Source: Brevibacillus sedimenti (GTDB lineage: Bacteria > Bacillota > Bacilli > Brevibacillales > Brevibacillaceae). From it: a stretch of 64,000 bases of DNA. The stretch is taken from assembly GCF_020923495.1 (NCBI RefSeq), contig NZ_CP064048.1:1-64000 (forward strand). The letters run 5' to 3'. Positions 1 through 64,000 of this stretch are shown here, piece after piece; position 1 is the stretch's first letter; each line of letters starts with the position of its first letter. A program made the position numbers and the translations under genes. The notes below the pieces were generated by a model, which saw nothing but the letters and a program-made list of their open reading frames with translations, did no database searches and had not been told where the DNA came from.

Positions 1-167
1 AAAACGGCTTTTACGCTCTCGATGCAGGGTTCCATGGTCAGGTCGGGATGGTACGGCGGACTGCATCAGATAGACGATTCGGCAATATCCTCTACCGTGA
101 CGCCGCGCTCTGCCAGGCGTGTCAGGGCGGCATTTCTGACTTCGCTGCTGTGTACGTGCTTCTTCAT
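1..167 (-). pseudogene. yutG: Phosphatidylglycerophosphatase A family protein (YutG-like), 5' end only, frame broken
   Basis: The gene runs off the left edge, so only the N-terminus is present. It starts at ATG 165-167 behind an AAGGGG ribosome binding site. The first 30 codons read MKKHVHSSEVRNAALTRLAE and on to GVTVEDIAE, the typical start of the YutG/PgpA-like family. After GVTVEDIAE one base appears to be missing; the neighbouring frame then reads IVYLMQS, and after one extra base the first frame resumes with YHPDLTMEPCIESV. Together these give the family's conserved 'YLMQ-PYHPDLTMEECIE' block. The family dephosphorylates phosphatidylglycerophosphate-type lipids at the membrane, but the Bacillus member's substrate is less settled. 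The -1/+1 pair looks like base-calling error. Confidence 0.6.
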
Positions 168-325
168 TGAGACAACCCCTTCCACGATTGAGTGAAGTCA
201 CTTTTTATCATAGTAGTATCATACGCTGGCAGAATTGCGACAATCTTTCGGCTGGAAAGGTTTTTTTCCGATGGAGGAGTTGGGAAAACATGGCCGGCGG
301 GTCGCCCTCCCTTATTTGAAAACGA

Positions 326-355
326 TTTCCCTGTCCCCTTGGCTTTCGGTATAAT
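326..355 (+). promoter_or_regulatory. Sigma-A-like promoter for the YjcH-type esterase
   Basis: A perfect TATAAT -10 box lies at 350-355 with a weak TTTCCC -35 at 326-331 and an 18-bp spacer. It sits 30 bp before the GTG start at 385. The rest of the 168-384 gap shows nothing else that I can name. Confidence 0.5.
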
Positions 356-384
356 GAACGCAGCCACGAAAGGAGGACATCCCT

Positions 385-1086
385 GTGCCGCTGAATGAAA
401 TCACACTGACGAGCAACTTCCTGGGAACAACGGAACATCTCCTCATCTATACCCTGAGCGGTACTCCCCGCTCTACTCCTATCCCGTGCTGTACGTGCAG
501 GACGGCGAGGATTACCTGTCGCTGGGCCGGCTGGCGACGCTTCTGGAACAGCTCCACCGGGAAAAAGAAATCCCTGACCTTATTGCTGTGTTCCTGCCGG
601 TGGACAAGTCCCGGCGGTACGCGCGTTACCATCCGGACGGTGATGAGCATCTGGCCTACCGGCGCTTTTTGGCTGTCGAGGCCGTTGGGTATGTGGACCG
701 TCACTACTCCACTCACCGCTGGGGCAGGCGCGAACGCTGCTGGGCGAGTCGTTGGGCGGCGTCGTGTCACTGTTACGGCGTTGGCGTATCCGCACACGTT
801 TGGCCAGGTGGCCTGCCAGTCTGCCGCGATGGACGAGGCGCTGAACCGGCGTGTCGCCGAAGCGGAGCTGCCCGCTTCCCTGCACGTCTACCTGGAAGTG
901 GGAACGGAAGAAACGGCGGTGGAAACGTCGCGCGGGACGCTCAACCTGCTCGCGGCCAACGAACGACTGCGCGACATCCTGCAAACAAAAGGGGTCACCC
1001 TGGCTTATGAGACCTTTGCGGGTGACCACACGTGGGGATATTGGCAGGCCAACCTGCCGCGCATGCTGCGCGCGCTGTTTGGGTAA
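385..1086 (+). pseudogene. yjcH: YjcH-like esterase (alpha/beta hydrolase), three single-base frame breaks
   Basis: GTG start at 385 follows AGGAGG at 370-375. The protein must be assembled from three frames: MPLNEITLTSNFLGTTEHLL, then LYVQDGEDYLSLGRLATLLE up to about 720, then GQARTLLGESLGGVVSLL, then TALAYPHTFGQVACQSAAMD to the stop. It is an esterase-D/Fes-type hydrolase: LYVQDG near the start, the nucleophile elbow G-E-S-L-G, and a C-terminal AGDHTWGYW histidine. Each break is consistent with one missing base (near 461, 720 and 772), which together restore the frame, so a sequencing artefact is likely. In B. subtilis yjcF, yjcG and yjcH are neighbours, matching the order here. The substrate is unknown. 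Confidence 0.6.
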
Positions 1087-1088
1087 AC

Positions 1089-1247
1089 TTACCGTGGCCG
1101 TTCTTTTTGCGTGCCGTCTTCCTTTCCTGGCGAGACGAGCGCCTCTTCGAATTCCGCTTTGCGGATGACGGTAATGATTGTAAAGGTGAGCAGTGCCAAC
1201 AAAAACAAAACGAGGAACATAAAGGTAATCATCATGGCTGTTTTCAT
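1089..1247 (-). CDS. 52-residue single-span membrane peptide
   Basis: This short gene lies in the gap between the esterase and yjcG. The start ATG at 1245-1247 is preceded by a near-perfect AAGGAGGTG (1259-1267) at 11 bp. The product starts MKTAMMITFMFLVLFLLALL, continues TFTIITVIRKAEFEEAL, and ends in a charged tail KEDGTQKERPR. That is one hydrophobic segment (about residues 5-28) followed by a basic stop-transfer and a hydrophilic C-terminus. It is antiparallel to its neighbours and is not overlapped by any better frame. I do not recognise a family and propose no function. The strong RBS and clean membrane-protein composition support it as a real gene. Confidence 0.55.
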   Translation of the reverse strand: MKTAMMITFMFLVLFLLALLTFTIITVIRKAEFEEALVSPGKEDGTQKERPR

Positions 1248-1399
1248 GATTATTGGGACACCTCCTTGCTGTTAACAGTCTGTCCCATCGTCGAAGGAAT
1301 ATACGGGTTGACGCATAACATTACACAAATGGCGAATTTTCTGTTAAAATAAGTGGATATGATGGCATGTTCAAAAACGTGAAGAAGGAGGGGTTCCAT

Positions 1400-1906
1400 A
1401 TGAAATACAGTATCGTCGTATTCCCATCCAGCCAGGTGCAAGAGATCGCCAACTCATACCGGAAACGTTACGACCCGACCTTTGATTTGATCCCGCCGTA
1501 CATCCGACTGAAAGAGGCGTTTGAGCTGGAAGAAGACCGCCTGCCTAATCTCGTGAGCCACCTCGAACAGGTTGCCCAGTCGACAGATAGCTTTACCGCT
1601 CATTTCCACCGCATCTCGACGTTTCACCCGACCAGCAACGTGATCTACATTGCCGTGCAAAACAAGGAGCCGTTTGTGGCCCTGCACGAAAAGATTGTGA
1701 AGAAATGTGTCAATACTCCGGAAACATACGCCTACGTGCCTCATCTGACCATCGGGCGCGATCTGTCCAACGACGAGCTGCGCGACGTGACCAGCCAGCT
1801 GAGTATGCACAAGATCGACCTGACCTCGAGATTGACAGCTTCCACTTGATTCGTCCTGGAGGACGGCACCTGGAGCGTATACCAAACGTTCCACTTGAAA
1901 AAATAA
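1400..1906 (+). pseudogene. yjcG: YjcG-like 2'-5' RNA ligase family protein, frameshifted near the C-terminus
   Basis: ATG at 1400 follows AAGGAGGGG. The protein begins MKYSIVVFPSSQVQEIANSY and matches the YjcG branch of the LigT/2H phosphoesterase superfamily. Of the two catalytic HxT/HxS motifs, only the second is clear, at PHLTIG; the first HFHRIS is altered from canonical H-x-T. The uninterrupted frame ends early as ...KIDLTSRLTAST, but the expected tail is present in other frames (EIDSFHLIR, then LEDGTWSVYQTFHLKK ending at TAA 1904-1906). One base is missing near 1827 and another shift occurs near 1855. It is about 168 residues when repaired, the usual family length. The family's cellular substrate is not established. 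Confidence 0.62.
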
Positions 1907-2015
1907 CCGTGAGGCGATTATTCTCGCGGGCGGGATAGCAAGCGGGCGTTTGAGCGCAACCCCTTCACGGCTTGTGAAAAGAGAACTTCGGCGCAGAGCG
2001 AAAGGAAGCGTGACG

Positions 2016-2454
2016 ATGAACCAGGTGTACCAAATCGAGACCGTCCAGTCTGACAAGCAGATGAACGATGCCCTGTCGGTGCGGCGGGCCGTGTTTGTCG
2101 AGGAGCAGCAGGTGCCGGAAGAGCTGGAGATTGACGAGCATGACCGGCCGGACACAGGGACCGTTCACTTCGTCGCCTACGCGGGGGAGACGCCCGTGGG
2201 AGCAAGCCGTTTGCGGCCGTATGCTCCCGGTGTGGGCAAAGTGGAGCGGGTTGCCGTGGTGAAAAGCGAGCGGGGCACCGGCCTGGGCCGGGAACTGATG
2301 CTGGCCGTAGAGCAAGCCGCCCGCCGTCTCGGCTACCACAGCCTCAAACTGAACGCCCAGACCCACGCCCACGCTTTTACGAAAAGCTCGGCTACCAGGC
2401 GCACGGTGACGTGTTTGACGAAGCCGGCATTGTTGCCATGGTAAAAAAATATAA
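2016..2454 (+). pseudogene. yjcF: YjcF-like GNAT N-acetyltransferase, frameshifted C-terminus
   Basis: The start ATG 2016 has the weak RBS AAAGGAAG. The sequence MNQVYQIETVQSDKQMNDAL followed by SVRRAVFVEEQQVPEELEID is the hallmark N-terminus of the YjcF/ElaA-like GNAT group. The acetyl-CoA binding loop R-G-T-G-L-G-R appears at about residues 87-93. The frame breaks in HAHAF: with one T restored it continues YEKLGYQAHGDVFDEAGI, the standard GNAT end. A second A-run undercall at 2443-2449 would place a TAA at 2452-2454. Both breaks are in homopolymers. The family acetylates an unknown small amine or protein. It lies 110 bp downstream of yjcG in the same direction, probably one operon. Confidence 0.6.
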
Positions 2455-2465
2455 GTGTAAAAAAC

Positions 2466-2497
2466 AACCCCGCAGTCCTCATCGGACGCGGGGTTTC
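2466..2497. terminator. Bidirectional terminator between yjcF and the PHP gene
   Basis: A GC-rich hairpin with AACCCCGC / GCGGGGTT arms separates two convergent genes. A-rich and T-containing flanks on both sides fit use in either direction. Confidence 0.65.
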
Positions 2498-2508
2498 ATT
2501 GTGCAGTG

Positions 2509-3239
2509 TTATCGCTTCCGCATCGCCGCAATCTCCCGCAGCCGTTCCACTGCGGAGACCGGTGCGGTGTGCGTACCCAGCATGGCGTGAAACGGCTCTT
2601 CGCCGCGCCAGCCGTGGAAGTCGGAGCCGCCGGTCATGACCAGGCCGTGTTGCTCAGCCCAAGTGCGATACCGCTCCCGTTCGGCCGCGTCGTTGTCCGG
2701 GTGCCATACTTCGATGCCGTCCAGGCCAAAGGCGATCAGTTCCTGCACCAGGTCATCGTCGTCGTACAGGCCGGGATGGGCGAGCACGGCGGCACCGCCG
2801 GCTTCCTTGATCAGCGTGATTGCCTCCTGGGGTGTGATGCGCGAGGGTTCACGTAGGCGGCTCCCTCGCGGCCCAGGTACTTGGCAAATGCTTCGTCGAG
2901 GAGCCGACCACGCCAGTTCCACCAGCTCTTCGGCGATGGGGGCCGGCCGATGTTTTTGTCCTCCCCCTTCTTTCGCCGGTAGACGCTCTCCAGGGTGATC
3001 GGGATGCCCAACTCGCGCAGACGGGCGATCATCAGCTTGTTGCGCTGCCGGGTCTCGCGCAGCCCGCGCAGCTTTTCCTGAAACGCCTCGTCGTCGTACG
3101 GGATGAAATAGCCGAGCACGTGGATGTCCCTTTCCCCCACCCCTTGTTGAAAAGCGACGGTGTCGAGTGAGTCCGGCCGGCGCTCGCGGGCTCCCGCTAT
3201 GCATGCGCGTGTATGGGTATGCAGATCGGCTTGTTTCAC
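2509..3239 (-). pseudogene. PHP-domain metal-dependent phosphoesterase, heavily disrupted
   Basis: The likely start is GTG 3237-3239 behind AGGAGTGGA. The N-terminus KQADLHTHT has the first HxH metal motif and the C-terminal half has LAHPG and GSDFHG, all PHP signatures. Between HTHT and DIHVLGYF only about 25 residues are present where the family has about 60, so the TDHDT metal-binding segment is absent. At least three further frame switches occur near 2850, 2905 and 2950. With these fixed the end reads ITPQEAITLIKEAGGAAVLA and continues to the stop. PHP proteins of this type hydrolyse phosphoester bonds, for instance in 3'-phosphoadenosine or RNA. The missing core could be true decay, or a poorly assembled stretch. 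Confidence 0.6.
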
Positions 3240-3346
3240 GTGATGTTCCACTCCTTCTGGTTTCTCCTGTTTGTAAGTCTGAATCGCCGCTCCTCCACAT
3301 ATGATTAGGCAACACACAATTTTGAGTGTAGCCAAGGAGGATGTCC

Positions 3347-3711
3347 ATGCGGTTAAAAAGCAAAAACCTGACCGGTGTTGTTCGGCCGCTGTCTTATGTC
3401 GACAAAATGCTCCGGCAGCAAGGATTTCACCGTTCCGGCGGAGACAGCCCCCCTACCTACGATGTCGTTCATCTACGACTCAGCCACCAGCACTTCGTAT
3501 TTTCTCCGCATTCCGACCAACTACACCAGCACTACCACCGGCAAGGGAGAATTGACGGTCAAATTGGGCCACCCTTATCTGGAAGCGAAGTTTTACATGC
3601 ACACGACAGACGATGACCAGTTCGTGATTCCGAAAGAGATCCGCGAAGCCGCCGAGCACAAGCTGGCCGAAAATCGCGGACTACTTGTCCCATCCCGCTG
3701 CTCAGCGCTGA
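3347..3711 (+). pseudogene. YugN-like family protein, frame broken
   Basis: ATG 3347 follows AAGGAGG with a 6-bp spacer; the in-frame ATG at 3341 touches the RBS and is unlikely. Pieces in two frames combine as MRLKSKNLTGVVRPLSYVDK, then MSFIYDSATSTSYFLRIPTN, then GKGELTVKLGHPYLEAKFYM, then IADYLSHPAAQR to TGA 3709-3711. The total is about 120 residues. The pattern of a tandem 'YDY...YYLRIP' strand, 'KLGxPYL' and a late helix resembles the YugN-like family (DUF1811-type small proteins), function unknown. Two shifts (near 3460 and 3671) are needed. Its 3' end overlaps the convergent MBL-fold gene by 10 bp. The family assignment is from memory and only moderate. Confidence 0.42.
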
Positions 3712-4617
3712 TCGCTCACTTTTCGGCTCCACAGCCATTGATTGGCGGCGAAGCGATAGCCCACGCGCTCTTCCTTCATCAGTCCAATCAGGTAGCCCAT
3801 CAGCGCGGTCCGGTACAGCACGTAGCTCGTGGCGTTTTCGATGGATATCTGCAAGCGTTCACACAGCAAGGCCAGTGTTTGTTCCAGCGTTCTCTCCTCC
3901 GCCAGCAGCTCTTCAATCACGTCGTACAGCCGCGGTGCCAGTGGATGTTTTTCGTCAGGATCGCTTCCGGGGCGGTGGTGTAGGACCGTGCCCCGGCAGG
4001 TAGCCGCGATAGCCGGATTCCAGCAGCTTCACCAGACTGCGCAGGGTCTCATGCGCATCGACGAGAAACGGCAGCTTGTGCTTTTTCAGTGTCTCCTCGC
4101 CGAAAAAGCTGTCGGCGGCAAAGCAGATGCCATCGCACACCAGGCCCACCTGCTGCCAACTGTGTCCCGGCAAGGCGATGACCTCAAAGCGGACGCCGTC
4201 GATGTCCAGCCCGCCATCCACCGGCAGGAGGCGGTCCACCCGGGAGGCTTCCGCCAGCAAAAACTTGTTGCACAACTCCGCCAGCGGTTGGGCCCCCATC
4301 CCGAGGTAGATCGGTTCCAACAGCGGGTAGCGGATGATCGCCTCCTCCAGCGGCGGAGCGTATACGACCGCCTCCGGCCAGCAGGTGAGCAGGTAGGCAT
4401 TGCCGCCGAAATGATCGGCATGGGCATGGGTCTGAACGATGGCAGACAGCGGCTGGGGCAGTGCCTCCAGCCCTTTTTTGATTTTCTTCGCGGTCTGCGT
4501 GTCCAATCCGGAATCGATCAGGATGGCGCCGCTTTTTCCCAGAACGAGGCCGATGTTGACGCTGCCGGGAAAGTAGCCGATCCGATCGGTAATCATTTCA
4601 GGCATATGTGAGGCCAC
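3702..4617 (-). pseudogene. MBL-fold metallo-hydrolase with C-terminal helical domain, one frameshift
   Basis: GTG 4617 follows GAGGG by 7 bp. The body reads MPEMITDRIGYFPGSVNIGL and carries THAHADHFGG (HxHxDH), LPGHSWQQVG, AADSFFG and LPGHGP, so all beta-lactamase-fold zinc ligands are visible. After LPGHGPTPP the frame shifts by one base (near 3980) and resumes as DPDEKHPLAPRLYDVIEELL, followed by a helical 72-residue tail ending KVSDQR. A small C-terminal winged-helix-like region is usual in glyoxalase II-like MBL proteins of Firmicutes. It is a hydrolase of unknown substrate. Repaired length is about 304 residues. Confidence 0.65.
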
Positions 4618-4650
4618 AGGCGTTCCCTCTTTTCTTGTCTGGCTTTTTGC

Positions 4651-5286
4651 TTATTTTCTCCACGCGCCTCCCCCATCCCTGCCGATCGGCCCGATTACGA
4701 CGTACGGCGCCGGCCTGCGGCGAATGCCGCTGAAGACATGGGTGCAGGACGCGACGGCGACAATCGTGATCAGGGAAAAGACGGTGCGTTCCCATCCGAT
4801 CGCCGGCAGCGAACCGGCGACGATCAGTCCGTCGATGCCGAGAATCAGGAGCGCCACTGGCAGTCCGTACCGCCTCGCCACAAACTGGGCCAACAGGTCG
4901 GTGCCTCCCGTGTTGGTCTTGTACGCCAGCATCAGTCCGATGCCGGAGCCGATCAGCGCGCCGCCCCAGACGGCCGAGGCTGGCGTCGACCAGACGTTCC
5001 AGGACCGCAGCGGCGAAAAGACATCAATGAAAAAAGAAGAGATCAGCATACCGTGAAAGCTGTGGGCAAACAGGCTGCGGTCGAAGGCGAAGACGAGTGC
5101 GTAAACGGGCAGGCTGACCAGAATCATCACCAGTCCCGGGGGCACGTGCAGGTAGTACGTGGCCAACAGCCCCAGGCCGATCATGCCCCCATCCATCAGC
5201 TGGTGCGGAACGAGAAACAGGTTGACGCCCACGGCGACCAGCACGCTGCCCGCCAGGATTGCCACGCTTTTTTGCAGCCAGTACAC
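4651..5286 (-). CDS. YitT family membrane protein, short form
   Basis: I chose GTG 5284-5286 because GGGGAGGAG lies 6 bp upstream; the open frame extends further but has no RBS. The product, 211 residues, starts MYWLQKSVAILAGSVLVAVG and has five to six hydrophobic spans. FLVPHQLMDGGMIGLGLL and YKTNTGGTDLLAQ are signature blocks of the YitT membrane domain. Most YitT proteins continue with a cytosolic DUF2179 domain of about 80 residues; this one stops after CTHVFSGIRRR, so the domain is missing by design or loss. The substrate of the family is not known. It is divergent from the CNNM/CorC gene. Confidence 0.72.
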   Translation of the reverse strand: MYWLQKSVAILAGSVLVAVGVNLFLVPHQLMDGGMIGLGLLATYYLHVPPGLVMILVSLPVYALVFAFDRSLFAHSFHGMLISSFFIDVFSPLRSWNVWSTPASAVWGGALIGSGIGLMLAYKTNTGGTDLLAQFVARRYGLPVALLILGIDGLIVAGSLPAIGWERTVFSLITIVAVASCTHVFSGIRRRPAPYVVIGPIGRDGGGAWRK

Positions 5287-5387
5287 ACGCTTCTCCTCCC
5301 CGGACAGGGTTTCGCTTAACTCTATGTCAGAGCGGGTGCGGGTATGTATGGCAATTGTGCTGATGTGCCGGCACAAATCGGATGGTT

Positions 5388-5417
5388 TTGACTCTTCGCT
5401 TTTTCTGCTGGTATACT
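5388..5417 (+). promoter_or_regulatory. Promoter for the CNNM/CorC gene
   Basis: TTGACT at 5388-5393 and TATACT at 5412-5417 with an 18-bp spacer is a good sigma-A promoter. A leader of about 125 bp follows before the chosen start; I looked for an M-box or Mn riboswitch in it and did not find one. Confidence 0.65.
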
Positions 5418-5546
5418 ATCCAGTAACAGGATAGGTGCGAATGTTGGCCGTAGGGCGTTCGTACAAACATCATCTGACAATAACAAGTGGAGGTGAATTC
5501 TCCTGCTGTCGCAAAAGCGCTAGCGGATGCGAGAGGGGAGACATTA

Positions 5547-6917
5547 TTGGAGAGTCCGATAGGTCCGATAGGGGAGATTGTGTTGAATCTGCTGCTCGTC
5601 GGCTTTCTGGTTTTTTTGAATGCCTTTTTTGTCGCAGCAGAATTCTCGCTGGTGAAAGTGCGCCAAACCCGTCTGGCCCAACTGGCAAGCGAGGGAAACA
5701 AGCGCGCCGCCTACGCGCAAAAGGTGACCCGCCAGTTGGACGCCTATCTGTCCGCGTGTCAGCTTGGCATTACGCTGGCATCGCTGGGACTGGGGTGGGT
5801 AGGTGAACCGGCCGTCGCCCATTTTGTCGAACCCGTTTTGGTTTCTTTAAACCTGCCACAATCCCTGGCAACGCCCATATCGCTGGCGATCGCCTTTGGG
5901 TTCATTACCTTCCTGCACATTATTTTCGGGGAGCTTGCTCCCAAGTCGCTGGCGATCCAGAGAGCGGAAACTACCTCCCTCTGGACAGCAGCGCCGCTGA
6001 TGTTCTTTTACAAGCTCAGCTATCCGCTGATCTGGCTGCTGAACGGCACGGCCAACTTCTTCATCCGGCGGCTGGGCATCGAGCCCGCGGCGGAACACGA
6101 CTCCGCCCATACGGAAGAAGAGATTCGCCTGCTCGTCAACCAGAGCCATAAAAGCGGCCACATCGACCAGACCGAATTGGCACTGGTGGACAACGTCTTT
6201 GCGTTTTCCGAGCGTCTGGCCCGGGAAATCATGATCCCGCGGATTGACATGGTCTGCCTCTACGATGACAACACGTTTGAGGAGAACCTGGAAATCATGC
6301 GCCAGTCAAGACACTCCCGGTTTCCGGTGGCCCACGAGGACAAGGACCGACTGATTGGGTTTGTCCACACCTCTGATTTTTACCTGTCGGCTCTCACCTA
6401 TGGGAAAGCGGAGCTGAAGGATTTTCTCCGCCCGCTTTTAACCGTGCCGGAGTCCATGGAAATCAGCCACGTGCTGCGGCTGATGCAGAAACGCCGTTCG
6501 CAGATGGCAATCGTCATCGACGAGTACGGCGGCACCGCCGGACTGATTACCATGGAAGACATTCTGGAAGAGATTGTGGGCGACATTCAGGACGAATTTG
6601 ACGAAAACGAACGTCCCGATATTGAAAGTTCCAACAACAACGAATGGTCCGTCTCCGGGAAGATGCTGCTCTCTGAGCTGAATGACATAATCCCCGTGGA
6701 GATGCACTCCGACGAGGTAGACACGATTGCCGGCTGGCTCTACAGCCAGTTGAACGAAGATGTGGCGGAAGGCAAGTCGGTCCGCTTGCAGGACTACCTC
6801 TTCACCATCACCGAGCTGGAAAACCACCGCATCACGCGGGTGAGCATCACCTACGTGGGCGAAAACGCACCACCGACAGAGAGCGACGAGACCGTTCTTT
6901 TACCCGCACAGTCGTGA
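5547..6917 (+). CDS. CNNM/CorC (HlyC) family transporter with CBS domains, copy 1
   Basis: I place the start at TTG 5547 (AGGGGAG 7 bp upstream), giving 456 residues beginning MESPIGPIGEIVLNLLLVGF; the frame is open to 5487. Domains in order: DUF21 with four membrane segments (about 10-190), paired CBS domains (about 205-345, with IMIPRIDMVCL and MAIVIDEYGGTAGLITMEDI), and the CorC_HlyC domain to the end. The CNNM family mediates or regulates Mg2+ (or other divalent cation) export at the cytoplasmic membrane. A paralogue of similar length lies at 28608-29921, so the strain carries at least two. Start choice is uncertain; the function call is firm at family level. Confidence 0.85.
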   Translation: MESPIGPIGEIVLNLLLVGFLVFLNAFFVAAEFSLVKVRQTRLAQLASEGNKRAAYAQKVTRQLDAYLSACQLGITLASLGLGWVGEPAVAHFVEPVLVSLNLPQSLATPISLAIAFGFITFLHIIFGELAPKSLAIQRAETTSLWTAAPLMFFYKLSYPLIWLLNGTANFFIRRLGIEPAAEHDSAHTEEEIRLLVNQSHKSGHIDQTELALVDNVFAFSERLAREIMIPRIDMVCLYDDNTFEENLEIMRQSRHSRFPVAHEDKDRLIGFVHTSDFYLSALTYGKAELKDFLRPLLTVPESMEISHVLRLMQKRRSQMAIVIDEYGGTAGLITMEDILEEIVGDIQDEFDENERPDIESSNNNEWSVSGKMLLSELNDIIPVEMHSDEVDTIAGWLYSQLNEDVAEGKSVRLQDYLFTITELENHRITRVSITYVGENAPPTESDETVLLPAQS

Positions 6918-6921
6918 CGTA

Positions 6922-7280
6922 TAGACAAAGACTGAAGACAAACTGTAGGAACGATCTTTCCATCGGTGTCAAGCCGAAAGGCCCGCCCATTCATCAACCG
7001 AAGGTGGAGATAAAGTACATCGCATGGAGTGATGGGCCAAGCGAGCTCCTTTGACGACCGGCTCAGCGGAAAAACGAAGACGCGGGGATAAACAGGGGGC
7101 ACAAGTCTCACTTCAGCGAAACACCCAGATGTTTGCCCCCTGCCCGCGTCGCGTTTTGGAGCGGACTTCATCCGCTTCTTTGCTGGGCGTCAAGCGAGCG
7201 AGCGGGCCCGATCATCCATGCGCCACGGACTTTGTCTACACGCTGAAGTGTCCCCTGCCCGCAGGGGGCACTTCTTCTTT
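6922..7280 (+). repeat. Interspersed hairpin element, copy A
   Basis: Between the CNNM gene and yjcD. It opens with TAGACAAAGACTGAAGACAA and ends at CTTTGTCTACACGCTGAAG, then a GTGTCCCCTG...CAGGGGGCAC hairpin (7248-7272) with a CTTCTTCTTT tail. Nested complementary blocks include CGCATGGA (5' arm) with TCCATGCG, GGGCC with GGGCCC, and CAGGGGGCA with TGCCCCCTG. A small GCC-GAAA-GGC hairpin is at 6973-6982. Compared with copies B and D it lacks about 30 bp near the start. Copies lie at 12875, 42234 and 62190. The remaining gap to the yjcD start (7281-7401) holds nothing I recognise. Confidence 0.85.
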
Positions 7281-7401
7281 CCGGCTGCCGGCGGTACAAG
7301 ACCGACAGCCCCCGTCCCCATCATCCGATGTTACCATTCACAGGCGTGTCAGCGCGGTAAGTCTGCCGTATCACACGCCGCATTCCGTACGAGGTGTCGC
7401 C

Positions 7402-9768
7402 ATGAAAATCGCGCAGCTAGACGACCAGGTCATCCTGCTAACACCCGAGACATACCCTCGCATCCCCGCCTGGCGGCTGGCCGCTCGCCAGGGAAAAGTG
7501 CGCTGCCCCGTCTGCGGTTCGCATCTCCGCCTGATGGCGGGAATCAGTGCGGAACCCCGCTTTCTCCATCCCGCGGACAGCGATTGTGCCTGCAAAGGAA
7601 GTGACGAGGCGGTGCACGAGCGGCTGGCTGCCAGTCCCGAGCTGGCGGCCGCTGTCGCAGCTGCGGCCGATCCCGCTCCGCGTGATGCCAACCCGCGTCA
7701 GGCGAACGCCGCCACGGTGGAAGAAGAAGACGGCGAATCGGTGCGGGTCGGCTCCTTTCGCCTGCCCAAACAGCGGACGATCGGCGGCAGCAGCGTGACG
7801 CCCGCGCCAAAACCGCCGCTGTTTCGCAAACGGCTGATGCCGAAAACGCGCATCCAACACCTGGCGGAACAGCAGAACGAACCGCTTCATCCCCGCCAGC
7901 AGCAGGCTGTCACGACCACGGATGGCCCCCTTCTCATCCTGGCAGGGGCGGGCAGCGGCAAGACGCGCGTGATGACAGCCCGGACCGCCCACCTGATCCG
8001 GGACAAAGGCGTCCCTCCCCGGCAGATCATGGTGGTCACGTTTACCACCAAGGCGGCGGATGAGATCCGGCAGCGGCTGGCCCGCCAGCTTCCCCGCGAG
8101 CAGGCGCGGGAACTGATCGCCGGCACGTTTCACGGCATCTTTTACCGCATGCTGCTGTACCACCAGCCGGAACGCTGGGATCAGCGCCGCCTGCTGAAAA
8201 AAGATTGGCAAAAGTGGCGGCTGCTCAGGGAAAGCGGCCTGCTCGCCAGCCATCCCGAACTCCTGGGGCAAAAGGAACAGGACGTGCTGGACGCGTTTGG
8301 CGTGATTAGCCGCTGGAAAAACGAATACCTGCTGCCCGGCCAGTCCGTCCCGCAGGAAGCGGCAAACGACGCGGAGCGGCAGGCACACGAGCTGTACCCG
8401 CTGTACGAACAGGCGAAGCGGACGCTCGGCTGGTTTGACTTTGACGACATGTTGATCGGCTGTTACGAAATGCTGCGGGACGATGCGGAGACCCTGCGCC
8501 GCTATCAGGAGCGGATCACGCATGTGATGATCGACGAGTTTCAAGACATCAACCGCATCCAGTACGAAACCGTCAAGCTGCTCGCAGCGCCGCAAAACAA
8601 TCTGTGCGTCATCGGGGACGACGATCAGTCGATCTACGGATTTCGCGGCAGCGATCCGCAGTACATACTTGGTTTTACCCGCGATTATCCCCAGGCCCAA
8701 ACGATTACGCTGGAAGTGAACTACCGCTCCCGCTCCGCCATCGTCGGGCTGGGCTACTCATTGATCGGCCATAACCGGGCGCGCTGGAAAAAAGACTGCC
8801 TGTCGTTTCACAGCGAGGAAGGGGAAACCTATCTGTTTGAGCCGGACGACGAGGAAGAACAGGCCTCCCGGATCGTCGACGAAATCAGCCACCGGATCGA
8901 GCAGGGGACCCCTCCCGGCGAATGCGCCATCCTCTACCGCACCAGCGAGTCGGCCCGACCGATCCTGGAGCGGCTGAGCGAAGCGGGCATTCCGTTTCAC
9001 TACACGCAGGAGGAGGACTCCTTTTACCAGCGGCAGGCTGTACGCTGGACGCTGGGCTATTTGCGGCTGGCGCAGGACCCGGACGATGCAGAAGCGCTGA
9101 GGGAGATTCTCCCCACCCTCTACATCTCCCAGGAGATGTGGAACGCGGTGCGCAGCCAGGCCATACTGGAAGATCTGCCGATCCTGCACGTGCTGCCTCG
9201 CCTGCCGCAGTGGAAAGTCTACCAGCGCAAACACTTGCAAACCGTGACCGACATCCTCGCCGCCTGCCGGGAATGCCCGCCCGCCCAGGCGCTGGAGCTG
9301 ATCTACGAGGACGGCCGGCTGCGGGATTATCTGAAAAAGCGGGCCAAAGACCGGGACGACGGCAGGGAGCGCTGGAGCGACGAACTGCAGCAGCTCTTGG
9401 CCGCAGCCAGGCGGCACGCTACCGTCGCCGAGTTTTTGCACCTTGTGGAACGCATGGCAGAACAGGAAAAGGAGTGGCGCCATGCGCGGCCACTCCCAAA
9501 GGAAGGTGTTCACGTGCTCAGCATTCATCGGGCCAAAGGACTGGAATTTGACCACGTGTTCCTGCCCGATCTGGTGGAAGGCGCTCTCCCTCACGAGTAC
9601 GCGCTGGACGCCGTGCGCAAGGGAGAATCGTCCGCGCTGGAGGAAGAGCGGCGGCTCCTATACGTGGCGATCACGCGTGCCCGCCATTCGGTCGCGGTCG
9701 GCATCCCCCGCGAACGGTTCGGCCGGAAAACCAGGCCCTCCCGCTTCATCGCCGAAATGGGCGGATAG
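7402..9768 (+). CDS. yjcD: YjcD-like ATP-dependent DNA helicase, CoiA-type zinc ribbon fused to UvrD core
   Basis: ATG 7402 follows GAGGTG; the frame is open far upstream into the repeat, which I exclude. The 788-residue product starts MKIAQLDDQVILLTPETYPR. Residues about 20-75 hold CPVCG...FLHPADSDCACK...H, the pattern of the CoiA N-terminal zinc ribbon. A linker leads to a superfamily 1A UvrD/PcrA helicase from about residue 160: GAGSGKT (Walker A), FTTKAADEIRQR (Ia), IDEFQDIN (II), GDDDQSIYGFRG (III), EVNYRS (IV), VLSIHRAKGLEFDHVFLPDL (V) and LLYVAITRAR (VI). It unwinds DNA 3'-5' with ATP and probably acts in repair or recombination. YjcD of B. subtilis sits near yjcF-H as here. Confidence 0.85.
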   Translation: MKIAQLDDQVILLTPETYPRIPAWRLAARQGKVRCPVCGSHLRLMAGISAEPRFLHPADSDCACKGSDEAVHERLAASPELAAAVAAAADPAPRDANPRQANAATVEEEDGESVRVGSFRLPKQRTIGGSSVTPAPKPPLFRKRLMPKTRIQHLAEQQNEPLHPRQQQAVTTTDGPLLILAGAGSGKTRVMTARTAHLIRDKGVPPRQIMVVTFTTKAADEIRQRLARQLPREQARELIAGTFHGIFYRMLLYHQPERWDQRRLLKKDWQKWRLLRESGLLASHPELLGQKEQDVLDAFGVISRWKNEYLLPGQSVPQEAANDAERQAHELYPLYEQAKRTLGWFDFDDMLIGCYEMLRDDAETLRRYQERITHVMIDEFQDINRIQYETVKLLAAPQNNLCVIGDDDQSIYGFRGSDPQYILGFTRDYPQAQTITLEVNYRSRSAIVGLGYSLIGHNRARWKKDCLSFHSEEGETYLFEPDDEEEQASRIVDEISHRIEQGTPPGECAILYRTSESARPILERLSEAGIPFHYTQEEDSFYQRQAVRWTLGYLRLAQDPDDAEALREILPTLYISQEMWNAVRSQAILEDLPILHVLPRLPQWKVYQRKHLQTVTDILAACRECPPAQALELIYEDGRLRDYLKKRAKDRDDGRERWSDELQQLLAAARRHATVAEFLHLVERMAEQEKEWRHARPLPKEGVHVLSIHRAKGLEFDHVFLPDLVEGALPHEYALDAVRKGESSALEEERRLLYVAITRARHSVAVGIPRERFGRKTRPSRFIAEMGG

Positions 9769-9838
9769 CCGGTCCACTCCCCCGCCCATGTAGATCAACC
9801 ATTCTTCCATCGATGCAATGATTGGAAACACGGCAAAC

Positions 9839-9889
9839 GGCTCCCTTCCGTACGTTTGGTACTAGCGTGCGGAAAACGGGAGCCTTTTA
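9839..9889 (+). terminator. Terminator of yjcD
   Basis: GGCTCCCTTCCGTACG and CGTGCGGAAAACGGGAGCC pair in a long hairpin followed by TTTTAT. Confidence 0.75.
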
Positions 9890-9951
9890 TGCGCGCGGGA
9901 GCGGTATTTGCAACGCCGTTTTAGCTGCAGCGTTGTTGGCTGAAAACGAAA

Positions 9952-9991
9952 AAACCCCTGCGCCCGGCCGTACATGCCGGAGCAGGGGTTT
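9952..9991. terminator. Terminator of fabI, probably bidirectional
   Basis: AAACCCCTG and CAGGGGTTT arms with a GC-rich inner stem; A/T runs on both sides. It lies just past the fabI stop codon and 110 bp beyond the yjcD hairpin. Confidence 0.75.
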
Positions 9992-9997
9992 GCGTTT

Positions 9998-10771
9998 TTA
10001 TCGTGCGATGATGTTGTAGCCGGCATCGACGTGGATGATTTCGCCCGTGATACCGCGGGAGAGATGGCTGAACAGGAAGAGCGCCGTGTCGCCCACCTCG
10101 GATTGGTCCACGGTGCGGCGGAGCGGTGCTTTTTCCTCGATTTCCTTCAGCATGCTGTTGAAGTTGCGCACGCCTTTTGCCGCCAGGGTGCGGATCGGTC
10201 CGGCGGAAATGGCGTTGACGCGGATGTTGTCTTTGCCGAGGTCGCTCGCCAGATAGCGGACGCAGGCATCCAGCGCCGCTTTGGCAACGCCCATGACGTT
10301 GTAGTTGGCAACGACGCGCTCGCCGCCCAGATAGGTCAGGGTGACGATGCTTCCGCCTTCGGTCATCAGCGGACGAGCGGCACGCGTCACCGCCACCAGC
10401 GAGTAGGCGCTGATGTCCTGCGCCAGCGCGTAGCCGTCGCGGGACGTGTTGACAAACTCGCCTTCCAGCTCTTCCGTCTTGGCAAATGCGATGCAGTGAG
10501 CCAGTCCGTGGATGACGCCCACTTTTTCCTTGATTTGGGCGAACGCAGCTTCCACTTCTTCATCCTTGGTCACGTCGCAGTTAATCAAAATCGGCTCGCC
10601 GCCGAGGCTTTGGGCCAGCTGCGCCACGTTTTCCCGCAGCCGCTCCCCCTGATAGGTAAAGATCAGGTTGGCCCCGGCCTTGTGCAGGGACTGGGCAATT
10701 CCCCAGGCAATACTGCGGTGGTTGGCCACGCCCATGATAACGAAGTTCTTGCCTTGCAACAATGTATTCAT
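9998..10771 (-). CDS. fabI: Enoyl-ACP reductase (NADH) FabI
   Basis: ATG 10769-10771 gives 257 residues, the normal FabI length. MNTLLQGKNFVIMGVANHRS and IAWGIAQSLHKAGA form the SDR dinucleotide fold. The catalytic motif Tyr-x6-Lys is NYNVMGVAKAALD, with SAGPIRTLAAKGV downstream, both FabI signatures. It reduces trans-2-enoyl-ACP in the last step of each fatty acid elongation cycle in the cytosol and is the triclosan/isoniazid-class target. The upstream region (10772-10877) shows no clear FapR operator to my eye. Its own terminator follows. It is monocistronic and convergent to yjcD. Confidence 0.95.
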   Translation of the reverse strand: MNTLLQGKNFVIMGVANHRSIAWGIAQSLHKAGANLIFTYQGERLRENVAQLAQSLGGEPILINCDVTKDEEVEAAFAQIKEKVGVIHGLAHCIAFAKTEELEGEFVNTSRDGYALAQDISAYSLVAVTRAARPLMTEGGSIVTLTYLGGERVVANYNVMGVAKAALDACVRYLASDLGKDNIRVNAISAGPIRTLAAKGVRNFNSMLKEIEEKAPLRRTVDQSEVGDTALFLFSHLSRGITGEIIHVDAGYNIIAR

Positions 10772-10877
10772 TATGTATCGGCCCCTTTTCAACGTTTTTC
10801 CCCTGACATTATAACCGATCTTGTCCTCGGTTACGAGAGTCTGCTGGAAAAACGCGAAACGGGACCGCTTCCATCGG

Positions 10878-11045
10878 TTATTCTCCCTGCTGCATCGCTT
10901 TTGCCAAATCGTCCGCCGGAGCGGCTGCACTGTTGGAAAAGACCCAGGATTCTTCCACCGGATTGAGCGGCGTTCCGTTTGCCGGGAATTCCGCCTGCAG
11001 CTGCGCCGGTTCGCCTGCCGGCGTCAAGTCTTCTCTGTTCTCCAT
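10878..11045 (-). CDS. Hypothetical 55-residue hydrophilic protein
   Basis: ATG 11043-11045 follows GGGAGCG. The product starts MENREDLTPAGEPAQLQAEF and contains NPVEESWVFSNSAAAPADDL; it is acidic and lacks membrane segments or cysteines. The stop TAA is part of the codons after AMQQGE. The length and composition, with alanine/proline-rich linkers, suggest a small unstructured protein of Brevibacillus-type genomes. I do not recognise it. It lies between fabI and the ZIP transporter on the same strand. Confidence 0.5.
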   Translation of the reverse strand: MENREDLTPAGEPAQLQAEFPANGTPLNPVEESWVFSNSAAAPADDLAKAMQQGE

Positions 11046-11117
11046 GGATGATCGCTCCCTTCCGTCCAGGCTTTTTTGGCCCACAACCATTTTTAGGCTG
11101 GCTGGGGAGGCGGCTGT

Positions 11118-11840
11118 TTATGCATGAACATGCCCGCCCGGCAGCCAGACGGCTGTCACGAACAGGTACGCAACCATCCCGGCAAAAAAGTACACCCCCA
11201 ATACCCGTCGTCCGTTCTGAATCAGCGGCACCAGATGGCTGGCCGAGACGTACAGGAAGACGCCGGTGGTAAGGGCTATCACCACGGAAGACCATCCGTC
11301 CGGGAAAATTTGTTCCACCGCCCCTACGCTGAATGCCCCCGCCAGTGTGGAGGCCCCCAGTGCGGCCGTCCCCCAGAACGCTTTCCACTGCGAGCGCGTC
11401 GCCGCCAGCACCAGTGAAGCAAAGATCACGCCGTCCGGCACCTTGTGCAGCACCATGGCCAGCAGGACGGAAAACCCGATGCGATGGTCCAGGTGATAGC
11501 TGGCGATCAGCGAGACGCCCTCCACGTACGCATGCAGCAGAAATCCGCTGAACAGGCCGATCAGGCGGGAGGAGCCGGCTTTCCGCTCCGCTCCTCCGAT
11601 CAGCTCCAGCGCGAACAATAACGCAAACCCGAACATCACCAACGGCATGGCCCGCTCGCTTCCCCCTTCCATTGTATGGGGAAGCAAATCCAGCAGGGTA
11701 AGCGCCAACAGCAGACCGCCGCCGACGCTGACCATGGCGTACAGCGTCTCTTCCGACCAGGCGCGCAGGCACAGGAGAAGCCCGCCGATGCTGCTTGCGG
11801 CCGCTGCCACCGTAAGTATCACGATCAGATCCGGTTGCAT
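11118..11840 (-). CDS. ZIP family metal transporter
   Basis: ATG 11838-11840 (AAAGGGGACG upstream) begins MQPDLIVILTVAAAASSIGG; 240 residues with about seven hydrophobic segments. Signature helices carry HAYVEGVSL and LHKVPDGVIF, the H-x3-E and H-x3-D/E metal-binding motifs of ZIP transporters (TM4 and TM5). A histidine-ending tail (GGHVHA) closes the protein. ZIP proteins import Zn2+ or other divalent metals into the cytosol; substrate is not decided by sequence. I saw no Zur or MntR box upstream. Confidence 0.82.
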   Translation of the reverse strand: MQPDLIVILTVAAAASSIGGLLLCLRAWSEETLYAMVSVGGGLLLALTLLDLLPHTMEGGSERAMPLVMFGFALLFALELIGGAERKAGSSRLIGLFSGFLLHAYVEGVSLIASYHLDHRIGFSVLLAMVLHKVPDGVIFASLVLAATRSQWKAFWGTAALGASTLAGAFSVGAVEQIFPDGWSSVVIALTTGVFLYVSASHLVPLIQNGRRVLGVYFFAGMVAYLFVTAVWLPGGHVHA

Positions 11841-12075
11841 GGCACGTCCCCTTTCATCCGGGGTGTCGGACGTGTGTCCCTTCCATTCTACGCGCGTGTC
11901 CCGGTCGTTATGCCTTTACCTGCGGCAGTACCCGCTAGAGATTCCCGGGGCAAAACGAAGAGCTGTGCTGCATGGCCCCGTCCTTGCTGCCATGCCCGGC
12001 GAACACATGACAAAAATCGCCAACCTGTCCGAATTAGCCGAAACGCCACTTGTTTTTAGAACCTTTGTCGATTCC

Positions 12076-12104
12076 CTTTTACCCGGAAAAATTGGTGCTA
12101 TAAT
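12076..12104 (+). promoter_or_regulatory. Promoter for the MerR/RacA-like gene
   Basis: TATAAT at 12099-12104 with a weak CTTTTA/TTTTAC -35 16-17 bp upstream. The rest of the 305-bp gap from 11841 to 12145 shows no other feature that I can support. Confidence 0.55.
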
Positions 12105-12145
12105 GGGGCCACGGGAATTCCTGATGGGATAAGGAGTGATTCGGG

Positions 12146-12763
12146 ATGGATGTACAAGTGTGGATGGCTTCCAAGGAAGTGGCGGATCGGTTGGATGTTC
12201 ACGTCCGGACGTTGCGAAACTGGTTGGAGATGTTCGTGCCGCCGCAGGAGCGGCAAAAAAATCCTCAGGGTCACTACCTGATCAGTGAAACAGGGTTTTC
12301 CTTGCTGAAAGAAGTCAAACAACGCAAGGACGAAGGCAACTACTCCCTGCGTGACATACAGCGTCAGTTGATTGAAGAAGGACGCATTCCGGCGGACATG
12401 CTGGCCGAGGAGGAAACGGCCGCCGCTCAGGAACAATCCGTTGTGGTGACCGGGCCAAAAGCAGCCGGCCTTCGCGAGATGGAGCTGACCGTGCAGGAGA
12501 TGATCGTTCAGTTTCAGCATGAGCTGGCCCAACTGTCGTCATTGAACCAACTGCAGTCCACCATTTTGCAAAAAATCGCCGACATCGAGGAGATGCAAGA
12601 GTCGCTGCGGCTGGAGATGCGCCGCGTCACATTTGAAATGGATCTCATGCAGCAGCGCCTGACCCGGCGAAAAGAGCGGTTGGAGCGTCATCAAGCGCGC
12701 TGGTCGCTCAATCCGTTCCGCTGGTTTACGCGTTCCGACCGGAGCGCCGCAGCCAAGAACTAG
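12146..12763 (+). CDS. MerR-superfamily HTH protein with coiled-coil tail (RacA-like)
   Basis: ATG 12146 follows AAGGAGTG. The 205-residue protein begins MDVQVWMASKEVADRLDVHV with RTLRNWLEMF, a MerR-type winged helix (about 7-75). Residues about 105-185 are strongly heptad-like (ELTVQEMIVQFQHELAQLSS, EMQESLRLEMRRVTFEMDLM), ending in a basic W/R-rich tail NPFRWFTRSDRSAA. N-terminal MerR HTH plus coiled coil plus basic tail is the layout of RacA, the chromosome-anchoring protein of sporulation, but similar proteins of unknown role exist. It stands alone, followed by repeat copy B in the opposite orientation. Confidence 0.6.
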   Translation: MDVQVWMASKEVADRLDVHVRTLRNWLEMFVPPQERQKNPQGHYLISETGFSLLKEVKQRKDEGNYSLRDIQRQLIEEGRIPADMLAEEETAAAQEQSVVVTGPKAAGLREMELTVQEMIVQFQHELAQLSSLNQLQSTILQKIADIEEMQESLRLEMRRVTFEMDLMQQRLTRRKERLERHQARWSLNPFRWFTRSDRSAAAKN

Positions 12764-12874
12764 CTGCATGCCCTGCCGTACTGTGTCGTATTCGGCATGA
12801 CGGCAAAGGCAGACAGAGCGAATCTCCAGACTGGACAAGCCTGCCGTCCTCTGCGTTTCCGGGAAAGCCAACAA

Positions 12875-13258
12875 GCTGAGACACAAGGGTCTCAGGTCAG
12901 CATGCAGACAAAGTTCGTGGCACATGGGTGCTCGGGCCCGCTCGCTCTCTTGACGACCAGCAAAGAAGTGGATGATGTCCGCTCCAAAACGCGACGCGGG
13001 CAGGGGGCAAACATCTGGGGGTTTCGACGAAGTGAGACTTGTGCCCCCTGTTTTTCCCCGCGTCTAGCGTTTTTCCGCTGAGCCGGTCGTCAAAGGAGCT
13101 CGCTTGGCCCATCACTCCATGACAAGTAATTTGTCTTCAGCTTTGGTTAATGAATGTGCAGGCCTTTCGGCCTGGAAACGATGGAAGATCGTTTCCTTGT
13201 GAACACTTACCAGATAAATAGTTTGTTTTCAGTCAGATGCTGAGACCCTTGTCTCAGC
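12875..13258 (-). repeat. Interspersed hairpin element, copy B
   Basis: Read on the minus strand it begins with a GCTGAGAC...GTCTCAGC hairpin (13239-13258), then ACTGAAAACAAACT, GGAAACGAT/ATCGTTTCC (13174-13196), the AGGCC-GAAA-GGCCT hairpin (13160-13173), the long stem, and finally AACTTTGTCTGCATGCTGA followed by CTGAGACCCTTGTGTCTCAG (12875-12895). The two terminal hairpins are the same sequence in inverted arrangement. It is the fullest copy. The frame from 13115 down to 12897 is open but not credible as a gene (see rejected items). Confidence 0.85.
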
Positions 13259-13323
13259 TTTTTTGTTGCCTTGTGTTTCATCTGGAATGCGGCTGCTTCC
13301 TTATGTTTCGATGCTGTTGCCGC

Positions 13324-13362
13324 CCTGCTGCGCTATTGCGAGCAGCAGGCCGTCAATTTTTT
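13324..13362 (+). terminator. Possible terminator hairpin
   Basis: CCTGCTGC / GCAGCAGG arms, 10-nt loop, 7-nt gap, then six T. The gap before the T-run makes it a weak candidate. It precedes the promoter of the next gene, so it may insulate it from repeat B. Confidence 0.35.
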
Positions 13363-13419
13363 CTCTGCCATGCCTCCCCCTTTACTGTCCAGCAGGTGTG
13401 CTCGGCCCTCTCCCCAGGG

Positions 13420-13448
13420 TTGTTGTCAACTTCCGATTTCAGTATGAT
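13420..13448 (+). promoter_or_regulatory. Promoter for the conserved hypothetical at 13471
   Basis: TTGTTG and TATGAT with a 17-bp spacer, ending 22 bp before the start codon, with GAGGAGG in between. Confidence 0.5.
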
Positions 13449-13470
13449 GGTTACGAGGAGGGTTGTCGAA

Positions 13471-13992
13471 ATGCCGAAACAATTCGTTATTGAAGCGATC
13501 ATGCTGGCCATCTACGGGGAATTAATGGCACCGTCGCAACCTGTAGAGTATTACATACCCGCGTCGACAATCTACGAATTGGACGAGTTTTATCATAGCC
13601 CGGAACCGATCATGCCGATCCCGGCCGACGATCAGCACGTACGCAAGATCATGAAGGAAATGATTCAGTTCTTCTCCGATCCGTTCAACCGCAAGCGCAT
13701 GGAAAAGGGCCTGATCGCTCCCTGGTCCATCGTGCCGTTTTCGTTTCCAAACGGCGTGACGCTCAACGTGGTCAAGGTAGACGACAACGCCATGTGGGGA
13801 GAACTGTTTGATCCGGTGGAGACCCAACTGCTGCTCACATCGATGCGTTTTGAGATACCGCTGATCACCGACCAGACGGATTACCAGGATCGGATTTTGG
13901 AATATGTCGTACCCGTTCAGTTTTACGATGTAGACGACTTTGAATTTGCCCTGGAACAAGGGATCTCGTTGGACGAGCTGCGGGAGCCGTAA
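13471..13992 (+). CDS. Conserved Paenibacillaceae protein (often labelled 'ADP-heptose synthase')
   Basis: ATG 13471 follows GAGGAGG; the longer open frame upstream is ignored. The 173-residue product starts MPKQFVIEAIMLAIYGELMA and includes EYYIPASTIYELDEFYHSPE, IMPIPADDQHVRKIM and FDPVETQLLLTSMRFEIPLI. From memory it matches a family widespread in Paenibacillaceae that databases label ADP-heptose synthase, but it has no nucleotidyltransferase (HxGH) or kinase motif, so I regard that name as unsupported. It is acidic and soluble; function unknown. It is followed directly by a terminator whose loop contains its own stop codon. Confidence 0.65.
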   Translation: MPKQFVIEAIMLAIYGELMAPSQPVEYYIPASTIYELDEFYHSPEPIMPIPADDQHVRKIMKEMIQFFSDPFNRKRMEKGLIAPWSIVPFSFPNGVTLNVVKVDDNAMWGELFDPVETQLLLTSMRFEIPLITDQTDYQDRILEYVVPVQFYDVDDFEFALEQGISLDELREP

Positions 13993-14010
13993 CCGGCTCC
14001 CCCCTTTTTT
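13982..14010 (+). terminator. Terminator overlapping the stop codon of the preceding gene
   Basis: GGGAGCCG-TAA-CCGGCTCCC followed by CCC and six T; the TAA loop is the stop codon of the gene ending at 13992. Confidence 0.8.
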
Positions 14011-14139
14011 ACGGACGGATTGGCCCCTATGGTCCAGTCCGTCTGTTTGGCTTTTTATTGCCGGAAAATTGGCTCTTTTATTTTATTACGGGAGCCGGTA
14101 TAGTGGAGAGCAAAGCACAGACTGAAAAGGGGCGGCATC

Positions 14140-15567
14140 ATGGGGCGAAAACCGATTTACACACGTGTGTACAATCAGCTGCGCTATCAAATATTAAGCG
14201 GCGAATTGGCAATTGGCTCCCCTTTGCCACCGGAGCGGAAACTGGCCGCGCAGTTGGGGGTGAGCCGCAATACGGTGGTTCGGGCCTATGCCGAACTGGA
14301 AGCGGAAGGATTCATCGCCAGCCGGATGGGCAGCGGCCGGTACGTGGAAGTCCTCCCGCCCGCTCCGCGCATCAGGCGGATTGACTGGAACAGCCAGCAC
14401 GGTTACGAATCGCTGACCTCCTCCCCGTCGCACATGGCGGAGCTGCTGGAGGTAACCGACCGCTGTCCGAATCCCATCAACTTTGCCCACGGTGACGGGG
14501 GCAAGCACACCTTGGCTTCCTCCCGCTTTTCCGACTACGTGAAGGCGACGGCAGAAGAGCTGCCTTCGTATTACTTTACCTCGGTGCAGGGGCTGCCCCA
14601 GCTCAGGGAACTGTTGGTGGAGTGGATGGGGATGGAGCAGATCTCATCTCCGGAGCAGGTGACGATTACCAGCGGCTCCCAGGAAGGCTTGTACCTGATC
14701 ACCACCCTGCTGGCCCGGCCCGGTGACTGCATCGTTACGGAAATGCCCACCTATTTCGGCTCGCTGCAGCTCTTCCAGTCGCTTGGCCTGCAGATCGTGC
14801 CGGTGCCGCTGGATGCGGACGGCATGCGCATCGACGTCCTGGAAGGCGTACTGGCCCGCTGCCGGCCGCGCTTTCTCTACACGGTGCCGACGTATCACAA
14901 TCCGACCGGCCGGACGCTGTCGCTTGAACGCCGCAAGCGGCTCCTGGCGCTGAGCGAACGATACGGCATTCCCATCGTCGAGGACGACGCCTACCGGCAC
15001 CTGCATCTCGCGGAGGAACCGCCGCCGCCGTTGAAGGCGCTGGATGAGACCGGCAGCGTCATCTACCTGAACACGTTTTCCAAACTGCTGTTCCCCGGCC
15101 TGCGCATCGGCTGGGTGGCGGCCAGCCGTCCATTTGTGCGCTTGCTGACCCGGCTGAAGGAATTGTCGATCACCACCAATACGCTGGGACAGCTGGCAGT
15201 GGCCGCCTTTCTCCGCGACGGCGCGCTGCTCCCGCACCTGACGGACGCACGCCGCCAATACGCCGAGCAGGCGGCGATCATGGAACGCCATCTGGAACGG
15301 CTGCGGCCTCTCGGCATCCGCTGGGAACGGCCGGCCGGCGGGTTTTATTTCTGGCTGTCCCTGCCTGAAGAGATCAACCCCCGCCGGCTGATGACGCTCT
15401 GCCGGGAACAGGGGGTTCTGATTGCCTGCGGCGATATGTTTTTGTTGCGGGAGGCAGAACAGCCGTATATCCGCCTTTGCTTTACGCACGAACGGCCGGA
15501 ACAGATCGACAGGGGGATGGCCATCATCGCCCGTCTGCTGCACGAACAAAAGGAGTTGATGACATGA
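14140..15567 (+). CDS. MocR-type GntR/aminotransferase regulator
   Basis: ATG 14140 follows AAAGGGGCGG. It has 475 residues: a GntR winged helix (about 1-75, MGRKPIYTRVYNQLRYQILS, PLPPERKLAAQLGVSRNTVV) fused to a class I PLP-dependent aminotransferase fold (about 100-475). Key PLP residues are visible: TSGSQEGLYL, NPTGRTLS, EDDAYRHL and the PLP lysine in TFSKLLFPGLRIGW. MocR proteins sense PLP or an amine-PLP adduct and regulate vitamin B6, GABA or amino acid genes. Its stop overlaps azlC by 4 bp (ATGA), so it is co-translated with a branched-chain amino acid exporter and probably controls it. Confidence 0.88.
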   Translation: MGRKPIYTRVYNQLRYQILSGELAIGSPLPPERKLAAQLGVSRNTVVRAYAELEAEGFIASRMGSGRYVEVLPPAPRIRRIDWNSQHGYESLTSSPSHMAELLEVTDRCPNPINFAHGDGGKHTLASSRFSDYVKATAEELPSYYFTSVQGLPQLRELLVEWMGMEQISSPEQVTITSGSQEGLYLITTLLARPGDCIVTEMPTYFGSLQLFQSLGLQIVPVPLDADGMRIDVLEGVLARCRPRFLYTVPTYHNPTGRTLSLERRKRLLALSERYGIPIVEDDAYRHLHLAEEPPPPLKALDETGSVIYLNTFSKLLFPGLRIGWVAASRPFVRLLTRLKELSITTNTLGQLAVAAFLRDGALLPHLTDARRQYAEQAAIMERHLERLRPLGIRWERPAGGFYFWLSLPEEINPRRLMTLCREQGVLIACGDMFLLREAEQPYIRLCFTHERPEQIDRGMAIIARLLHEQKELMT

Positions 15568-16298
15568 ACACGAGTGAACCCGCAGCGTGGAAGCAGGGTG
15601 TGCTGGACGCCCTGCCGATTACGGCCAGCTACGTCTTGTTTGGTGCCATCTTCGGCATGCTCTCCGGTCAGTCCGGCCTGGCCGCCTGGGAAAGCATGGC
15701 GATGTCACTATTCGTCTATTCAGGGGCAGCGCAGTTTGCGGCCAGCTCCATGATCGCCGAACACGCTGGCTTTTGGGCAATCATCTTGACGACTTGTCTG
15801 TTAAATGCACGCCACTTTTTGATGGGCCTGTCGCTGTCTCCCTACTATCAGCGCTTTTCGCCCGCCCAGGTGAATGCGCTCGCTTTTCTGCTGACCGACG
15901 AGCAGTACGCCATTACCCTTAACCGTTTTCGCCGCTATCCGAGCGACACGTCGTACATTCTCGGGGTCGGCCTTTCGCTGTACATTGCCTGGTGCCTGGG
16001 CACCTGGCTGGGAACAGTGGCCGGCCAGTGGATACCAGACCCGGCCGCTCTGGGCCTCGGTTTCAGCTTTACCGCGATGTTTGTGGCGCTCGCGTACTAC
16101 CAGCTCTTGTCCGTTGTTCGCATCCTGACATTTGTGCTCTGCGGGGCGGCGGCCGTCGGGATGACGTTCGTGCTCCCCAACGGGCTGCCCGTTCTGGTCG
16201 CGGGCCTGCTCGCCTTTGCCATCGGCTATTTCCTGCCCGCGGCTGAACCGACCGAAACCGCTCAATCGCCGAACGTCAAGGAGGTGGAGTCGACGTGA
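15564..16298 (+). CDS. azlC: AzlC-family amino acid exporter subunit
   Basis: ATG 15564 overlaps the MocR stop. The protein, 244 residues, begins MNTSEPAAWKQGVLDALPIT and has the AzlC signature VLFGAIFGMLSG, SLFVYSGAAQFAASSMI and LLNARHFLMGLSLSP. Five or more hydrophobic spans fit an inner-membrane permease. With AzlD it forms a two-component exporter of branched-chain amino acids and analogues such as 4-azaleucine. Coupling to a MocR regulator suggests it responds to amino acid or PLP status. Confidence 0.88.
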   Translation: MNTSEPAAWKQGVLDALPITASYVLFGAIFGMLSGQSGLAAWESMAMSLFVYSGAAQFAASSMIAEHAGFWAIILTTCLLNARHFLMGLSLSPYYQRFSPAQVNALAFLLTDEQYAITLNRFRRYPSDTSYILGVGLSLYIAWCLGTWLGTVAGQWIPDPAALGLGFSFTAMFVALAYYQLLSVVRILTFVLCGAAAVGMTFVLPNGLPVLVAGLLAFAIGYFLPAAEPTETAQSPNVKEVEST

Positions 16299-16615
16299 GC
16301 ACCCATCCGCTCCTGCTTTTTCTCGTGATGGCGGTGGCCACCTACCTGTCGCGTCGGGCGTTTCTCCGCTTGCCCAGCCGCCACTTTTCCGCCCGGCTGA
16401 AGAACGGCCTCAGCTTTATTCCGCTTGGCATCTTTGCCTCGCTCATCTTTCCCTCGCTGTTCGTGGCCGAGGGGCAACTGGCGGTGCAACCGCTGTTTCT
16501 GATCGCCAGCGCGCTCTGCTTGGCCGTGATGGCGGTCAGCCGCAACGTCTTTATCAGCTTTGGCGTCAGCCTGGGACTGGTCGTCCTCGTGTCGCTCGGC
16601 GTAATCCCGCTCTGA
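16295..16615 (+). CDS. azlD: AzlD-family exporter subunit
   Basis: GTG 16295 overlaps the azlC stop by four bases (GTGA). The 106-residue product MSTHPLLLFLVMAVATYLSR with RRAFLRLPSRHFSARLKNGL is a typical small AzlD subunit with about four short hydrophobic segments. It is required with AzlC for branched-chain amino acid export. The operon is mocR-azlC-azlD. Confidence 0.88.
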   Translation: MSTHPLLLFLVMAVATYLSRRAFLRLPSRHFSARLKNGLSFIPLGIFASLIFPSLFVAEGQLAVQPLFLIASALCLAVMAVSRNVFISFGVSLGLVVLVSLGVIPL

Positions 16616-16713
16616 GAAAACCGGGTAAATATTCCCACTCTCAGCGTTTGTCCATGGTACAATACGGGTAAAGAATGAAAGAATGGGATTGCGTTGCAGG
16701 AGGGACATGGGAG

Positions 16714-17193
16714 ATGGAAACGTTGCAACATGTGGACGGTACAGACTGGAAAGCGGAAGGCGATTCCGTCCAATCCATTTTGTTTCAAATGGGGGACGAA
16801 ACCTACAGCCTGCCGATCTCGCTGGTGCGGGAGATCATCAAGCCGCTGCCGGTAACCCGCTTCCCCAAGTCGCCGCCGTACGTGGAAGGCGTGATTGATC
16901 TGAGGGGACGGATTCTGCCAATCATCAACCTGCGCACGATGTTCGGTCTGGAGCCGCTGCCGCTGACGGAAGAGAGCCGGTTTATCGACCTGCAGCTGGA
17001 AGGGCTGAATGTGGGGATCGTCGTGGATGCCGTGTCGGAAGTCATCTACCTGTCCCGGCAGGTGATCGAACCGGCTCCCCCGATCGTAGCCGGAGTCGAC
17101 GGCAAATACTTAAGCGGCATTGCCCGCGTGCAGGACAAGCTGATCATGCTGTTGGACGCGGACGAAATTTTTGCCCAGTGGAAAAAGGCTTGA
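16714..17193 (+). CDS. Stand-alone CheW-like chemotaxis coupling protein
   Basis: I choose ATG 16714 (AGGAGGG 9 bp upstream). The 159-residue protein METLQHVDGTDWKAEGDSVQ is a single CheW domain: YSLPISLVREIIKPLPVTRF, VEGVIDLRGRILPIINLRTM and GIARVQDKLIMLLDADEIF. CheW links methyl-accepting receptors to the CheA kinase. No other che gene is nearby, so it is either an auxiliary CheW or a CheV-less adaptor. It is monocistronic with its own terminator. Confidence 0.85.
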   Translation: METLQHVDGTDWKAEGDSVQSILFQMGDETYSLPISLVREIIKPLPVTRFPKSPPYVEGVIDLRGRILPIINLRTMFGLEPLPLTEESRFIDLQLEGLNVGIVVDAVSEVIYLSRQVIEPAPPIVAGVDGKYLSGIARVQDKLIMLLDADEIFAQWKKA

Positions 17194-17199
17194 AACCAA

Positions 17200-17243
17200 A
17201 CAACGCCCCTGGTACGAAAAAAGCGTACAGGGGCGTTGTTTAG
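17200..17243 (+). terminator. Terminator of cheW
   Basis: AACAACGCCCCTGGTAC pairs with GTACAGGGGCGTTGTT, followed by T-rich sequence; stem of about 16 bp. Confidence 0.85.
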
Positions 17244-17337
17244 CTTGCATGCATAATGCTTTGGGACAGACGATGCCGTCTTGCCACGGACACGTTGATT
17301 CGTTCCCGGATCGAATAGCGATCGGCCCTCTTTTCCG

Positions 17338-18006
17338 CTACTCCCGGCCGCCGCTGGCCAGATACGAGTAATTGACCCAGACCATCTCCTCGATCCCGAG
17401 AATTTCCTTGAACAGATCGACGGAGTCGTACAGCATGGAGGAGCCGGTCTCCTCGTCCACTTCGGTCAGGAGCTGCAGGTCAAACAGCGAACGAATCTGC
17501 TGCACCTGCTTGGGTCCGACAAACCTGCTGAAACACTGGGGACGCACCCGGGTAATGCCTTTGCCCACTTCCCGTCGATACTGGTCGGACCGCACCACGC
17601 GATCCAGGATCTCCTCGTACTTTTGCCGCAGGTCGTCGTTTTCGCTGATGGCTTCCTCCACATCCACATGCGGATACAATCGGCCAAACTCCGCTTCCGC
17701 CAGCTCCACGTCCAGCGAATAGCTGATCGTGGCCGAGGATACCTCGTACCCGCCGTCAAACAGCCGAAAGCCCCATCCATTTTCTTCGGAGTCGTGAAAC
17801 CAGAGCAGCGGCACGCAATGGCGGGACAACTGCAGGAGAAACTGCACGGTTTGATGCGTTTCCAGCCATTCGTCCTGCAGGAAAAAGGCGTTCCATTGGT
17901 GATTGACGTTTCTGTGGAAGTAAGGCTGACGCGATTTGGGCAGATCAGTCAGCACTTTCGGTTCGTATTTGCGCGGATACAAAATCCCCGTCGTAAACTC
18001 ACCCAT
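17338..18006 (-). CDS. Hypothetical protein, 222 residues
   Basis: ATG 18004-18006 follows GGTGG. It starts MGEFTTGILYPRKYEPKVLT and is soluble, acidic and rich in aromatic residues, with no membrane segment or metal motif. Features: WLETHQTVQFLLQLSRHCVP, an aromatic WFHDSEENGWGFRLF block, and a helical C-terminal half (EILDRVVRSDQYRREVGKGI). I do not recognise a family. Long even codon use, clean RBS and no competing frame indicate a real gene. It is 333 bp away from the next minus-strand gene and not obviously in its operon. Confidence 0.55.
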   Translation of the reverse strand: MGEFTTGILYPRKYEPKVLTDLPKSRQPYFHRNVNHQWNAFFLQDEWLETHQTVQFLLQLSRHCVPLLWFHDSEENGWGFRLFDGGYEVSSATISYSLDVELAEAEFGRLYPHVDVEEAISENDDLRQKYEEILDRVVRSDQYRREVGKGITRVRPQCFSRFVGPKQVQQIRSLFDLQLLTEVDEETGSSMLYDSVDLFKEILGIEEMVWVNYSYLASGGRE

Positions 18007-18198
18007 CCGTTTTCCACCGCTTTCTGGCAGGCTCCCCTTTTGGGCACATCGGTGTGAGCCATGGTTCTCCCTACCAGTTTATTCATCAGCCGCTTGTTTT
18101 TTGCCGTGATCTTTTATTGCCCGCTGGTGGGGAAAACGGTGTGGGCGGCGACGACCGGCCGCAAAATTCGACCATTGGTGCAGCTCAAGCGGAACTGA

Positions 18199-18684
18199 TC
18201 AGGCCGCCATCACCTTTCCGGTCACAATGCCCAGGACCGTGCGGGCGTAGTCGCCCACCAAGCCGGAACCCGGCTTGCTTTCAAAGCGAAGCGTCAACTC
18301 CAGATGGCCGACGTGTCCAGCCGGCGGGACAATCCAGGACAATTCCGTTTCACCGGCAAGGATTTCTTCAATCCGCTGCTTCTTGGCTTCGATGTCCAGT
18401 TCCGGGTCGTGCGACAGCGAAAATTTCATCGTCACTGCGATCGGCTTGCATGGCCGCGACTCGGTCTGCGTTCCGACCTTGCCGCGGATCACGACCACGC
18501 CGGCATCTCCCCACAAGGTGTACTCCAGGATCGCCTGAAAATGCGGATGGACCTGCAGCTCCAGCGCGGGGAAGCCGCCGTCGACGCGCAGTGCAAACCG
18601 TTCGGCCAATTGTGCGACCTCCTCCTGAAAACGGCGGGCGCACTCCGAAACCGCCTCAAACACGCAAGGTTGAACAGAGTACAT
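18199..18684 (-). CDS. Hypothetical protein, 161 residues
   Basis: I choose ATG 18682-18684 with GGAAGGGTG upstream over GTG 18693. The product starts MYSVQPCVFEAVSECARRFQ with EEVAQLAERFALRVDGGFPA and ends GDYARTVLGIVTGKVMAA. It has predicted mixed alpha/beta content without membrane spans. I do not recognise it. The 18007-18198 gap next to it holds nothing I can support. Confidence 0.5.
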   Translation of the reverse strand: MYSVQPCVFEAVSECARRFQEEVAQLAERFALRVDGGFPALELQVHPHFQAILEYTLWGDAGVVVIRGKVGTQTESRPCKPIAVTMKFSLSHDPELDIEAKKQRIEEILAGETELSWIVPPAGHVGHLELTLRFESKPGSGLVGDYARTVLGIVTGKVMAA

Positions 18685-18736
18685 CCTACTCACCCTTCCC
18701 GGCAGAATATCTGTCCCTCTAACTTCGCAGCGCCGC

Positions 18737-18793
18737 TTGTCGTTTCCTTTGTGGAAACCTGACTACTTTACCCATATTTTCCCGAAACGACAA
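18737..18793. promoter_or_regulatory. Spaced perfect inverted repeat upstream of the 18684 gene
   Basis: TTGTCGTTTC (18737-18746) and GAAACGACAA (18784-18793) are a perfect 10-bp inverted repeat separated by 37 bp. An inner GTTTCC/GGAAAC hairpin overlaps the left arm. It lies in the promoter region of the gene starting at 18684 and beyond the end of the gene at 18874. Could be a two-site operator. Confidence 0.35.
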
Positions 18794-18873
18794 ACATACC
18801 ACTTTACAAGCGTGTTGAACGATCGGACAGGCCTCTTCACTGACGGCCGTGACGGACGGGCGTTTCGCTTTCC

Positions 18874-19922
18874 CTATCTCAGCTCGTACGGATTGGAAGC
18901 GGCAGGCCAGCGGGATGCGAACAAGTGCTGCAACTTTTCCTGCACGGCTTCGTCCAGTTCCAGGTGAAACAGCCGGCCGTTTTCCATGCGAATCAGCGGA
19001 TAGGCGCCCCACTCAAGGGGAACCGCCTCCTCGGTACGGACAAACTCCGGCAGCGCCAAGAGAAACCGGGCAAACGGGTTGGCCTCGTCGGCGGACATGT
19101 GCACCACCTCAAACACGTGCGACAAGGAAGGCGTGACGATCAGCCGGAGCATCTCTCCCTGCTCGGCAGCCCACACCGTAAAGGCGGTCTCGCGCACCTC
19201 GCTGCGGGCGTGGCGGCGCATGACCCAGACCGCTTGCTGGACAGCACTCATCAACAGGTGCTGGGCCCCTTCGTCTCCGTGCTTCTGGCGCAGGCGGGCG
19301 TAGTCGATCAGATAGGCGACGCCCGTCTCTTCCAGCACCTGATCGGGCAGTTCCAGTGCAGAAATGGTCTGCACCACTTCTTCCTGCACGGCCGCTTCGC
19401 TGGGCACGTCTTCCGTCCCCCTTCGTACAGGGAGCGAATCATCGCTTTCGCCCGCGATGCCTCCTGCGGCGAAAAGGTGATTGCTTCCGTGTAGATATGG
19501 GTGAGCAGGCCTGCTTCGTAGGAGAGGTAATGCAGCAGTGTTTGTTCCTGTTCCAGCATGCGCAGGGCCATGTGATGCTCCTCCGGCCGCTTGATGTCAA
19601 ACGCGAGCGGGAAGCCGAGCGGCTGGATCGGATCATGGAGAGTCCAGATCACTGCGAGCAGCTTGTCGCGGTAGGTCTTGAACTCCACCGAGACGGCGTC
19701 CCGGGTCGCTTCGCTGAACGCGTCGACGCTCTCAAACACGAGGTACAGCTCCACGTCGCCTGCCGCGTTGAGACGGGCAAAGTAGGGCAGTCCTTCTTCG
19801 CCCGCCAGGCGGTACAAATCGGCAAAGTTGGTCGCATCCAGCACTTCCCCCTGCGTGGCTGCTGTCGGCGACCTCAGCGACGGATCGGGCACGACTTCCG
19901 GACGAAACGGCTGTCTTGTCAT
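18874..19922 (-). pseudogene. Hypothetical protein coupled to surE, one homopolymer frameshift
   Basis: Two overlapping frames belong to one gene. ATG 19920-19922 overlaps the surE stop (ATGA). The first part begins MTRQPFRPEVVPDPSLRSPT and runs to MIRSLYEGG; restoring one G in a run of five at about 19415 lets it continue TEDVPSEAAVQEEVVQTISA to the stop at 18874. Repaired length is about 349 residues. It is soluble and helical, with no motif that I recognise. The single homopolymer break points to sequencing error. The tight coupling to surE suggests a shared operon. Confidence 0.55.
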
Positions 19923-20719
19923 GATGTGCCCTGACCCCGCTGCTTCAGCAACGGCCACTCGGCCATGTCGGCCAACAGCGAGCGGTCCGTGGCGTCGATA
20001 TGTACCGGCGTGACCGTTATATAGCCGTTTTTGACCAGATAGTAGTCGTCTGCATCGGACTGCTGCTGGCCATCCGGGTACTCCCGTGTCAGCCAGTATC
20101 CCTCGTCCTGCCGATCGAACTTGTCTTCGTAGTGGTGCAGGGCGAGCGCTGCCGGCGCGATTCCTTTTACCTGTTCGGGAGGCAGATGGGGGATGTTGAT
20201 GTTGAAGAAAACGTCGGCGGGCAGCTTCTTCTCGGCCGCCTGCTCGCAGAACATGTGCAGCAGCGGACGAATCAGCTCGCCCACCTGGCCGAAGTCGTCC
20301 TGGGCGTACCAGTTGTCGTAGGAGAGAGCGACGCCGGGAACGCCGAGAATGACCGCTTCCCTTGCCCCGCTGCAGGTGCCCGAGTAGTAGATGTCACGGC
20401 CCAGGTTGGTACCGACATTGATGCCGGAAAAGACGATGTCCGGCCTACGCCGGTCTTCAAACAGCAGATGGCAGGCCGCCTTGACGCAGTCGGCCGGGTT
20501 GCCGTTGATCGCCCACGCCTTTACCGGCAGACCGTAAAAGGGGTGAGAGACAGGAGCCAGCGCGCTGCGGTAGGTGAGGCCGTGCCCTACCCCGCTCCGT
20601 TCTTCCGCCGGAGCCACAACGTAAATCTCCGCATTCTTCAGATCGAGGAGCGCTTCCGCCAGCCGCCTGATGCCCTGCGCTTCAATTCCGTCATCGTTGG
20701 TCAACAATATCCGCAACAT
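19919..20719 (-). CDS. surE: 5'/3'-nucleotidase SurE
   Basis: ATG 20717-20719 (GGAGGACACA upstream) starts MLRILLTNDDGIEAQGIRRL; 266 residues. The divalent-metal motif TNDDG, the GVGHGLTYRS loop and SGINVGTNLGRDIYYSGTCS / AREAVILGVPGVALS are SurE signatures. It is a cytosolic metal-dependent phosphatase acting on nucleoside 5'- and 3'-monophosphates and short polyphosphate, linked to stationary-phase survival. It overlaps the downstream hypothetical gene by 4 bp. Confidence 0.93.
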   Translation of the reverse strand: MLRILLTNDDGIEAQGIRRLAEALLDLKNAEIYVVAPAEERSGVGHGLTYRSALAPVSHPFYGLPVKAWAINGNPADCVKAACHLLFEDRRRPDIVFSGINVGTNLGRDIYYSGTCSGAREAVILGVPGVALSYDNWYAQDDFGQVGELIRPLLHMFCEQAAEKKLPADVFFNINIPHLPPEQVKGIAPAALALHHYEDKFDRQDEGYWLTREYPDGQQQSDADDYYLVKNGYITVTPVHIDATDRSLLADMAEWPLLKQRGQGTS

Positions 20720-20841
20720 GTTGTGTCCTCCTTCGTAGTGGCGCCGCCACCTCGAGTATTCTTCCTCGTCAAGCCACATCAAAGTGCCCGCAGGGGAGCT
20801 TATTGGCACTGCCTGCTTTTCTCCTTATTGTACCAAAAATG

Positions 20842-20873
20842 AAAAACGGACCCCAATCCACTGTGAGGTCCGC
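20842..20873 (-). terminator. Terminator of the TerB-like gene
   Basis: On the minus strand GCGGACC...GGGTCCGT followed by TTTTTC, immediately after the stop at 20924. Confidence 0.75.
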
Positions 20874-20923
20874 ACATCGTTTTTCAGCTGCACGCGGTTC
20901 GCTTTCAGAGCGCCGCCTGCTAC

Positions 20924-21349
20924 CTAATCGTCGACGATCTTTTTCCAACGCTCCCGCCAACGGATGCCTTCTTCGATCCACGCTTCCACCTGGGCGATCT
21001 TTCCCTCGGGAATCCCCAGCAGGCGAGCGATGCGGCGAATCTCGTTCGTTTCCGCCTGCGACAGCTTGTGGTCGATCAGCGCGATCCGGTACAGCTTGCG
21101 CAACAGCATCAGCTTCTCCGCCCGCGTCAGGTCCATCAAGTCAGCCACGATTGTCTCCGGCCGCTTGGGATAATCCATGTCATCCATGAGAATCTGCCGC
21201 TCTTTCAGCGTGAAATGCTCCGAATTGACAATCTCCTGAATCCGGGTCAATTCTTTATTGCCTATATATCCGTCGGCATGGCCAACGCAGATCATCAAGC
21301 GAATGGACGCAAACAAAATCTGTTTGTCCTTTTCGGTTTTGCTGTACAA
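20924..21349 (-). CDS. TerB-like (tellurite resistance B) helical protein
   Basis: TTG 21347-21349 is preceded by GGGGGAGG at 8 bp; no ATG is available. The 141-residue product starts MYSKTEKDKQILFASIRLMI with CVGHADGYIGNKELTRIQEI and ends WIEEGIRWRERWKKIVDD. DADGxI-like acid loop followed by helices matches the TerB/DjlA-N fold that binds Ca2+. It is cytosolic. Upstream is a textbook ECF-type promoter (21424-21451), linking it to an envelope-stress regulon, in line with the tellurite-family genes in the sigma-W regulon of B. subtilis. Confidence 0.62.
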   Translation of the reverse strand: MYSKTEKDKQILFASIRLMICVGHADGYIGNKELTRIQEIVNSEHFTLKERQILMDDMDYPKRPETIVADLMDLTRAEKLMLLRKLYRIALIDHKLSQAETNEIRRIARLLGIPEGKIAQVEAWIEEGIRWRERWKKIVDD

Positions 21350-21423
21350 TCGTTTTTCCTCCCCCGAAACTCACTGCAATGCGCGATATTCACTGCAAAT
21401 GTGAGAAGCAGTATTTGCCTAAT

Positions 21424-21451
21424 TATACGACGAAAGGGGTAAGCGGTTTCA
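21424..21451 (-). promoter_or_regulatory. ECF sigma (sigma-W-type) promoter for the TerB-like gene
   Basis: On the minus strand TGAAAC (21446-21451), 16 bp, then CGTATA (21424-21429). This equals the published B. subtilis sigma-W consensus. Predicted transcription begins near 21417, about 68 bp before the TTG start. Very unlikely to be chance at that position and spacing. Confidence 0.75.
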
Positions 21452-21460
21452 GACAAAAAT

Positions 21461-21477
21461 GTGACATTTTCTGTCAC
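21461..21477. promoter_or_regulatory. Palindrome upstream of the ECF promoter
   Basis: GTGACA-TTTTC-TGTCAC is a perfect 6-5-6 palindrome, 10 bp beyond the -35 box. It could bind an activator or repressor; it could also be the end hairpin for the sgrR-like gene, but it lacks a T-run. Confidence 0.4.
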
Positions 21478-21536
21478 GCTCGGACAAACATGCGGGAAAA
21501 ATCTGGCCAACCGTGCGCATTGAGTGAAAGGCCTGA

Positions 21537-23284
21537 CTATCGGGGGTGGGCAAGCAGTTCGATGCGATTCCGGTACAGCGGCAAAAACACCCGCTGCCGA
21601 AGCAGCCAGGACACGATCGCCTGCATTTGCCGGCGCCGCTTTTTTCATCGAAGGTGCGCGCAAGCTCCGCTGATCGGGCGGTCACTTCCCTGACGGCTTC
21701 CGGCGGCAGGTGGTGACACGGACTGAATGCCTGATCGTGCAAAAATTCCAAAAGCGACAGTTCTTCCCGCTCGTCGATGTTGGCGCTGTCCAGCACGAGA
21801 TCGGCATGCCTGAATGTCTCGGGTCGGGCCATCTCTTCCGGCTCGACGTACACAATCCGAACATCGATGCCATAACGGGCGCAGCGCATCCGAATCCACT
21901 CCGCATCCTCGACGTGATCCTGGTCAGGATAGCTGACGAGCCGGAGGGGTTCTTCCCTGTAGCCGCTCGCCTGCAAGCGCCGCAAAATCTCGGCGTCACT
22001 CGTCTGCGGGAAACTTCGTACCTTGCGCCTCTCCTGTTCTCCCCAGATGACCGCCGGCTCCCGTAATCCTCCCAGTTCCTCCAGCAGCAGCCGGCGATCC
22101 AGGATACGGTCAAGGATCGACCGAAAGGCAGCAGACGTAACCGGCCCAGGCTTGATCATGTTGCACCCGAGGTACTGAAAGCAGCGCTCGCTGCGGGACA
22201 CCTCCGTCCAGGTCGACCGCGAATCATCCTGTTTTTCCCTTCCCGGGACGTTGGCGAATACGATTTCGGGCCATCCGGCTTCCGTTTCGCCCGTCATGTC
22301 CGGGACGCACCAGATTTCGATCCGATCCGTAAACGGACGGCCGCCAAAATACGGCTCAAACGCCTCCAGCACCAGCATCGAGTCGTCATTGCGGACCACG
22401 CGAAACGGCCCGGTTCCCGATGGCATGCAGCCAAATTGCTCGCCCATCTGCTCCGTGTAGTCAAACGGGACGATGGAAGCAAACTCCTTGCTCAAGGCGT
22501 GCAGCAGCAGGCTGTCCGGATGGTGCAGCCTGATCCGCAGTGTGTACGCGTCAACCACGTCCACCGCACGGATCGACCGGACAAGCCATTGATGAAGGGG
22601 AGACTTGTCCCGCAGGCGAAGCAGGGCATACCGCACATCCTCCGCCTCCAGCATTCTGCCGTGGTGAAACCAGACCCCTTTTCGCAGGATAAACGTCCAC
22701 TCCGTTCCCTGGGGATTCGCCTCCCAGTACAAGGCAAGCCGGGGTTCAAAACGACCTTGCTGTGGATCAAAGTGAACAAGCGTATCAAATACATGTTTGG
22801 TCAGATGGGCTTCCGAACGCAGCAGCACGCGGGAGGGGTCCAGCATGGGCAGCGGCCTGCCCTGGGACAGCCGCAGCACGTCCTGTCTGCTTCCCGGACT
22901 CCTGCTGACATGCAGGCCAAACTGACTGCTCATCCAGCGCTGAAAACTTTCCTCCAGCTCGCCTAACTCCTCCCGATACCGGGCTACAAACACGCGTGCT
23001 CCGCGAATCTCTCCCTGCCGGACCAGTTCCCTGGCGACAGAGAGCGCGGCGTCAGCGGGATGAATGCGAAACGTCAGCACGGACTGATGTCCCCTGCCCT
23101 TACCGGGCTGCCAGACAATCCACCCCCGCTGCGCTAACTTTTTTACCGTAGCCGCCGCATTGCGCGGGGTGCAGCACAAGATGGAAGCCGCACAGGCCAG
23201 AGAGAGGGTGATGGGCTTGTCGATCGCCGCCTGCGGGCAGCCGGCAAACAGCCGATGATAATGTTCAAACAGGATCATAATCAT
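21537..23284 (-). pseudogene. SgrR-type regulator (winged helix plus solute-binding domain), one frameshift
   Basis: ATG 23282-23284 follows GAGGCGG. The N-terminus MIMILFEHYHRLFAGCPQAA with SILCCTPRNAAATVKKLAQR is the SgrR_N winged helix (1-110), and residues about 150-560 form an SBP_bac_5 fold (LLRSEAHLTKHVFDTLVHFD; WTFILRKGVWFHHGRMLEAE). An A6 run near 21635 has probably lost one A; when restored the end reads QMQAIVSWLLRQRVFLPLYR and stops at 21537-21539. SgrR proteins bind a small ligand (glucose-6-phosphate stress in enterics) and regulate an adjacent exporter. Divergent transcription from an MFS gene mirrors sgrR-setA. Confidence 0.7.
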
Positions 23285-23304
23285 ACACCGCCTCAAAACA
23301 TGAA

Positions 23305-23322
23305 AAAACGACGTGTCGTTTT
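23305..23322. promoter_or_regulatory. Palindromic operator candidate between sgrR-like and its MFS neighbour
   Basis: AAAACGAC-GT-GTCGTTTT is a perfect 8-2-8 palindrome in the 118-bp divergent promoter region, well placed to act on both genes. A -10-like GTACAAT occurs downstream for the MFS gene. Confidence 0.55.
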
Positions 23323-23402
23323 GTACGCTTTTTCTTTCGTTCCCCCCGGCGTACAATCGGGTACAATCCCAATCCCGATACAGAAAGGATACCAGGATAA
23401 AC

Positions 23403-24638
23403 ATGAAACGAACATCACTTTTCACTCGCTATCCGACCACGGTCTGGGTCCGGCTCTTCGGCGAACTGGTGACGCAGCTCTCTCTCAGCATGATTGCCCC
23501 TTTTCTGATCTTGTATCTGAACGAGCAGGCAGGCAGCTCCGTTCCCCTGACCATGCTGGTGATCGGGCTGCAGCCCGCCAGTGAAATCGCGCTGACGCTA
23601 ATCGCAGGGGGTGTGACGGACCGGTACGGACGCAAATCCGTCATGCTGGTCGCTCTGGGCCTGCAGGCGCTGGCCATGCTGGGAATGGCGTTTGCCCACT
23701 CGCTTGCCGCCTTTGCCATCCTGTACATGATAAACGGTGCGGGCCGCTCCCTCTTCATCCCGGCGGCACGCGCCCTCCTGGCTGATACCGTCCCTCACAA
23801 GCTCCAGTCGGAAGCGTTCGCCCTGTTGAATACAGCCAGCTATATCGGCGCTGCGGCCGGTCCGCTTGTGGGCGTGCTGATCTATCAAAGCGACCCCAGC
23901 CTTGCCTTTCAATTGACGGCGTTTTCGCTGGTCCTCTACGCCGCGTGCGTCTGGTGGAAGATACCGGCGTCTGCGCCAGAAGTGTCGTCGTCGGCACGCA
24001 CACCATCACCGGCCGCCGCCGGGGACTTGCCTGCTCCCGCCGCCCGGCACAAAATCCGTCCCGCGCTGCACCTGATGCTGTTGGCCATGCCGATCAGCCT
24101 GTTCTACGCGCAAACGGAAACCAATCTGCAGCTGCATCTGAAGAATACATTCACCGATTATCTGGAACTGCTGGCCATGCTGGCCTCCACAAAAGCGGCC
24201 GCATCCATCTTCCTGGAATTTTGGCTGGTCAAATGGACGCAGCGCGTGTCCCCGCGAATCCTCATCACCGGTTCATACGTCTGCTTTGCCGCGGTCTCCG
24301 CAGCCTACGCCCAGTCCGACAGCGCGGCTGTACTGCTCGCCATCCAGCTCGTGCTCATTCTCGGCGAAAGCGTCGGTCTCAATCACCTGCTGACGCTGGT
24401 GGCACGGATCGCGCCGCCCTCCATGCGCGGCCGCTATTTTGCCATAACGGGGCTGCACTGGGACATCTCCCGCGCAGCGGGGCCTTATCTGGGCAGTCTG
24501 GTCCTGATACATTTCGGCGGCGCATGGCTGTTCGGCGCTTCGGCCGTGCTGCTGCTCATCGGGGCCCTGGCCCAGTACCTGTACCTGCAGCGAATGGAAA
24601 AAGCCTCCCCGTCACTTCGGGAAGGCTCAAGCATGTAA
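23403..24638 (+). CDS. MFS transporter (sugar/drug efflux type)
   Basis: ATG 23403 with GAAAGGATACC upstream gives 411 residues starting MKRTSLFTRYPTTVWVRLFG. Twelve hydrophobic segments are apparent, with the MFS A-loop DRYGRKSVMLVAL between TM2 and TM3 and a repeat-like second half. The cluster with a divergent SgrR-like regulator suggests efflux of the regulator's ligand (sugar phosphate-related or toxic compound). Its last codons carry the terminator of the convergent ABC gene. Substrate unknown. Confidence 0.8.
   Translation: MKRTSLFTRYPTTVWVRLFGELVTQLSLSMIAPFLILYLNEQAGSSVPLTMLVIGLQPASEIALTLIAGGVTDRYGRKSVMLVALGLQALAMLGMAFAHSLAAFAILYMINGAGRSLFIPAARALLADTVPHKLQSEAFALLNTASYIGAAAGPLVGVLIYQSDPSLAFQLTAFSLVLYAACVWWKIPASAPEVSSSARTPSPAAAGDLPAPAARHKIRPALHLMLLAMPISLFYAQTETNLQLHLKNTFTDYLELLAMLASTKAAASIFLEFWLVKWTQRVSPRILITGSYVCFAAVSAAYAQSDSAAVLLAIQLVLILGESVGLNHLLTLVARIAPPSMRGRYFAITGLHWDISRAAGPYLGSLVLIHFGGAWLFGASAVLLLIGALAQYLYLQRMEKASPSLREGSSM
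24597..24628 (-). terminator. Terminator of the ABC operon, located inside the MFS 3' end
   Basis: On the minus strand AGCCTTCCCG-AAGTGA-CGGGGAGGCT followed by TTTTTCC. The hairpin is within the final codons of the convergent MFS gene (24602-24627), so the coding and terminator functions share the same DNA. Confidence 0.75.
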
Positions 24639-24648
24639 ACGGTGCGCG

Positions 24649-25443
24649 TTACGACAGCAGGTAGCGGTCTTCGCTGAACGATTCGCCACGCGCCGCTTCA
24701 AACGCCTGCAGCAGGTCCTGCGGCTTCATCTTCCGTTTTTTCTCCTCCGGAATGTCCAGAATGATGCTGCCCTCGTGCATCATCAAGAGACGGTTGCCCA
24801 TGTTCAGCGCCTGTTCCATGTTATGCGTGACCATGATCGTCGTCAGCTGGTGCTGCTCCACGATCTTGCGGGTCAGCTCGACGATCAGCTGTGCGCGTTT
24901 CGGGTCCAGGGCCGCCGTGTGTTCGTCCAACAGCAGGATTTTCGGCTCCGTAAACGTCGCCATTAACAGGCTGAGCGCCTGGCGCTGGCCGCCGGAGAGG
25001 AAGCCCACCTTGGTCTTCAAACGGTTCTCCAGCCCCTGGTCGAGCTGTTTCAAGTGCTCGCGGAACAGCTCCCGCTTGCGGTTGGTAACGCCAAACGACA
25101 GTGTACGCCGCCGGCCGCGGCCGTAGGCGATGGCCAGGTTTTCCTCGATGGTCATGTTGGGTGCCGTGCCCGCCATCGGGTCTTGGAACACGCGGCCGAC
25201 AAAGGTGGCACGCTGGTGCTCACCCAGCCGGGTGACGTCCTTGCCGTCAATCGTCACGGTGCCCTTGTCGGGAATCAATCCGCCGGAAATAATGTTCATC
25301 AGCGTCGATTTCCCGGCCCCGTTGCTGCCGATTACGGTGACAAAATCGCCTGGGGCGACGTGCAGGTTGATTTCCCGTAACGCCACCTTCTCGTTGACAG
25401 TTCCCTCGTTGAATACTTTGCGTACGCCGGAAATCCTAAGCAT
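24649..25443 (-). CDS. ABC transporter ATP-binding protein (TrpXYZ/ABC_sub_bind type)
   Basis: ATG 25441-25443 gives 264 residues, MLRISGVRKVFNEGTVNEKV. Walker A GSNGAGKST, signature LSGGQRQ and Walker B LLLDEHTAALDP are clear; histidine in DEHT (not DEPT) is usual for this subfamily. It overlaps the permease by 8 bp and is the last gene of the SBP-permease-ATPase operon. It powers import of a ligand that is unknown; related systems transport tryptophan in streptococci. I saw no T-box upstream that would point to a particular amino acid. Confidence 0.88.
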   Translation of the reverse strand: MLRISGVRKVFNEGTVNEKVALREINLHVAPGDFVTVIGSNGAGKSTLMNIISGGLIPDKGTVTIDGKDVTRLGEHQRATFVGRVFQDPMAGTAPNMTIEENLAIAYGRGRRRTLSFGVTNRKRELFREHLKQLDQGLENRLKTKVGFLSGGQRQALSLLMATFTEPKILLLDEHTAALDPKRAQLIVELTRKIVEQHQLTTIMVTHNMEQALNMGNRLLMMHEGSIILDIPEEKKRKMKPQDLLQAFEAARGESFSEDRYLLS

Positions 25444-26368
25444 CGCCGTTCCCCCCTTTCACCGCACGGAACCCTTGTCTTTTCCACACGCCTTTGGCAA
25501 ACGTCGGCACCGTCAGGGCGATGATCACGATCAGCGCGGTAATCAGCTTCATGTCGGACGGGTTGAGCCCTTTGTCCAGCGCCAGGGCAATCACCAGCCG
25601 GTAGACGAGCGAGCCGCCGATGACGGCGATGGTCGCCCGGACAATGGAGGAGCTGCCAAACAACACTTCCCCGACAATAACGGAGGCCAGACCGATCACA
25701 ATCATCCCGATCCCCATGCCCACGTCGGCAAAGCCCTGGTACTGCGCGACCAAGGAGCCGGAGACGGCCACCAGCGCGTTGGACAAGGCCAGGCCGATGA
25801 TCGTGGTCGTGTCGGTGTTGATGCCGAAACTGCGGATCATCTTCGGATTGTCGCCCGTCGCCCTCAGATCGAGGCCAAGGTCGGTGTGCAGGAACCAATC
25901 AATCAGTGCTTTCAGCAGCAGAATACCAATGAAAAATACAATTGCCACACCGGTCAACAGCACCTCCCCGCCCACGGTCACATTGGGGACACCGAGGTTT
26001 TTGACAAACGTGTAAAGCGTTTCCTCGCGAAGAAGCGGCAGGTTGGCTTTCTCCATGATGCGCAGGTTGATCGAGTACAGCGCGATCATCGTCAAAATCC
26101 CGGCCAAGAGTCCATTGATTTTCCCCTTGGTGTGCAAAAGTCCCGTAAACACTCCCGCCGCTGCGCCGGCGACAAAGGCCGCCAGGGTGGCGAGAAACGG
26201 ATTCGTGCCGTCAATGATCAGCTTGGCTGCCAGCGCACCGCCCAGCGCAAAGCTGCCGTCCACGGTCAGGTCAGGAAAATTCAAGATGCGAAAGGTCAGA
26301 TACACGCCCAGGGCCATGATCGCAAACAGCAAGCCCTGTTCGATTGCTCCGAGATATGCCAGGTTCAT
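25436..26368 (-). CDS. ABC transporter permease (BPD_transp_2 type)
   Basis: ATG 26366-26368 follows AGGAGGACGC. The 310-residue protein MNLAYLGAIEQGLLFAIMAL has about eight membrane segments and the loop LDLRATGDNPKMIRSFGINT, conserved in branched-chain-type permeases, which contacts the ATPase. It is between the substrate-binding lipoprotein and the ATPase and is the membrane channel of this importer. Confidence 0.88.
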   Translation of the reverse strand: MNLAYLGAIEQGLLFAIMALGVYLTFRILNFPDLTVDGSFALGGALAAKLIIDGTNPFLATLAAFVAGAAAGVFTGLLHTKGKINGLLAGILTMIALYSINLRIMEKANLPLLREETLYTFVKNLGVPNVTVGGEVLLTGVAIVFFIGILLLKALIDWFLHTDLGLDLRATGDNPKMIRSFGINTDTTTIIGLALSNALVAVSGSLVAQYQGFADVGMGIGMIVIGLASVIVGEVLFGSSSIVRATIAVIGGSLVYRLVIALALDKGLNPSDMKLITALIVIIALTVPTFAKGVWKRQGFRAVKGGNGDA

Positions 26369-26389
26369 AGCGTCCTCCTGTTGCTGCGA

Positions 26390-27421
26390 TTATTGCTCGA
26401 CCACTTCAGCTGCCCGGTCGAGCAGGGATTGCGGAAGGGGTACGCCCATTTTTTCCGCCGCTTTTTTGTTCAGCACCAGCTTCATCTCCGCCTGCTTCTC
26501 TACAGGCATGCTGGCCGGTTGAGCTTCCCCTTTGAGGATTTTGGCCGCCATGTCGGCGGTCTGTTCGCCCAGTTTGCTGTAGTCAATGCCATAGGTAGCG
26601 ATTGCGCCGCTCTTCACGGAGTTTTCCTCGCCGGCCACCACCGGGATTTTTTGCGACTCCGCCACTCCGATCACCGCAGAGATGGAGGAGACCACCATGT
26701 TGTCGGTCGGGATGTAGAATGCGTCCACTTTGCCGACCATCGATTCGGCTGCCTGCTTTACTTCCGTCGGGCTGGTGATGGCTGCTTCACGGATGGTCAG
26801 GCCCAGTTTTTCCGCTGCGGCTTTGGCTGCATCCACCTGTACCTTGGAGTTTACCTCGCCGGAGTTGTAGATGATGCCGACCGTCTTGGCGTCCGCCTTC
26901 AGCTCCTGTACCAGCTTCAACTGCTCTTCCACCGGGTTCATGTCCGTCGTGCCGGTCACATTGCCGCCCGGATTTTCCATGGTTTGCACCAGCGAAGCCG
27001 CCACCGGATCGGTCACGGCGGTGAAGAGAATTGGAATATCCTTGGTCACCTGAGCGGCTGCCTGAGCGGCCGGCGTGGCGATGGCCAGGATCAGATCGAC
27101 GTTGTCCGCCTGAAACTTCTGCGCGATCTGCACAGCCTGATCCATGTTACCTTGGGCCGACTTGATGTCGTAGACCACCTGTTTGTCTTTCTCGTAGCCG
27201 TTTTGCCCCAGCTTGGCAATGAAGCCTTCCCGCGCCGCATCAAGTGCCGGATGCTCCACGATCTGCACGATGCCCACCTTCAATTGCTTCGTATCCTGGG
27301 CAGGATCGTTGGCCGGCTGACTGTCCGCCGGAGCACTTTGCTGCCCACACGCTGCAACGGATAAAAGTAGCAAAGGACACAGAATTTTCTGGACGACATG
27401 CCAATACTTTTGCTTTCTCAT
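26390..27421 (-). CDS. ABC substrate-binding lipoprotein 1 (ABC_sub_bind, PF04392 type)
   Basis: ATG 27419-27421 with AGGGGGG. It starts MRKQKYWHVVQKILCPLLLL with lipobox SVAAC (Cys 25), then a linker rich in Q/P/A, then two lobes with VGIVQIVEHPALDAAREGFI, FQADNVDLILAIATPAAQAA and DMNPVEEQLKLVQEL. The fold is the tryptophan/type 1 binding protein family. Promoter: TATAAT near 27438, just 18 bp before the start. It precedes the permease and ATPase and differs from the paralogue next door (27512). Confidence 0.88.
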   Translation of the reverse strand: MRKQKYWHVVQKILCPLLLLSVAACGQQSAPADSQPANDPAQDTKQLKVGIVQIVEHPALDAAREGFIAKLGQNGYEKDKQVVYDIKSAQGNMDQAVQIAQKFQADNVDLILAIATPAAQAAAQVTKDIPILFTAVTDPVAASLVQTMENPGGNVTGTTDMNPVEEQLKLVQELKADAKTVGIIYNSGEVNSKVQVDAAKAAAEKLGLTIREAAITSPTEVKQAAESMVGKVDAFYIPTDNMVVSSISAVIGVAESQKIPVVAGEENSVKSGAIATYGIDYSKLGEQTADMAAKILKGEAQPASMPVEKQAEMKLVLNKKAAEKMGVPLPQSLLDRAAEVVEQ

Positions 27422-27486
27422 GTAAAAAACCCCCCTAATTATAAAATTTTTTTCATTTTACCACGATGGAAACACAATTCAAACAG

Positions 27487-27511
27487 AAAAAGAGAGCAAG
27501 GCTCTCTTTTT
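27487..27511 (-). terminator. Terminator after substrate-binding protein 2
   Basis: AAAAAGAGAGC-AAG-GCTCTCTTTTT is a perfect palindromic hairpin with A and T tails, adjoining the stop at 27512. It separates the two lipoprotein genes transcriptionally. Confidence 0.85.
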
Positions 27512-28519
27512 CTACTTGAAGATTTCTTTCGCCTGCTGTTTTAATTCATCGGGAATGGCAATGCCAAAGTTGGCAGCTGCCGTCTCGTTGATGTACAGCT
27601 CGGTCTGTTTGGACACTTCCACCGGCGTGTCGGCCACTTTCTGTCCCTTCAAAATGCGGACGGCCATCTCTCCGGTCTGCTTGCCGATCTGGTAGTAATC
27701 AATGCCGTAGGTGGCCACGGCTCCACGTTTTACCGTATCCGTGTCGGAAGCGAAAACCGGCACCTTGTGCTGTTCCGCCGCGCCCAACACCGCTTCAAAT
27801 GAAGAGACCACGGTGTTGTCAATCGGGATGAAGATGGCCTCCGTCTTGCCGGCCAGTCCCTGGGCTGCGAGCTGCACTTCGGACAGCTGGGAGATGCCTG
27901 CCTTGACGACCTCGACCCCTTGTTTTTTCGCCGCTTCTTCCAGTTCCTTCACCTGCACCTCGGAATTCACTTCCGACGTGGTGTAGATGACGCCCAGCTT
28001 TTTCAGGTTCGGCAGGAAGCGTTTGACCAGCTCCAGCTGCTGCTCCATCGACACCTTGTCAGAGGTGCCGGTCACGTTTTTGTCCGGCTTCTCCAGGTTG
28101 CTGACCAGTTGGGCGGACAGCGGGTCCGTCACGGAACTGAAGATCACGGGCTTATCCGTAATCGCCTTGGCTGCTGCCTGAGCGGATGGCGTGGCGATGG
28201 CCACGACCAGGTCCTTTCCGTCGCCGGCGAATTTTTGTGCAATCGAGACCGTGTTGTTCATGTCACCGTGGGCGTTTTGATAATCCAGCTCCACGTTTTT
28301 GCCTTCTTCATATCCGGCTGCTTTCAATCCGTCTACAATTCCCTGGCGGATCGCATCCAGCGCCGGGTGTTCCACGAATTGGGTCAGCCCCAGCTTCACC
28401 ATTTGCTGGCCGTTGGCAGCGGTCGCGGTTGCGTCCGTCTGTTGGCCGGATTGGTTGCCACACGCCGTCAGTGCAATCGACAGACATGCGGCCAGTACAG
28501 CATGTACAGCTCGTCTCAT
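27512..28519 (-). CDS. ABC substrate-binding lipoprotein 2 (paralogue)
   Basis: ATG 28517-28519 follows GAGGAGGAAGA. It starts MRRAVHAVLAACLSIALTAC with lipobox LTAC (Cys 20). Like its neighbour it has LGLTQFVEHPALDAIRQGIV, DLVVAIATPSAQAAAKAITD and VSMEQQLELVKRFL. The two are clear paralogues, but this one ends at a terminator, before a separate promoter, so it is expressed independently. It may give the same transporter a second ligand specificity. A promoter TATAAT lies near 28577-28582. Confidence 0.85.
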   Translation of the reverse strand: MRRAVHAVLAACLSIALTACGNQSGQQTDATATAANGQQMVKLGLTQFVEHPALDAIRQGIVDGLKAAGYEEGKNVELDYQNAHGDMNNTVSIAQKFAGDGKDLVVAIATPSAQAAAKAITDKPVIFSSVTDPLSAQLVSNLEKPDKNVTGTSDKVSMEQQLELVKRFLPNLKKLGVIYTTSEVNSEVQVKELEEAAKKQGVEVVKAGISQLSEVQLAAQGLAGKTEAIFIPIDNTVVSSFEAVLGAAEQHKVPVFASDTDTVKRGAVATYGIDYYQIGKQTGEMAVRILKGQKVADTPVEVSKQTELYINETAAANFGIAIPDELKQQAKEIFK

Positions 28520-28607
28520 CTGTTCTTCCTCCTCTAAGCTCTCACTCTGCAATAACAGAAAAACTTGTGTTCCATTATAGCATACTTTGCGGCGTTGAAA
28601 AGATGTT

Positions 28608-29921
28608 TTACGCTTGTTGCCCCGCTTCCTTCGTTCCTCTTTTTACCCATACACGGGTGATTCGGTAATGGTCCACCTCGCCGACGATGAATTCGTAGCC
28701 GCCGTCTCTGACCACGTCGCCCACGCGCGGCGGATGGTCGATCTGCATGTAGATCCAGCCGGCCAGCGTGTCCACCTCACTGTCGTCCAGATCAAGCCCG
28801 AGGTAGTCGTTTACCTCTTCCAGCAGCATGCGGCCGTCCAGCGACAGCAGGTCGTCTTTCCGCTCGATTTCCGGCCGCTCGTCGTCAAATTCATCCTGAA
28901 TGTCGCCGACAATTTCTTCCATTATGTCTTCCACTGTAACCAGACCTGCCGTTCCGCCGTACTCGTCGATGATAATCGCCATCTGGCTGCGCTGTTTTTG
29001 CAGCATGGTCAAAAGCCGGCTGATGGATATCGTCTCCGGAACGGTCAGCACTGGGCGGCTCAACTGCTCCAGGCTTTTTTGCTCCCCTTCCAGCAGGCTG
29101 GTCAACAAATCCTTGATATGCAAACTGCCGACCACGTGGTCCTTGTCCCCGTCCACCACCGGGTAGCGGGTAAAGCGGCCGTTTTGCACGACCTTGATGT
29201 TATCTTCTAACGGGTCGCGCAGGTTGAGCACCACCATGTCCGTGCGCGGCACCATGATCTCCCGGGCCATTGTCTCCGAAAAATCAAAGATATTGTCCAC
29301 CAGCATCAGCTCGGTCTGGTCGATCAGGCCGCTTTTGTGGCTCTCGTTGACAAGGATGCGGATTTCTTCTTCCGTGTGCGCTTCCTGATGCGGTTCCATG
29401 CTAATGCCGAGCATCCTGAGAATCTTGGCCGCCGCCCAGTTGAGAAAGGCGATAAACGGGTACATCAGCTTGTAAAACATCCGGATGGGACGGGCCACGA
29501 ACATCGAGACCTTCTCGGAGCGCTGGATGGCCAGCGATTTTGGCGCCAGCTCGCCCAGCACGATGTGCAAAAAAGTAATGATGGAGAACGCGACGATAAA
29601 GGAGATGCTGCCGACCAGCGTCTCGTTCAGCCCAAAGTAGCGGAAGACAGGGTGGAGCAGATGGGCGACGGCCGGTTCCCCCAGCCAGCCCAGTCCGAGC
29701 GACGCCAGCGTGATCCCCAGCTGGGTGGCGGACAGGTAGGCATCCAGGTTGTCCAGCACCAGTTCGACGTCGCCCGCCCGCCTGTTTCCTTCCGCTACCA
29801 GTTGGGCGATGCGCGATTCCCTCACCTTCACGATGGCAAATTCGGTCGCCACGAAAAAGCCGTTGAGAAAGACGAGAAATGCGACCAGGACCAGATTGAA
29901 AAAGGCACTCCATATCGCCAT
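28608..29921 (-). CDS. CNNM/CorC (HlyC) family transporter with CBS domains, copy 2
   Basis: ATG 29919-29921 gives 437 residues, MAIWSAFFNLVLVAFLVFLN. Same layout as 5547-6917: DUF21 membrane part, two CBS domains (EIMVPRTDMVVLNLRDP, MAIIIDEYGGTAGLVTVEDI), C-terminal CorC_HlyC domain. About 50-60 percent of residues look the same, so the two genes are ancient paralogues. Probably Mg2+ or other divalent cation homeostasis. Convergent orientation to no other gene here; its 3' end abuts the SBP2 promoter. Confidence 0.85.
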   Translation of the reverse strand: MAIWSAFFNLVLVAFLVFLNGFFVATEFAIVKVRESRIAQLVAEGNRRAGDVELVLDNLDAYLSATQLGITLASLGLGWLGEPAVAHLLHPVFRYFGLNETLVGSISFIVAFSIITFLHIVLGELAPKSLAIQRSEKVSMFVARPIRMFYKLMYPFIAFLNWAAAKILRMLGISMEPHQEAHTEEEIRILVNESHKSGLIDQTELMLVDNIFDFSETMAREIMVPRTDMVVLNLRDPLEDNIKVVQNGRFTRYPVVDGDKDHVVGSLHIKDLLTSLLEGEQKSLEQLSRPVLTVPETISISRLLTMLQKQRSQMAIIIDEYGGTAGLVTVEDIMEEIVGDIQDEFDDERPEIERKDDLLSLDGRMLLEEVNDYLGLDLDDSEVDTLAGWIYMQIDHPPRVGDVVRDGGYEFIVGEVDHYRITRVWVKRGTKEAGQQA

Positions 29922-30103
29922 GCCGTCCCTACTCCTTTGCCCGTTTTCTTGCGTTAGTGTAACCCACGGGCGGCCAAATGTTGCCCGTTCCTGTCAAAAG
30001 CGCGGCAGCGCGACGGCGGCAAACCCGTTTTTCATTCGCCTTCCGATTGTGATACGATTGACTGTATGAACATGGAGACCACAAAGCCGCAGAGGTGAAG
30101 AAT

Positions 30104-31783
30104 GTGTCGTACCGTCCCGAGTTGCCGCTGATCGTGCAAAGCGATCGCACCATCCTGCTGGAAGCGCAGCATCCGCTGTTTGCGGAAGTCCGGCAGGCGC
30201 TGTCCGGCTTTGCCGAACTGATCAAAAGCCCGGAGTACATACACACATACCGGATTACCCCGCTCTCCCTGTGGAACGCAGCAGCAGGGGGCCTGACGGC
30301 GGAGCAGGTAACCGGCGTCTTGAGCACGTATAGTAAATACGGAGTTCCGCCGTCCATCGTCCGGGAAATCGCCGAAACGATGGGACGGTACGGCCTGATT
30401 CGCTTGGAAAAAGACGGCGATCACCTGCTGTTGACCGGCGACGATGTGCCCCTGCTGGCTGAGCTGACCGGGTACAAGGCGGTGAGCAGCCTGCTGGAAG
30501 GACAGGTGAATCCGGCCGTCTGGCGCGTCAAACCATACGCCCGCGGGCTGATCAAACAGGAGCTGATCCGGCTCGGCTACCCCGTCCAGGACGTGGCCGG
30601 CTATACATCCGGAGAAGCCTGTCCCGTCGCGCTGCGGGAAGTGACCGCCAGCGGCCGGCCGTTTGCGCTGCGGCCGTACCAGCAGGAGGCGGTGGATGCC
30701 TTCCACGCCGCCGGTGCTGCCACTGGCGGCAGCGGCGTGCTGGTGCTGCCGTGCGGCGCGGGCAAGACGATCATCGGCCTGGGAGCGATCTGCCAGCTCC
30801 AGACGGCCACATTGATCCTGACGACCAACACCACATCGGTCCGGCAGTGGATCGCCGAGCTGATCGACAAGACTGACCTCGATCCCTCACAGATCGGTGA
30901 ATACACAGGCGAACGGAAAGAGGTCAAACCGATTACCGTAGCCACCTATCAGATCCTGACATACCGTTCAAAAGCGGACGATTCGTATCCCCACATGCGC
31001 CTGTTCTCAGAACGGGAATGGGGCTTGGTGATCTACGACGAAGTGCACCTGCTGCCCGCTCCCGTCTTCCGCGTCACCTCCGGGATTCAGGCGACGCGCC
31101 GGCTCGGACTGACGGCCACACTGGTGCGGGAGGACGGCCGGGAAGAAGACGTGTTTACCCTGATCGGGCCGAAAAAGTACGAAATGCCGTGGAAAGCCCT
31201 GGAGGAACAAGGCTGGATTGCGGAAGCGCGCTGCCAGGAAATTCGGCTGCCGTTTGAAGCGAACGGACGGGAGGCTTACGCCCGGGCCAACGCGCGGCAA
31301 AAATTCCGGATCGCGGCGGAGAATCCGCGCAAGCTCCAGGTCGTGCGCCATCTGCTGGAGCGTCACGCCGACGACCGCGTCCTGATCATCGGCCAGTACG
31401 TGGGACAGCTCCAGCAGCTTGCCGAAGCGCTGAACCTCCCGCTGATTACGGGCAAGGTGCCGGAAAAGGAACGGGAGGCGCTGTACCGCCAGTTCAAGCG
31501 CGGCGAGATTACCCGGCTCGCCGTCTCCAAGGTGGCCAACTTTGCCGTCGACCTGCCGGATGCCAATGTTGCCATCCAGATATCCGGCACATTCGGCTCG
31601 CGCCAGGAAGAAGCGCAGCGGCTCGGTCGCATTCTGCGTCCCAAAGAGCGCGACAACGCCGCCTATTTTTACACGCTGGTCACTCGGGACACACGCGAAC
31701 AGGAATTTGCGCTTCACCGGCAATTGTTTCTGGTGGAACAGGGATACCACTACGACGTGATAGAAATGGATGCGCTGGATTGA
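30104..31783 (+). CDS. XPB/Rad25-type DNA helicase
   Basis: I choose GTG 30104 (AGAGGTGAAG 6 bp upstream), 559 residues, MSYRPELPLIVQSDRTILLE. The N-terminal third is the XPB-associated damage-recognition-like region (to about 200). Then the superfamily 2 core: GCGKT-type VLPCGAGKTIIGLG, YDEVHLLPAPVFR (DEVH box), LTATLVREDGREEDVF, IIGQYVGQL, and SGTFGSRQEEAQRLGRILRP (motif VI). Bacterial XPB proteins unwind 3'-5' and are tied to DNA repair. The stop TGA forms the first three bases of the -35 of the next promoter. Confidence 0.82.
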   Translation: MSYRPELPLIVQSDRTILLEAQHPLFAEVRQALSGFAELIKSPEYIHTYRITPLSLWNAAAGGLTAEQVTGVLSTYSKYGVPPSIVREIAETMGRYGLIRLEKDGDHLLLTGDDVPLLAELTGYKAVSSLLEGQVNPAVWRVKPYARGLIKQELIRLGYPVQDVAGYTSGEACPVALREVTASGRPFALRPYQQEAVDAFHAAGAATGGSGVLVLPCGAGKTIIGLGAICQLQTATLILTTNTTSVRQWIAELIDKTDLDPSQIGEYTGERKEVKPITVATYQILTYRSKADDSYPHMRLFSEREWGLVIYDEVHLLPAPVFRVTSGIQATRRLGLTATLVREDGREEDVFTLIGPKKYEMPWKALEEQGWIAEARCQEIRLPFEANGREAYARANARQKFRIAAENPRKLQVVRHLLERHADDRVLIIGQYVGQLQQLAEALNLPLITGKVPEKEREALYRQFKRGEITRLAVSKVANFAVDLPDANVAIQISGTFGSRQEEAQRLGRILRPKERDNAAYFYTLVTRDTREQEFALHRQLFLVEQGYHYDVIEMDALD

Positions 31784-31807
31784 AACATTCGGATCGATAC
31801 CAGCGTC
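31781..31807 (+). promoter_or_regulatory. ECF-type promoter preceding the sigma factor gene
   Basis: TGAAAC (31781-31786), 17 bp, CGTC (31804-31807). This is a standard -35/-10 pair of ECF sigma factors of the sigma-M/W/V group, starting exactly at the XPB stop codon. Transcription would begin near 31814, 22 bp before the start codon. Most ECF sigmas autoregulate; this position supports it. Confidence 0.7.
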
Positions 31808-31835
31808 TCATAGAGGAAGGGAGGCCGGAGATTCA

Positions 31836-32405
31836 ATGCAATCCGACGCCGAAATCATTCAGCGGATTCTGCAAGGCGACATCGAAGCGTACCGCGAGCT
31901 GATTCAGCGGTATCAGCACATGATTTACGTGTTTATCTACAAAATGGTAAACAACCGCTCCGATGCGGAAGATTTGACCCAGGAAGTCTTCGTCAAAGCG
32001 TATGAAAAACTCTCCAGCTTTCGTGGGGACAGCCAGTTTTCCTCCTGGCTGTATACGCTGGCGCGAAACAAGACCATCGACTTCCTGCGCCGGCGCAAGT
32101 TTCACGAATCCGACGAACAACTGGCGTACGTCCCCTCCCAGGCGAGCGACGAATCACCGCAGGACTCCCTCTTGAACAAGGAGCGCCGCCGGGAGATTGA
32201 GAAAGCATTTTCGATGTTGTCCGAATCGTATCGGGAAGTAATCGTGCTGCGCTGCACGCACGAATATCCGTTTGAAAAAATTGCGTCGCTGCTCGGCATC
32301 GCCGAGTCAACGGCCCGTGTCCGCTATCTGCGCGCTCGCCAAGAACTGGCCAAACTGCTTACTCGCAAGGAAGGGGGGCTCGTGCATGAACTGCCAGGAA
32401 TTTAG
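31836..32405 (+). CDS. ECF RNA polymerase sigma factor
   Basis: ATG 31836 (GGGAGGCCGG upstream) gives 189 residues, MQSDAEIIQRILQGDIEAYR. Region 2 contains DLTQEVFVKAYEKLSSFRGD and WLYTLARNKTIDFLRRRK; region 4 has YREVIVLRCTHEYPFEKIAS and LLGIAESTARVRYLRARQEL. This is a SigW-like group 4 factor directing transcription of envelope-stress genes. The adjacent ECF promoter implies autoregulation. Its 3' end overlaps the anti-sigma gene by 20 bp, giving a coupled stoichiometric pair. Which B. subtilis member it equals is not decided. Confidence 0.9.
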   Translation: MQSDAEIIQRILQGDIEAYRELIQRYQHMIYVFIYKMVNNRSDAEDLTQEVFVKAYEKLSSFRGDSQFSSWLYTLARNKTIDFLRRRKFHESDEQLAYVPSQASDESPQDSLLNKERRREIEKAFSMLSESYREVIVLRCTHEYPFEKIASLLGIAESTARVRYLRARQELAKLLTRKEGGLVHELPGI

Positions 32406-33822
32406 AAAAGCATGGGCATACGAGCCGGACATCGAAACGCTTTCCCATATCGAGACGTGCGATGAGTGTATCGCCTGGATGGAAGCCCAATTGACTAGCG
32501 GCGAGGAGGTGCAATTCTTGAAAGAAGTTCCTCAACCGATGGCCGATTTGGAAGAGAAAATCATGCAGGCGATCTATCAAACCGCCGGCCAAAGCGCTCC
32601 TCCTCACGCCGCGTCGGCATCCGTCACGCCGTCACCCAAACAGGCGAAATTCCGCCGCTGGACGTCTTACCTCCCTTCACTGTCGTGGGTGGGCGCAGCC
32701 GCCATCCTGCTCGCGGTCGGGGTGGCCGGCTACCAGCAGTTCCAACTGGCAGGGCAAGATGGCGCCACGGAAAACGCCATGCACCACGAGAGCAAAGCCG
32801 ATATGGAACAGAAAGACAGACAAATTGCCGACGCTCCGTCCATCCTGCTTTCGCCTGACACGCCCGTAGCAAGCCCGGCCGCCGGGTATGGCTATCCAGA
32901 CATTGCCGCAAAACAACCAGACGGGCAGACGTCACCGGACGGGACCACGGTGCAGCCGGCCGCACTGGCGATGAACGACAGCGGAACCAATCAGCCCAAA
33001 TCTGCTGCAAGTCAGGCGCAGGAACCGCACGCCGGGTCGGGAGCAAAGACCGCGGAGAAGGCCCAACCCCCTCAGACGTCGCGGACACAGGCGTTCGATA
33101 CAGTCAACGAATCGGGGCAACCCCTGCATAAACGAACGATCATCGCCGCTCGCAACGCCAACGGAAAATCCGCCAACGACCATGTCAAACATGAGGACAC
33201 GCCGTCGAAACAGACGGATGCAATTAAACCGACAGACGGTCAATCCGCCATTCAAAAGACGGAGAACGAATGGGGCGTCAACATGTTCAGCAATGATGCC
33301 GCACCTGACCCGTCAATCGAAAGCGTACCGCCCGTAGCCGGTCCGCCCGCAACCGATCAGGCCAAACAGGAAATTACGCTCTCCGCGTTCACTGATCTGG
33401 AGACGGCCATCCGTTCATCCGACGTGCCTGTACCCGTGCTGAACCAGCCGCCTGACGGCATGACCCTGCAGGCAGTCACCGTCCAGTACGAATCACCGAC
33501 CAGCCATAAGGTGGTTCGCCTCTCCTGCCATTACCAACGCAGCAAGGAGTGGATCAAGGTGGACGTGGTGCCCAACGCAAAAGGGAAGCGCAGCTTGTCC
33601 ATCCCCGGCACCTTTACGGCCACACAGCTGTACACGGTCAACGGCGAACAGGCCATCGCCGTCTCATTCGACCTGCCGGATTCGTCAGGCGAAGCGGCTG
33701 CCGAGCACGCCGTCCACTTCAACGCGCAGACGGAAAACCAATCGCTCTACGTCGTAATGACCGCCCGGGGCATCCGACTGGACCAACTGGTCGAAATGTC
33801 CAAGCAGCTGACGTGGAAATAA
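32386..33822 (+). CDS. Membrane anti-sigma factor with zinc motif and large extracytoplasmic domain
   Basis: ATG 32386 (GGAAGGGGGG upstream). The cytosolic part MNCQEFRKAWAYEPDIETLS contains HIETCDEC (H-x3-C-x2-C), the ZAS motif that binds zinc and sigma. A single membrane segment is at about 105-125 (WVGAAAILLAVGVAGYQQF). Residues 130-330 are low-complexity, rich in Q, A, P, S and D (a linker). The C-terminal 150 residues (SDVPVPVLNQPPDGMTLQAV, YTVNGEQAIAVSFDLP) resemble the DUF4367 domain seen in other sigma regulators. It holds the sigma at the membrane until envelope stress releases it. At 478 residues it is long for RsiW. Confidence 0.85.
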   Translation: MNCQEFRKAWAYEPDIETLSHIETCDECIAWMEAQLTSGEEVQFLKEVPQPMADLEEKIMQAIYQTAGQSAPPHAASASVTPSPKQAKFRRWTSYLPSLSWVGAAAILLAVGVAGYQQFQLAGQDGATENAMHHESKADMEQKDRQIADAPSILLSPDTPVASPAAGYGYPDIAAKQPDGQTSPDGTTVQPAALAMNDSGTNQPKSAASQAQEPHAGSGAKTAEKAQPPQTSRTQAFDTVNESGQPLHKRTIIAARNANGKSANDHVKHEDTPSKQTDAIKPTDGQSAIQKTENEWGVNMFSNDAAPDPSIESVPPVAGPPATDQAKQEITLSAFTDLETAIRSSDVPVPVLNQPPDGMTLQAVTVQYESPTSHKVVRLSCHYQRSKEWIKVDVVPNAKGKRSLSIPGTFTATQLYTVNGEQAIAVSFDLPDSSGEAAAEHAVHFNAQTENQSLYVVMTARGIRLDQLVEMSKQLTWK

Positions 33823-33852
33823 TCCCGCTGCCGATCAAAACAGCCCAGCACC

Positions 33853-33895
33853 AAAAAAGGGACACTGCTTCCTCGAAAAAGCAGTGTCCCTTTTG
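33853..33895. terminator. Terminator of the sigma/anti-sigma operon, shared with the convergent ABC gene
   Basis: AAAAAAGGGACACTGCT and AGCAGTGTCCCTTTT form a 13-bp stem with A/T tails on both sides. Confidence 0.88.
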
Positions 33896-33923
33896 GTTTC
33901 CGTCCACACCGGTCAAGAGAAGG

Positions 33924-34919
33924 TCAAGACGTGACATCCCTGCGAATAAACACGGCGTAGGCGACAATCAGCGCCGCTGCTGCCCAGACGCTCAACACGG
34001 CGAGCGAAAAAGGCAGCGTCATGCCCTTGATCGGCGGCAGCGTGCCGGCCAGGTAGTCCGTCAACTGCAAATTGACGACGAAAAGGTATTTGGCCGACTC
34101 CCAGGTCGACGCCATCTGGGTTAAAATCGTTCCGCTGATCAGGGCCGCCATCATGATGCCCATTCCGGCAGCCGCGCTGCGCACCAGTACGGAGACCATG
34201 AACGTAATCGTCCCGACCACGATGCACACAAACCACCCAAGTCCGTACTGCATGAGCAGGTATTTCCACTGCGGCAGCATGAACACCGCGGATGTGACCA
34301 GTTCGCCGCCGGTCACGTCAAAGCCGGTCAGCACCGGCAGATCCCAGCCCGCATAGCCAAACACCACACCGGATATCAGGTAGGCCATACACAAGGTCAT
34401 CAGTACCGTGAGCGAGGTAAACAACAGCAGGGTGATGTACTTGCTGGTCAGCACCTTCCAGCGCCGCACGGGCCGAGTCAGCAGCAGCTTGATCGTCCCC
34501 TCGCTGTATTCGGCGGAGACCAGATCGACCGCCAGCACGACGATGATCATCGGCAGAAACAGCGACACGGCCTGATCCATGAAGCCCCGCGCAAACGTGG
34601 GCGCCCCCGGTGCCATCGGGTTGACGTCATGATCCAGATAGTACTGCTGCTGCTGGACGCGAATTTTTAAGAACTCCCGCCACTCCTCCGGCAGTCTGCT
34701 GGAGGCGAGCCGGTTTTGCGTGTCCACGATCTGCTGCTGCAATATCGTCCGCCAGTCAGTCGTGCCCATCCGCTCCTGGACCGTCACCACGGAGCGGTAC
34801 TGCGCGTAGGTAAAGATCGGGATGAGGACGGCCAGGATCAGCAGCACGACGAGAAAGCGGCGGCGGCGCAGCAGCTTGATCGTCTCATTTTGTACCAGTG
34901 CGAGCATGCTCGGCCCCAT
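33924..34919 (-). CDS. ABC transporter permease (ABC-2 type)
   Basis: ATG 34917-34919 is preceded by GGAGGTGG. The 331-residue protein MGPSMLALVQNETIKLLRRR has an N-terminal basic loop, a first membrane span, a large outside loop (EWREFLKIRVQQQQYYLDHD) and five more spans. LVSAEYSEGTIKLLLTRPVR is the classic ABC-2 coupling segment. It works with the upstream ATPase as an exporter, often of drugs, lipids or peptides. It overlaps the ATPase gene by 35 bp. Confidence 0.85.
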   Translation of the reverse strand: MGPSMLALVQNETIKLLRRRRFLVVLLILAVLIPIFTYAQYRSVVTVQERMGTTDWRTILQQQIVDTQNRLASSRLPEEWREFLKIRVQQQQYYLDHDVNPMAPGAPTFARGFMDQAVSLFLPMIIVVLAVDLVSAEYSEGTIKLLLTRPVRRWKVLTSKYITLLLFTSLTVLMTLCMAYLISGVVFGYAGWDLPVLTGFDVTGGELVTSAVFMLPQWKYLLMQYGLGWFVCIVVGTITFMVSVLVRSAAAGMGIMMAALISGTILTQMASTWESAKYLFVVNLQLTDYLAGTLPPIKGMTLPFSLAVLSVWAAAALIVAYAVFIRRDVTS

Positions 34920-35843
34920 CTTCTCCACCTCCCCCTGTCAGCGTCAGGAACAAATCTTCCAGGGTCACCGTCTTGGCGACGATGCCGAGGACGGGGACGC
35001 CGGCCCGCACCAATGCGGCGTTTGCCTCGCTGATTCGCTCCGTATCCATGCGGCAGTACAGCCGTCCCTCGCCGTCCGGCCACACCCGTTCCACAAAGGA
35101 CAGGCGGCTCAGCACGTCCCGTCCCCTGCGCTCGGCCTCCGGCGGAAAGGTCCACGCCACCCGGTCGGCAAACTGTTCCATCAGCTCCTGCACCGGTCCG
35201 ACGGAGATGACCCGTCCCTTGTTGATGATGGCGACGCGGTCGCACATCATCTCAATCTCGCTGAGCAGGTGACTGGAGACGAACACGGCCAGCCCCTCTT
35301 CTTCCGCCAGCCTGCGGATAAACTGACGCAGTTCGCGGATGCCCGCCGGGTCCAGGCCGTTGGTCGGCTCGTCGAGAATGAGCAGCTTGGGCCGGTGCAG
35401 GAGGGCCTGCGCGATGCCCAGCCGCTGCCGCATGCCGAGCGAATAGGTTTTCACCTTGTCGTCGATGGCCCGTTCCAGATCGACAAAGCGGACGATTTCC
35501 TCGATCCGCTCGGGGGAATGCCGCCGCTCATGCGGGCAAAATGCTCCAGGTTTTCCCGGCCCGTCATGAATTTGTACAGCTCCGGGTTTTCCACGATGCA
35601 GCCCACCTGGGCGATCGCCTCTGGAAACGAACGGCGAAGGGAGATGCCGCCGATCTCAATCTCTCCTCCGTCGGCTGAGGCCAGCCCGACCAGCATGCGG
35701 ATCGTCGTCGTCTTGCCCGCGCCGTTAGGCCCGAGAAAGCCAAAGACCTCTCCGGCGTAAACGTCAAACGTCATATCGTGAATGATCGGCTTGCCGCCGA
35801 TCGTCTTGCGCAATCCTTTTACGGAAAGGACTGTCTCGCCCAC
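34885..35843 (-). pseudogene. ABC transporter ATP-binding protein, one homopolymer frameshift
   Basis: ATG 35841-35843 begins MGETVLSVKGLRKTIGGKPI. Walker A GPNGAGKTTT is in the first frame and LLILDEPTNGLDP (Walker B) in the second. The break is at a run of five C near 35521: adding one C rejoins SGGIPPERIEEIVRFVDLER with KVKTYSLGMRQRLGIAQALL (LSGGQ-equivalent SLGMRQR). Repaired it has about 320 residues and a C-terminal extension after TFPPEAERRG. Homopolymer loss suggests a sequencing error, so the exporter is probably functional. Confidence 0.75.
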
Positions 35844-35962
35844 TGCTCGCCCTCCCTATCCAGATACCGTTCGCTGACGCGAAAACGGTGATTGTGATAC
35901 ACTGACAGTACATGTCACATTATACCATGCTTGACCATCCACCAACGAATGGGAGGTACCCG

Positions 35963-36751
35963 ATGCGCACATCCGGTCAATTCATGTGGCGTACAGTCGG
36001 CCTGCTCTCCGTGCTCTCCTTTTTGCTGTTTGCCGCAGGCTTCGTGTTTGCGCTGGACCCTCGCCAGCTCTCATCCGGCCGGGTCGCAGAACCGGCCGGG
36101 CATGCCAAGCCGGCCCCGCTGGCGCCAGGGGAAGGCATCCGTCACGTGGTGGCGCTGGGAGATTCGCTGACGCGCGGAGCCGGCGACGCCAACGGGCTTG
36201 GTTACGTGGGACACGTCCGCCAAGCACTGGAAAAACAGGCGGGCCACCCGATCACGCTGACCAATCTGGCCATCAACGGCCAGGAATCGACCGGCCTCGT
36301 CGATCAGTTGTCCCAACCCCAGGTCCAGTCGCTGCTGAAGCAGGCCGATCTCATCCTGTTTACCATCGGCGGAAATGATTTGTTCAAGCAGTCCGGCGGC
36401 GTATACCGCGTCGACAACGACAAATTGGCCGCTGCCATCAAAGGACTTGCGGCCAACTACGAGCAGATTCTCCGGCGTATCCGGGAGCTGAACGACAGCG
36501 CGCCGATTGTCTACACCGCCCTGTACAATCCGTTCGGGGACACCGACGCGGCCGCCGACACCGTCAAGCCGGTGCTGGACTGGAACAGCGATGCTGCCGC
36601 CATCGCGGCCCGCTATCCGCGCGTCATTGTCGTTCCCACCTACGATCTGTTCGTCCACAAGGAAAATACCTACCTCTACACGGACCACTTTCATCCCAAC
36701 GAGGCCGGTTACGCCCGGATCGCCGAGCGGATCATGCAGGCACTACAGTGA
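35963..36751 (+). CDS. Secreted/membrane-anchored GDSL (SGNH) esterase, YpmR-like
   Basis: ATG 35963 follows GGGAGG. The 262-residue protein MRTSGQFMWRTVGLLSVLSF has a signal/anchor (about 8-32). SGNH blocks: GDSLTRG (I, nucleophile Ser), NLAINGQES (II), TIGGND (III, Asn), and DHFHPNEAGY (V, Asp/His). The catalytic set is complete. YpmR-like hydrolases cleave esters of lipids or wall components outside the membrane. It lies in a short gap before a convergent MFS gene, which it overlaps by 9 bp. Confidence 0.82.
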   Translation: MRTSGQFMWRTVGLLSVLSFLLFAAGFVFALDPRQLSSGRVAEPAGHAKPAPLAPGEGIRHVVALGDSLTRGAGDANGLGYVGHVRQALEKQAGHPITLTNLAINGQESTGLVDQLSQPQVQSLLKQADLILFTIGGNDLFKQSGGVYRVDNDKLAAAIKGLAANYEQILRRIRELNDSAPIVYTALYNPFGDTDAAADTVKPVLDWNSDAAAIAARYPRVIVVPTYDLFVHKENTYLYTDHFHPNEAGYARIAERIMQALQ

Positions 36752-37978
36752 CGTGTTCCGGGCGATGTTGATTGACGTCCCGGTGCGTTTCTGGTAGGCG
36801 CGCTGTCCAGCCCAATGAAACAGGCTGCTCGTCATGGAGAGGAAAGCGACCACTCCGAACAGCACGGGACCGCCGTACGACGCCAGCAGAATGCCGCCCA
36901 TCCACGGGCCGATAAACTGGCCGAGGTTGCCGAAGCTTTTCGCTCCGTAATACGTGCCGCGCATGTTGTCCGGCGCCATCCGGTCGATCAGGACATCGGA
37001 CGCGGTGAACGTGAGAATCTCGCCGATGGTAAAAACGACCATCGCCACAATAAACATCGTCCATGAGTGGGCGAAGGCGTAGCCAAGGTCCCCGAGTGCG
37101 TACATGACGTTCCCCACCACGATGCTGGTCAGGGGCGTCTTGTTTTCCGCCCAGCGGGTCAAGGGCATCTGCATCAACACCACGACGATGGCGTTGATAC
37201 TCATCAGGATGGCAAACAGCTTCGCCCCGTCGGGAACGGCCATCTCCGTATACTTGGCCAGCGTTGTTGACATTTGCGAGTAGCCGATCGCCCCCAGCAT
37301 CCCCGCCACCATATAGAGTCGGAACGCTTTGTCGCGCACCACCACTTCAAGTGCACGCTGAAAGCTGACCGGCTCTTTTTTCTGTCCCTCGATCTGCTTG
37401 ATGCCAAAGACGTTTAACATCACCTGCAAGCTGATGACGTACAGCAGGTAGATGAGGGCAGTCATCAGAAACGGCAGCGCCGCCGAAGTCAACGCCAGCA
37501 TCGCCCCGACGATCGGCCCCACGGCCACGCCCACGTTGATCGCGGTGTAGCGCAGGCCGAAGACACGGTACCGCTTCTCGTGCGGCGTCACGTCGGCCAT
37601 GAGCGCCTGCGACACCGGCTCGTAAAAGGAGCGGCAGAGCCCGCCGACGACGTTTAACAGCAGGAAAAACAGCGGACTTTTGCCGAATGCGAACCCTACA
37701 AACACCAGGGTCCAGACGTACAATGCCGCGAGCATGACGCGGCGTCGGCCAAATATATCTGAAAGCGTCCCACCGATGAAGCCGCCCACCGTCCCGGCCA
37801 GTGCCCCCGCGCCGATCGTCAGTCCGATGGTTCCATAATCCATGTCGGTATGATTGGACAAGTACAAAAACAGGAACGGCATGCTCATCGAACTGGCTGC
37901 GCGGACAAACACCGTGCCGACCACAAGCGACCAGACGATGGGGTGAAATTCGCGCAACAACCCCTTGACCCTATCCAT
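36743..37978 (-). CDS. MFS multidrug-type transporter
   Basis: ATG 37976-37978 follows GGAGGAGAG. The 411-residue protein MDRVKGLLREFHPIVWSLVV has twelve hydrophobic spans, the A-loop SDIFGRRRVMLAALYVW and a second-half DVLIDRMAPDNMRGTYYG segment typical of the MDR-type MFS group in Bacillus. Substrate unknown. It stands alone; 3' overlap with the convergent GDSL gene is 9 bp. Confidence 0.82.
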   Translation of the reverse strand: MDRVKGLLREFHPIVWSLVVGTVFVRAASSMSMPFLFLYLSNHTDMDYGTIGLTIGAGALAGTVGGFIGGTLSDIFGRRRVMLAALYVWTLVFVGFAFGKSPLFFLLLNVVGGLCRSFYEPVSQALMADVTPHEKRYRVFGLRYTAINVGVAVGPIVGAMLALTSAALPFLMTALIYLLYVISLQVMLNVFGIKQIEGQKKEPVSFQRALEVVVRDKAFRLYMVAGMLGAIGYSQMSTTLAKYTEMAVPDGAKLFAILMSINAIVVVLMQMPLTRWAENKTPLTSIVVGNVMYALGDLGYAFAHSWTMFIVAMVVFTIGEILTFTASDVLIDRMAPDNMRGTYYGAKSFGNLGQFIGPWMGGILLASYGGPVLFGVVAFLSMTSSLFHWAGQRAYQKRTGTSINIARNTSL

Positions 37979-38190
37979 GTGTTTCTCTCTCCTCCAACTG
38001 CTCTGCCCGACAATGGAAACAGAACAGTCATCACAAGTTTTTCCTAAATTGTAGGGAGCAGTCTTGGTTTCGTCAATCACTGTCCGAACTTTTTTGATTA
38101 TGAAAATTTTTTTAGAACAACAATCGAAAAATCGATAAGACCACAGACGATGACGGAAGGCCGCACGGGCGTTGAAGCTGTCCCCCGCAT

Positions 38191-38212
38191 AAAAAAAGCC
38201 CCCTGCTCGGGG
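38191..38212 (-). terminator. Terminator of ytnP
   Basis: CCCC-GAGCA-GGGG stem on the minus strand followed by seven T, about 45 bp beyond the ytnP stop. Confidence 0.7.
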
Positions 38213-38258
38213 ACATGCTTGCGCTGTACCGAAAGGAGGCGAGTAACCACTGCTGCTT

Positions 38259-39104
38259 TTATTCCACTTCTATGCTGTCCGTAATGACTCCCTGCTCGTC
38301 CCATTTCACCGCCCGATACTTGATGTCGTGGTAAAACGTAAACCAGGCGCCTTGGCGGATGCCCTCCTGAATCCATGTTTGCTTGGCGAAAATGGAGGTC
38401 ATCGGGTAGTCGTCGTAGGCCATCACCCACAGGGGATTCTGGTGCGCGTGTGTCGGCAAAAGGTCGGCCAGATGCAATACGAGTTGACCGTCGCTTTCGA
38501 TGCGGACGATCGCATGCCCCTGGCTGTGCCCGCCGGTGTGGTGCAGCGAAATGCCGGGCAGCACCTCCAGCGTGTCGCCGTACGTCTGCACCTGTTCATA
38601 AATGGGCTTCCAGTTGTCCTCCCAATAGGTGTTGCGGGAACGGATGTTGGGCTCGCGCATCTCCGCCCATTCCTGTTCCTGGACATAAATGACCGCCCGC
38701 GGAAACGTGGAGACGAGCCGGCCGTCCTGCCAGGAAACAAGCCCGTTGGCATGATCGTAATGCATGTGGGTCATCAGCACGATGTCGATATCTTCCGGCG
38801 TCAATCCCTTGGCGGCCAGCGACTCTTTCACCTGCGACTCCTCCAGCAGGCCAAAGTTGCGCTTTTGCTTGTCCGTCAGCCGGTCGTTGCCCAAGCCTGA
38901 CTCGATCAGGATGGTTTTGCCGCCGCCTTCCACCAGGATCGGATCAGCCCTAAGCGGTATCTGGTTGAGATCGTTGTATGGATAGCGCTTGCTCCAGAGC
39001 GGTTTGGGAACCACGCCAAACATCGCCCCTCCGTCCAACTGCGACAGCCCTCCCCGCAGCCACGTCAGGGAAAATGCTCCTGCCTGCAGGTTTGTCAATT
39101 GCAT
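38259..39104 (-). CDS. ytnP: YtnP-like quorum-quenching lactonase (MBL fold)
   Basis: ATG 39102-39104 (TTGAGGAGGCTGGTACC) starts MQLTNLQAGAFSLTWLRGGL; 281 residues. MFGVVPKPLWSKRYPYND, THMHYDHANGL (HxHxDH), HHTGGHSQGH, LADLLPTHAHQNPLWVMAYD and DYPMTSIFAKQTW match B. subtilis YtnP closely by memory, including length. The family hydrolyses N-acyl homoserine lactones and other lactones and is linked to interference with Streptomyces and Gram-negative signalling. Zinc ligands are all present. Cytosolic, no signal peptide. Confidence 0.87.
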   Translation of the reverse strand: MQLTNLQAGAFSLTWLRGGLSQLDGGAMFGVVPKPLWSKRYPYNDLNQIPLRADPILVEGGGKTILIESGLGNDRLTDKQKRNFGLLEESQVKESLAAKGLTPEDIDIVLMTHMHYDHANGLVSWQDGRLVSTFPRAVIYVQEQEWAEMREPNIRSRNTYWEDNWKPIYEQVQTYGDTLEVLPGISLHHTGGHSQGHAIVRIESDGQLVLHLADLLPTHAHQNPLWVMAYDDYPMTSIFAKQTWIQEGIRQGAWFTFYHDIKYRAVKWDEQGVITDSIEVE

Positions 39105-39147
39105 GGTACCAGCCTCCTCAAGTTTGTATGCAGATGCGGGAAGTGTG

Positions 39148-39170
39148 AAAGAGCACCCCGTACAGGGTGC
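39148..39170 (-). terminator. Terminator of the 39468 gene
   Basis: GCACCC-TGTACG-GGGTGC hairpin on the minus strand followed by TCTTTC; weak T-run. Confidence 0.55.
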
Positions 39171-39174
39171 CCTG

Positions 39175-39468
39175 CTATTTTTCGGTTACGCTGACCGTGC
39201 GCGTGGCCGGGGACAGTTTCAACAAAATGTCACTGGACACCGCCTGGATCGCCAAATCGGTGTCGTGGCGTTTATGGATGAGCACAAGCTGCGCAACCTT
39301 TTCGCTTCCGCGGTATATGCTGATCAAGGTTTGCAGCGGGTTGGCGCTTCCGCCGGCAATTACCTTAACCCCCGGGGCAACCGTGAACGTCCAGCCCTCT
39401 ACTTCCACCACCCGAGCGGATGAGTAGAGAAAGTGCCGTTTTCCCAGCAGAATGCCATAGTGATTCAT
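39175..39468 (-). CDS. Hypothetical protein, about 97 residues
   Basis: ATG 39466-39468 is preferred over ATG 39486; neither has a strong RBS. It reads MNHYGILLGKRHFLYSSARV with WTFTVAPGVKVIAGGSANPL and ends SPATRTVSVTEK. Beta-rich small protein with no motif that I know. Its own terminator follows. It could be a stress or regulatory protein; I propose no function. Confidence 0.42.
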   Translation of the reverse strand: MNHYGILLGKRHFLYSSARVVEVEGWTFTVAPGVKVIAGGSANPLQTLISIYRGSEKVAQLVLIHKRHDTDLAIQAVSSDILLKLSPATRTVSVTEK

Positions 39469-39595
39469 CAAGGCAAGGGCCCCCATTCAACTAAATTTGA
39501 ACAGCGTACTTTCATTTTGCAAAAATTCATGTCCAAATGAAAGTCTTTCGACAAAAGATCCTATAACCTGACAATGTGCCGATTCCCTGTTTTGC

Positions 39596-41599
39596 TCAAA
39601 TCAATCGGCCGATGAGCGCTCCCTCGTAAATCGCCCGCTTGGCGTCAAGCTCTCCTGCCTCTTTGGCCCCCCCGATGAGATGCACCGGTAGCCGACCTTT
39701 CAGCGATTCGTACAAGCGGTTGTCCGATATGCCCCCTGCCGCAACCACCACCGTATCCACGGGCAGGAGCCGCTCTTCGCCGTCGTGGACGATGCGCACG
39801 CCCTCCGGCGTAATCTCCTTGTATTCTACCTGCGTCAGCATCTCGACGCCGTGCCGCTTGAGATTGGCGAGCACCGCCCAGCGCGTCGTTTTGCCCAATC
39901 CGGTGCCCACGTGCCGACCGCGGCGGAGCATCCGCACCTGTCTGCCGCTCTGCTGCAGGCGATGTACCTCCGCAGCGCTGAGAATCCCGTACTCCAGGAG
40001 GTAGCGGGCGGTCTGCGGCGAGATGTTGTCGTTTTGCACCAGCAGGTGGGATAGATCGCAGGCGATCCCTCCCGCGCCGATGATCACCACGCGCTTGCCG
40101 ACATCCACCTGCTTTTCAAACACTTGGGTGTAGCTGACCACGTGCGGCAGATCAATGCCGGGAATCTCCGGCCGCCGCGGGATGATGCCGGTAGCCACCA
40201 CCACCTCGTCAAATCCTTCCGCAAGCAGCGCATCTGCCTGTGCTTCCACACCCAGCCGGATGTCCACGCCAAGCAGACCGAGCTGCGTCCGGTAATAGCG
40301 CAGCGTTTCGTTAAATTCCGATTTGCCCGGCACCTGCCGCGCGTAATTGAGCTGGCCGCCGATCTGCTGCCGTTTTTCCATCAGCACCACCTGGTGACCG
40401 CGCTCCGCCAGCACGCGCGCCGCTTCCAGCCCGGCCGGTCCCGCCCCTACGACGGCCACCCGTTTTTTCACCGGGGCGGGAGACAGCGTCCATTCCTCTT
40501 CCCGGCCGGCCGCCGGATTGACCAGACAGGAGGCCGGTTTTCCCTCAAACACGTGATCGAGGCAGGCCTGGTTGCAGGCGATGCAGGTGTTGACTTCGTC
40601 AAAGCGGCCTTCCCGGCTCTTGCGGATGATATCCGGGTCGGCCAACAGGGGGCGGGCCATGGAAACGATGTCGCAGCAGCGGTCCTCCAGGATTGCTTCG
40701 GCTTGACGCACGTCGTTGATGCGGTTGCTGGCAATGACGGGAATTGTCACCGCTTCTTTCACCAGCCGGGCCACCCACACATACGCCCCGCGCGGCACCA
40801 TCATTGCGATCGTCGGCACCTGCGACTCGTGCCATCCGATTCCGATGTTAAGCGCGTCGGCCCCCGCCTCCTGCAGCATGCGGGCAAACTGCAGCGTCTC
40901 GTCCATCGTCGTGCTGTTGGGGATCAAGTCCAGCCCGGACATGCGAAAGATCACTGGATAATCGGGACCGACCGCCTCGCGTACGCGTCTCATCACTTCC
41001 ACGCCGAAGCGTGCCCGCCGTTCGAAGTCGCCGCCCCACTCATCGTCGCGCACATTGGTGACCGGTGAGAGAAATTGATTGATCAAATATCCTTCGGAGC
41101 CCATGATTTCCACTGCGTCAAAACCGGCTCGCTGCGCCCGCACCGCGCCGTCGGCAAACGCCTGCAGCGTCAGCTCGATCTCTTCGCCGGTCAGTGCACG
41201 CGGCCGCGTCCGATTGATCGGCGCCTGCAGCGGGGACGGCGCGACCGGCTCCAGACCGGTGGCTTCCTGATAAGCGTAACGCCCGGCGTGAAAGAGCTGC
41301 AGGGCGATTTTGCCGCCCTCCTGGTGCACAGCCTCCGTGATCACTCTCAGCGGCTCGATGTGCTCATCCCTGTAAACGCTGCAGTACTGCTCGCCCATAC
41401 CGCCTTCTGGCCGGACGGCAGCCCCTCCGGTGACGATCAGACCTACTCCTCCGCGGGCCCGCGCCGCGTAAAACGCGGCCAACCGCCGCACGCCTCCCTC
41501 CAGCTTTTCCAGCCCGACGTGCATGGAGCCCATCATGATGCGGTTGTTCAGGGTAATCCCCCCGACGCGAATCGGTTCCCAGACGCGTTTTGTTTCCAT
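39596..41599 (-). CDS. fadH: NADH:flavin oxidoreductase/2,4-dienoyl-CoA reductase (FadH type)
   Basis: ATG 41597-41599 (AGGAGGGGGC upstream) gives 667 residues. Residues 1-340 form an OYE TIM barrel with FMN (IALQLFHAGRYAYQEATG, NIGIGWHESQ). Four Cys in CIACNQACLDH...CLVNP bind a 4Fe-4S cluster. Residues about 375-667 form two Rossmann folds for FAD and NADPH (VAVVGAGPAGLEAARVLAER, VVIIGAGGIACDLSH). It reduces 2,4-dienoyl-CoA made during beta-oxidation of unsaturated fatty acids. A FadR-like operator lies 22 bp upstream of the start, which agrees. Bacterial family members can also act on trimethylamine or other enones; FadH is the best but not the only option. Confidence 0.8.
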   Translation of the reverse strand: METKRVWEPIRVGGITLNNRIMMGSMHVGLEKLEGGVRRLAAFYAARARGGVGLIVTGGAAVRPEGGMGEQYCSVYRDEHIEPLRVITEAVHQEGGKIALQLFHAGRYAYQEATGLEPVAPSPLQAPINRTRPRALTGEEIELTLQAFADGAVRAQRAGFDAVEIMGSEGYLINQFLSPVTNVRDDEWGGDFERRARFGVEVMRRVREAVGPDYPVIFRMSGLDLIPNSTTMDETLQFARMLQEAGADALNIGIGWHESQVPTIAMMVPRGAYVWVARLVKEAVTIPVIASNRINDVRQAEAILEDRCCDIVSMARPLLADPDIIRKSREGRFDEVNTCIACNQACLDHVFEGKPASCLVNPAAGREEEWTLSPAPVKKRVAVVGAGPAGLEAARVLAERGHQVVLMEKRQQIGGQLNYARQVPGKSEFNETLRYYRTQLGLLGVDIRLGVEAQADALLAEGFDEVVVATGIIPRRPEIPGIDLPHVVSYTQVFEKQVDVGKRVVIIGAGGIACDLSHLLVQNDNISPQTARYLLEYGILSAAEVHRLQQSGRQVRMLRRGRHVGTGLGKTTRWAVLANLKRHGVEMLTQVEYKEITPEGVRIVHDGEERLLPVDTVVVAAGGISDNRLYESLKGRLPVHLIGGAKEAGELDAKRAIYEGALIGRLI

Positions 41600-41620
41600 T
41601 CGTGCCCCCTCCTGACGAAT

Positions 41621-41638
41621 CGAATGAATGCTCATTCA
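41621..41638 (-). promoter_or_regulatory. FadR-like operator upstream of fadH
   Basis: On the minus strand TGAATGAGCATTCATTCG is a near-perfect palindrome (core AATGAATG-CT-CATTCATT on the other strand) and matches the B. subtilis FadR consensus TGAATGAMTANTCATTCA at 15 of 18 positions. It is next to the promoter/RBS of fadH. Confidence 0.6.
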
Positions 41639-41695
41639 TTTTTACTCCCCATCATTTCGGCGGGCACGGCCGGTTTTCCTGCTGCCCCGGCCTGC

Positions 41696-42169
41696 TTACA
41701 GCCGGAGCAATCTGCCCAAGTTGGCGGCGAATTGATCGAGAGCCTGCCGACAGTGCGCGTTTGTTTCATCTGTATCAGGCTCTTCCACCACAAAGTGAAA
41801 ATCGAGAGTCACGCCGTACTCGGCGAGAACGCCTGGGTTGAGACAGCGCCGCTTTTCCGTCAAGGAAACGTCCGGCACAATCTCACGAGCCCGCTCCCAC
41901 AGTCGGGCGGCCGCCTCTGCCTCAACTGCTCCGGGATAGTCGATCTGTGCCTCCACTTCGCAGGCGGCAGCGTCGGGCAGCGGAAACAGATGCACGGTCG
42001 CAAGCGGCTGTTCGCTCTCCTCCGCCGAAGCCGTCACGTATACCGTGATCTCCCGCGTCTCCTCGTCCTCCAGCAGGGAATGCTCCGTCCGCAGAATTAC
42101 GTCGCGGATCACCCCGTGGCCCGAGAGTGTTTGGTCCAATATTTCCATCATGCGCTGCAACACAAACAT
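41696..42169 (-). CDS. Hypothetical acidic protein, 157 residues
   Basis: ATG 42167-42169 starts MFVLQRMMEILDQTLSGHGV. Highly acidic (EDEETREITVYVTASAEESE), no membrane segment, no cysteine motif except one Cys. It has two beta-rich blocks (TVHLFPLPDAAACEVEAQID; DFHFVVEEPDTDET). I do not recognise it. It precedes fadH on the same strand but lies upstream of the FadR box, so it is probably not in its operon. Its promoter region abuts repeat copy C. Confidence 0.5.
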   Translation of the reverse strand: MFVLQRMMEILDQTLSGHGVIRDVILRTEHSLLEDEETREITVYVTASAEESEQPLATVHLFPLPDAAACEVEAQIDYPGAVEAEAAARLWERAREIVPDVSLTEKRRCLNPGVLAEYGVTLDFHFVVEEPDTDETNAHCRQALDQFAANLGRLLRL

Positions 42170-42233
42170 GTTCCTCCAGTCTTGCTGTCACTCTTTCTTT
42201 TGAGTATATCACGTGCGCCCGGGCAGTGGAAAA

Positions 42234-42503
42234 CTCCTTCACGAAGAAGGGGTGCAGAGTGAAGACAAGCTGTTCTTTTTTATCATTAAAGGTTCCACAT
42301 CGTAAGATTTTCCCATCGTAACCAGGCCCCAGGCCGGTGGCCTGCACATTCATCAACCAAATTTGTTTGCCCCCTGCCCGCGTCGCGTTTTGGAGCGGAC
42401 AATATCCACTTCTTTGCTGGTCGTCAAGAGAGCGAGCGGGCACCATCACACATGACACCTCGGACTTTGTCTGCAAATTGAAACCCCTTCACGAAGAAGG
42501 GGT
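42234..42503 (+). repeat. Interspersed hairpin element, copy C (internally deleted)
   Basis: Flanked by two copies of CTCCTTC/CCCCTTC-ACGAA-GAAGGGG (42234-42252 and 42484-42502). Body starts AGAGTGAAGACAAGCTG, includes the AGGCC-GGT-GGCCT hairpin near 42330, CATTCATCAACC, then jumps to TTTGTTTGCCCCCTGCCCGC and on to GGACTTTGTCTGCAAATTG. About 150 bp that hold the 5' arm of the long stem in the other copies are missing, so the long hairpin cannot form. Bounded by the 42169 gene and the 42489-42803 gene. Confidence 0.85.
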
Positions 42504-42803
42504 CGGGGGATTGTTAACGTTTTTTTGGTTCATGAACTCCGCCAGCCAAGCACGCCGGACTTCTTTATTGGGACAAAAGGCGAGGACATAGCTCTCACCG
42601 CGCATGTACTTTTCCTTGATCCACTCTTTATGTTTCCGGAAAAACGCCTGCTGAAAGTCGGGCGGCATTTGATGATACTCTTCCAAAGCTGAGGGGTTCT
42701 GGAGGAAAAAATCTTCATCATAAATGATTTCTTCGTTTTGTTGGCGGCTGATAATGTATACGAACGCGATCACCAGAAACAGGTTGACTAAAAAAATCGT
42801 CAT
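42489..42803 (-). CDS. Hypothetical small membrane-anchored protein
   Basis: ATG 42801-42803 gives 104 residues, MTIFLVNLFLVIAFVYIISR; one N-terminal hydrophobic anchor, then a hydrophilic helical part (DEDFFLQNPSALEEYHQMPP, FFRKHKEWIKEKYMRGESYV). The last residues TPSS and the stop codon are encoded by the right-hand hairpin of repeat C, so the C-terminus was altered by the element or the element uses this gene's terminator. Unknown function. Confidence 0.5.
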   Translation of the reverse strand: MTIFLVNLFLVIAFVYIISRQQNEEIIYDEDFFLQNPSALEEYHQMPPDFQQAFFRKHKEWIKEKYMRGESYVLAFCPNKEVRRAWLAEFMNQKNVNNPPTPSS

Positions 42804-42962
42804 CCAAAATCCCTCCCGTCAGCATATTTGTCTGAATGATCTGTCTTATCAGTATATTATTATTCTACCACGCTTTCGGTGTTTTTAAACCACCTTGTGC
42901 ATTTATTTTGCAAAAAAACTTTTTTGTACGCAGAACATGACATCGTCCTCCGCCCAGCAAAA

Positions 42963-42988
42963 AAAACACCCGGTCTACCGGGTGTTTT
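42963..42988 (-). terminator. Terminator of the LCP gene
   Basis: AAAACACCCGG-TCTA-CCGGGTGTTTT palindrome with A and T runs; strong. Confidence 0.88.
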
Positions 42989-43013
42989 CTCTGCTCTCTT
43001 TATCGCGACACGG

Positions 43014-44426
43014 CTACGAGGTGCTGATCTGGTCGGACGGATCGACTGCTGTCGGCACCTGCTGTTGGCTTCCTGCCGGCGGCACGATGTCCGGCGGCGG
43101 TGTGGTTCCCGTCGACGGCACGGGATTGGACGACGGCGTGCCATCCTGTCCCGTCGGCGAAATAATATCAGGCGGCGGTGTTTCGCCTGTTTCCGGCTTC
43201 AGCTCAGTTTCGTCCTGTGCCGGATTGGATGGCGTTTCTTCCTTCGCCTTCGACTTGGCTGGCCGGGTCGCCGGTGCAGCCGTCTCCACCGTTGCAGATG
43301 TGCTTTTCTTGCGCGGATTGCTGCTGGCGGTCACTGTCTCCTCCCCGCTCTCCAGTACGGGAGAATCGTTTAACTGAGCGACGACGCTTCCCGACAGGCC
43401 CATCTCCGTCTGCAGGGTGGTTCGGATGGCGTTCAGGTTTTCCTTGGGCAGGTAGGTGTACCCACCTTTCCAGTACGCCCCGTTATCCAACGTAACCAGC
43501 GAAGAGGAATTGAATCCCTTGAAGTCGTAGGCGAGCCCCTTGATCTGCTCTTTGGACAGATCGGTATGAATGTGCTTTGCGCCTATATCCATGACGTTAA
43601 AGATTTTCGTCAAGCCGTCCAGCGAAGTGGCCTTGTCCACTACAGCTCGGATAACCTCCTGCTGACGGCGGTTGCGGTCAAAGTCGGTGGAAAAGTATTT
43701 GGTGCCGCGGTTGTCGTGCCGATGGCGGACGTAGCCCAGCGCCTGCTCGCCGTTCAAAAGCTGCAGACCGGGCTCCAGGTTGATATGGGTGCCGTCCGTC
43801 GGGTCATCGTACACCAGTTTGCGGTCGACGTTGACCTCGACGCCGCCCAACTCGTCGATGACCGCCTTGAAGCCTTCAAAGTCAACTGCGACGTAATGAT
43901 GGATCGGAATGCCCAGCAGTTCCGTCAGCGTCTTTTTCGTCAGCGAGATGCCGTCTTCCGTCGGCGTTTCGTTGTTCCGCTCCGCCCGACGTCGCTCCGC
44001 CTCCCCGTTGGCGTAGACGGCGTTGATTTTATGGTAGTCCCGGTACCCCGGAATCTTTACCCGCGTATCCCGCGGGATCGACACCATGGTCACCTTTTTC
44101 GTCTCCGGGTTGGCGACGGCGACGATCATGACGTCCGTATTCATCGTCCCTGTCTCCGGGCGTGTATCCCGGCCGAGAATGATAAACGACAGCGGCTTGT
44201 CGGAATGGTAGGTAGGGTCTGTATTTGAAGTTAGCGGAGAAAAGTCGTTATTCGTCACGGTATCCAGTGTCCGATCGATTTTCCAGTAAACCGCGCCAGC
44301 CGCTCCGCCGATCATCAGCAGCATGAACAAGCTGAACAAAATCAGCCGTCTGCGCAGGGTGCGCCGACGCGCCGACTTTTTCTTCTGTGCGGAAGTGCGC
44401 GTGCGCGTTGCCACAGTTTCAGGCAT
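43014..44426 (-). CDS. LytR-CpsA-Psr (LCP) family cell-wall ligase
   Basis: ATG 44424-44426 follows AAGGAGTTTG; the frame is open further upstream but that region is the promoter. The 470-residue product has a basic cytosolic start, one membrane span (LILFSLFMLLMIGGAAGAVY, about 26-45) and an extracellular LCP domain (about 80-330) with ILGRDTRPETGTMNTDVMIV, SIPRDTRVKIPGYRDYHKIN and VRHRHDNRGTKYFSTDFDRN. The last 130 residues are P/T/E/D-rich low complexity. LCP enzymes move teichoic acid or polysaccharide from undecaprenyl phosphate to peptidoglycan. Promoter TATAAT on the minus strand at 44548-44553. Confidence 0.87.
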   Translation of the reverse strand: MPETVATRTRTSAQKKKSARRRTLRRRLILFSLFMLLMIGGAAGAVYWKIDRTLDTVTNNDFSPLTSNTDPTYHSDKPLSFIILGRDTRPETGTMNTDVMIVAVANPETKKVTMVSIPRDTRVKIPGYRDYHKINAVYANGEAERRRAERNNETPTEDGISLTKKTLTELLGIPIHHYVAVDFEGFKAVIDELGGVEVNVDRKLVYDDPTDGTHINLEPGLQLLNGEQALGYVRHRHDNRGTKYFSTDFDRNRRQQEVIRAVVDKATSLDGLTKIFNVMDIGAKHIHTDLSKEQIKGLAYDFKGFNSSSLVTLDNGAYWKGGYTYLPKENLNAIRTTLQTEMGLSGSVVAQLNDSPVLESGEETVTASSNPRKKSTSATVETAAPATRPAKSKAKEETPSNPAQDETELKPETGETPPPDIISPTGQDGTPSSNPVPSTGTTPPPDIVPPAGSQQQVPTAVDPSDQISTS

Positions 44427-44547
44427 ATGTATCAAACTCCTTGTTAGCATTGGAAAAAAGTTGTGAAAAGATCGAAAAAACAAGAAAAGTGCTTGTTGAA
44501 ATAAAGCACCGCATATTTCTTCCAAATAGTAATACTCTGACTTCGGT

Positions 44548-44553
44548 ATTATA
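44548..44553 (-). promoter_or_regulatory. -10 element of the LCP gene
   Basis: Perfect TATAAT on the minus strand, with a TGG extension; the -35 is poor. It implies a leader of about 115 bp. Confidence 0.5.
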
Positions 44554-44599
44554 CCATATTGTTGTCCATTTTTGTAGAAAAATGTTGCCAGAACGTAAA

Positions 44600-44628
44600 A
44601 CTCCTCCATTGGTTGTCGATGGAGGAGT
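44600..44628 (-). terminator. Terminator of the PfkB kinase
   Basis: ACTCCTCCAT-CGACAACCA-ATGGAGGAGT on the minus strand followed by TTTACG. Confidence 0.75.
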
Positions 44629-44716
44629 GGTTCTTGTTAAAGAGTTTAGGTCATTGTCGTCCCTGTGTCGCGCAGGCTTCCGTTCGCTTCCGCATCGATT
44701 CGTGCGTGAGCGGCAG

Positions 44717-45586
44717 CTAGGCGGCTGCCCGTTCCGCCACCGTTACGCCAAATGCCGCTTGCTCGGCGAGCGACTCGGTTTTTCTGAGGGCAGCCAGCAC
44801 GCCCGCCACAAACGCATCCTTGGCAGTTTCGCGCAGGGAGCAATCGGGCTGCGGCAACCAGAGCGCCTCTGACTGCCGGCACACATACAGGCCGTTTTCA
44901 CCGCCCAGCACGATCACCTGTTGGACTCCCTCGTTGAGCAGTATGCTGGCTGCCGCTTCCGCGCCCGCAGCCGAGGACGCAGGCTTCCCCGTCAGCACTT
45001 CCAGCTCGTCCGTGTCGATGACGATCAGCTTGACGCCGTGTAAAAGCCCCCGCCACCGCTCCGCCTTTTTCACCGAGACGGGATCGGCCACGACAGGTAT
45101 GCCCCGGCGCATCCCTTCCCGCAGAAAACGGCGGATGACCCACTCCGGCAAATTGGCGTCCAGAAACAAGCCGGTTGCATGCTGCAGCCGCTTTACACCG
45201 TCTTCCATCATCTGCTCCGTCCACGCCTCGTTCACCGCCATGTCGGAGATGGCCGCGAGCAGTTCGCCGTCAGCGGCGCGGATGGCCAGATAGCGTCCCG
45301 TCCTGCCGCCAGGAACGCGGACCATCCCGATGGTCGCCACGCCGCTTTGGGCCGTCATCTGGCGCAGCCATTCCCCTTCCGCATCTTCGCCAACCAGCGC
45401 GAACAGCAGCACCTCTTCTCCCAGGCGCGCCAGGTGGTCAGCCACGTTGCGCGCCACGCCGCCCGCCGTCTGACGTACGATACCCGGATTGCTCGTTCCC
45501 GGCAGCAGTGCGGCGGACGTGATCCCCTGCACGTCCACATTGGCTCCCCCAGCGCACAACCAGTATTCCTTCATGCTACCCAGCAT
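44717..45586 (-). CDS. PfkB-family carbohydrate kinase (PsuK/YeiC-like), anomalous C-terminus
   Basis: ATG 45584-45586 follows AGGGGGG. 289 residues starting MLGSMKEYWLCAGGANVDVQ. Conserved PfkB blocks: PGIVRQTAGGVARNVADHLA, VGEDAEGEWL, FLDANLPEWVIRRFLREG and IDTDELEVLTGKPAS. The usual terminal motif GAGD is replaced by TAKD in RETAKDAFVAGVL; the catalytic Asp remains but the anion-hole glycines do not. The stop at 44717 truncates the end; another frame continues LAAAHARIDAEANGSL. Either a frameshift or a real variant. Best guess is pseudouridine kinase; not sure. Confidence 0.6.
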   Translation of the reverse strand: MLGSMKEYWLCAGGANVDVQGITSAALLPGTSNPGIVRQTAGGVARNVADHLARLGEEVLLFALVGEDAEGEWLRQMTAQSGVATIGMVRVPGGRTGRYLAIRAADGELLAAISDMAVNEAWTEQMMEDGVKRLQHATGLFLDANLPEWVIRRFLREGMRRGIPVVADPVSVKKAERWRGLLHGVKLIVIDTDELEVLTGKPASSAAGAEAAASILLNEGVQQVIVLGGENGLYVCRQSEALWLPQPDCSLRETAKDAFVAGVLAALRKTESLAEQAAFGVTVAERAAA

Positions 45587-45786
45587 GTCATGCCCCCCTC
45601 GTCGCCATTCGCGTCTTCTTGCATTTTCTTACTCTTTCGACATTATTCTGTGTTTCCCTACCACAAGATGGAATACGCGTTCGCTTGCACGTTTATTTCA
45701 CATCGGCATATGATCAATGTTCAGTAGTGACGAGCGGCGCAAACAGTGCTACAGTTAAGGGCAAAAACGATGACGGAGATGAACTT

Positions 45787-47010
45787 ATGAGTGCCCATAG
45801 CGGCAGTGTTAACACCTCTGCTGCGGTACATGCCGCTCCCACGGTGTACCGTGTGTTGTTTGCTATCAGCCTGGTCCACCTGCTCAACGACAGCCTGCAG
45901 GCGGTCATTCCCGCCCTGCTGCCAGTTCTTGAAGCAAATTTGGCCCTGACGTATACCCAGGTGGGCATGATCCTATTGGTCATGAACCTGACGGCTTCCG
46001 CTCTCCAGCCGGTCGTCGGGTACATATCCGACCGCAAGTCGCGACCGTACATGCTGCCGGTCGGTCTGTTGGTCTCCGGGCTCGGCATGCTGTCACTGGC
46101 CCTGGCCAGCAATTACTACGTCGTGCTGCTCGCCGTCGCCTGCGTCGGCATCGGGTCGGCCGTATTTCATCCGGAAGCATCGCGGGTCGCCCACCACGCC
46201 TCCGGCACCCGCCGAGGATTGGGACAGTCCATTTTTCAGGTGGGGGGCAACGCCGGACAGGCGCTCGCGCCGCTGATGACCATATTGATCTTCCAACAGT
46301 TGGGCCAGCCGGGCGCGATGTGGTTTTTGGTCCCGGCAGCTGCCGCCAGTGCAGTGCTTGTGTACGTCGCCAACTGGTACCAGGGGCAGCAGCGCGCCAA
46401 AAAAGCTGTCGCCGCTGCAGTCGCCTACACCCACCGCAACAAGCGCCTGGTCGCACTGGGCCTGTTGGTCCTGATCGTCAGCGTCCGTTCCTGGATGAGT
46501 GCAGGCTATCAAAGCTTCTACCAGTTCTACCTGATGAACATCCAGCACATGAGCTATGACAGTGCGCAGTACTGCGTGTTCGTCTTCCTGCTCGCAGGCG
46601 CGATCGGCACCTTTTTGGGCGGCCCGCTGGCCGATCGGTTCGGCAAACGCAACCTGCTGATCGTCTCCACACTGGGCGCGCTGCCGCTGACGCTCTTGAC
46701 ACCGTACGTGTCCGGATATTGGATTTATCCTGTCTTGTTTCTCTGCGGTCTGATCCTGCTGTCCAGCTTTTCCGTCACGGTCGTCTACGCCCAGGAACTG
46801 CTGCCGGGACGCGTTGGCACCGTCTCCGGCCTGATTATCGGTCTGGCCTTTGGCATGGGCGGCATGGGTGCGCTGGTGCTCGGGTATTTGGCCGACCTGT
46901 ACGGCATTGCGTCCGTCATCACGCTCTGCTCGCTCATGCCGCTGATCGGTGTCCTCGGCCTGCTTCTGCCCAAAGATCAAAACCTGCGAGCCTGGGTGGC
47001 ACGCGATTAA
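45787..47010 (+). CDS. Fsr-like MFS transporter (fosmidomycin resistance type)
   Basis: I choose ATG 45787 (CGGAGATGAACTT); the frame is open to 45619. 407 residues, MSAHSGSVNTSAAVHAAPTV, twelve membrane spans. LVHLLNDSLQAVIPALLPVL, FHPEASRVAHHASGTRRGLG and YQSFYQFYLMN are typical of the Fsr/NarK-like subgroup that exports fosmidomycin and other drugs. Stand-alone, terminated by a strong bidirectional hairpin. Confidence 0.8.
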   Translation: MSAHSGSVNTSAAVHAAPTVYRVLFAISLVHLLNDSLQAVIPALLPVLEANLALTYTQVGMILLVMNLTASALQPVVGYISDRKSRPYMLPVGLLVSGLGMLSLALASNYYVVLLAVACVGIGSAVFHPEASRVAHHASGTRRGLGQSIFQVGGNAGQALAPLMTILIFQQLGQPGAMWFLVPAAAASAVLVYVANWYQGQQRAKKAVAAAVAYTHRNKRLVALGLLVLIVSVRSWMSAGYQSFYQFYLMNIQHMSYDSAQYCVFVFLLAGAIGTFLGGPLADRFGKRNLLIVSTLGALPLTLLTPYVSGYWIYPVLFLCGLILLSSFSVTVVYAQELLPGRVGTVSGLIIGLAFGMGGMGALVLGYLADLYGIASVITLCSLMPLIGVLGLLLPKDQNLRAWVARD

Positions 47011-47057
47011 CCACGCTTAACAGCGAGCACGGGACACGAAAGCAGCGCACCAAAGCA

Positions 47058-47094
47058 AAATCCCCCATGGGTGATTTCAGCCCATGGGGGATTT
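47058..47094. terminator. Bidirectional terminator between Fsr and SEC-C genes
   Basis: AAATCCCCCATGGG and CCCATGGGGGATTT are a perfect 14-bp stem with A/T flanks, between convergent genes. Confidence 0.9.
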
Positions 47095-47107
47095 TTCATG
47101 TGATGAG

Positions 47108-49165
47108 TTATACGGGAACGCTGGTGGTGACACCCAACAGCTGGGAAACGGCCTGCGGATACAGCTCGGGTGTCCCGTACAGATACCAGGAGCCGTCCTG
47201 GGTTTGGCCGATCAGCCCGGCGATCGTCCAATCGGGCGCCAGTGCTTCGGCTGCCTGTGCGGCAAGCGACAGACGGATCGTTTCGCCGCTCGGCCGTTTC
47301 GCCAGCCAACCGTCTGTTTCCCGGCTGATCAGCACGAGGTGTTCTTCTGCCACCTGCTTGGGCCCGTCCGCGCCAAACAGACGCTGGTACGCCTCTTTTT
47401 CCAGAAGACCGCGCAGGCGGTACGCCTCCGGCAGCGCCTCTTTCAACTCGCCGAACAGCGGCTGCATGGCGGCGGCAATTGACGTGCCGTACTGCTTGTC
47501 CAGCCACTTGAAAAAGGCCATCAGCACCGACAAGAGGTTGCCGGCCAGCGTCTTGGTGGCCGCGTCCACGCGGGTAAAGATGTCGTGGACGAGGAAGTAC
47601 GCCACGTCTTCCTGCCGGAGCTGCTCCCAGGTAAAGGAGGGGCCAAAAGCGCTGCGGACAAACGTGCGGAAGTTGTTCATCGCTTCGTCGTACTTCTTGA
47701 CCGTCGCTTCCGACTTGCCCTCGGTCATTTCCGCCACAAAGCGGTTGATATCGGCCAGCCGCTCCGGCTGCACCGTATAGACGCTCTCCGGCAGCCCTTC
47801 GATCAGCGGACGGCTGAGCAGGTTGGCCACGTGCAGGGTGTTGTTCGGCAGCGCCAACCGCGGCTTGAGCGTATCCAGGTGGATGAGCCGACCCAGTCCC
47901 TGGCCGGACTGTCCGTCCCGCACCAGATGATCGATCAGTTCCTGAAGCTTGTTTTGCAGCGTCTCGTTCGCAGAAGCTGCTGCCAGCGTAGGAGCCAGCC
48001 CGTCCAAGGCTTCATGCGGGGTCACGAGCCACTTTTCCGTAAAATAGGCGCGCATCGCCCACTGCAAAACAGGGGACGGCAGCATTGGCTCGCTGGTGAC
48101 AAACAACGTGCCTTTCGCCAGCCTGGAACCAGTAGACGTCAGCACGCGAATCTCTTCCTCGGATGCTTGGTCGGGAAGTTGCAGCAGCGACGCCACTTCG
48201 TCAATCTGCGCCGGATAGCCTTCCACCCAGGCCGTATTGTCCTGCAGGATCAATTCAGCCTGCACTTCGTACAGCTCCAGAAGCGCATCTTTTAGCGTCG
48301 GAAAGAGATGCTCTTCCTTGCGCGGGGCGTACACCCAGATTTCCCGGCTGCCGTCCCGCTTTTTCAATTCGAACGCCCGCTGCGCATCGATCGCCTGACG
48401 AAGCCGGTCCATGTCCGGAATCGTGTAGATGCGCCGGGTAAGACCGTCGCTGCGGCTGCCGCCCTCCGATGCGCCAAAGGCGACGATGAATCGATACAGC
48501 GCGGTGGTGTAGGTGCGCCGTTCAGGGTTATCCGCTGCTTCCAGCACTTCCGGATGTTCACCCAACCACTCCACCAATGCGGGCTTTACGTGTGGTTGCA
48601 AGATGATGCTGCCCGAGAACAAAAGATCACGCAGCCCCAGATTGAGCAACCGGCCCACGATGATCTGACCAGGCTGCATGTTCAGGGGGCTGGTTCTCAG
48701 CACATAGCGGGTCTCGCCGCTGAGCGGATGGCGGACCGTCAGCACATCCCGCTCCACCTGCACGATCTCGTAGGCGTTCAAGTGCAGACGGGTGAAGGAG
48801 CGGCGCAGATCCAGGTCCATCCGGCGGCCGTGCTGCTTCAGATAGCTTTCCAGCACGGTTTCGCCGTTGGCTTTCACATCAAGGACGAACCAGTTGAAAA
48901 AGTGGGCCGCCCACTCCGGATTCATGACGCTCTCAGCCGCCAGTCCGACCTCCGCGGCAAAGCGCTCCCGTGCCTGTTGGACGGTTTCGCTGCTGACCTT
49001 GCCGGCGACGAAGTGGTTCAGCCGTTCGACCCAGGATGCGTACTCCTTTTGCAGTTTTTGCTCGTGTCGGCTGCGCAGCTCCGTGATCGGTGTCACGATG
49101 CCGCAACATTTTTTGTATTTTTTCCCGCTTCCACAGGGACAAAGATCATTTCTTCCTACAGACAT
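47108..49165 (-). CDS. SEC-C zinc-motif protein with tyrosine-recombinase-like core-binding region
   Basis: ATG 49163-49165 begins MSVGRNDLCPCGSGKKYKKC; 685 residues. The SEC-C motif C-x-C-x8-C-C at residues 9-21 (CPCGSGKKYKKCC) binds zinc and often contacts ribosome or SecB. The middle is unknown. Residues about 480-570 (EATVKKYDEAMNNFRTFVRS, WEQLRQEDVAYFLVHDIF, LSVLMAFFKWLDKQY) look like the SAM-like N-terminal core-binding domain of tyrosine recombinases, but I see no R-H-R-Y catalytic domain. Last gene of a three-gene minus-strand cluster with the HARE-like gene. Function unknown. Confidence 0.6.
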   Translation of the reverse strand: MSVGRNDLCPCGSGKKYKKCCGIVTPITELRSRHEQKLQKEYASWVERLNHFVAGKVSSETVQQARERFAAEVGLAAESVMNPEWAAHFFNWFVLDVKANGETVLESYLKQHGRRMDLDLRRSFTRLHLNAYEIVQVERDVLTVRHPLSGETRYVLRTSPLNMQPGQIIVGRLLNLGLRDLLFSGSIILQPHVKPALVEWLGEHPEVLEAADNPERRTYTTALYRFIVAFGASEGGSRSDGLTRRIYTIPDMDRLRQAIDAQRAFELKKRDGSREIWVYAPRKEEHLFPTLKDALLELYEVQAELILQDNTAWVEGYPAQIDEVASLLQLPDQASEEEIRVLTSTGSRLAKGTLFVTSEPMLPSPVLQWAMRAYFTEKWLVTPHEALDGLAPTLAAASANETLQNKLQELIDHLVRDGQSGQGLGRLIHLDTLKPRLALPNNTLHVANLLSRPLIEGLPESVYTVQPERLADINRFVAEMTEGKSEATVKKYDEAMNNFRTFVRSAFGPSFTWEQLRQEDVAYFLVHDIFTRVDAATKTLAGNLLSVLMAFFKWLDKQYGTSIAAAMQPLFGELKEALPEAYRLRGLLEKEAYQRLFGADGPKQVAEEHLVLISRETDGWLAKRPSGETIRLSLAAQAAEALAPDWTIAGLIGQTQDGSWYLYGTPELYPQAVSQLLGVTTSVPV

Positions 49166-49256
49166 AAGGGGTTTGGATCTCCTTTCATTTCCACCGCGGC
49201 ATGCGCGGGGAATCTAGCGCAATCCCCCTATATATACCGCATTTCTTATCAGGTGT

Positions 49257-49520
49257 TCAAGTGTTCTCGTGTCGGTCATGAGCGATGCCCGCCACTGCGG
49301 ACGACTCCCACTGGGCGATAAACTGCTCCAGCCGATATATCAGCGCTTCGATGCGGTGCTTTTCACTCATGCAGTCAGCGATGGCGGAAAGCTGATTCGC
49401 GGCGAACAGCTCCACCACTTCCCGTTCCATTTCCTGTAGGCGAATCCGATAACGCGCGATAATCTCGCGCAGCAAGGAAAACCTCTGCTCAAACCGGATC
49501 ATGGCCTCCAGATCGCTCAT
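49257..49520 (-). CDS. Small coiled-coil protein coupled to the HARE-like gene
   Basis: ATG 49518-49520 overlaps the stop of the preceding gene (ATGA). 87 residues, MSDLEAMIRFEQRFSLLREI followed by ARYRIRLQEMEREVVELFAA; heptad pattern and no membrane span. It may form a complex with its neighbour, whose C-terminus is also helical (EVQQLLRQALGRLESRNAEM). Unknown family. Confidence 0.55.
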   Translation of the reverse strand: MSDLEAMIRFEQRFSLLREIIARYRIRLQEMEREVVELFAANQLSAIADCMSEKHRIEALIYRLEQFIAQWESSAVAGIAHDRHENT

Positions 49521-50587
49521 TGCTGTTCGGTAGTCGTCAGCACTTGCTGAATGCCAAGTGCGATCTGCTCGTTTTTATGCTTCTCTTTCATCAGAACTTC
49601 GATGGCCTGCATGTTGCTTTGCTGAAAATGAGCCACTACTTCCTGGGCCATCTCCGCGTTGCGCGACTCCAGACGTCCCAGCGCCTGGCGCAGCAGTTGT
49701 TGTACTTCTTCCAGAACCGATTGGGTTTGTACGGTATTCATGGACAATTCCTCCTCAAAGTGAAGTTGTTCGTGCACTTCCTGATGGCGGTGTGTATGGT
49801 TTTGTGCGGGCTGCGCCTCGCGTTCCCGCTGTCCGTCCGTGGACTGCTGCTGTGAGGTGCCGGACTGTCCCGCGTCTTTTACATCGGTATGGCCGGCTTC
49901 TGCCGGATCTGCCTCAGGCTTTGTTTCGTCCGCCGTCTCCACGGCTGCGGCCGCTTCCAGACCGGCTTGACTTTGCTCTTCGTCACCGTCGCGGGCGATT
50001 ATGTACAAGATCTCGCCGTCCAACCGAAAGCGGTCGTCCAGCGCCGGCAAAAACATCGCGTCGTCCGCCACGCCCACCTCCTGCTCCAGAAAGTGGTGAA
50101 CGGTACGGGCCGCCACCTGGGTGATGCCGTTGGCGCGGCAGAATGCGTATACCTGGTCATTGGCCAGTGTCCATTCCGCCAGAAACCAGCGGCCATCACC
50201 CTGGTACTGGACGAAGCGGGGGTCCCGCTCCAACTGCAGCATGCGCATGATCTGATTCCAGCCGAACTGGGTCTGACGGCGAAGCTCCGCCGCTATTTGT
50301 TCCAACGTTTTGGGCATATGGGTATCACGCACAAAACGGTACGCCAGATCAAACAGTTGATGGGGCTGATAGGTCAATTCGATAATCGCCTCGGAACGCC
50401 CAACTTTCACCGGTGCCTGCTCCATTCGCAGCACCTTGGCGAGCAGGGCGCTGCCGTCCATGCCGAAGCCGGTTGTCAACCCGCTCGCTTCCAGACGGGA
50501 ACAGATCTCCTCGCGGGGAAGGGAGCGTTCGCCAGACCGAAACACCTTTTTAATAATACTCGACAGGGTATAGGTTGGCCGTTTCAT
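49517..50587 (-). CDS. HARE/RpoE-like winged-helix protein
   Basis: ATG 50585-50587 (AGAAGGAGTAAGTTTA). 356 residues, MKRPTYTLSSIIKKVFRSGE. Residues about 75-160 (LAYRFVRDTHMPKTLEQIAA, RDPRFVQYQGDGRWFLAEW) resemble the HARE-HTH domain of RNA polymerase delta subunit (DGRF...GDNRW). Residues about 215-275 are a Q/E/A-rich linker with HTHRHQEVHEQLH. The last 80 are helical. This suggests a DNA- or RNA polymerase-binding protein. It starts the cluster with 49257 and the SEC-C gene. Confidence 0.5.
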   Translation of the reverse strand: MKRPTYTLSSIIKKVFRSGERSLPREEICSRLEASGLTTGFGMDGSALLAKVLRMEQAPVKVGRSEAIIELTYQPHQLFDLAYRFVRDTHMPKTLEQIAAELRRQTQFGWNQIMRMLQLERDPRFVQYQGDGRWFLAEWTLANDQVYAFCRANGITQVAARTVHHFLEQEVGVADDAMFLPALDDRFRLDGEILYIIARDGDEEQSQAGLEAAAAVETADETKPEADPAEAGHTDVKDAGQSGTSQQQSTDGQREREAQPAQNHTHRHQEVHEQLHFEEELSMNTVQTQSVLEEVQQLLRQALGRLESRNAEMAQEVVAHFQQSNMQAIEVLMKEKHKNEQIALGIQQVLTTTEQQ

Positions 50588-50721
50588 TAAACTTACTCCT
50601 TCTACGCTATTGGCAACAGGTCTGCCAAGCAAATGGGAATCAAGATGGGTATTCGACACCAGCAGGGAAAAATCCTACTGCGACCGAAAGTGATTGTCTA
50701 TTCGGTTTGTTTTTATAAATG

Positions 50722-50745
50722 AAAAAAGAGCGGACCCGATCCGCT
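50722..50745 (-). terminator. Terminator of yhaM
   Basis: On the minus strand AGCGGA-TCGGG-TCCGCT followed by CTTTTTTC. Confidence 0.75.
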
Positions 50746-50798
50746 TCAAAAAGTGCTCCGGCGAGGCGCAAGCGGCAGTCGCTTTTGCCTCGTCGCTG

Positions 50799-51743
50799 TC
50801 AATAGCCGCGCCACACCTTTCGCCTCAAGGCGCCGGCGTAGGCCCACTCCTCGTCCCCCATCTCGGCCAGCGCCTGGCCCAGGGCGTTCATCTTGCTGTC
50901 AATCTGGTCGAGATAGTGGAACAGCACGGCTGTGGGCGTCTTGCCGGAGACGGCGCTTCCCCACCCGTTTTCCACATCGCCATGATGGCTCAGGATGCAG
51001 TGCTTCAAGTGCAGCACTTCGGGATCACCGAGGGGAATGTCACGTTTGCGGCAGATGCCGCTGATGATCTCCGCTCCCATCACCAAATGGCCGATCAACT
51101 GCCCGGGGGTGGTGTAGTCGGGCGCGATCGGGTCAGACAGCTCGTACAGCTTGCCGATGTCGTGCAAAATGCATGTCGCGTACAGCACATCCCGGTCCAC
51201 CTGAGGGTAGAGCGGCACCAGCCGCTCGGCTGCGGCCAAAAGTGAGACGATGTGCTCCAGCAAGCCGTGGTAGTAATTGTGGTGCATGCGCACACCAGCC
51301 GGATAGCAGCGCAGGCGTCCGCCGATCTCCTCGTCGGTCAGCGCCTCCGTCACGATCGCGCGCAGCGTCTCGCTTCTGATCCCGCGAACCGCCTGCTGCA
51401 GCTTCTCCCAAAGCTCGTCGGCGGGGAATGGCGAGACCGGCACCAGCGATTCCATCTGAACGTCGTCGGACGGAGACGCGAGCCGGACCCGCTGGATGAC
51501 CAACTGCTTTTTCCCCCGGTACACCTGCACCGTCGCGTCGATTTTGATGACGGATTTCACCTGGATGGCTTCCTTCAGCTCCGGGGTGACGTCCCACAGT
51601 TTGGCGGCAATCGTGCCGGAGCAATCCCCCAGCTCCAGACTGAGGTATTCGCTCTGGTTGCTGGCGACGCCCACCTCCTTGCTCTTGACCAGACAAAACG
51701 TGACAACCCGTTCTCCCTCTTGATAATCAAGCAGATATCTCAT
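50799..51743 (-). CDS. yhaM: 3'-5' exoribonuclease YhaM
   Basis: ATG 51741-51743 gives 314 residues, the typical length. N-terminal OB fold (about 12-90: LSLELGDCSGTIAAKLWDVT, INKIDATVQVY) then an HD domain: RMHHNYYHGLLEHIVSLL, ILHDIGKLYELS (HD-GK), HCILSHHGDVENGWGS. YhaM trims RNA and single-stranded DNA 3' ends with Mn2+ and works in mRNA decay and replication. In this window it is followed by the YkvA and DedA genes, on the same strand. Confidence 0.9.
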   Translation of the reverse strand: MRYLLDYQEGERVVTFCLVKSKEVGVASNQSEYLSLELGDCSGTIAAKLWDVTPELKEAIQVKSVIKIDATVQVYRGKKQLVIQRVRLASPSDDVQMESLVPVSPFPADELWEKLQQAVRGIRSETLRAIVTEALTDEEIGGRLRCYPAGVRMHHNYYHGLLEHIVSLLAAAERLVPLYPQVDRDVLYATCILHDIGKLYELSDPIAPDYTTPGQLIGHLVMGAEIISGICRKRDIPLGDPEVLHLKHCILSHHGDVENGWGSAVSGKTPTAVLFHYLDQIDSKMNALGQALAEMGDEEWAYAGALRRKVWRGY

Positions 51744-51761
51744 CTGTCTGTCCTTCCTCGT

Positions 51762-52298
51762 CTATTTTTTGCGAAACAGGGTCTCTTCGATCTTGTGCAC
51801 AATTTTCTTGCCGACCAGCTCGTCAGCCGACTTGATCACCCTGGTAATCACCTGGAGCAGATCCTCTTCCCCGTTCCAGTGTTCGCGCACGATCGCCTCG
51901 TCCACGTCGACGAGGATGCGCCGCAGCGCGTACACCGCCAGCACGACGTCATCAAGCAGACCAAGGGCGCCAGTCAAGGCTTCCGGAATGAAGTCAATCG
52001 GCGTGATAAAATAGGCCACGGCAATCCCGGCCAACGCTTTCGCCTGAACACCGACGCGTTTGTCCAGCATCAGGCGGGCCAGCAGCACAAACAGGTCGGG
52101 CGCAAGCAGGATGTACGCGGCTGCCTTTTCGCTGCCTCCCTTTTCACGGATAAAGGCCTGGATCTTCGCCCGCAGCTTGTCGTAAAAGCGCTGGTGCTTC
52201 TCCGGCAGTTTCAACGGCACCAGCTCGGCCGGTCTCCGGACGGCGGGCAATCGCTCGTCAGACAATTGTTTGTCTTGATGGCGCTGCTCATCGTTCAT
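51762..52298 (-). CDS. YkvA family (DUF1232) protein
   Basis: ATG 52296-52298 overlaps the DedA stop (ATGA). 178 residues, MNDEQRHQDKQLSDERLPAV. DUF1232 core: LLARLMLDKRVGVQAKALAG, IAVAYFITPIDFIPE and LLDDVVLAVYALRRIL. Short membrane-associated domain of unknown biochemical role. Same strand and coupled to DedA upstream, suggesting a shared membrane-lipid or stress function. Confidence 0.75.
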   Translation of the reverse strand: MNDEQRHQDKQLSDERLPAVRRPAELVPLKLPEKHQRFYDKLRAKIQAFIREKGGSEKAAAYILLAPDLFVLLARLMLDKRVGVQAKALAGIAVAYFITPIDFIPEALTGALGLLDDVVLAVYALRRILVDVDEAIVREHWNGEEDLLQVITRVIKSADELVGKKIVHKIEETLFRKK

Positions 52299-52931
52299 GG
52301 CAATTCCTCCCGTTTCGTTTTTGCGGCAGCCTTGCGCTTGCACCAGTAGGACCAGCAGACAATAACGGCAAGCAGGGCCAGGAAGAAGACTGCCAGGTTG
52401 CGCGCGACCAGCACGAACAACTGCTCCCAGCGTTCTCCCAACTGCCAGCCGATCGTGACGAACAAGGCGCACCAGAATAAGCCCCCTGTGTATGTATACA
52501 GCATGAACGTCGGAAACGGAAGCCGGGTGATGCCAGCAAAATAGGCGGTAAACTGGCGAATGCCGGGAATGAAGTAGCCGAGCGGCAGCGCCCATTTGCC
52601 CACGCGGTTAAACCAGTCTTCCGTCTTGCGATAAAGCGCGTAGCCCAGGCCGAGCCGCTTCCCATACCGCTCGATAAAGACGAATCCCAACGTCCTGCCG
52701 ATCCAGTACGCAGTGGTCATCGCCGTAATGGACCCCAGAAAACAGACGAGAAACGTGGGGACGTACTTCAACTGGCCAGTGGAGACGAGGAACCCGGAAA
52801 AGACCAGGAGCGTTTCCTCCGGCAGAGGCATTCCGAGAATCCCCAGAAAAAAACAGGCCAAACAAGGCGCCGTACCCGTATTGGGAGATGTATCCGCCAA
52901 AAACTGTTACAATTTCATTTATTTCATTCAA
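52295..52931 (-). pseudogene. DedA family membrane protein, T-run frameshift
   Basis: The N-terminus lies in one frame (MNEINEIVTVFGGYISQYGY from TTG 52929-52931) and the rest in another (LGILGMPLPEETLLVFSGFL onward). The break is a run of seven T at about 52851; six T would join GALFGLFFLGILGMPLPEE. DedA signature ETLLVFSGFLVSTG, FIPGIRQFTAYFAGITRLPF (E and R residues), several membrane spans. DedA proteins are undecaprenyl-phosphate or lipid flippases. Likely sequencing error. TTG as start is uncertain. Confidence 0.72.
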
Positions 52932-53139
52932 GATGTTTTCACCACATTTCGCGCTTGTCCCCTCTTTCAATACATTATGCCAAAAGAAGAAGCGGGCGAC
53001 AAATATCTGTGAATTATTCCCATTTGAGGAAGTATAATCTTCTTCGCAGCGAGTGTTGACCTTGCCTGGCAGGCCATGGGTTTGTGCGCCTGTATCGCAA
53101 CCGTTGTCTAAAAATGACGAATTTTATGGGTTCTCGCCG

Positions 53140-53175
53140 TGGCTTTCCCACTCACTTTTCGCTATAATGAGTGGG
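53140..53175 (+). promoter_or_regulatory. Promoter overlapped by an inverted repeat, upstream of the DUF2062 gene
   Basis: TATAAT at 53163-53168 with a weak TGGCTT -35 at 17 bp. CCCACTCA (53147-53154) and TGAGTGGG (53168-53175) form a perfect inverted repeat around the promoter, a good repressor-site layout. No other feature in the 52932-53210 gap. Confidence 0.55.
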
Positions 53176-53210
53176 AGTATGGAAATAGGATAAATGAGGG
53201 ACAAGCCGGA

Positions 53211-53696
53211 ATGTGGAAAAAAATCTACCGCAAGTTGAAATACGAGTACTACAAGCTGATTCGGATGAAAGGGGCGCCCTCTTTTGTCGCCCGAGGTTTC
53301 TCCGTCGGCATATTTGTTGAGTTCATCACGCTGCCAACCTTTGGTTTGGCATTCCTCCTGCTGTTTCCGCTGGTCAAGCTGTTTCGCTGCAGTTTGCCCG
53401 CCGGATTGATCGGCTTTGTAATCGGAAAAATGATCCTGCCAATCTTTATGGTACTAAATTACAAACTGGGCTACTCCATCATCGGCCGGCCGCTGCATGA
53501 ACATATGAAGCACAACAACGAGCCGTGGGCAAACTGGATCGCCTGGATGAAGCAAAAAGGACTCGCCTATTTTACCGGCAGCGCGATCATGGGCCTCATC
53601 GTCGCAATCGGCAGCTATTTCCTCGTCTACTCCGCTCTGCAGTGGTACCGGCAAAAACGGGCCCGCCGTTCACTTGCCCAACGGCAGTCACGGTAA
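53211..53696 (+). CDS. DUF2062 domain membrane protein
   Basis: ATG 53211 with GAGGG upstream gives 161 residues, MWKKIYRKLKYEYYKLIRMK. DUF2062 core: GAPSFVARGFSVGIFVEFIT, LPTFGLAFLLLFPLVKLF, AGLIGFVIGKMILPIF and a final span. Members are small membrane proteins, some fused to glycosyltransferases; function unknown. Promoter region has an inverted repeat. Followed by a terminator. Confidence 0.78.
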   Translation: MWKKIYRKLKYEYYKLIRMKGAPSFVARGFSVGIFVEFITLPTFGLAFLLLFPLVKLFRCSLPAGLIGFVIGKMILPIFMVLNYKLGYSIIGRPLHEHMKHNNEPWANWIAWMKQKGLAYFTGSAIMGLIVAIGSYFLVYSALQWYRQKRARRSLAQRQSR

Positions 53697-53738
53697 GCGG
53701 GAAAACGGGCGCGTCTCCCTATGCAAAATAAAAAAACA

Positions 53739-53778
53739 AGACCGGTACCGACAGTTTTGTCGACCCGGTCTCTTTTTT
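53739..53778. terminator. Terminator after the DUF2062 gene
   Basis: AGACCGGTACCGAC/GTCGACCCGGTCT hairpin followed by seven T; A-run on the other side supports the convergent gene too. Confidence 0.8.
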
Positions 53779-53839
53779 TGACGTTCACGGCAACCGGCGG
53801 GTGAAAACAGGCCGTCAATCGAAGCGCTTTGTCACGAGG

Positions 53840-54061
53840 TTACGCGAAAAAGCCTTTTTCCCGCAGCTGTTCCATGATTTCGGAAACGGTCAGATTTTGC
53901 TGCAACAGATTCATGGTAACGTCTACCTGCTCTTCAGACAGGCCGTTTGCCCACAGGCTTTCGCGGACCAACACATCGTTGGGGCTGCGGAAGTAAGCCT
54001 GCAGGGTTCGCAACACGCGTCCTTCCAAAGTCGTTTTCAGCATCAGTTCGGTTGTCGACAT
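53840..54061 (-). CDS. Hypothetical small helical protein, 73 residues
   Basis: ATG 54059-54061 follows AAAGAGGTGGAACAG. MSTTELMLKTTLEGRVLRTL then QAYFRSPNDVLVRESLWANG and NLTVSEIMEQLREKGFFA. It has two or three predicted helices with no membrane span. I do not recognise it. Clear RBS and single frame support. Confidence 0.5.
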   Translation of the reverse strand: MSTTELMLKTTLEGRVLRTLQAYFRSPNDVLVRESLWANGLSEEQVDVTMNLLQQNLTVSEIMEQLREKGFFA

Positions 54062-54203
54062 CTGTTCCACCTCTTTCCTAAACAGATCTGTGCATACTTT
54101 CTATTATCGTACAAACGCGGCGGAGAATCAACGTCTTCCCCGTTTCTCCGCGAGCCGCCGAACGGCAAGGCACCGTCATTCGCAGTGACTCGCCTGTCCC
54201 TGT

Positions 54204-54956
54204 CTACACTTCCGGCATCGGACGCCGCTTGTGCTCAGAGATGCGGTGCAGGTAATCTATCCGCTTTTTGGCCTCCGGATCGGTCTCGCCCGTGATCAGC
54301 AGTCGGTCCAGATCTTCGTACGAAAAGCCCATTTCCTTTTCGTCCGTCTGCCCTTCCCACAGGTCGGCGGACGGCGCCTTGGTCAGGATGGACTCCGGCA
54401 CGCCCAGTTCGCGCGCCAAAATGCGTATTTCGTGCTTGGTCAGGCTGGCCACCGGATTGATGTCGGCCAATCCGTCGCCGCCCTTGGTCATGTAGCCGAT
54501 GTAGATTTCGCTGCGGTTGCAGGTGTCCACCACCAGATAGCCCTTTTGGTTGGCAATCGCGTACAACGTCGTCATGCGCAGCCGCGCCTTGGTGTTTCCT
54601 TTTGTTTTGTCGTCAAGGGGAAGCACCTTTTCGATTTCCGGGACGATCGCGTCAAACGCCGGTCCAAGGTCGACGGTCACCAACTGCAGACCAATCGCGT
54701 CAGCCAGCTTTTGGGCATCCTCCGCATGAATGGCTTGCGAGTACGCCGGCATCCATACGCCGATCACACGCTCCCTGCCCAGCGCCCGTACGCAGAGAGC
54801 AGCGGATACTGCGCTGTCAATGCCGCCGGAAATCCCCACGACGGCGCCGCCGAGCCCGGGTCCGTCAATCTGCTCACGGATAAAGGCCACGCGCTTTTCC
54901 AGATCTTCCTTCACATGAGCCTGGTAGTGAGCCAGGTGCTCTTGAAATTTGTCCAT
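54204..54956 (-). CDS. nadE: NAD+ synthetase (ammonia-dependent type)
   Basis: ATG 54954-54956 gives 250 residues, MDKFQEHLAHYQAHVKEDLE. PP-loop motif VGISGGIDSAVSAALC, then NTKARLRMTTLYAIANQKGY, CNRSEIYIGYMTKGGDGLAD and a closing HKRRPMPEV. It adenylates deamido-NAD and amidates it with ammonia to make NAD+. No glutaminase domain, so it uses free NH3. The upstream (divergent) gene is methionine aminopeptidase. Confidence 0.93.
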   Translation of the reverse strand: MDKFQEHLAHYQAHVKEDLEKRVAFIREQIDGPGLGGAVVGISGGIDSAVSAALCVRALGRERVIGVWMPAYSQAIHAEDAQKLADAIGLQLVTVDLGPAFDAIVPEIEKVLPLDDKTKGNTKARLRMTTLYAIANQKGYLVVDTCNRSEIYIGYMTKGGDGLADINPVASLTKHEIRILARELGVPESILTKAPSADLWEGQTDEKEMGFSYEDLDRLLITGETDPEAKKRIDYLHRISEHKRRPMPEV

Positions 54957-55076
54957 GCAACGTACCCCCATCTTCACTGTCTCTTCCCATCCTACCACGC
55001 GGAAATGACGGTGGCAATCAACGGCAAAGAGGTCTACACTAATAACGAGAACAACTGGAACACAAGGAGAGAGCCG

Positions 55077-55823
55077 ATGATTATCCTCAAGACACCGGAA
55101 GAAATCGAACGGATGAGGGCAGCCGGCAAAATTCTCGCCGCCTGCCACCGCGCTCTGGCCAAACGGATTCGCCCCGGGGTAACTACCTGGGAAATCGACC
55201 AATTTGTCGAGCAATTCCTCGCAAAACACGGAGCCACGCCTGAGCAGAAAGGGTACCAGGGCTACCCCTACGCCACCTGCGCTTCCGTCAACGACGTCAT
55301 CTGCCACGGGTTTCCCACCAAGGAACCGCTGAAAGACGGCGACATCGTGACGATTGACATGGTGGTAAACCTGGACGGCTGGCTGGCCGACTCCGCCTGG
55401 TCGTACGCGGTGGGCAACATCTCACCCGAAGCAAAGCGGCTGCTGCAGGTGACGGAAAAAGCGCTCTATCTGGGTATTGAGCAGGCTGTCCCGGGCAACC
55501 GCGTCGGCGACATTTCCCACGCGATTCAAAGCTACGCCGAGGCACAGGGCTATTCGGTCGTGCGCGACTTTACCGGTCACGGAATCGGCCAACGGATTCA
55601 TGAAGAGCCGTACATTCCCCACTTTGGACCGCCTGGACGCGGCCCCCGTCTGAAAGAAGGCATGGTGATTACAATCGAGCCGATGCTGAATGTAGGCAGC
55701 TACCACGTCAAGATCGACGAGGACGGCTGGACGGCCCGGACTCGTGACGGCAAGCTGTCTGCCCAGTACGAGCACACGATCGCCATTACCGCCGACGGTC
55801 CCGTGATTCTGACCAAGCAGTGA
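55077..55823 (+). CDS. map: Type I methionine aminopeptidase
   Basis: ATG 55077 follows AAGGAGAGA. 248 residues, MIILKTPEEIERMRAAGKIL. Pita-bread fold with metal ligands visible: Asp in VTIDMVVNLDG and LADSAWS, His in GHGIGQRIHEEP, Glu in ITIEPMLNVG and YEHTIAI. It removes the start Met from nascent proteins. This is the long Gram-positive form. The strain very likely carries another map near the ribosomal genes; this could be the MapB type. Confidence 0.92.
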   Translation: MIILKTPEEIERMRAAGKILAACHRALAKRIRPGVTTWEIDQFVEQFLAKHGATPEQKGYQGYPYATCASVNDVICHGFPTKEPLKDGDIVTIDMVVNLDGWLADSAWSYAVGNISPEAKRLLQVTEKALYLGIEQAVPGNRVGDISHAIQSYAEAQGYSVVRDFTGHGIGQRIHEEPYIPHFGPPGRGPRLKEGMVITIEPMLNVGSYHVKIDEDGWTARTRDGKLSAQYEHTIAITADGPVILTKQ

Positions 55824-55863
55824 CAGTCGACCTGACCGTACGGTTAACAAGGTCTGCAAAGAA

Positions 55864-55898
55864 AAGCGGCAGCTCCCCAAGCAAGGGGGCTGCCGCTT
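55864..55898 (+). terminator. Terminator of map
   Basis: AAGCGGCAGCTCCCC and GGGGGCTGCCGCTT form a strong stem, followed by TATT. Confidence 0.8.
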
Positions 55899-55920
55899 TA
55901 TTGACTCACGGTGTTGGTGA

Positions 55921-56091
55921 TTAGCGCTGCACGCTGTTCGCGTAGCGGTTCATAAGCGCTTCCAATTCCTGCACGTCTTTTTCCAATTCACGGATGTCCT
56001 CTTCAATCAATCGCTTCACTTGCTGTTTTTCCCGCAATATCTTGCGGGTCTGTTCCAGCCTTTGCTTCAGATCGAACAAGCCGAGATGCAC
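55921..56091 (-). CDS. 56-residue coiled-coil peptide downstream of pspC
   Basis: GTG 56089-56091 is preceded by GGGGAGGGG at 6 bp. The product starts MHLGLFDLKQRLEQTRKILR, continues EKQQVKRLIEEDIRELEKDV and ends ALMNRYANSVQR: almost wholly charged helix with a heptad pattern, a likely coiled coil. It follows pspC on the same strand with a 75-bp gap and could be an accessory to it. Too short to be found by ordinary length cut-offs. Confidence 0.6.
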   Translation of the reverse strand: MHLGLFDLKQRLEQTRKILREKQQVKRLIEEDIRELEKDVQELEALMNRYANSVQR

Positions 56092-56166
56092 TGCTTTCCC
56101 CTCCCCATTCTATGTAAAGGTTCCACCTTACATGATATGCGGAAGTACGCAGTTGTTGCCGGTTTC

Positions 56167-56517
56167 TTATAGACCTTTCCATTTCGCCAATTCGGCGCGA
56201 AGGCGGTGTACTTCTTGTATCAAAGCCCGTTTTTCCAGGCGCTCAATCTCACTGTCCAGATCAGATCCGTATCCCCGACCGGCAAACAGCGGATCGTACG
56301 GATCGCAGGCGTCGTGTCCGTACGGCCAGGCCGGCTCTTTCGGCATGATCAACGCGAGCAGCAGGTAAATCAACAGGGGCACGAAGGTGCACACGGTGAG
56401 AATCACCGCTGCCACCCGCACAAGGGTGGAGTCAATTCGCAGGAATCGGGCGATGCCTCCGCACACGCCAAACAGTCGTTTATCGCTGCTGGATCGGTAT
56501 AAGCGTCTTTCCATCAT
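56167..56517 (-). CDS. PspC domain envelope-stress protein
   Basis: ATG 56515-56517 (AGAGAGGAAGGAATGTC). 116 residues, MMERRLYRSSSDKRLFGVCG, with the PspC motif KRLFGVCGGIARFLRIDSTL, one or two membrane spans (VAAVILTVCTFVPLLIYLLL), and a charged helix at the end (EIERLEKRALIQEVHRLRAE). In E. coli PspC senses secretin stress; in Gram-positives the domain belongs to LiaI/YvlC-type stress proteins. The next minus-strand gene is a 56-residue coiled coil. Confidence 0.85.
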   Translation of the reverse strand: MMERRLYRSSSDKRLFGVCGGIARFLRIDSTLVRVAAVILTVCTFVPLLIYLLLALIMPKEPAWPYGHDACDPYDPLFAGRGYGSDLDSEIERLEKRALIQEVHRLRAELAKWKGL

Positions 56518-56694
56518 GACATTCCTTCCTCTCTGTATCCGTTTCTGATGTTACCTCCAAGATACCCGAAAGAAAGGTTGCCCAAAACTGGCCCCAGGGG
56601 GATTTGACCTCCGTCCGGGGACGGAGGCCCGCTCCGTCCCGTGAAGCCTGTGGAATGATCTGCTGATGGTGCCGTGTTTTCTGTAGGCAGCGGG

Positions 56695-57126
56695 CTAGAT
56701 CAGCGCCTTGGCCATCAGCGCTTCGGTAATGCCGATAAAGTATTCCGATTCACGGCGGATGTGGTTCAACACCGCCAGCGCCGTGGGATTGCTGCGAAAC
56801 GCCGGACTGTCCGAACCCATCTGATTCAACAGGGCGATAAACTGCTGGCTCTGTTCCATGGAAAACGTGACCAGCTCCCTGATTTGCCGCATGAGCGGAT
56901 CGCTCACCCTGTTGCAGGAACGGATGACCGCCTCGATGTAGCGGACAAACAAACCCTGCGTCTGGGCAAATGCCTGCTCCCACTCGGCGAGCGCATCGAC
57001 GAACTCCTCTTCCAGATTGGGCACCAGCTCACGCAGCACAACGGTGTGTTCACTCTCCTGCAGTTTCCAGAATTCACCTTCGTCCAAGATTCTGAGCGGC
57101 ATCTTTTCATCGTAATGAAATTGCAC
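56695..57126 (-). CDS. DUF2935-like helical protein
   Basis: GTG 57124-57126 follows AAGGAGGAG. 143 residues, MQFHYDEKMPLRILDEGEFW with KLQESEHTVVLRELVPNLEE, then long amphipathic helices (EAVIRSCNRVSDPLMRQIRE, LNHIRRESEYFIGITEALM). The E-x2-FW...E-H layout resembles DUF2935, four-helix bundles with metal-like acids seen in spore and bacilli proteins. I am only moderately sure. It is at the end of the homogentisate operon, 100 bp after the flavin reductase. Confidence 0.5.
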   Translation of the reverse strand: MQFHYDEKMPLRILDEGEFWKLQESEHTVVLRELVPNLEEEFVDALAEWEQAFAQTQGLFVRYIEAVIRSCNRVSDPLMRQIRELVTFSMEQSQQFIALLNQMGSDSPAFRSNPTALAVLNHIRRESEYFIGITEALMAKALI

Positions 57127-57225
57127 GCGTACTCCTCCTTTTTTGCATGTAAAAGGGTCCACCACAGTCTATGTGACAGCGGCGGGAGCGTGCCTTTGCC
57201 GCCTGGAATCAGAGTGCAGGAAAAA

Positions 57226-57855
57226 TCAGCTGTCCTGCTTTGGCTGATACATCGGCCGCGGCCGTTCAAACAATTCGCCCAGCGTGGCGTACCAGTGGCC
57301 GGCCAGGCGGCTGACAGGGGAGAAGGTGTCGATGTCGATCTTGCCGTCTCGGTAAAGGGAATCGTCGATGTGGACGTGCACCACCTCGCCGATGATCAGG
57401 TCCGACGCAGCCGGCTCGCCCAGCGTCATGAAACGGTGCAGCCGGCACTCAAAATGGACGCGCGACTCGCCCAGACGCGGCGGGCGGACGGCGACGGACG
57501 GCAGTTGGGTCAGCCCCAGCTCTTCCACCTCGCTCACTTCCGGCGGGTAATCGGCGGAGGTCTGATTGACCGCATCCACGTTGAACACGTCCACCATGTT
57601 GACGACAAATTCCTTCGTCTCTGCGATGTTGCGGGCCGTGTCCTTCATCACACTGCCCGGCTTGCGTATGACCGCGACGGAAACCAACATCGGTTCAATG
57701 CTGGCCACATTGAAGTAACTGAACGGCGCGGCGTTGACCACACCGTCTGCGCTGAGGGACGTGACCCAGGCGATCGGCCTCGGCACGACCCCGCCAATCA
57801 AGAGTTTGTATTTGTCCTGGCGCCCGATGGCACTGATGTCGATTTCCATGCGCAT
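57226..57855 (-). CDS. Flavin reductase-like FMN-binding protein
   Basis: ATG 57853-57855 gives 209 residues, MRMEIDISAIGRQDKYKLLI. Split-barrel FMN motif PRPIAWVTSLSADGVVNAAP with FSYFNVASIEPMLVSVAVIR and DTARNIAETKEFVVNMV. It reduces flavin with NAD(P)H, often for a monooxygenase. Located right after hmgA in the tyrosine-catabolic operon, it may support a hydroxylase or act on a quinone intermediate. It is soluble. Confidence 0.8.
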   Translation of the reverse strand: MRMEIDISAIGRQDKYKLLIGGVVPRPIAWVTSLSADGVVNAAPFSYFNVASIEPMLVSVAVIRKPGSVMKDTARNIAETKEFVVNMVDVFNVDAVNQTSADYPPEVSEVEELGLTQLPSVAVRPPRLGESRVHFECRLHRFMTLGEPAASDLIIGEVVHVHIDDSLYRDGKIDIDTFSPVSRLAGHWYATLGELFERPRPMYQPKQDS

Positions 57856-57867
57856 CCCCTTTCCTGT

Positions 57868-59028
57868 TTACGTTTGGGGCGGGAGCCAGCTGGCCATGTA
57901 GTCCGGGTCCTCGATGCCAAGCGCCTGGCGCGTCACCATGAGCGGCTTGAACGTGTCCAGCATGACCGCCAGTTCCCTGGTTTCCGTTTTGCCGATGCTC
58001 TCTTCGATCTTGCCCGGATGGGGACCGTGCGGAATGCCCATCGGATGGAGGGTGAGGGAGCCTTCGAAGATTCCCTTGCGGCTCATGAATTGGCCGTCCA
58101 CGTAATAGAGCACCTCGTCGCTCTCCACGTTGCTGTGGTAGTACGGCGCCGGAATCGCCTGCGGGTGGTAGTCGTACAGCCGCGGCACAAAGGAGCAGAC
58201 GACGAAGTTCTCTCCGGCAAACGTCTGGTGCACCGGCGGCGGCTGGTGAATGCGTCCCGTGATCGGTTCAAAGTCGTGAATGCTGAGGGCGTACGGGTAG
58301 AGATAGCCGTCCCAGCCGACCACGTCAAAGGGATGAAAGTCAAACAGATAACTGTACAGGACGGACTGCCGCTTGACGCGCACCTCGAATTCCCCGGCTT
58401 CCACGTGCGTCTGCAGCCGCTCCGGGACGCGGATGTCCCGCTCACAATACGGCGAGTGCTCGAGCAGCTGGCCGTGCTCGTTGCGGTAGCGCTTGGGCGG
58501 AACGATGTCGCTTTGCGATTCGATCACCAGAAACCTGCTGGGAGCGGACGGCACGATCCGGTACGTGGTGCCGATCGGAATCACCAGATAATCGCCCTGC
58601 CGATAAGAGATCGTGCCGAAGATAGTCTCCAGCTCCCCTTCCCCCTGGTGGACAAACAGCAGTTCGTCCCCGTCCGCGTTGCGGTAAAAATACGTCATCG
58701 GCTCGGTCGGAGCGCAGACGCCCAGCACCACGTCACTGTTGCCCAAGAGGTACTGCCGGCCTGAAATCGGATCGCCCCCGGCCTTCAGGTCAAAGGTTTT
58801 GAAATGCTGGTGCCGCAGATCCGCCTGCTCCACGTACTCCGGCTTCATCTCGCCGCAACGGCGCGTCGCGCGCACCTGCGTCGGCGGATGATGGTGGTAC
58901 AGGATCGACTGAATGCCGGAGAAGCCTTTCGTGCCCATCACTTGCTCGCGGTACAGCTCTCCGTTCGGTTTGTAAAAAGTGGTGTGCCGCTTTTTCGGCA
59001 CCTCCCCCATGCGATGGTAAAAGGGCAT
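57868..59028 (-). CDS. hmgA: Homogentisate 1,2-dioxygenase
   Basis: ATG 59026-59028 (GAAGGGAGGAAAAACGG). 386 residues, MPFYHRMGEVPKKRHTTFYK. Cupin fold with Fe(II) ligands in YHSNVESDEVLYYVDGQFMS (His, Glu) and HPMGIPHGPHPG (His). It opens the ring of homogentisate to maleylacetoacetate. It overlaps neither neighbour but has short gaps in the FAH-hmgA-flavin reductase order. The Gram-positive length is shorter than the 430-residue Gram-negative form, as expected. Confidence 0.87.
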   Translation of the reverse strand: MPFYHRMGEVPKKRHTTFYKPNGELYREQVMGTKGFSGIQSILYHHHPPTQVRATRRCGEMKPEYVEQADLRHQHFKTFDLKAGGDPISGRQYLLGNSDVVLGVCAPTEPMTYFYRNADGDELLFVHQGEGELETIFGTISYRQGDYLVIPIGTTYRIVPSAPSRFLVIESQSDIVPPKRYRNEHGQLLEHSPYCERDIRVPERLQTHVEAGEFEVRVKRQSVLYSYLFDFHPFDVVGWDGYLYPYALSIHDFEPITGRIHQPPPVHQTFAGENFVVCSFVPRLYDYHPQAIPAPYYHSNVESDEVLYYVDGQFMSRKGIFEGSLTLHPMGIPHGPHPGKIEESIGKTETRELAVMLDTFKPLMVTRQALGIEDPDYMASWLPPQT

Positions 59029-59062
59029 CCGTTTTTCCTCCCTTCATGTTTTTGCTGAACCT

Positions 59063-59992
59063 TTATTCGACCACGACGTTGCGCAGAACCCCCAGACGCT
59101 CTACTTCTAATTCCACTACGTCCCCCGGCTCAAGCCACGGGCAGCGTTCCGGCCCCAATTCGAGGATGCAGCCGGTCCCCACCGTGCCCGAGCCGATCAC
59201 ATCGCCGGGATAAAGCGGACAATCGGCAGATGCCCGGGCGATCATCTCGGCGAAGGTGTAATGGATGTCGGCCCAACGTCCGCGCGAGTACTCCACGCCG
59301 TTTACCCTCGCAATCATGGTGAGATCGTACCGGCTCCCGCTTTCGCCGGGAATGCGGACGTCTTCCAGTTCGTCAGGAGTGACCAGCCAGGGCCCCATCG
59401 ACGTGGCAAAATCCTTTCCTTTTGCCGGCCCGAGTCCCACCTTCATTTCTTCCCGCTGCACGTCGCGGGCGCTCCAGTCGTTCAGGATGCAGTAGCCGGC
59501 GATGTGCTCCTCCGCCCGCTCGACGGGAATGTCCACGCCCCCTTTGCCGATGACGCAGGCCACCTCCAGCTCGTAGTCCAGCCAGTGCGCCGCCTTGGGC
59601 CGCTTCACCGCCGCTTCCGGTCCGACAAAAGCGGCAGCGTTGGAAAAGTAAAAGACGGGAAAATGATACCACTCCGGAATCATGTCCAGCCCGCGGCGGC
59701 CGCGCGCCGTCCTGACGTGCTCCTCAAACGCGTAAAAGTCTCGAAAGCTGCGGGGACGGGGCACGGGAGGACCCAGAACAGCCTGCTCCGCCGGCACCGC
59801 GCAGGAAGCCGTATCCGCCTCAATCTCCAGACGCTGCAGCCGCTCCCTCCAGCGCTCCCACTCGTCCAGCAAAGCCAGCACGGAAGCGGGGGCCTCCGGA
59901 ATCGCCTGCGCGATGTCGATCACAAAACTGCTTCGAAACAAGCCTGCCCGCCAATCTCCCTGGCCGCCGCGACGGTACGACACCAATTTCAC
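59063..59992 (-). CDS. Fumarylacetoacetate hydrolase family protein
   Basis: I choose GTG 59990-59992, 6 bp from AGGAGGG; ATG 59998 touches the RBS. 309 residues, MKLVSYRRGGQGDWRAGLFR. Catalytic core: DYELEVACVIGKGGVDIP, AEEHIAGYCILNDWSARDVQ, GKDFATSMGPWLVTPDEL and GDVIGSGTVGTGCILE give the E-E-D metal site. It cleaves fumarylacetoacetate to fumarate and acetoacetate. First gene of the operon with hmgA; together they form the lower tyrosine/phenylalanine pathway. HPPD and maleylacetoacetate isomerase are not in this window. Confidence 0.85.
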   Translation of the reverse strand: MKLVSYRRGGQGDWRAGLFRSSFVIDIAQAIPEAPASVLALLDEWERWRERLQRLEIEADTASCAVPAEQAVLGPPVPRPRSFRDFYAFEEHVRTARGRRGLDMIPEWYHFPVFYFSNAAAFVGPEAAVKRPKAAHWLDYELEVACVIGKGGVDIPVERAEEHIAGYCILNDWSARDVQREEMKVGLGPAKGKDFATSMGPWLVTPDELEDVRIPGESGSRYDLTMIARVNGVEYSRGRWADIHYTFAEMIARASADCPLYPGDVIGSGTVGTGCILELGPERCPWLEPGDVVELEVERLGVLRNVVVE

Positions 59993-60091
59993 GCACATCC
60001 CTCCTCGCCATACGCATGTACGCATCCCTGATCTTTTGCATTTTTTGCGCAGCGCTCCTGCTTCGGCAGCCATGCCGGCTGGGAACGGCAC

Positions 60092-60200
60092 ACAAAAAGC
60101 CCAGCTTACCCCCAAACCGTCCCGACTGCATGCGAAAACAGAGCATTCCGCTGTCGTCAATGCAAGTCAAGACGGGCATCAGGCGCAAGCTGGGCTCTGT
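60092..60200 (-). promoter_or_regulatory. Structured leader / terminator-like long hairpin upstream of the homogentisate operon
   Basis: On the minus strand AGCCCAGCTT (60187-60196) pairs perfectly with AAGCTGGGCT (60098-60107), followed by TTTTTGTG. Inside, CCGTC-GACT-GCAT pairs with ATGC-GTC-GACGG. The unit ends 100 bp before the FAH start. It looks like an attenuator, unknown riboswitch or terminated small RNA. I found no T-box or glycine, SAM or lysine riboswitch motif. Confidence 0.5.
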
Positions 60201-60291
60201 CCGCTACCGAAGAAAACCTTGCGGGCGTTCCCCCGCAGACAGCCAGCCGTCGACACATGCTGCCGCTCTTCTCTTGTCTGTCTCTATCCTC

Positions 60292-60321
60292 ATCATAACG
60301 GAAACGCTTTCCTATTGCCAG
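60292..60321 (-). promoter_or_regulatory. Operon promoter with cre-like palindrome in the spacer
   Basis: On the minus strand CTGGCA, 18 bp, TATGAT (60292-60297). The spacer holds GGAAAGCGTTTCC (60300-60312), palindromic and a 12/14 match to the CcpA cre core (mismatches only at the ends). It suggests catabolite repression. Confidence 0.45.
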
Positions 60322-60408
60322 AGGAAATTGACGAAATGTTGTCACTTATCTGCCGACGCGCACGCTCCCCGCCGATGTGTACGTCAGGGAGCCGTACGTC
60401 TGAATTGA

Positions 60409-61314
60409 TTAGTCCCGGTGTCCGAAAACGCGCTCCGCCAGTTCCTGCATGTCTGCCGGTATCGGTTCGCTCCACTCCATCGCCTGCCCGCTGCGCGGAT
60501 GGACAAACGACAATCTGGTCGCGTGAAGTGCCTGACGGCCGATGAGGGCCCGGCTGCCGCCGTACAGGTCGTCGCCTGCCAGCGGATGACCGAGATGGTT
60601 CATGTGGACGCGGATTTGATGCGTGCGGCCCGTTTCCAGCTTCAGTTCCAGCCAGCTCATCCCGCCGCCTGTCGCCAGCACCCGGTAATGGGTGACTGCC
60701 GGCTGGCCGTCCGGCCGCACCTCGCGCACGATGATCGAATCGTCGCGCAGGCCAATCGGGGCATCGATCGTTCCTTCCTCTTCGGCCACGATCCCTTCGA
60801 CGATCGCATGGTACCAGCGGTGCAGCGTCCGCTCTTTCTGCATGCGGCTGAACTGCTCGTGGGCCCATTGGTTTTTGGCGACGATCAGCAGGCCGGACGT
60901 GTCCTTGTCCAGCCGGTTGACGGGGCGAAACTTGCGCCGCTCCCCCCGCTCCCGCCAGTAGGCGACCACGCCATTGGCCAGCGTTCCGCCCGTGTGTCCG
61001 CCAGTGGGATGAACGACGAGTCCCGCAGGCTTGGCGATAACCAGGATGTCCTCGTCTTCGTGACGGATGGCCAGTTCCATTGGCTCCGGCTGCACCGTTT
61101 CTTCCTCTTCGGCGGGCACCAGGATGGCCACGTCATCCCCCGGCCGCAGCCGCTCCGTGACGAAAACAGGCGTTCCGTTGCGGGTGATCGCTCCCTGGTA
61201 TTTGGCCCGGACCAGAAGCCGTCGGGACACCCCGAACCGTTTTTGCAGCGCATCGCGAATCGTCATATCCGCTTCCCGCTCCGTAGCCGTAAACCGTATC
61301 AGTTCTTCCAACAT
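60409..61314 (-). CDS. RluA/RluD-family pseudouridine synthase
   Basis: ATG 61312-61314 follows AAAGGAGAG. 301 residues, MLEELIRFTATEREADMTIR. An S4-like RNA-binding domain (1-65), then the synthase with IRHEDEDILVIAKPAGLVVH, catalytic Asp in NRLDKDTSGLLIVAK, and GRTHQIRVHMNHLGHPLAGD. It converts uridines in 23S rRNA (RluD-like sites) or tRNA. Stand-alone on the minus strand; upstream is the divergent promoter region. Confidence 0.87.
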   Translation of the reverse strand: MLEELIRFTATEREADMTIRDALQKRFGVSRRLLVRAKYQGAITRNGTPVFVTERLRPGDDVAILVPAEEEETVQPEPMELAIRHEDEDILVIAKPAGLVVHPTGGHTGGTLANGVVAYWRERGERRKFRPVNRLDKDTSGLLIVAKNQWAHEQFSRMQKERTLHRWYHAIVEGIVAEEEGTIDAPIGLRDDSIIVREVRPDGQPAVTHYRVLATGGGMSWLELKLETGRTHQIRVHMNHLGHPLAGDDLYGGSRALIGRQALHATRLSFVHPRSGQAMEWSEPIPADMQELAERVFGHRD

Positions 61315-61664
61315 GTCGTCTCTCCTTTGTCGGAAACCCTTCCTGGTCAGTATAGCACAAACGGAGGGACGGCACTGTTCAGCCGCCATCCTGGAGCCTG
61401 GAACCTGGAGACTGGAGCCCGCGCCAATTTCCCGCGGAAGAGTTGCAGATACAAATGCAGATTTTAATGTCAACCTATGTGAGAGGGGCGTACGGCTGTT
61501 TGGATGATCGAAGCCGTACGCTGACCATCACACGGAAAAACGATGATCCCCTTCTGGAGTCTTAGGCGAAAACAGTCCCGGGATGGACGAAATGCTTCTT
61601 CACACAAATTATAATGTCGACCAAAAGTATTACATCATCGAAATGAAAGGTGGAATTTCTGCGG
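61315..61664. other. Intergenic gap with a hairpin and short tandem repeat
   Basis: No gene is visible. 61394-61421 is a short tandem array of 7-bp units (GAGCCTG, GAACCTG, GAGACTG, GAGCCCG). GCGTACGGCT (61488-61497) and AGCCGTACGC (61512-61521) form a perfect 10-bp hairpin without a T-run. A TATAAT near 61610 probably serves the membrane gene at 61665. Confidence 0.5.
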
Positions 61665-62177
61665 ATGGCTGTACGACTCGGTATCCGAACAAAACAATTA
61701 TTGGTTTCGATACACGTGATTGCCGTTGCTCTGTGGTTCGGTGGTACGATGGGCATGTTCTTGCTTGGCTTGTATGCAAAAAATGCGGAAAATGGTGCAC
61801 AGCTGTATTATACCCTGGCAAGCATGCACGTCATTGATGAAAGCATGCTAAAATACCCGGCGCTCGCCACATTGATCACGGGTGTCATGCTGTCCGTATG
61901 GACTCACTGGGGACTTTTCAAACATTACTGGGTTGTCATCAAGTTTGTCTTAACCATTGGTACCATTCTTCTGGGCATTTTCTTTCTCCAAGATTGGTTT
62001 TCTTTTCTGCTCACAACCGCAGAGCAATTGGGCTTTTCGGCAATCCAGCGTGAAGATTTTCAAAATACCTGGCTCTCCATGATCGTAACTGGTTCGTTTA
62101 ACCTTCTCTGTTTGATATTGATGACGTTCGTTACCTACATGAAGCCGTTTGGAAAAATCAAGAAAAGGGAATCGTGA
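61665..62177 (+). CDS. DUF2269-like membrane protein
   Basis: ATG 61665 (AAAGGTGG 11 bp upstream) gives 170 residues, MAVRLGIRTKQLLVSIHVIA; GTG 61650 is possible. Four membrane segments: LWFGGTMGMFLLGLY (HVI...GG motif), YPALATLITGVMLSVW, VVIKFVLTIGTILLGIFF, and MIVTGSFNLLCLILM. It resembles integral membrane DUF2269/heme-associated-like families. Base composition is AT-richer than neighbours, with runs of A/T, so it may be acquired. Function unknown. Confidence 0.6.
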   Translation: MAVRLGIRTKQLLVSIHVIAVALWFGGTMGMFLLGLYAKNAENGAQLYYTLASMHVIDESMLKYPALATLITGVMLSVWTHWGLFKHYWVVIKFVLTIGTILLGIFFLQDWFSFLLTTAEQLGFSAIQREDFQNTWLSMIVTGSFNLLCLILMTFVTYMKPFGKIKKRES

Positions 62178-62189
62178 CACCATCAAACA

Positions 62190-62574
62190 AGCTGCCAATA
62201 ATGGCAGCTACAGACTGAAGACAAACTGTTTATTTAGTAAGTGTCCACAAGGAAGTAATTTTCATGTTTTCCAGGCCGGAAGGCCTGCACATTCATCAAC
62301 CGAAGCTGAAGACAACGTACATCGCATGGAGGGATGGGCCAAGCGAGCTCCTTTGACGACCTGCTCAGCGGAAAAACGAAAGACGCGGGGAAAAACAGGG
62401 GGCACAAGTCTCACTTCGCCGAAACACCCAGATGTTTGCCCCCTGCCCGCGTCGCGTTTTGGAGCGGACATCATCCACTTCTTTGCTGGGCGTCAAGAGA
62501 GCGAGCGGGCCCGATCTCCCATGCGCCACGGACTTTGTCTACATGCTGAAACCCCCTCGTTTGACGAAGGGGTT
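62190..62574 (+). repeat. Interspersed hairpin element, copy D
   Basis: Preceded by the AGCTGCC-AATAAT-GGCAGCT hairpin (62190-62209). Body: ACTGAAGACAAACTG, AGGCC-GGAA-GGCCT hairpin (62273-62286), CATTCATCAACC, GCTGAAGACAACG, the long stem, GGACTTTGTCTACATGCTGA, then AACCCC-TCGT-ACGA-GGGGTT hairpin (62550-62573). It sits between the 61665 gene and tpx. The right hairpin probably acts as tpx terminator in the minus direction. Confidence 0.85.
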
Positions 62575-62591
62575 ATTGCATAGAACATCCG

Positions 62592-63113
62592 TTATTTCGC
62601 TGCTTTGGCCGCCGCGATTGCCGCCTCGTAGTTCGGATGTTCACCCACGGCCGGCACGTATTCGGCGTATACCACCTTGTCGTTGGAATCGACGACGAAG
62701 ACGGCGCGGGAGAGCAGACGAAGCTCCTTGATCACGACGCCGTACGCGAGACCAAACGACAGATCGCGGTGATCGGACAGGGTTTGCACCTTGTCGATGC
62801 CGGCGGCGCCGCACCAGCGGGCTTGGGCAAACGGCAGGTCAACGGAGATGGTCAGGACGGTCACGCCGTCCAGTTTGGCTGCTTCCTCGTTAAACCGGCG
62901 GGTTTGCGCGTCGCACACGCCCGTGTCCAGAGACGGAACGACAGAAATGATACGTACAGTGCCTTTGGAATCAGCCAGAGTTACCGGCGTCAGGTTGTTG
63001 GCCAGCACGGTAAAATCGGGAGCGGTGTCACCCACTTTGATTTCCGGGCCCAGCAGGGTGACCGGGTTGCCTTTGAACGTGACCACGCCTTGGCGTTCGA
63101 TCGTAGCAGTCAT
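62592..63113 (-). CDS. tpx: Thiol peroxidase Tpx
   Basis: ATG 63111-63113 (GAGGAGGAA 8 bp upstream) rather than ATG 63119. 173 residues, [20 protein letters not shown]. Peroxidatic Cys in [20 protein letters not shown] and resolving Cys in [13 protein letters not shown] are present, as is [20 protein letters not shown]. It is a 2-Cys peroxiredoxin that removes H2O2 and organic peroxides with thioredoxin. The plausible promoter has TATGAT near the start. Confidence 0.93.
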
Positions 63114-63201
63114 GAACATTTCCTCCTCACCAGAGATTCATATGTACCTAACTTATCATACTCTATTTTTCTACCTTTTTCACTATGCAAACAGTAGAAT
63201 T

Positions 63202-63735
63202 TTACACCTGGAAGCGGACGTGTTTCTCCGTTCGCTGATCCACTTTGTCAATGCGTTTTACTTCGTGTTCGTACTCCCAGTTGCTCCTCATGTTCAGTTC
63301 GTGGCAGCGCATCAGCGCGTGAAAAAGGGCAAACTCGAAGCTCACCCGTTTCAATTCGTACTGCGTGCTCATCGACTGGGGCAGGATCGTATTGACAATC
63401 TCGATCCGGTAGGTGGCCTTCTCCCGTGAGCGGCGGGTCGGCACGACATAGCCCATCTGTTTCAAGACAAAACCGTAGTCAAACTCTCCGTTGTCGTCAA
63501 AGTCGATCGTCTCGTCCGAGGTGGCCAAAAGCTGCAAACACTCGCTTGCGTCCATCCGCTCAAAACAGGCGGGCTTGGGCAGGGCGAGAACGGAACCGTC
63601 GCTGTTGACGAAGTAGATGTGATCGCGGTAGTGAAAGATCAGTTCGTCCTCCGGGATGTCGTCAACATACATCCAGTTGGCCGCCGGAATCAACAGCCGC
63701 CAGATGTCGGCGGGCGCGGCATGCAACAATTCCAT
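63202..63735 (-). CDS. Hypothetical protein, 177 residues
   Basis: ATG 63733-63735 follows GGAGGGAG. MELLHAAPADIWRLLIPAAN with YVDDIPEDELIFHYRDHIYF and CFERMDASECLQLLATSDET, ending EVKRIDKVDQRTEKHVRFQV. Soluble, acidic, with mixed strands. I do not recognise a family. It follows the gamma-glutamylcyclotransferase fragment on the same strand. Confidence 0.5.
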   Translation of the reverse strand: MELLHAAPADIWRLLIPAANWMYVDDIPEDELIFHYRDHIYFVNSDGSVLALPKPACFERMDASECLQLLATSDETIDFDDNGEFDYGFVLKQMGYVVPTRRSREKATYRIEIVNTILPQSMSTQYELKRVSFEFALFHALMRCHELNMRSNWEYEHEVKRIDKVDQRTEKHVRFQV

Positions 63736-63783
63736 GGCAGGGCTCCCTCCTTTCCCTACCATTCTGGGCAAAAAGGCACACCC

Positions 63784-64000
63784 CTATTCTCTTTTGCGGC
63801 GCATGAAGGCCTCCCAATCGCCGTCGGCCAGGAAGATGCCGGTCTGTCTCGCAAAGGCTTCGTCCACGAAGCGATACACGTAGACGCGCTGTTCTTCCCC
63901 CGTTGTCACCAGCCGCGCCGTCATGATTTCGCGCTCGTATTCGTTGCGCGGGTCGCCCGGTCCAAAATACGTCTCCAGTTCGTCCAGACCGCGCAGCGCT
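63784..64000 (-). CDS. Gamma-glutamylcyclotransferase-like protein, C-terminal part
   Basis: The gene runs off the right edge. The visible 71 residues start ALRGLDELETYFGPGDPRNE and continue YEREIMTARLVTTGEEQRVY, then YRFVDEAFARQTGIFLADGD and stop at 63784-63786. LDELE-Y-GPGDP...YER and the late VYVYRF strand are typical of the GGCT/AIG2-like fold that cleaves gamma-glutamyl peptides to 5-oxoproline. The catalytic Glu region lies off the window. Confidence 0.5.
   Translation of the reverse strand, partial: ALRGLDELETYFGPGDPRNEYEREIMTARLVTTGEEQRVYVYRFVDEAFARQTGIFLADGDWEAFMRRKRE

Follow-up and report, generated by a model that had tools for sequence, protein, structure and literature searches.

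Is a strongly folding, GNRA-capped repeat that recurs in a bacterial genome a structured RNA, or is it a mobile element whose interior happens to fold? We addressed this question in the first 64,000 nucleotides of the Brevibacillus sedimenti contig (hereafter the window, meaning the whole stretch of DNA that was analysed). The original prediction placed a repeat at 12896-13235, with further copies elsewhere in the window and a compact hairpin in each of them, and took these features to suggest a structured RNA.

Copies in the window and across the genome

By combining BLAST, an alignment of full-length copies and searches for the end motifs, we confirmed four copies in the window, with the copy at the predicted locus running from 12898 to 13236 on the minus strand. 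The hairpins flanking copies A and B and the one to the left of copy D were read from the sequence. The features are as follows.

12898..13236, minus strand: copy A, a full-length MITE; the site is unoccupied in the sister species
12874..12895: flank at the 3' end of copy A, terminator hairpin duplicate CTGAGAC-ACAAGG-GTCTCAG; a single hairpin lies at the orthologous site of the sister species
13239..13258: flank at the 5' end of copy A, terminator hairpin duplicate with a T-tract after it and a loop inverted with respect to that of the hairpin at 12874..12895
13159..13174, minus strand: internal hairpin of copy A, CAGGCC-GAAA-GGCCTG, with a GNRA loop
6928..7245, plus strand: copy B, a MITE with a short deletion near its 5' end and a hairpin on the right side only
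7246..7273: right flank of copy B, terminator hairpin AAGTGTCCCCTGCCCGCAGGGGGCACTT
42255..42480, plus strand: copy C, a MITE from which the 5' half of the long stem is missing; GGT as internal loop
42231..42254: left flank of copy C, hairpin duplication AAACTCCTTCACGAAGAAGGGGTG
42481..42504: right flank of copy C, hairpin duplication AAACCCCTTCACGAAGAAGGGGTC
62211..62548, plus strand: copy D, a full-length MITE
62190..62209: left flank of copy D, hairpin AGCTGCCAATAATGGCAGCT, unlike the right-hand hairpin
62550..62574: right flank of copy D, terminator hairpin; a single related hairpin lies at the orthologous position of the sister species
62272..62287, plus strand: internal hairpin of copy D, CAGGCC-GGAA-GGCCTG
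62306..62315, plus strand: inner CTGAAGACAA of copy D, unconserved between copies (4 of 40 exact)

All four of the internal hairpins described in the original prediction were seen, although the labels of copies A and B had apparently been swapped: the hairpin of copy B is GCC-GAAA-GGC, and the GGT loop of 3 nt belongs to copy C, which is truncated. The window also holds inverted repeat pairs at 5583-6604 and 28882-29900 (70-74% complementarity), probably paralogous genes.

The B. sedimenti genome comprises 3.93 Mb in one contig, in which BLAST lists 43 matches to the repeat of ~338 bp. A 14-bp core motif, with one mismatch allowed, occurs at 67 sites (35 forward and 32 reverse) versus 4 for a reversed-pattern control, and the right end of the element is found at 69 sites with no more than two mismatches; we put the copy number at about 70-90. 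Full-length copies span 318-345 bp, and shorter ones are present. The termini CAGACTGAAGACAAAC ... ACTTTGTCTACACGCTG form an imperfect terminal inverted repeat (CAGnnTGnAGACAAA), with the ends CAG...CTG, and no transposase gene lies inside. Being short, present in many copies, devoid of a transposase gene, and provided with terminal inverted repeats and a target duplication, the repeat has the properties of a MITE. In some places two or three elements form tandem arrays spaced by one identical hairpin (656313-657346 and 891130-891830). No similar DNA was found in plasmid and phage collections.

A second MITE family of 253-304 bp has the same ends as the ~338-bp family, another interior that also folds strongly, and terminator hairpins on both sides of most copies. 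Its copies lie at the following contig positions.

646045-646298, 1719952-1720205, 1732443-1732746, 2294799-2295051, 1685691-1685990 and 2640622-2640921: second MITE family

Several further observations concern the contig as a whole. Its end (3928637-3931259) repeats window positions 5654-8280 with 99.5% identity and 14 gap positions, so that the circular chromosome is seemingly untrimmed and copy B enters the counts twice. The distribution of right ends is uneven: the first half of the contig holds 51 and the second 18 (p = 9e-5). To the left of both the element at 891130 and that at 992575 lies the same TACAAAATGGGGTCTTGACC stretch, which may be the terminus of some other repeat or insertion sequence. 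Finally, we rejected a candidate element of 8.7 kb bounded by ends at 512793 and 521494, since the hairpins on its two sides differ.

Terminator hairpins at the element ends

Almost all copies stand between two duplicates of a terminator hairpin. The direct repeats outside the MITE ends measure 18-38 bp (median 26), have a locus-specific sequence and constitute complete rho-independent terminator stem-loops; an A-tract often precedes the left hairpin, or a T-tract follows the right one. For 47 end-paired elements, a set that includes the second-family MITEs and, owing to the contig-end overlap, one locus twice, a duplication score of at least 12 was reached by 36, compared with 0 of 5000 random flank pairs. 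The best repeat was at least 15 bp long in 40 of the 47, three of these 40 having 7-9 mismatches. The duplicated segments have a mean fold energy of -15.1 kcal/mol versus -4.1 kcal/mol when shuffled, and the length of the duplication follows that of the hairpin closely (r = 0.94, n = 33). Insertion takes place at palindromic or hairpin targets, as in some IS1182 members. Within the window there is evidence to the contrary, with copies B and D lacking matching hairpins on both sides and the hairpin loops of copy A being inverted.

Two of these loci are peculiar in their own right. The hairpins on the two sides of copy A have loops in opposite orientation, as though one hairpin had been turned round after the element entered, and the two unlike hairpins of copy D may perhaps have arisen by recombination between two copies.

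Orthologous loci in the sister species show what a site looks like when it is empty. Both the site of the element at 1157227-1157564 and that of copy A, where the sequence is CAAAAAGCTGAGACGAGGGTCTCAGCTTTTTTGG, carry one hairpin and no element; at the copy D locus the right flank alone aligns, again with one related hairpin. The single hairpin at empty sites indicates that the hairpin is the target and is duplicated on insertion. An insertion of the IS1272 type, in which the target hairpin is deleted and no target duplication arises, does not describe these sites: here the whole hairpin is duplicated, and one hairpin stands at the empty sites.

The same loci bear on the possibility that the flanking hairpins are part of the element itself, which would then be a terminator-carrying repeat. 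SPRITE and BOX of Streptococcus pneumoniae are likewise short intergenic repeats tied to terminator-like structures (PMC10969869, PMC3049150); in SPRITE, however, the terminator-like structure lies within the repeat, whereas here it belongs to the target site. The presence of hairpins on both sides of nearly all copies is what such a repeat would display, but the hairpins agree only across the two sides of a given locus and differ from locus to locus, and the sister species has the locus-specific hairpin without the element. We regard this explanation, which the empty sites contradict, as very improbable.

The position of the elements relative to host genes fits with a terminator target. Judged by a codon-usage heuristic, the 3' end of a gene faces 46 of the 47 elements (22 antisense, 13 sense and 11 convergent). 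Each side of an inserted element retains a hairpin, adjoining the outer A- or T-tract; transcription would therefore probably still terminate, with the element now part of the 3' untranslated region. The inner side of a hairpin now meets the element end and not a T-tract, and transcripts may therefore run through to the outer hairpin.

Internal fold and the case for a structured RNA

We next consider the interior, using an alignment of 40 full-length genomic copies and a FastTree phylogeny. Far from being lost in most copies elsewhere, the compact hairpin CAGGCC-GNAA-GGCCTG, with its 6-bp stem, is retained in 40 of 40 full-length copies, and its stem is 98.3% paired. The loop is GAAA in 27 copies, GGAA in 10 and GCAA in 3, always GNRA; on the tree, 8 changes fall on the loop N and none on the rest of the loop, with 5 changes spread over the twelve stem positions. 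The predicted GNRA hairpin with a varying loop base is thereby upheld, with 3-nt loops seen in some older or truncated copies (240612, 2514944 and 42331). The 16-column hairpin segment is not exceptionally conserved, because the other stems of the element are equally conserved (45 of 158 windows of the element change as little or less). The GNAA pattern may also reflect a stable single-stranded DNA hairpin.

The element as a whole folds strongly. The plus strand of copy D reaches -136.7 kcal/mol versus -103.6 kcal/mol for shuffles (z = -6.0) and the minus strand -132.9 versus -109.0 kcal/mol (z = -4.2). Paired columns change less than unpaired ones (0.72 versus 2.02 changes per column, p = 3e-4), indicating that the secondary structure is constrained. 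Covariation, which the original prediction had named as one check on at least 20 copies, is thin among the 40: double changes affect 2 of 69 pairs, no excess over shuffled columns, and one of the two is an A-U to G-C split between subfamilies. Counted as cells, double changes number 33 versus 16, but these are inherited within subfamilies. An RNA role for the plus strand would predict more G.U than A.C departures. Single-sided departures amount to 20 G.U versus 12 A.C cells (p = 0.22), or 15 versus 12 pairs; G.U is not significantly favoured, and neither strand is therefore singled out as RNA.

The prediction had further proposed two alternative closings of the long stem, in which the single 3' TTTGTCT could pair with either of two motif copies. 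In copy D, CTGAAGACAA does occur twice in the 5' half (62215 and 62306), each time only a few bases from where it had been placed, and the window contains 4 exact hits versus 0.10 expected. The outer motif, which is the terminal inverted repeat of the MITE, has the 3' end as its pairing partner. Of the 40 copies, just 4 carry the inner CTGAAGACAA exactly and 15 carry GAAGACAA, and because the inner motif is unconserved we reject the alternative pairings.

Could the repeat nevertheless be a structured non-coding RNA, or a cis-acting RNA of 3' untranslated regions, selected for its fold and only incidentally repeated? The strong fold, the slower change of its paired columns and the invariable GNAA pattern would all suit such an RNA, as would a location downstream of genes, where the element is probably transcribed. 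Against it, the double-changed pairs are as few as shuffling predicts, the wobble asymmetry between strands is not significant, and copies lie in both orientations relative to host genes, which argues against a strand-specific role. Rfam models, group II introns included, gave no match at gathering scores, and permissive thresholds yielded chance-level weak hits only, mostly to human long non-coding RNAs. Furthermore, the second MITE family, with identical ends, has a different strong fold, so that strong folding is common to both families. We therefore consider an RNA of this kind unlikely. What holds of the original reading is a fold that is strong and constrained; given the thin covariation, the lack of a strand-specific signature and the mixed orientation, RNA function is unproven. 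Most likely, the internal foldback with its GNAA hairpin is kept because it serves transposition or stability, and not because it acts as a host RNA.

IS1182 relatives and a possible route to hairpin duplication

No intact IS1182 transposase was found in the B. sedimenti genome, including by a DUF772 search. The sole IS1182-type transposase detected is a broken relic, a DDE_Tnp_1_6 (PF13751) fragment at 1369199-1369679 that an IS21-like insertion has cut off from its remainder; the relic terminates in CAGATTGAAGACAAAC, adjoining a terminator hairpin. Relatives of this relic are found in full-size elements of Bacillus, Peribacillus, Lysinibacillus, Thermoanaerobacter, Clostridium and others, and the transposases of four of them score 474-490 bits on the IS1182 model NF033551, against a cut-off of 270 bits. 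The MITE ends CAGACTGAAGACAAAC and, as reverse complement, CAGCGTGTAGACAAAG match the ends of these relatives, for example CAGACTGAAGACAAAG and CAGCTTGTAGACAAAG.

The full-size elements share the insertion pattern of the MITEs. Exact flanking repeats of 18-42 bp were present at 35 of 53 testable full-size IS1182-family loci in other Firmicutes; at the other 18, exact duplication of at least 15 bp was absent, some of these having shorter repeats or lying at contig ends. All 35 repeats are more stable than when shuffled, the stem comes within 2 nt of both ends in 34, and the length of the duplication again tracks that of the hairpin (r = 0.96). Ten of the loci are in Bacillus sp. OV166, where one 1738-bp element sits in a different terminator each time.

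Group IIC introns also insert next to terminators. A remnant of a mobile group IIC intron would accordingly share the terminator preference and the structured interior, yet introns do not make terminal inverted repeats or target duplications, the ends match IS1182 elements, and no group II intron model of Rfam was matched; this origin is scarcely credible. Taken together, these results indicate that the repeat is very probably a non-autonomous MITE mobilised by the transposase of a hairpin-targeting IS1182 branch, and not primarily a structured RNA gene. Because no intact transposase is present, we infer this mobilisation from the ends and the target, and with a broken relic as the only IS1182-type transposase the MITE may now be immobile.

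The IS1182 family (NF033551) resembles the branch described here in its transposase, its inverted-repeat ends and its palindromic targets. The family is described as heterogeneous: palindromes are the targets of some members (Siguier et al. 2015, cited in PMC5678879 and PMC4923244), and insertion occurs with or without target duplication (PMC12056078). In Staphylococcus, IS1272 and TnSha1 likewise encode an IS1182-family transposase and choose inverted-repeat or terminator-hairpin targets by structure, with no sequence preference (PMC5678879, PMC4923244), and Furi et al. (PMC4923244) showed that terminator hairpins are targeted and deleted. IS1272 deletes or replaces the hairpin without target duplication (PMC5678879, PMC4923244), whereas the elements studied here duplicate it whole. 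Unlike IS1182 as described, this branch and its MITEs consistently duplicate stem-loops of 18-42 bp, and we found no documented case of a hairpin-duplicating insertion sequence in the literature searched, in which Siguier et al. 2015 was represented through citing papers. Compared with the prokaryotic MITEs Correia, RUP, QMITE and Chunjie (PMC10969869), the element is similarly short, non-coding, intergenic and abundant, with terminal inverted repeats and a foldback interior; unlike the MITEs reviewed there, its target is a terminator hairpin and its duplication has the length of that hairpin.

How might such duplications arise? The MITE inserts into terminator stem-loops of unrelated sequence and copies the whole hairpin to both sides. 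Since the length of the duplication tracks that of the hairpin, the two feet of the stem-loop probably determine where joining takes place. Wan et al. 2017 (PMC5678879) demonstrated that IS1272 deletes its target stem-loop, and in their model duplication by attack at the 5' feet is drawn as an alternative; our elements fit that alternative. We infer the chemistry of joining, including the cleavage positions and a cruciform intermediate, from this pattern. More tentatively, the branch may gauge its target by shape, sensing both feet of an extruded stem-loop, with a staggered joining equal to the hairpin length that would give the variable duplications; the GNAA-capped foldback of the MITE might then be the folded nucleic acid read by that enzyme or by an RNA-binding partner.

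Most DDE transposases produce a target duplication of short, fixed length. Here the duplication ranges over 18-42 bp in step with the length of the target hairpin, which would be difficult to account for if the folded structure were not recognised. These elements fill in the second outcome of the published model, of which the deleting outcome alone had been shown before, and they supply a large natural data set for testing it, with dozens of MITE copies and 35 insertion sequence copies. In the host, this mode of insertion brings the element into the 3' untranslated regions of many genes; by settling in terminators and keeping a hairpin on either side, it would spread with almost no harm.

Follow-up and report, generated by a model that had tools for sequence, protein, structure and literature searches.

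The leader RNA of an operon encoding fumarylacetoacetase-type (FAH-type) and HgmA-like proteins in Brevibacillus sedimenti is very probably a transcription attenuator, in which a long terminator hairpin and an upstream antiterminator rod compete for the same strand. The window analysed, that is, the whole stretch of 64,000 nucleotides at positions 1 to 64,000 of contig NZ_CP064048.1, carries this element on its minus strand (Table 1). We favour, with a probability of roughly 0.6, an attenuator of the ON type whose rod would be held together by a protein of the DUF3870 family, perhaps with a metabolite. The full element runs from about 60249 to 60094, beyond the interval 60092-60200 marked in a first-pass annotation of this DNA; the hairpin recognised there is half of the element, and the other half is a 63-nt rod upstream of it.

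Table 1. Positions of the leader element, its predicted promoter and the genes that follow, in order of transcription.
Feature	Position	Strand	Basis
Predicted sigma-70-type promoter, -35 CTGGCA, 18 nt, -10 TATGAT	60292..60321	minus	consensus scan, 9/12 positions
cre-like palindrome GGAAAGCGTTTCC within promoter	60300..60312	minus	sequence
Antiterminator domain, rod P1-P2-P3, 63 nt	60187..60249	minus	covariance-model match G000:C1:60187-60249; pair counts
P1 5' strand GCUGG, partner 60193..60189	60243..60247	minus	pair statistics
P2 5' strand UGUCUGC, partner GCGGACA 60204..60198	60235..60241	minus	pair statistics
P3 5' strand GGGGAACGCC	60224..60233	minus	9/10 paired with GGUUUUCUUC 60218..60209
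P3 loop CGCAA	60223..60219	minus	
Shared strand CCAGC, P1 3' strand and part of terminator 5' arm	60189..60193	minus	triple covariation, 61 RNAs
Long terminator hairpin, 99 nt	60098..60196	minus	folding and genus alignment A1
Terminator 5' arm AGCCCAGCTT	60196..60187	minus	sequence; 10 bp
Terminator 3' arm AAGCTGGGCT	60107..60098	minus	sequence; pairs with AGCCCAGCTT
Terminator U-tract UUUUU (five T)	60094..60098	minus	sequence
FAA_hydrolase-family protein (P0001), first gene of operon	59063..59998	minus	Pfam PF01557, 198.7 bits
Distant homogentisate 1,2-dioxygenase homologue, HgmA_N/HgmA_C	57868..59028	minus	Pfam, 45 + 29 bits
Flavin reductase-like protein	57226..57855	minus	Pfam PF01613

The first-pass annotation had described a terminator-like structure of about 100 nt with 10-bp outer arms and a T5 run on the operon strand, and both the arms and the run are present in the minus-strand sequence. 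Folded as RNA, the minus strand from 60080 to 60210 gave a minimum free energy (MFE) of -74.4 kcal/mol, compared with -45.6 (sd 3.6) for 200 shuffled sequences, none of which did as well (z -7.97), and the hairpin by itself has an MFE of -61.9 kcal/mol. Since the plus strand of the hairpin region gave z -3.68 in the folding test, the operon strand is the more structured of the two. The hairpin is conserved across genus alignment A1 and leaves about 95 nt between its end and the first gene, which starts at ATG 59998 or GTG 59992, in agreement with the distance of 100 bp first estimated. A repeat or mobile element was considered and rejected, as the genome has one full-length copy of the hairpin and the next 17 matches have E values of at least 0.3.

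The genus alignment contains a strongly conserved stretch 5' of the terminator, GCUGGyUGUCUGCGGGG...UAGCAGAC....CCCAGC, which forms the rod by pairing GCUGG with CCAGC (P1, or AGCUGG/CCAGCU as extended), UGUCUGC with GCAGACA (P2), and GGGGAAAAUC with GAUUUUUUUC (P3). The last rod strand, CCCAGC, doubles as the 5' arm of the terminator, and because one strand serves both, antiterminator and terminator are mutually exclusive. For the same reason the proposal that the hairpin might be a separate small RNA finds no support. In a MAFFT alignment of 35 sequences (30 distinct), the rod positions were paired in 94.4% of cells, a value inflated by the structure having been read from the same 35 sequences, as against 44-53% when the 3' strand was slid by 1-3 columns. 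Changes on both sides of a pair, a count free of this inflation, occurred in 43 cells compared with 14.5 in shuffles, and 0/500 shuffles reached 43. When 45 sequences were fitted to the covariance model structure, 94.7% of rod cells were paired and the both-side changes numbered 142 versus 44.6 shuffled. A local GCGGG/CCCGC hairpin preceding the terminator, also noted in the first pass, is indeed present at 60237..60220, but its outer pairs are broken in L018, L027 and L032-L034 and it excludes P2, so that P2 and P3, which the relatives keep instead, were taken as the real pairing and the local hairpin was rejected as the functional fold.

The shared strand leaves a trace in the pattern of substitutions. 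Across 61 RNAs whose terminator was recognised by a complementarity score (L032, L088 and L150, without a terminator by this rule, and L086:7916 fall outside this set), the bases at the P1 end position, in the order P1, shared strand, terminator, were G-C-G in 37, A-U-A in 11, A-U-G in six and G-U-A in three, with U-U-A (two), A-C-A (one) and U-U-G (one) as rarer triples. Standard pairing is thus retained in P1 in 57/61 and in the terminator in 60/61. The P1 end pair swaps from G-C to A-U in step with the terminator pair, and this change from G-C-G to A-U-A is the expected mark of one strand with two partners. The element therefore has a strand common to both folds and covariation for each of them, as befits a mutually exclusive attenuator.

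At equilibrium the terminator state of the window leader is favoured, at -84.3 kcal/mol versus -68.9 kcal/mol with P1 enforced. With a gap of about 15 kcal/mol the default is probably termination, and a helper would be needed for antitermination. In the mechanism that we propose, nascent RNA from the promoter would fold into the rod P1-P2-P3, and CCAGC could sit in P1 or in the terminator, in only one structure at a time. Unaided, the stronger 99-nt terminator would displace P1 and transcription would end before the FAH/hmgA-like genes. If the rod were held together, P1 would persist, the terminator arm would stay occupied and the operon would be transcribed. The holder of the rod would probably be a DUF3870 protein acting in response to an aromatic catabolite. 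From the predicted promoter, transcription is expected to start near 60285 (minus strand), and the -10 and its surroundings align across 26 genus rows. The AAGCG-TT-CG core of the palindrome GGAAAGCGTTTCC is also aligned in the genus rows; its likeness to the cre consensus makes it a possible CcpA site, and the promoter is probably CcpA-controlled.

The 441-nt upstream region was used in a BLASTN search of 60 genomes (own genome included), in which 25/25 other genomes of the genus matched and 0/34 others did. This is the independent count for the genus, as the 26/26 obtained there with the covariance models R1 and R2 holds by construction, these being training sequences. The structure is thus conserved upstream of orthologous operons, and with the alternative antiterminator pairing and its covariation this bears out the attenuator that the first-pass annotation had suggested. 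R1, the first covariance model, was built from the genus and found other genera of the same family, whose sequences revised the P3 pairing and supplied covariation; the later model R2 matched 36/39 family genomes (E up to 0.1) and 40/398 class genomes (E up to 0.01), of which five do not belong to the family. In a phylum sample, R3 found the RNA in 3/398 genomes, with two matches outside the class, in G731 and G442. The RNA is uncommon outside the window's family. L095 (24 bits, an apparent coding stretch, no terminator) was removed as a false positive before A5 and R3, and weak matches in L002-L008 and L060-L062 were left out of further analysis.

That the family was unknown, as first stated, agrees with our searches: Rfam 15 gave two chance matches elsewhere in window positions 59000-61500 and none in the leader (E up to 5), and at 16 + 8 further loci only chance miRNA and SAM_alpha matches near or outside the elements. 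The same search recovered the c-di-AMP and azaaromatic (yjdF) riboswitches in L122, the latter serving as positive control; these lie at L122:1581-1707 and L122:6832-6951, respectively, near a DUF3870 locus of Aneurinibacillus thermoaerophilus.

Within the genus, a FAH-type gene follows the RNA in 22/26 loci. The other four are L011, L012, L013 and L027; by eye, a HgmA-like start follows the RNA in L011-L013. Elsewhere the RNA lies before ABC-transporter substrate-binding proteins of the branched-chain-amino-acid type (L086, L087, L090, L092-L094), luciferase-like monooxygenase with FMN reductase (L085, L089-L091), an aromatic acid/H+ symporter (aromatic-acid MFS transporter, TIGR00895; L085), HgmA-like genes (L055, L085), flavin reductase (L088), quinone oxidoreductase (L083), and NAD-binding dehydrogenases and a symporter (L194, L195; names from sequence only). 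The window operon had been called a homogentisate operon, and it does contain FAH-family and HgmA-related genes, but its HgmA homologue is short (386 aa) and scores 70 bits against TIGR01015, far below the cut-off of 510, so that homogentisate is no more than a candidate substrate. The FAH gene of the L089 cluster scores 645 bits as a true fumarylacetoacetase (cut-off 375), which connects these clusters with the homogentisate route. A protein of about 327 aa with no Pfam or NCBIfam match is encoded among the HgmA-like, monooxygenase and fumarylacetoacetase genes, at L085:8389-9372 (plus strand) and also in L084, L089, L091 and L196; it could be a glutathione-independent maleylacetoacetate isomerase.

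At most loci outside the genus, the gene 5' of the RNA has about 115 codons (a protein of about 110 aa) and belongs to Pfam DUF3870 (PF12986), three of the proteins scoring 72, 120 and 100 bits against the curated cut-off of 22. DUF3870 occurs above cut-off in 108/398 class genomes and in 0/14 control genomes, and Bacillus subtilis seems to have none; it is present in 39/39 family genomes, with one copy in the window's genome (G000:C1:2076527), and in 39 of the 40 RNA-bearing class genomes. The fortieth, G248, has a C-terminal remnant of DUF3870, the last 21 residues or so, directly 5' of the RNA. Outside the family, 4/5 RNA-bearing genomes have DUF3870 versus 72/362 (hypergeometric P 0.006). 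The RNA search found 31 RNAs outside the window's genus (a count without L119, L121, L123, L134 and L150, which were found via DUF3870, and L009-L011 of the window's genus), and 22 of them begin 7-121 nt past the end of a same-strand DUF3870 frame, that of L088 being a C-terminal remnant (E 0.01). The nine that do not adjoin DUF3870 are in L051, L084, L085 (two), L086:7916, L092:5274, L093:3223, L196 and L197. Six of these (both in L085 and those in L086, L092, L093 and L197, the last with L083) share one gene cluster with an RNA-DUF3870 pair, and the L196 genome has DUF3870 on another contig. In G731 and G442, outside the class, a DUF3870 gene ends directly 5' of the RNA, for which the chance is about 4e-5 each.

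Approached from the DUF3870 side, the named genomes yielded 38 loci. In 14 of them DUF3870 shares a Brevibacillus operon with a GAF/GGDEF protein, and the DUF3870 gene is not followed by such an RNA. At the other 24 the RNA was found by covariance model in 16, by a structure (switch) detector in seven more (background 9/760 on shuffles) and by eye only in L148. The genera among these DUF3870 loci include Brevibacillus, Aneurinibacillus, Siminovitchia, Alteribacter, Cytobacillus, Niallia and Sporosarcina. In the window's genus, DUF3870 is found not beside the leader but in the operon with the GAF/GGDEF protein (L096 and the 14 named loci). At L096:5028-6594 (G000:C1, about 2076527), the window genome's sole DUF3870 gene is followed by that of a GAF/GGDEF-like protein, as read from sequence, which may possibly provide a signalling input.

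Judging by gene linkage, DUF3870 is probably the switch factor. It is the best candidate for two reasons: its linkage to the RNA is seen in several genera, in different gene contexts and in two clades whose RNAs differ, and the order of regulator gene, attenuator and catabolic genes is that of hutP. Against such a role count the separate location of DUF3870 in the window's genus, its predicted fold and the chance-level signal in two other clades (both below), its presence in 72/362 class genomes outside the family compared with just five that carry this RNA class, and G248, which keeps the RNA with a mere DUF3870 remnant.

The main rival is a metabolite riboswitch, which the first-pass annotation had raised as well and which we consider rather unlikely. 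The rod would then bind an aromatic catabolite (homogentisate, hydroxyphenylacetate or similar), stabilising P1 and preventing termination, and DUF3870 would be merely a frequent neighbour, such as an enzyme, sensor or accessory protein. The rod has the size of a riboswitch and includes unpaired positions that are conserved (the A before P2b and AA in the P3 loop), which is compatible with this, but few unpaired bases are conserved and the helices carry most of the conservation. ON logic would suit catabolic genes, and several contexts converge on one route (TIGR00895 transporter, luciferase-like monooxygenase, HgmA-like protein, true fumarylacetoacetase); against this, the element also precedes the unrelated genes of L194 and L195. 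The window's genus has the RNA without an adjoining DUF3870, as a riboswitch would allow, but the tight linkage elsewhere would then be coincidence, a clade of DUF3870 paralogues comes with a separate version of the RNA, and no Rfam riboswitch matches. The linkage thus favours a switch operated by protein.

Mutually exclusive folds would fit any factor acting in trans, so that another RNA-binding protein, a tRNA or a ribosome on a leader peptide might work the attenuator, but this appears quite improbable. The element matches no T-box or other known leader or riboswitch family in Rfam, and no conserved frame with a ribosome-binding site was found in the leaders, an SD-like motif preceding a candidate start in 3/26; on this ground the leader-peptide reading was rejected. 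A plain unregulated terminator of the upstream gene (pseudouridine synthase in the window, or DUF3870) would explain a long hairpin with a U-tract but is highly improbable, as the hairpin is separated from the upstream gene by a strong promoter, the hairpin is within the transcript of the next operon, and the rod changes coordinated with the shared arm would be needless for it.

Returning to the DUF3870 switch, the protein itself gives few clues. Three DUF3870 proteins searched against Pfam at E up to 10 matched only DUF3870 and two weak unrelated families, with no other family at E below 0.2. An AlphaFold2 model of the L153 protein (pLDDT 89.9, alpha/beta) resembles IscU and the accessory domains of lipoate ligase and CO dehydrogenase in the PDB with Z 8-9 (VIA-align, Foldseek), a likeness that may reflect a common arrangement only. 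No known RNA-binding fold leads the fold matches, and HutP is absent among the matches listed, which proves nothing. In PMC4387736 the accession PF12986 denotes the C-terminal half of a protein from Bacteroides (PDB 3kog), which phmmer and profile searches of the PDB with these DUF3870 proteins did not return.

DUF3870 proteins of the GDA clade are accompanied by a second RNA of the same layout, GCUGC-UUUAUUUA-(hairpin)-UAAAUAAA-AC-CCAGC plus terminator, in which the last strand, CCAGC, is again the 5' arm of the terminator. It was recognised by motif at 13/15 loci and by eye at the other two, and a strict detector found it at 8/15 loci versus 2/300 shuffles. These loci (L097-L099, L102, L154-L163, L166) belong to several families of the class, and the RNAs lie 5' of genes that, by their sequence, are of the peptide-transport type or D-aminopeptidase-like. 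The start of the element falls within the last codons of the gene in L161-L163 and L166, where P2 is changed on both sides to UUUGUCUA/UAGACAAA. The switch detector was at chance level in the GHA clade (1/27 loci versus 11/540 shuffles) and the TGY clade (1/8 versus 6/160), so DUF3870 proteins in general may do something else. By eye, GGUUUU/AAAACC seems to compete with the terminator in TGY loci L100, L104 and L114. L175 and L179 of the GHA clade have long leaders 3' of DUF3870 that end in GAGCCRGUUAUCACCCC...AACUGGCUUUUU terminators, again by eye, and also contain AGGCGAAAGUYUGG...CCAGACUAAGGAGCC; they are possibly another leader RNA.

We lean, by a little over even odds, towards a broader reading in which DUF3870 would be a new family of RNA-binding antiterminators with at least two clades, GFA and GDA, each with cognate RNAs, forming a portable Bacillota cassette. 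The cognate RNA, usually directly behind the gene, would turn on uptake and catabolic operons; the GFA clade would read the rod of the type found in the window, and the GDA clade the GCUGC-UUUAUUUA rod before peptide-transport genes.

Several known systems are comparable. The hut operon has the order hutP, terminator, hutH. HutP of Bacillus subtilis resembles the proposed system in being a small regulator protein that prevents termination in a catabolic operon with probable catabolite repression, and in having its RNA flanked by the regulator gene on one side and catabolic genes on the other. Its role in antitermination and its RNA, with two clusters of NAG triplets, are described in PMC7430163. 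By Pfam search, the three DUF3870 proteins are not in the HutP family. The RAT hairpin of the BglG, SacY and LicT antiterminators is short, and the rod here is longer and different. BglG, SacY and LicT likewise use a protein-stabilised antiterminator that overlaps the 5' arm of the terminator, according to PMC4347634 and PMC7430163, whereas the DUF3870 proteins have no CAT or PRD domain (Pfam search). ANTAR proteins also provide protein-dependent antitermination of catabolic operons, and their targets are two tandem stem-loops (PMC8934654 and PMC4347634); here there is one rod whose 3' strand is common to the terminator, and DUF3870 has no ANTAR domain. In ON-type transcriptional riboswitches, such as azaaromatic/yjdF, a ligand domain P1 similarly competes with a terminator, but the present element has no Rfam match and is tightly linked to a protein gene.

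A limited literature search found no description of the element or of a function for these DUF3870 proteins. Antitermination that depends on a protein is already known as a mode of regulation, with few protein families known to act in it; this RNA family and DUF3870 would both be additions. As a portable unit with several orthogonal versions, such a protein-RNA pair would also make a useful tool. If the proposal is true, it would give the protein family DUF3870 a testable function and add an RNA family missing from Rfam, and it may explain the induction of homogentisate-type catabolism in Brevibacillus.
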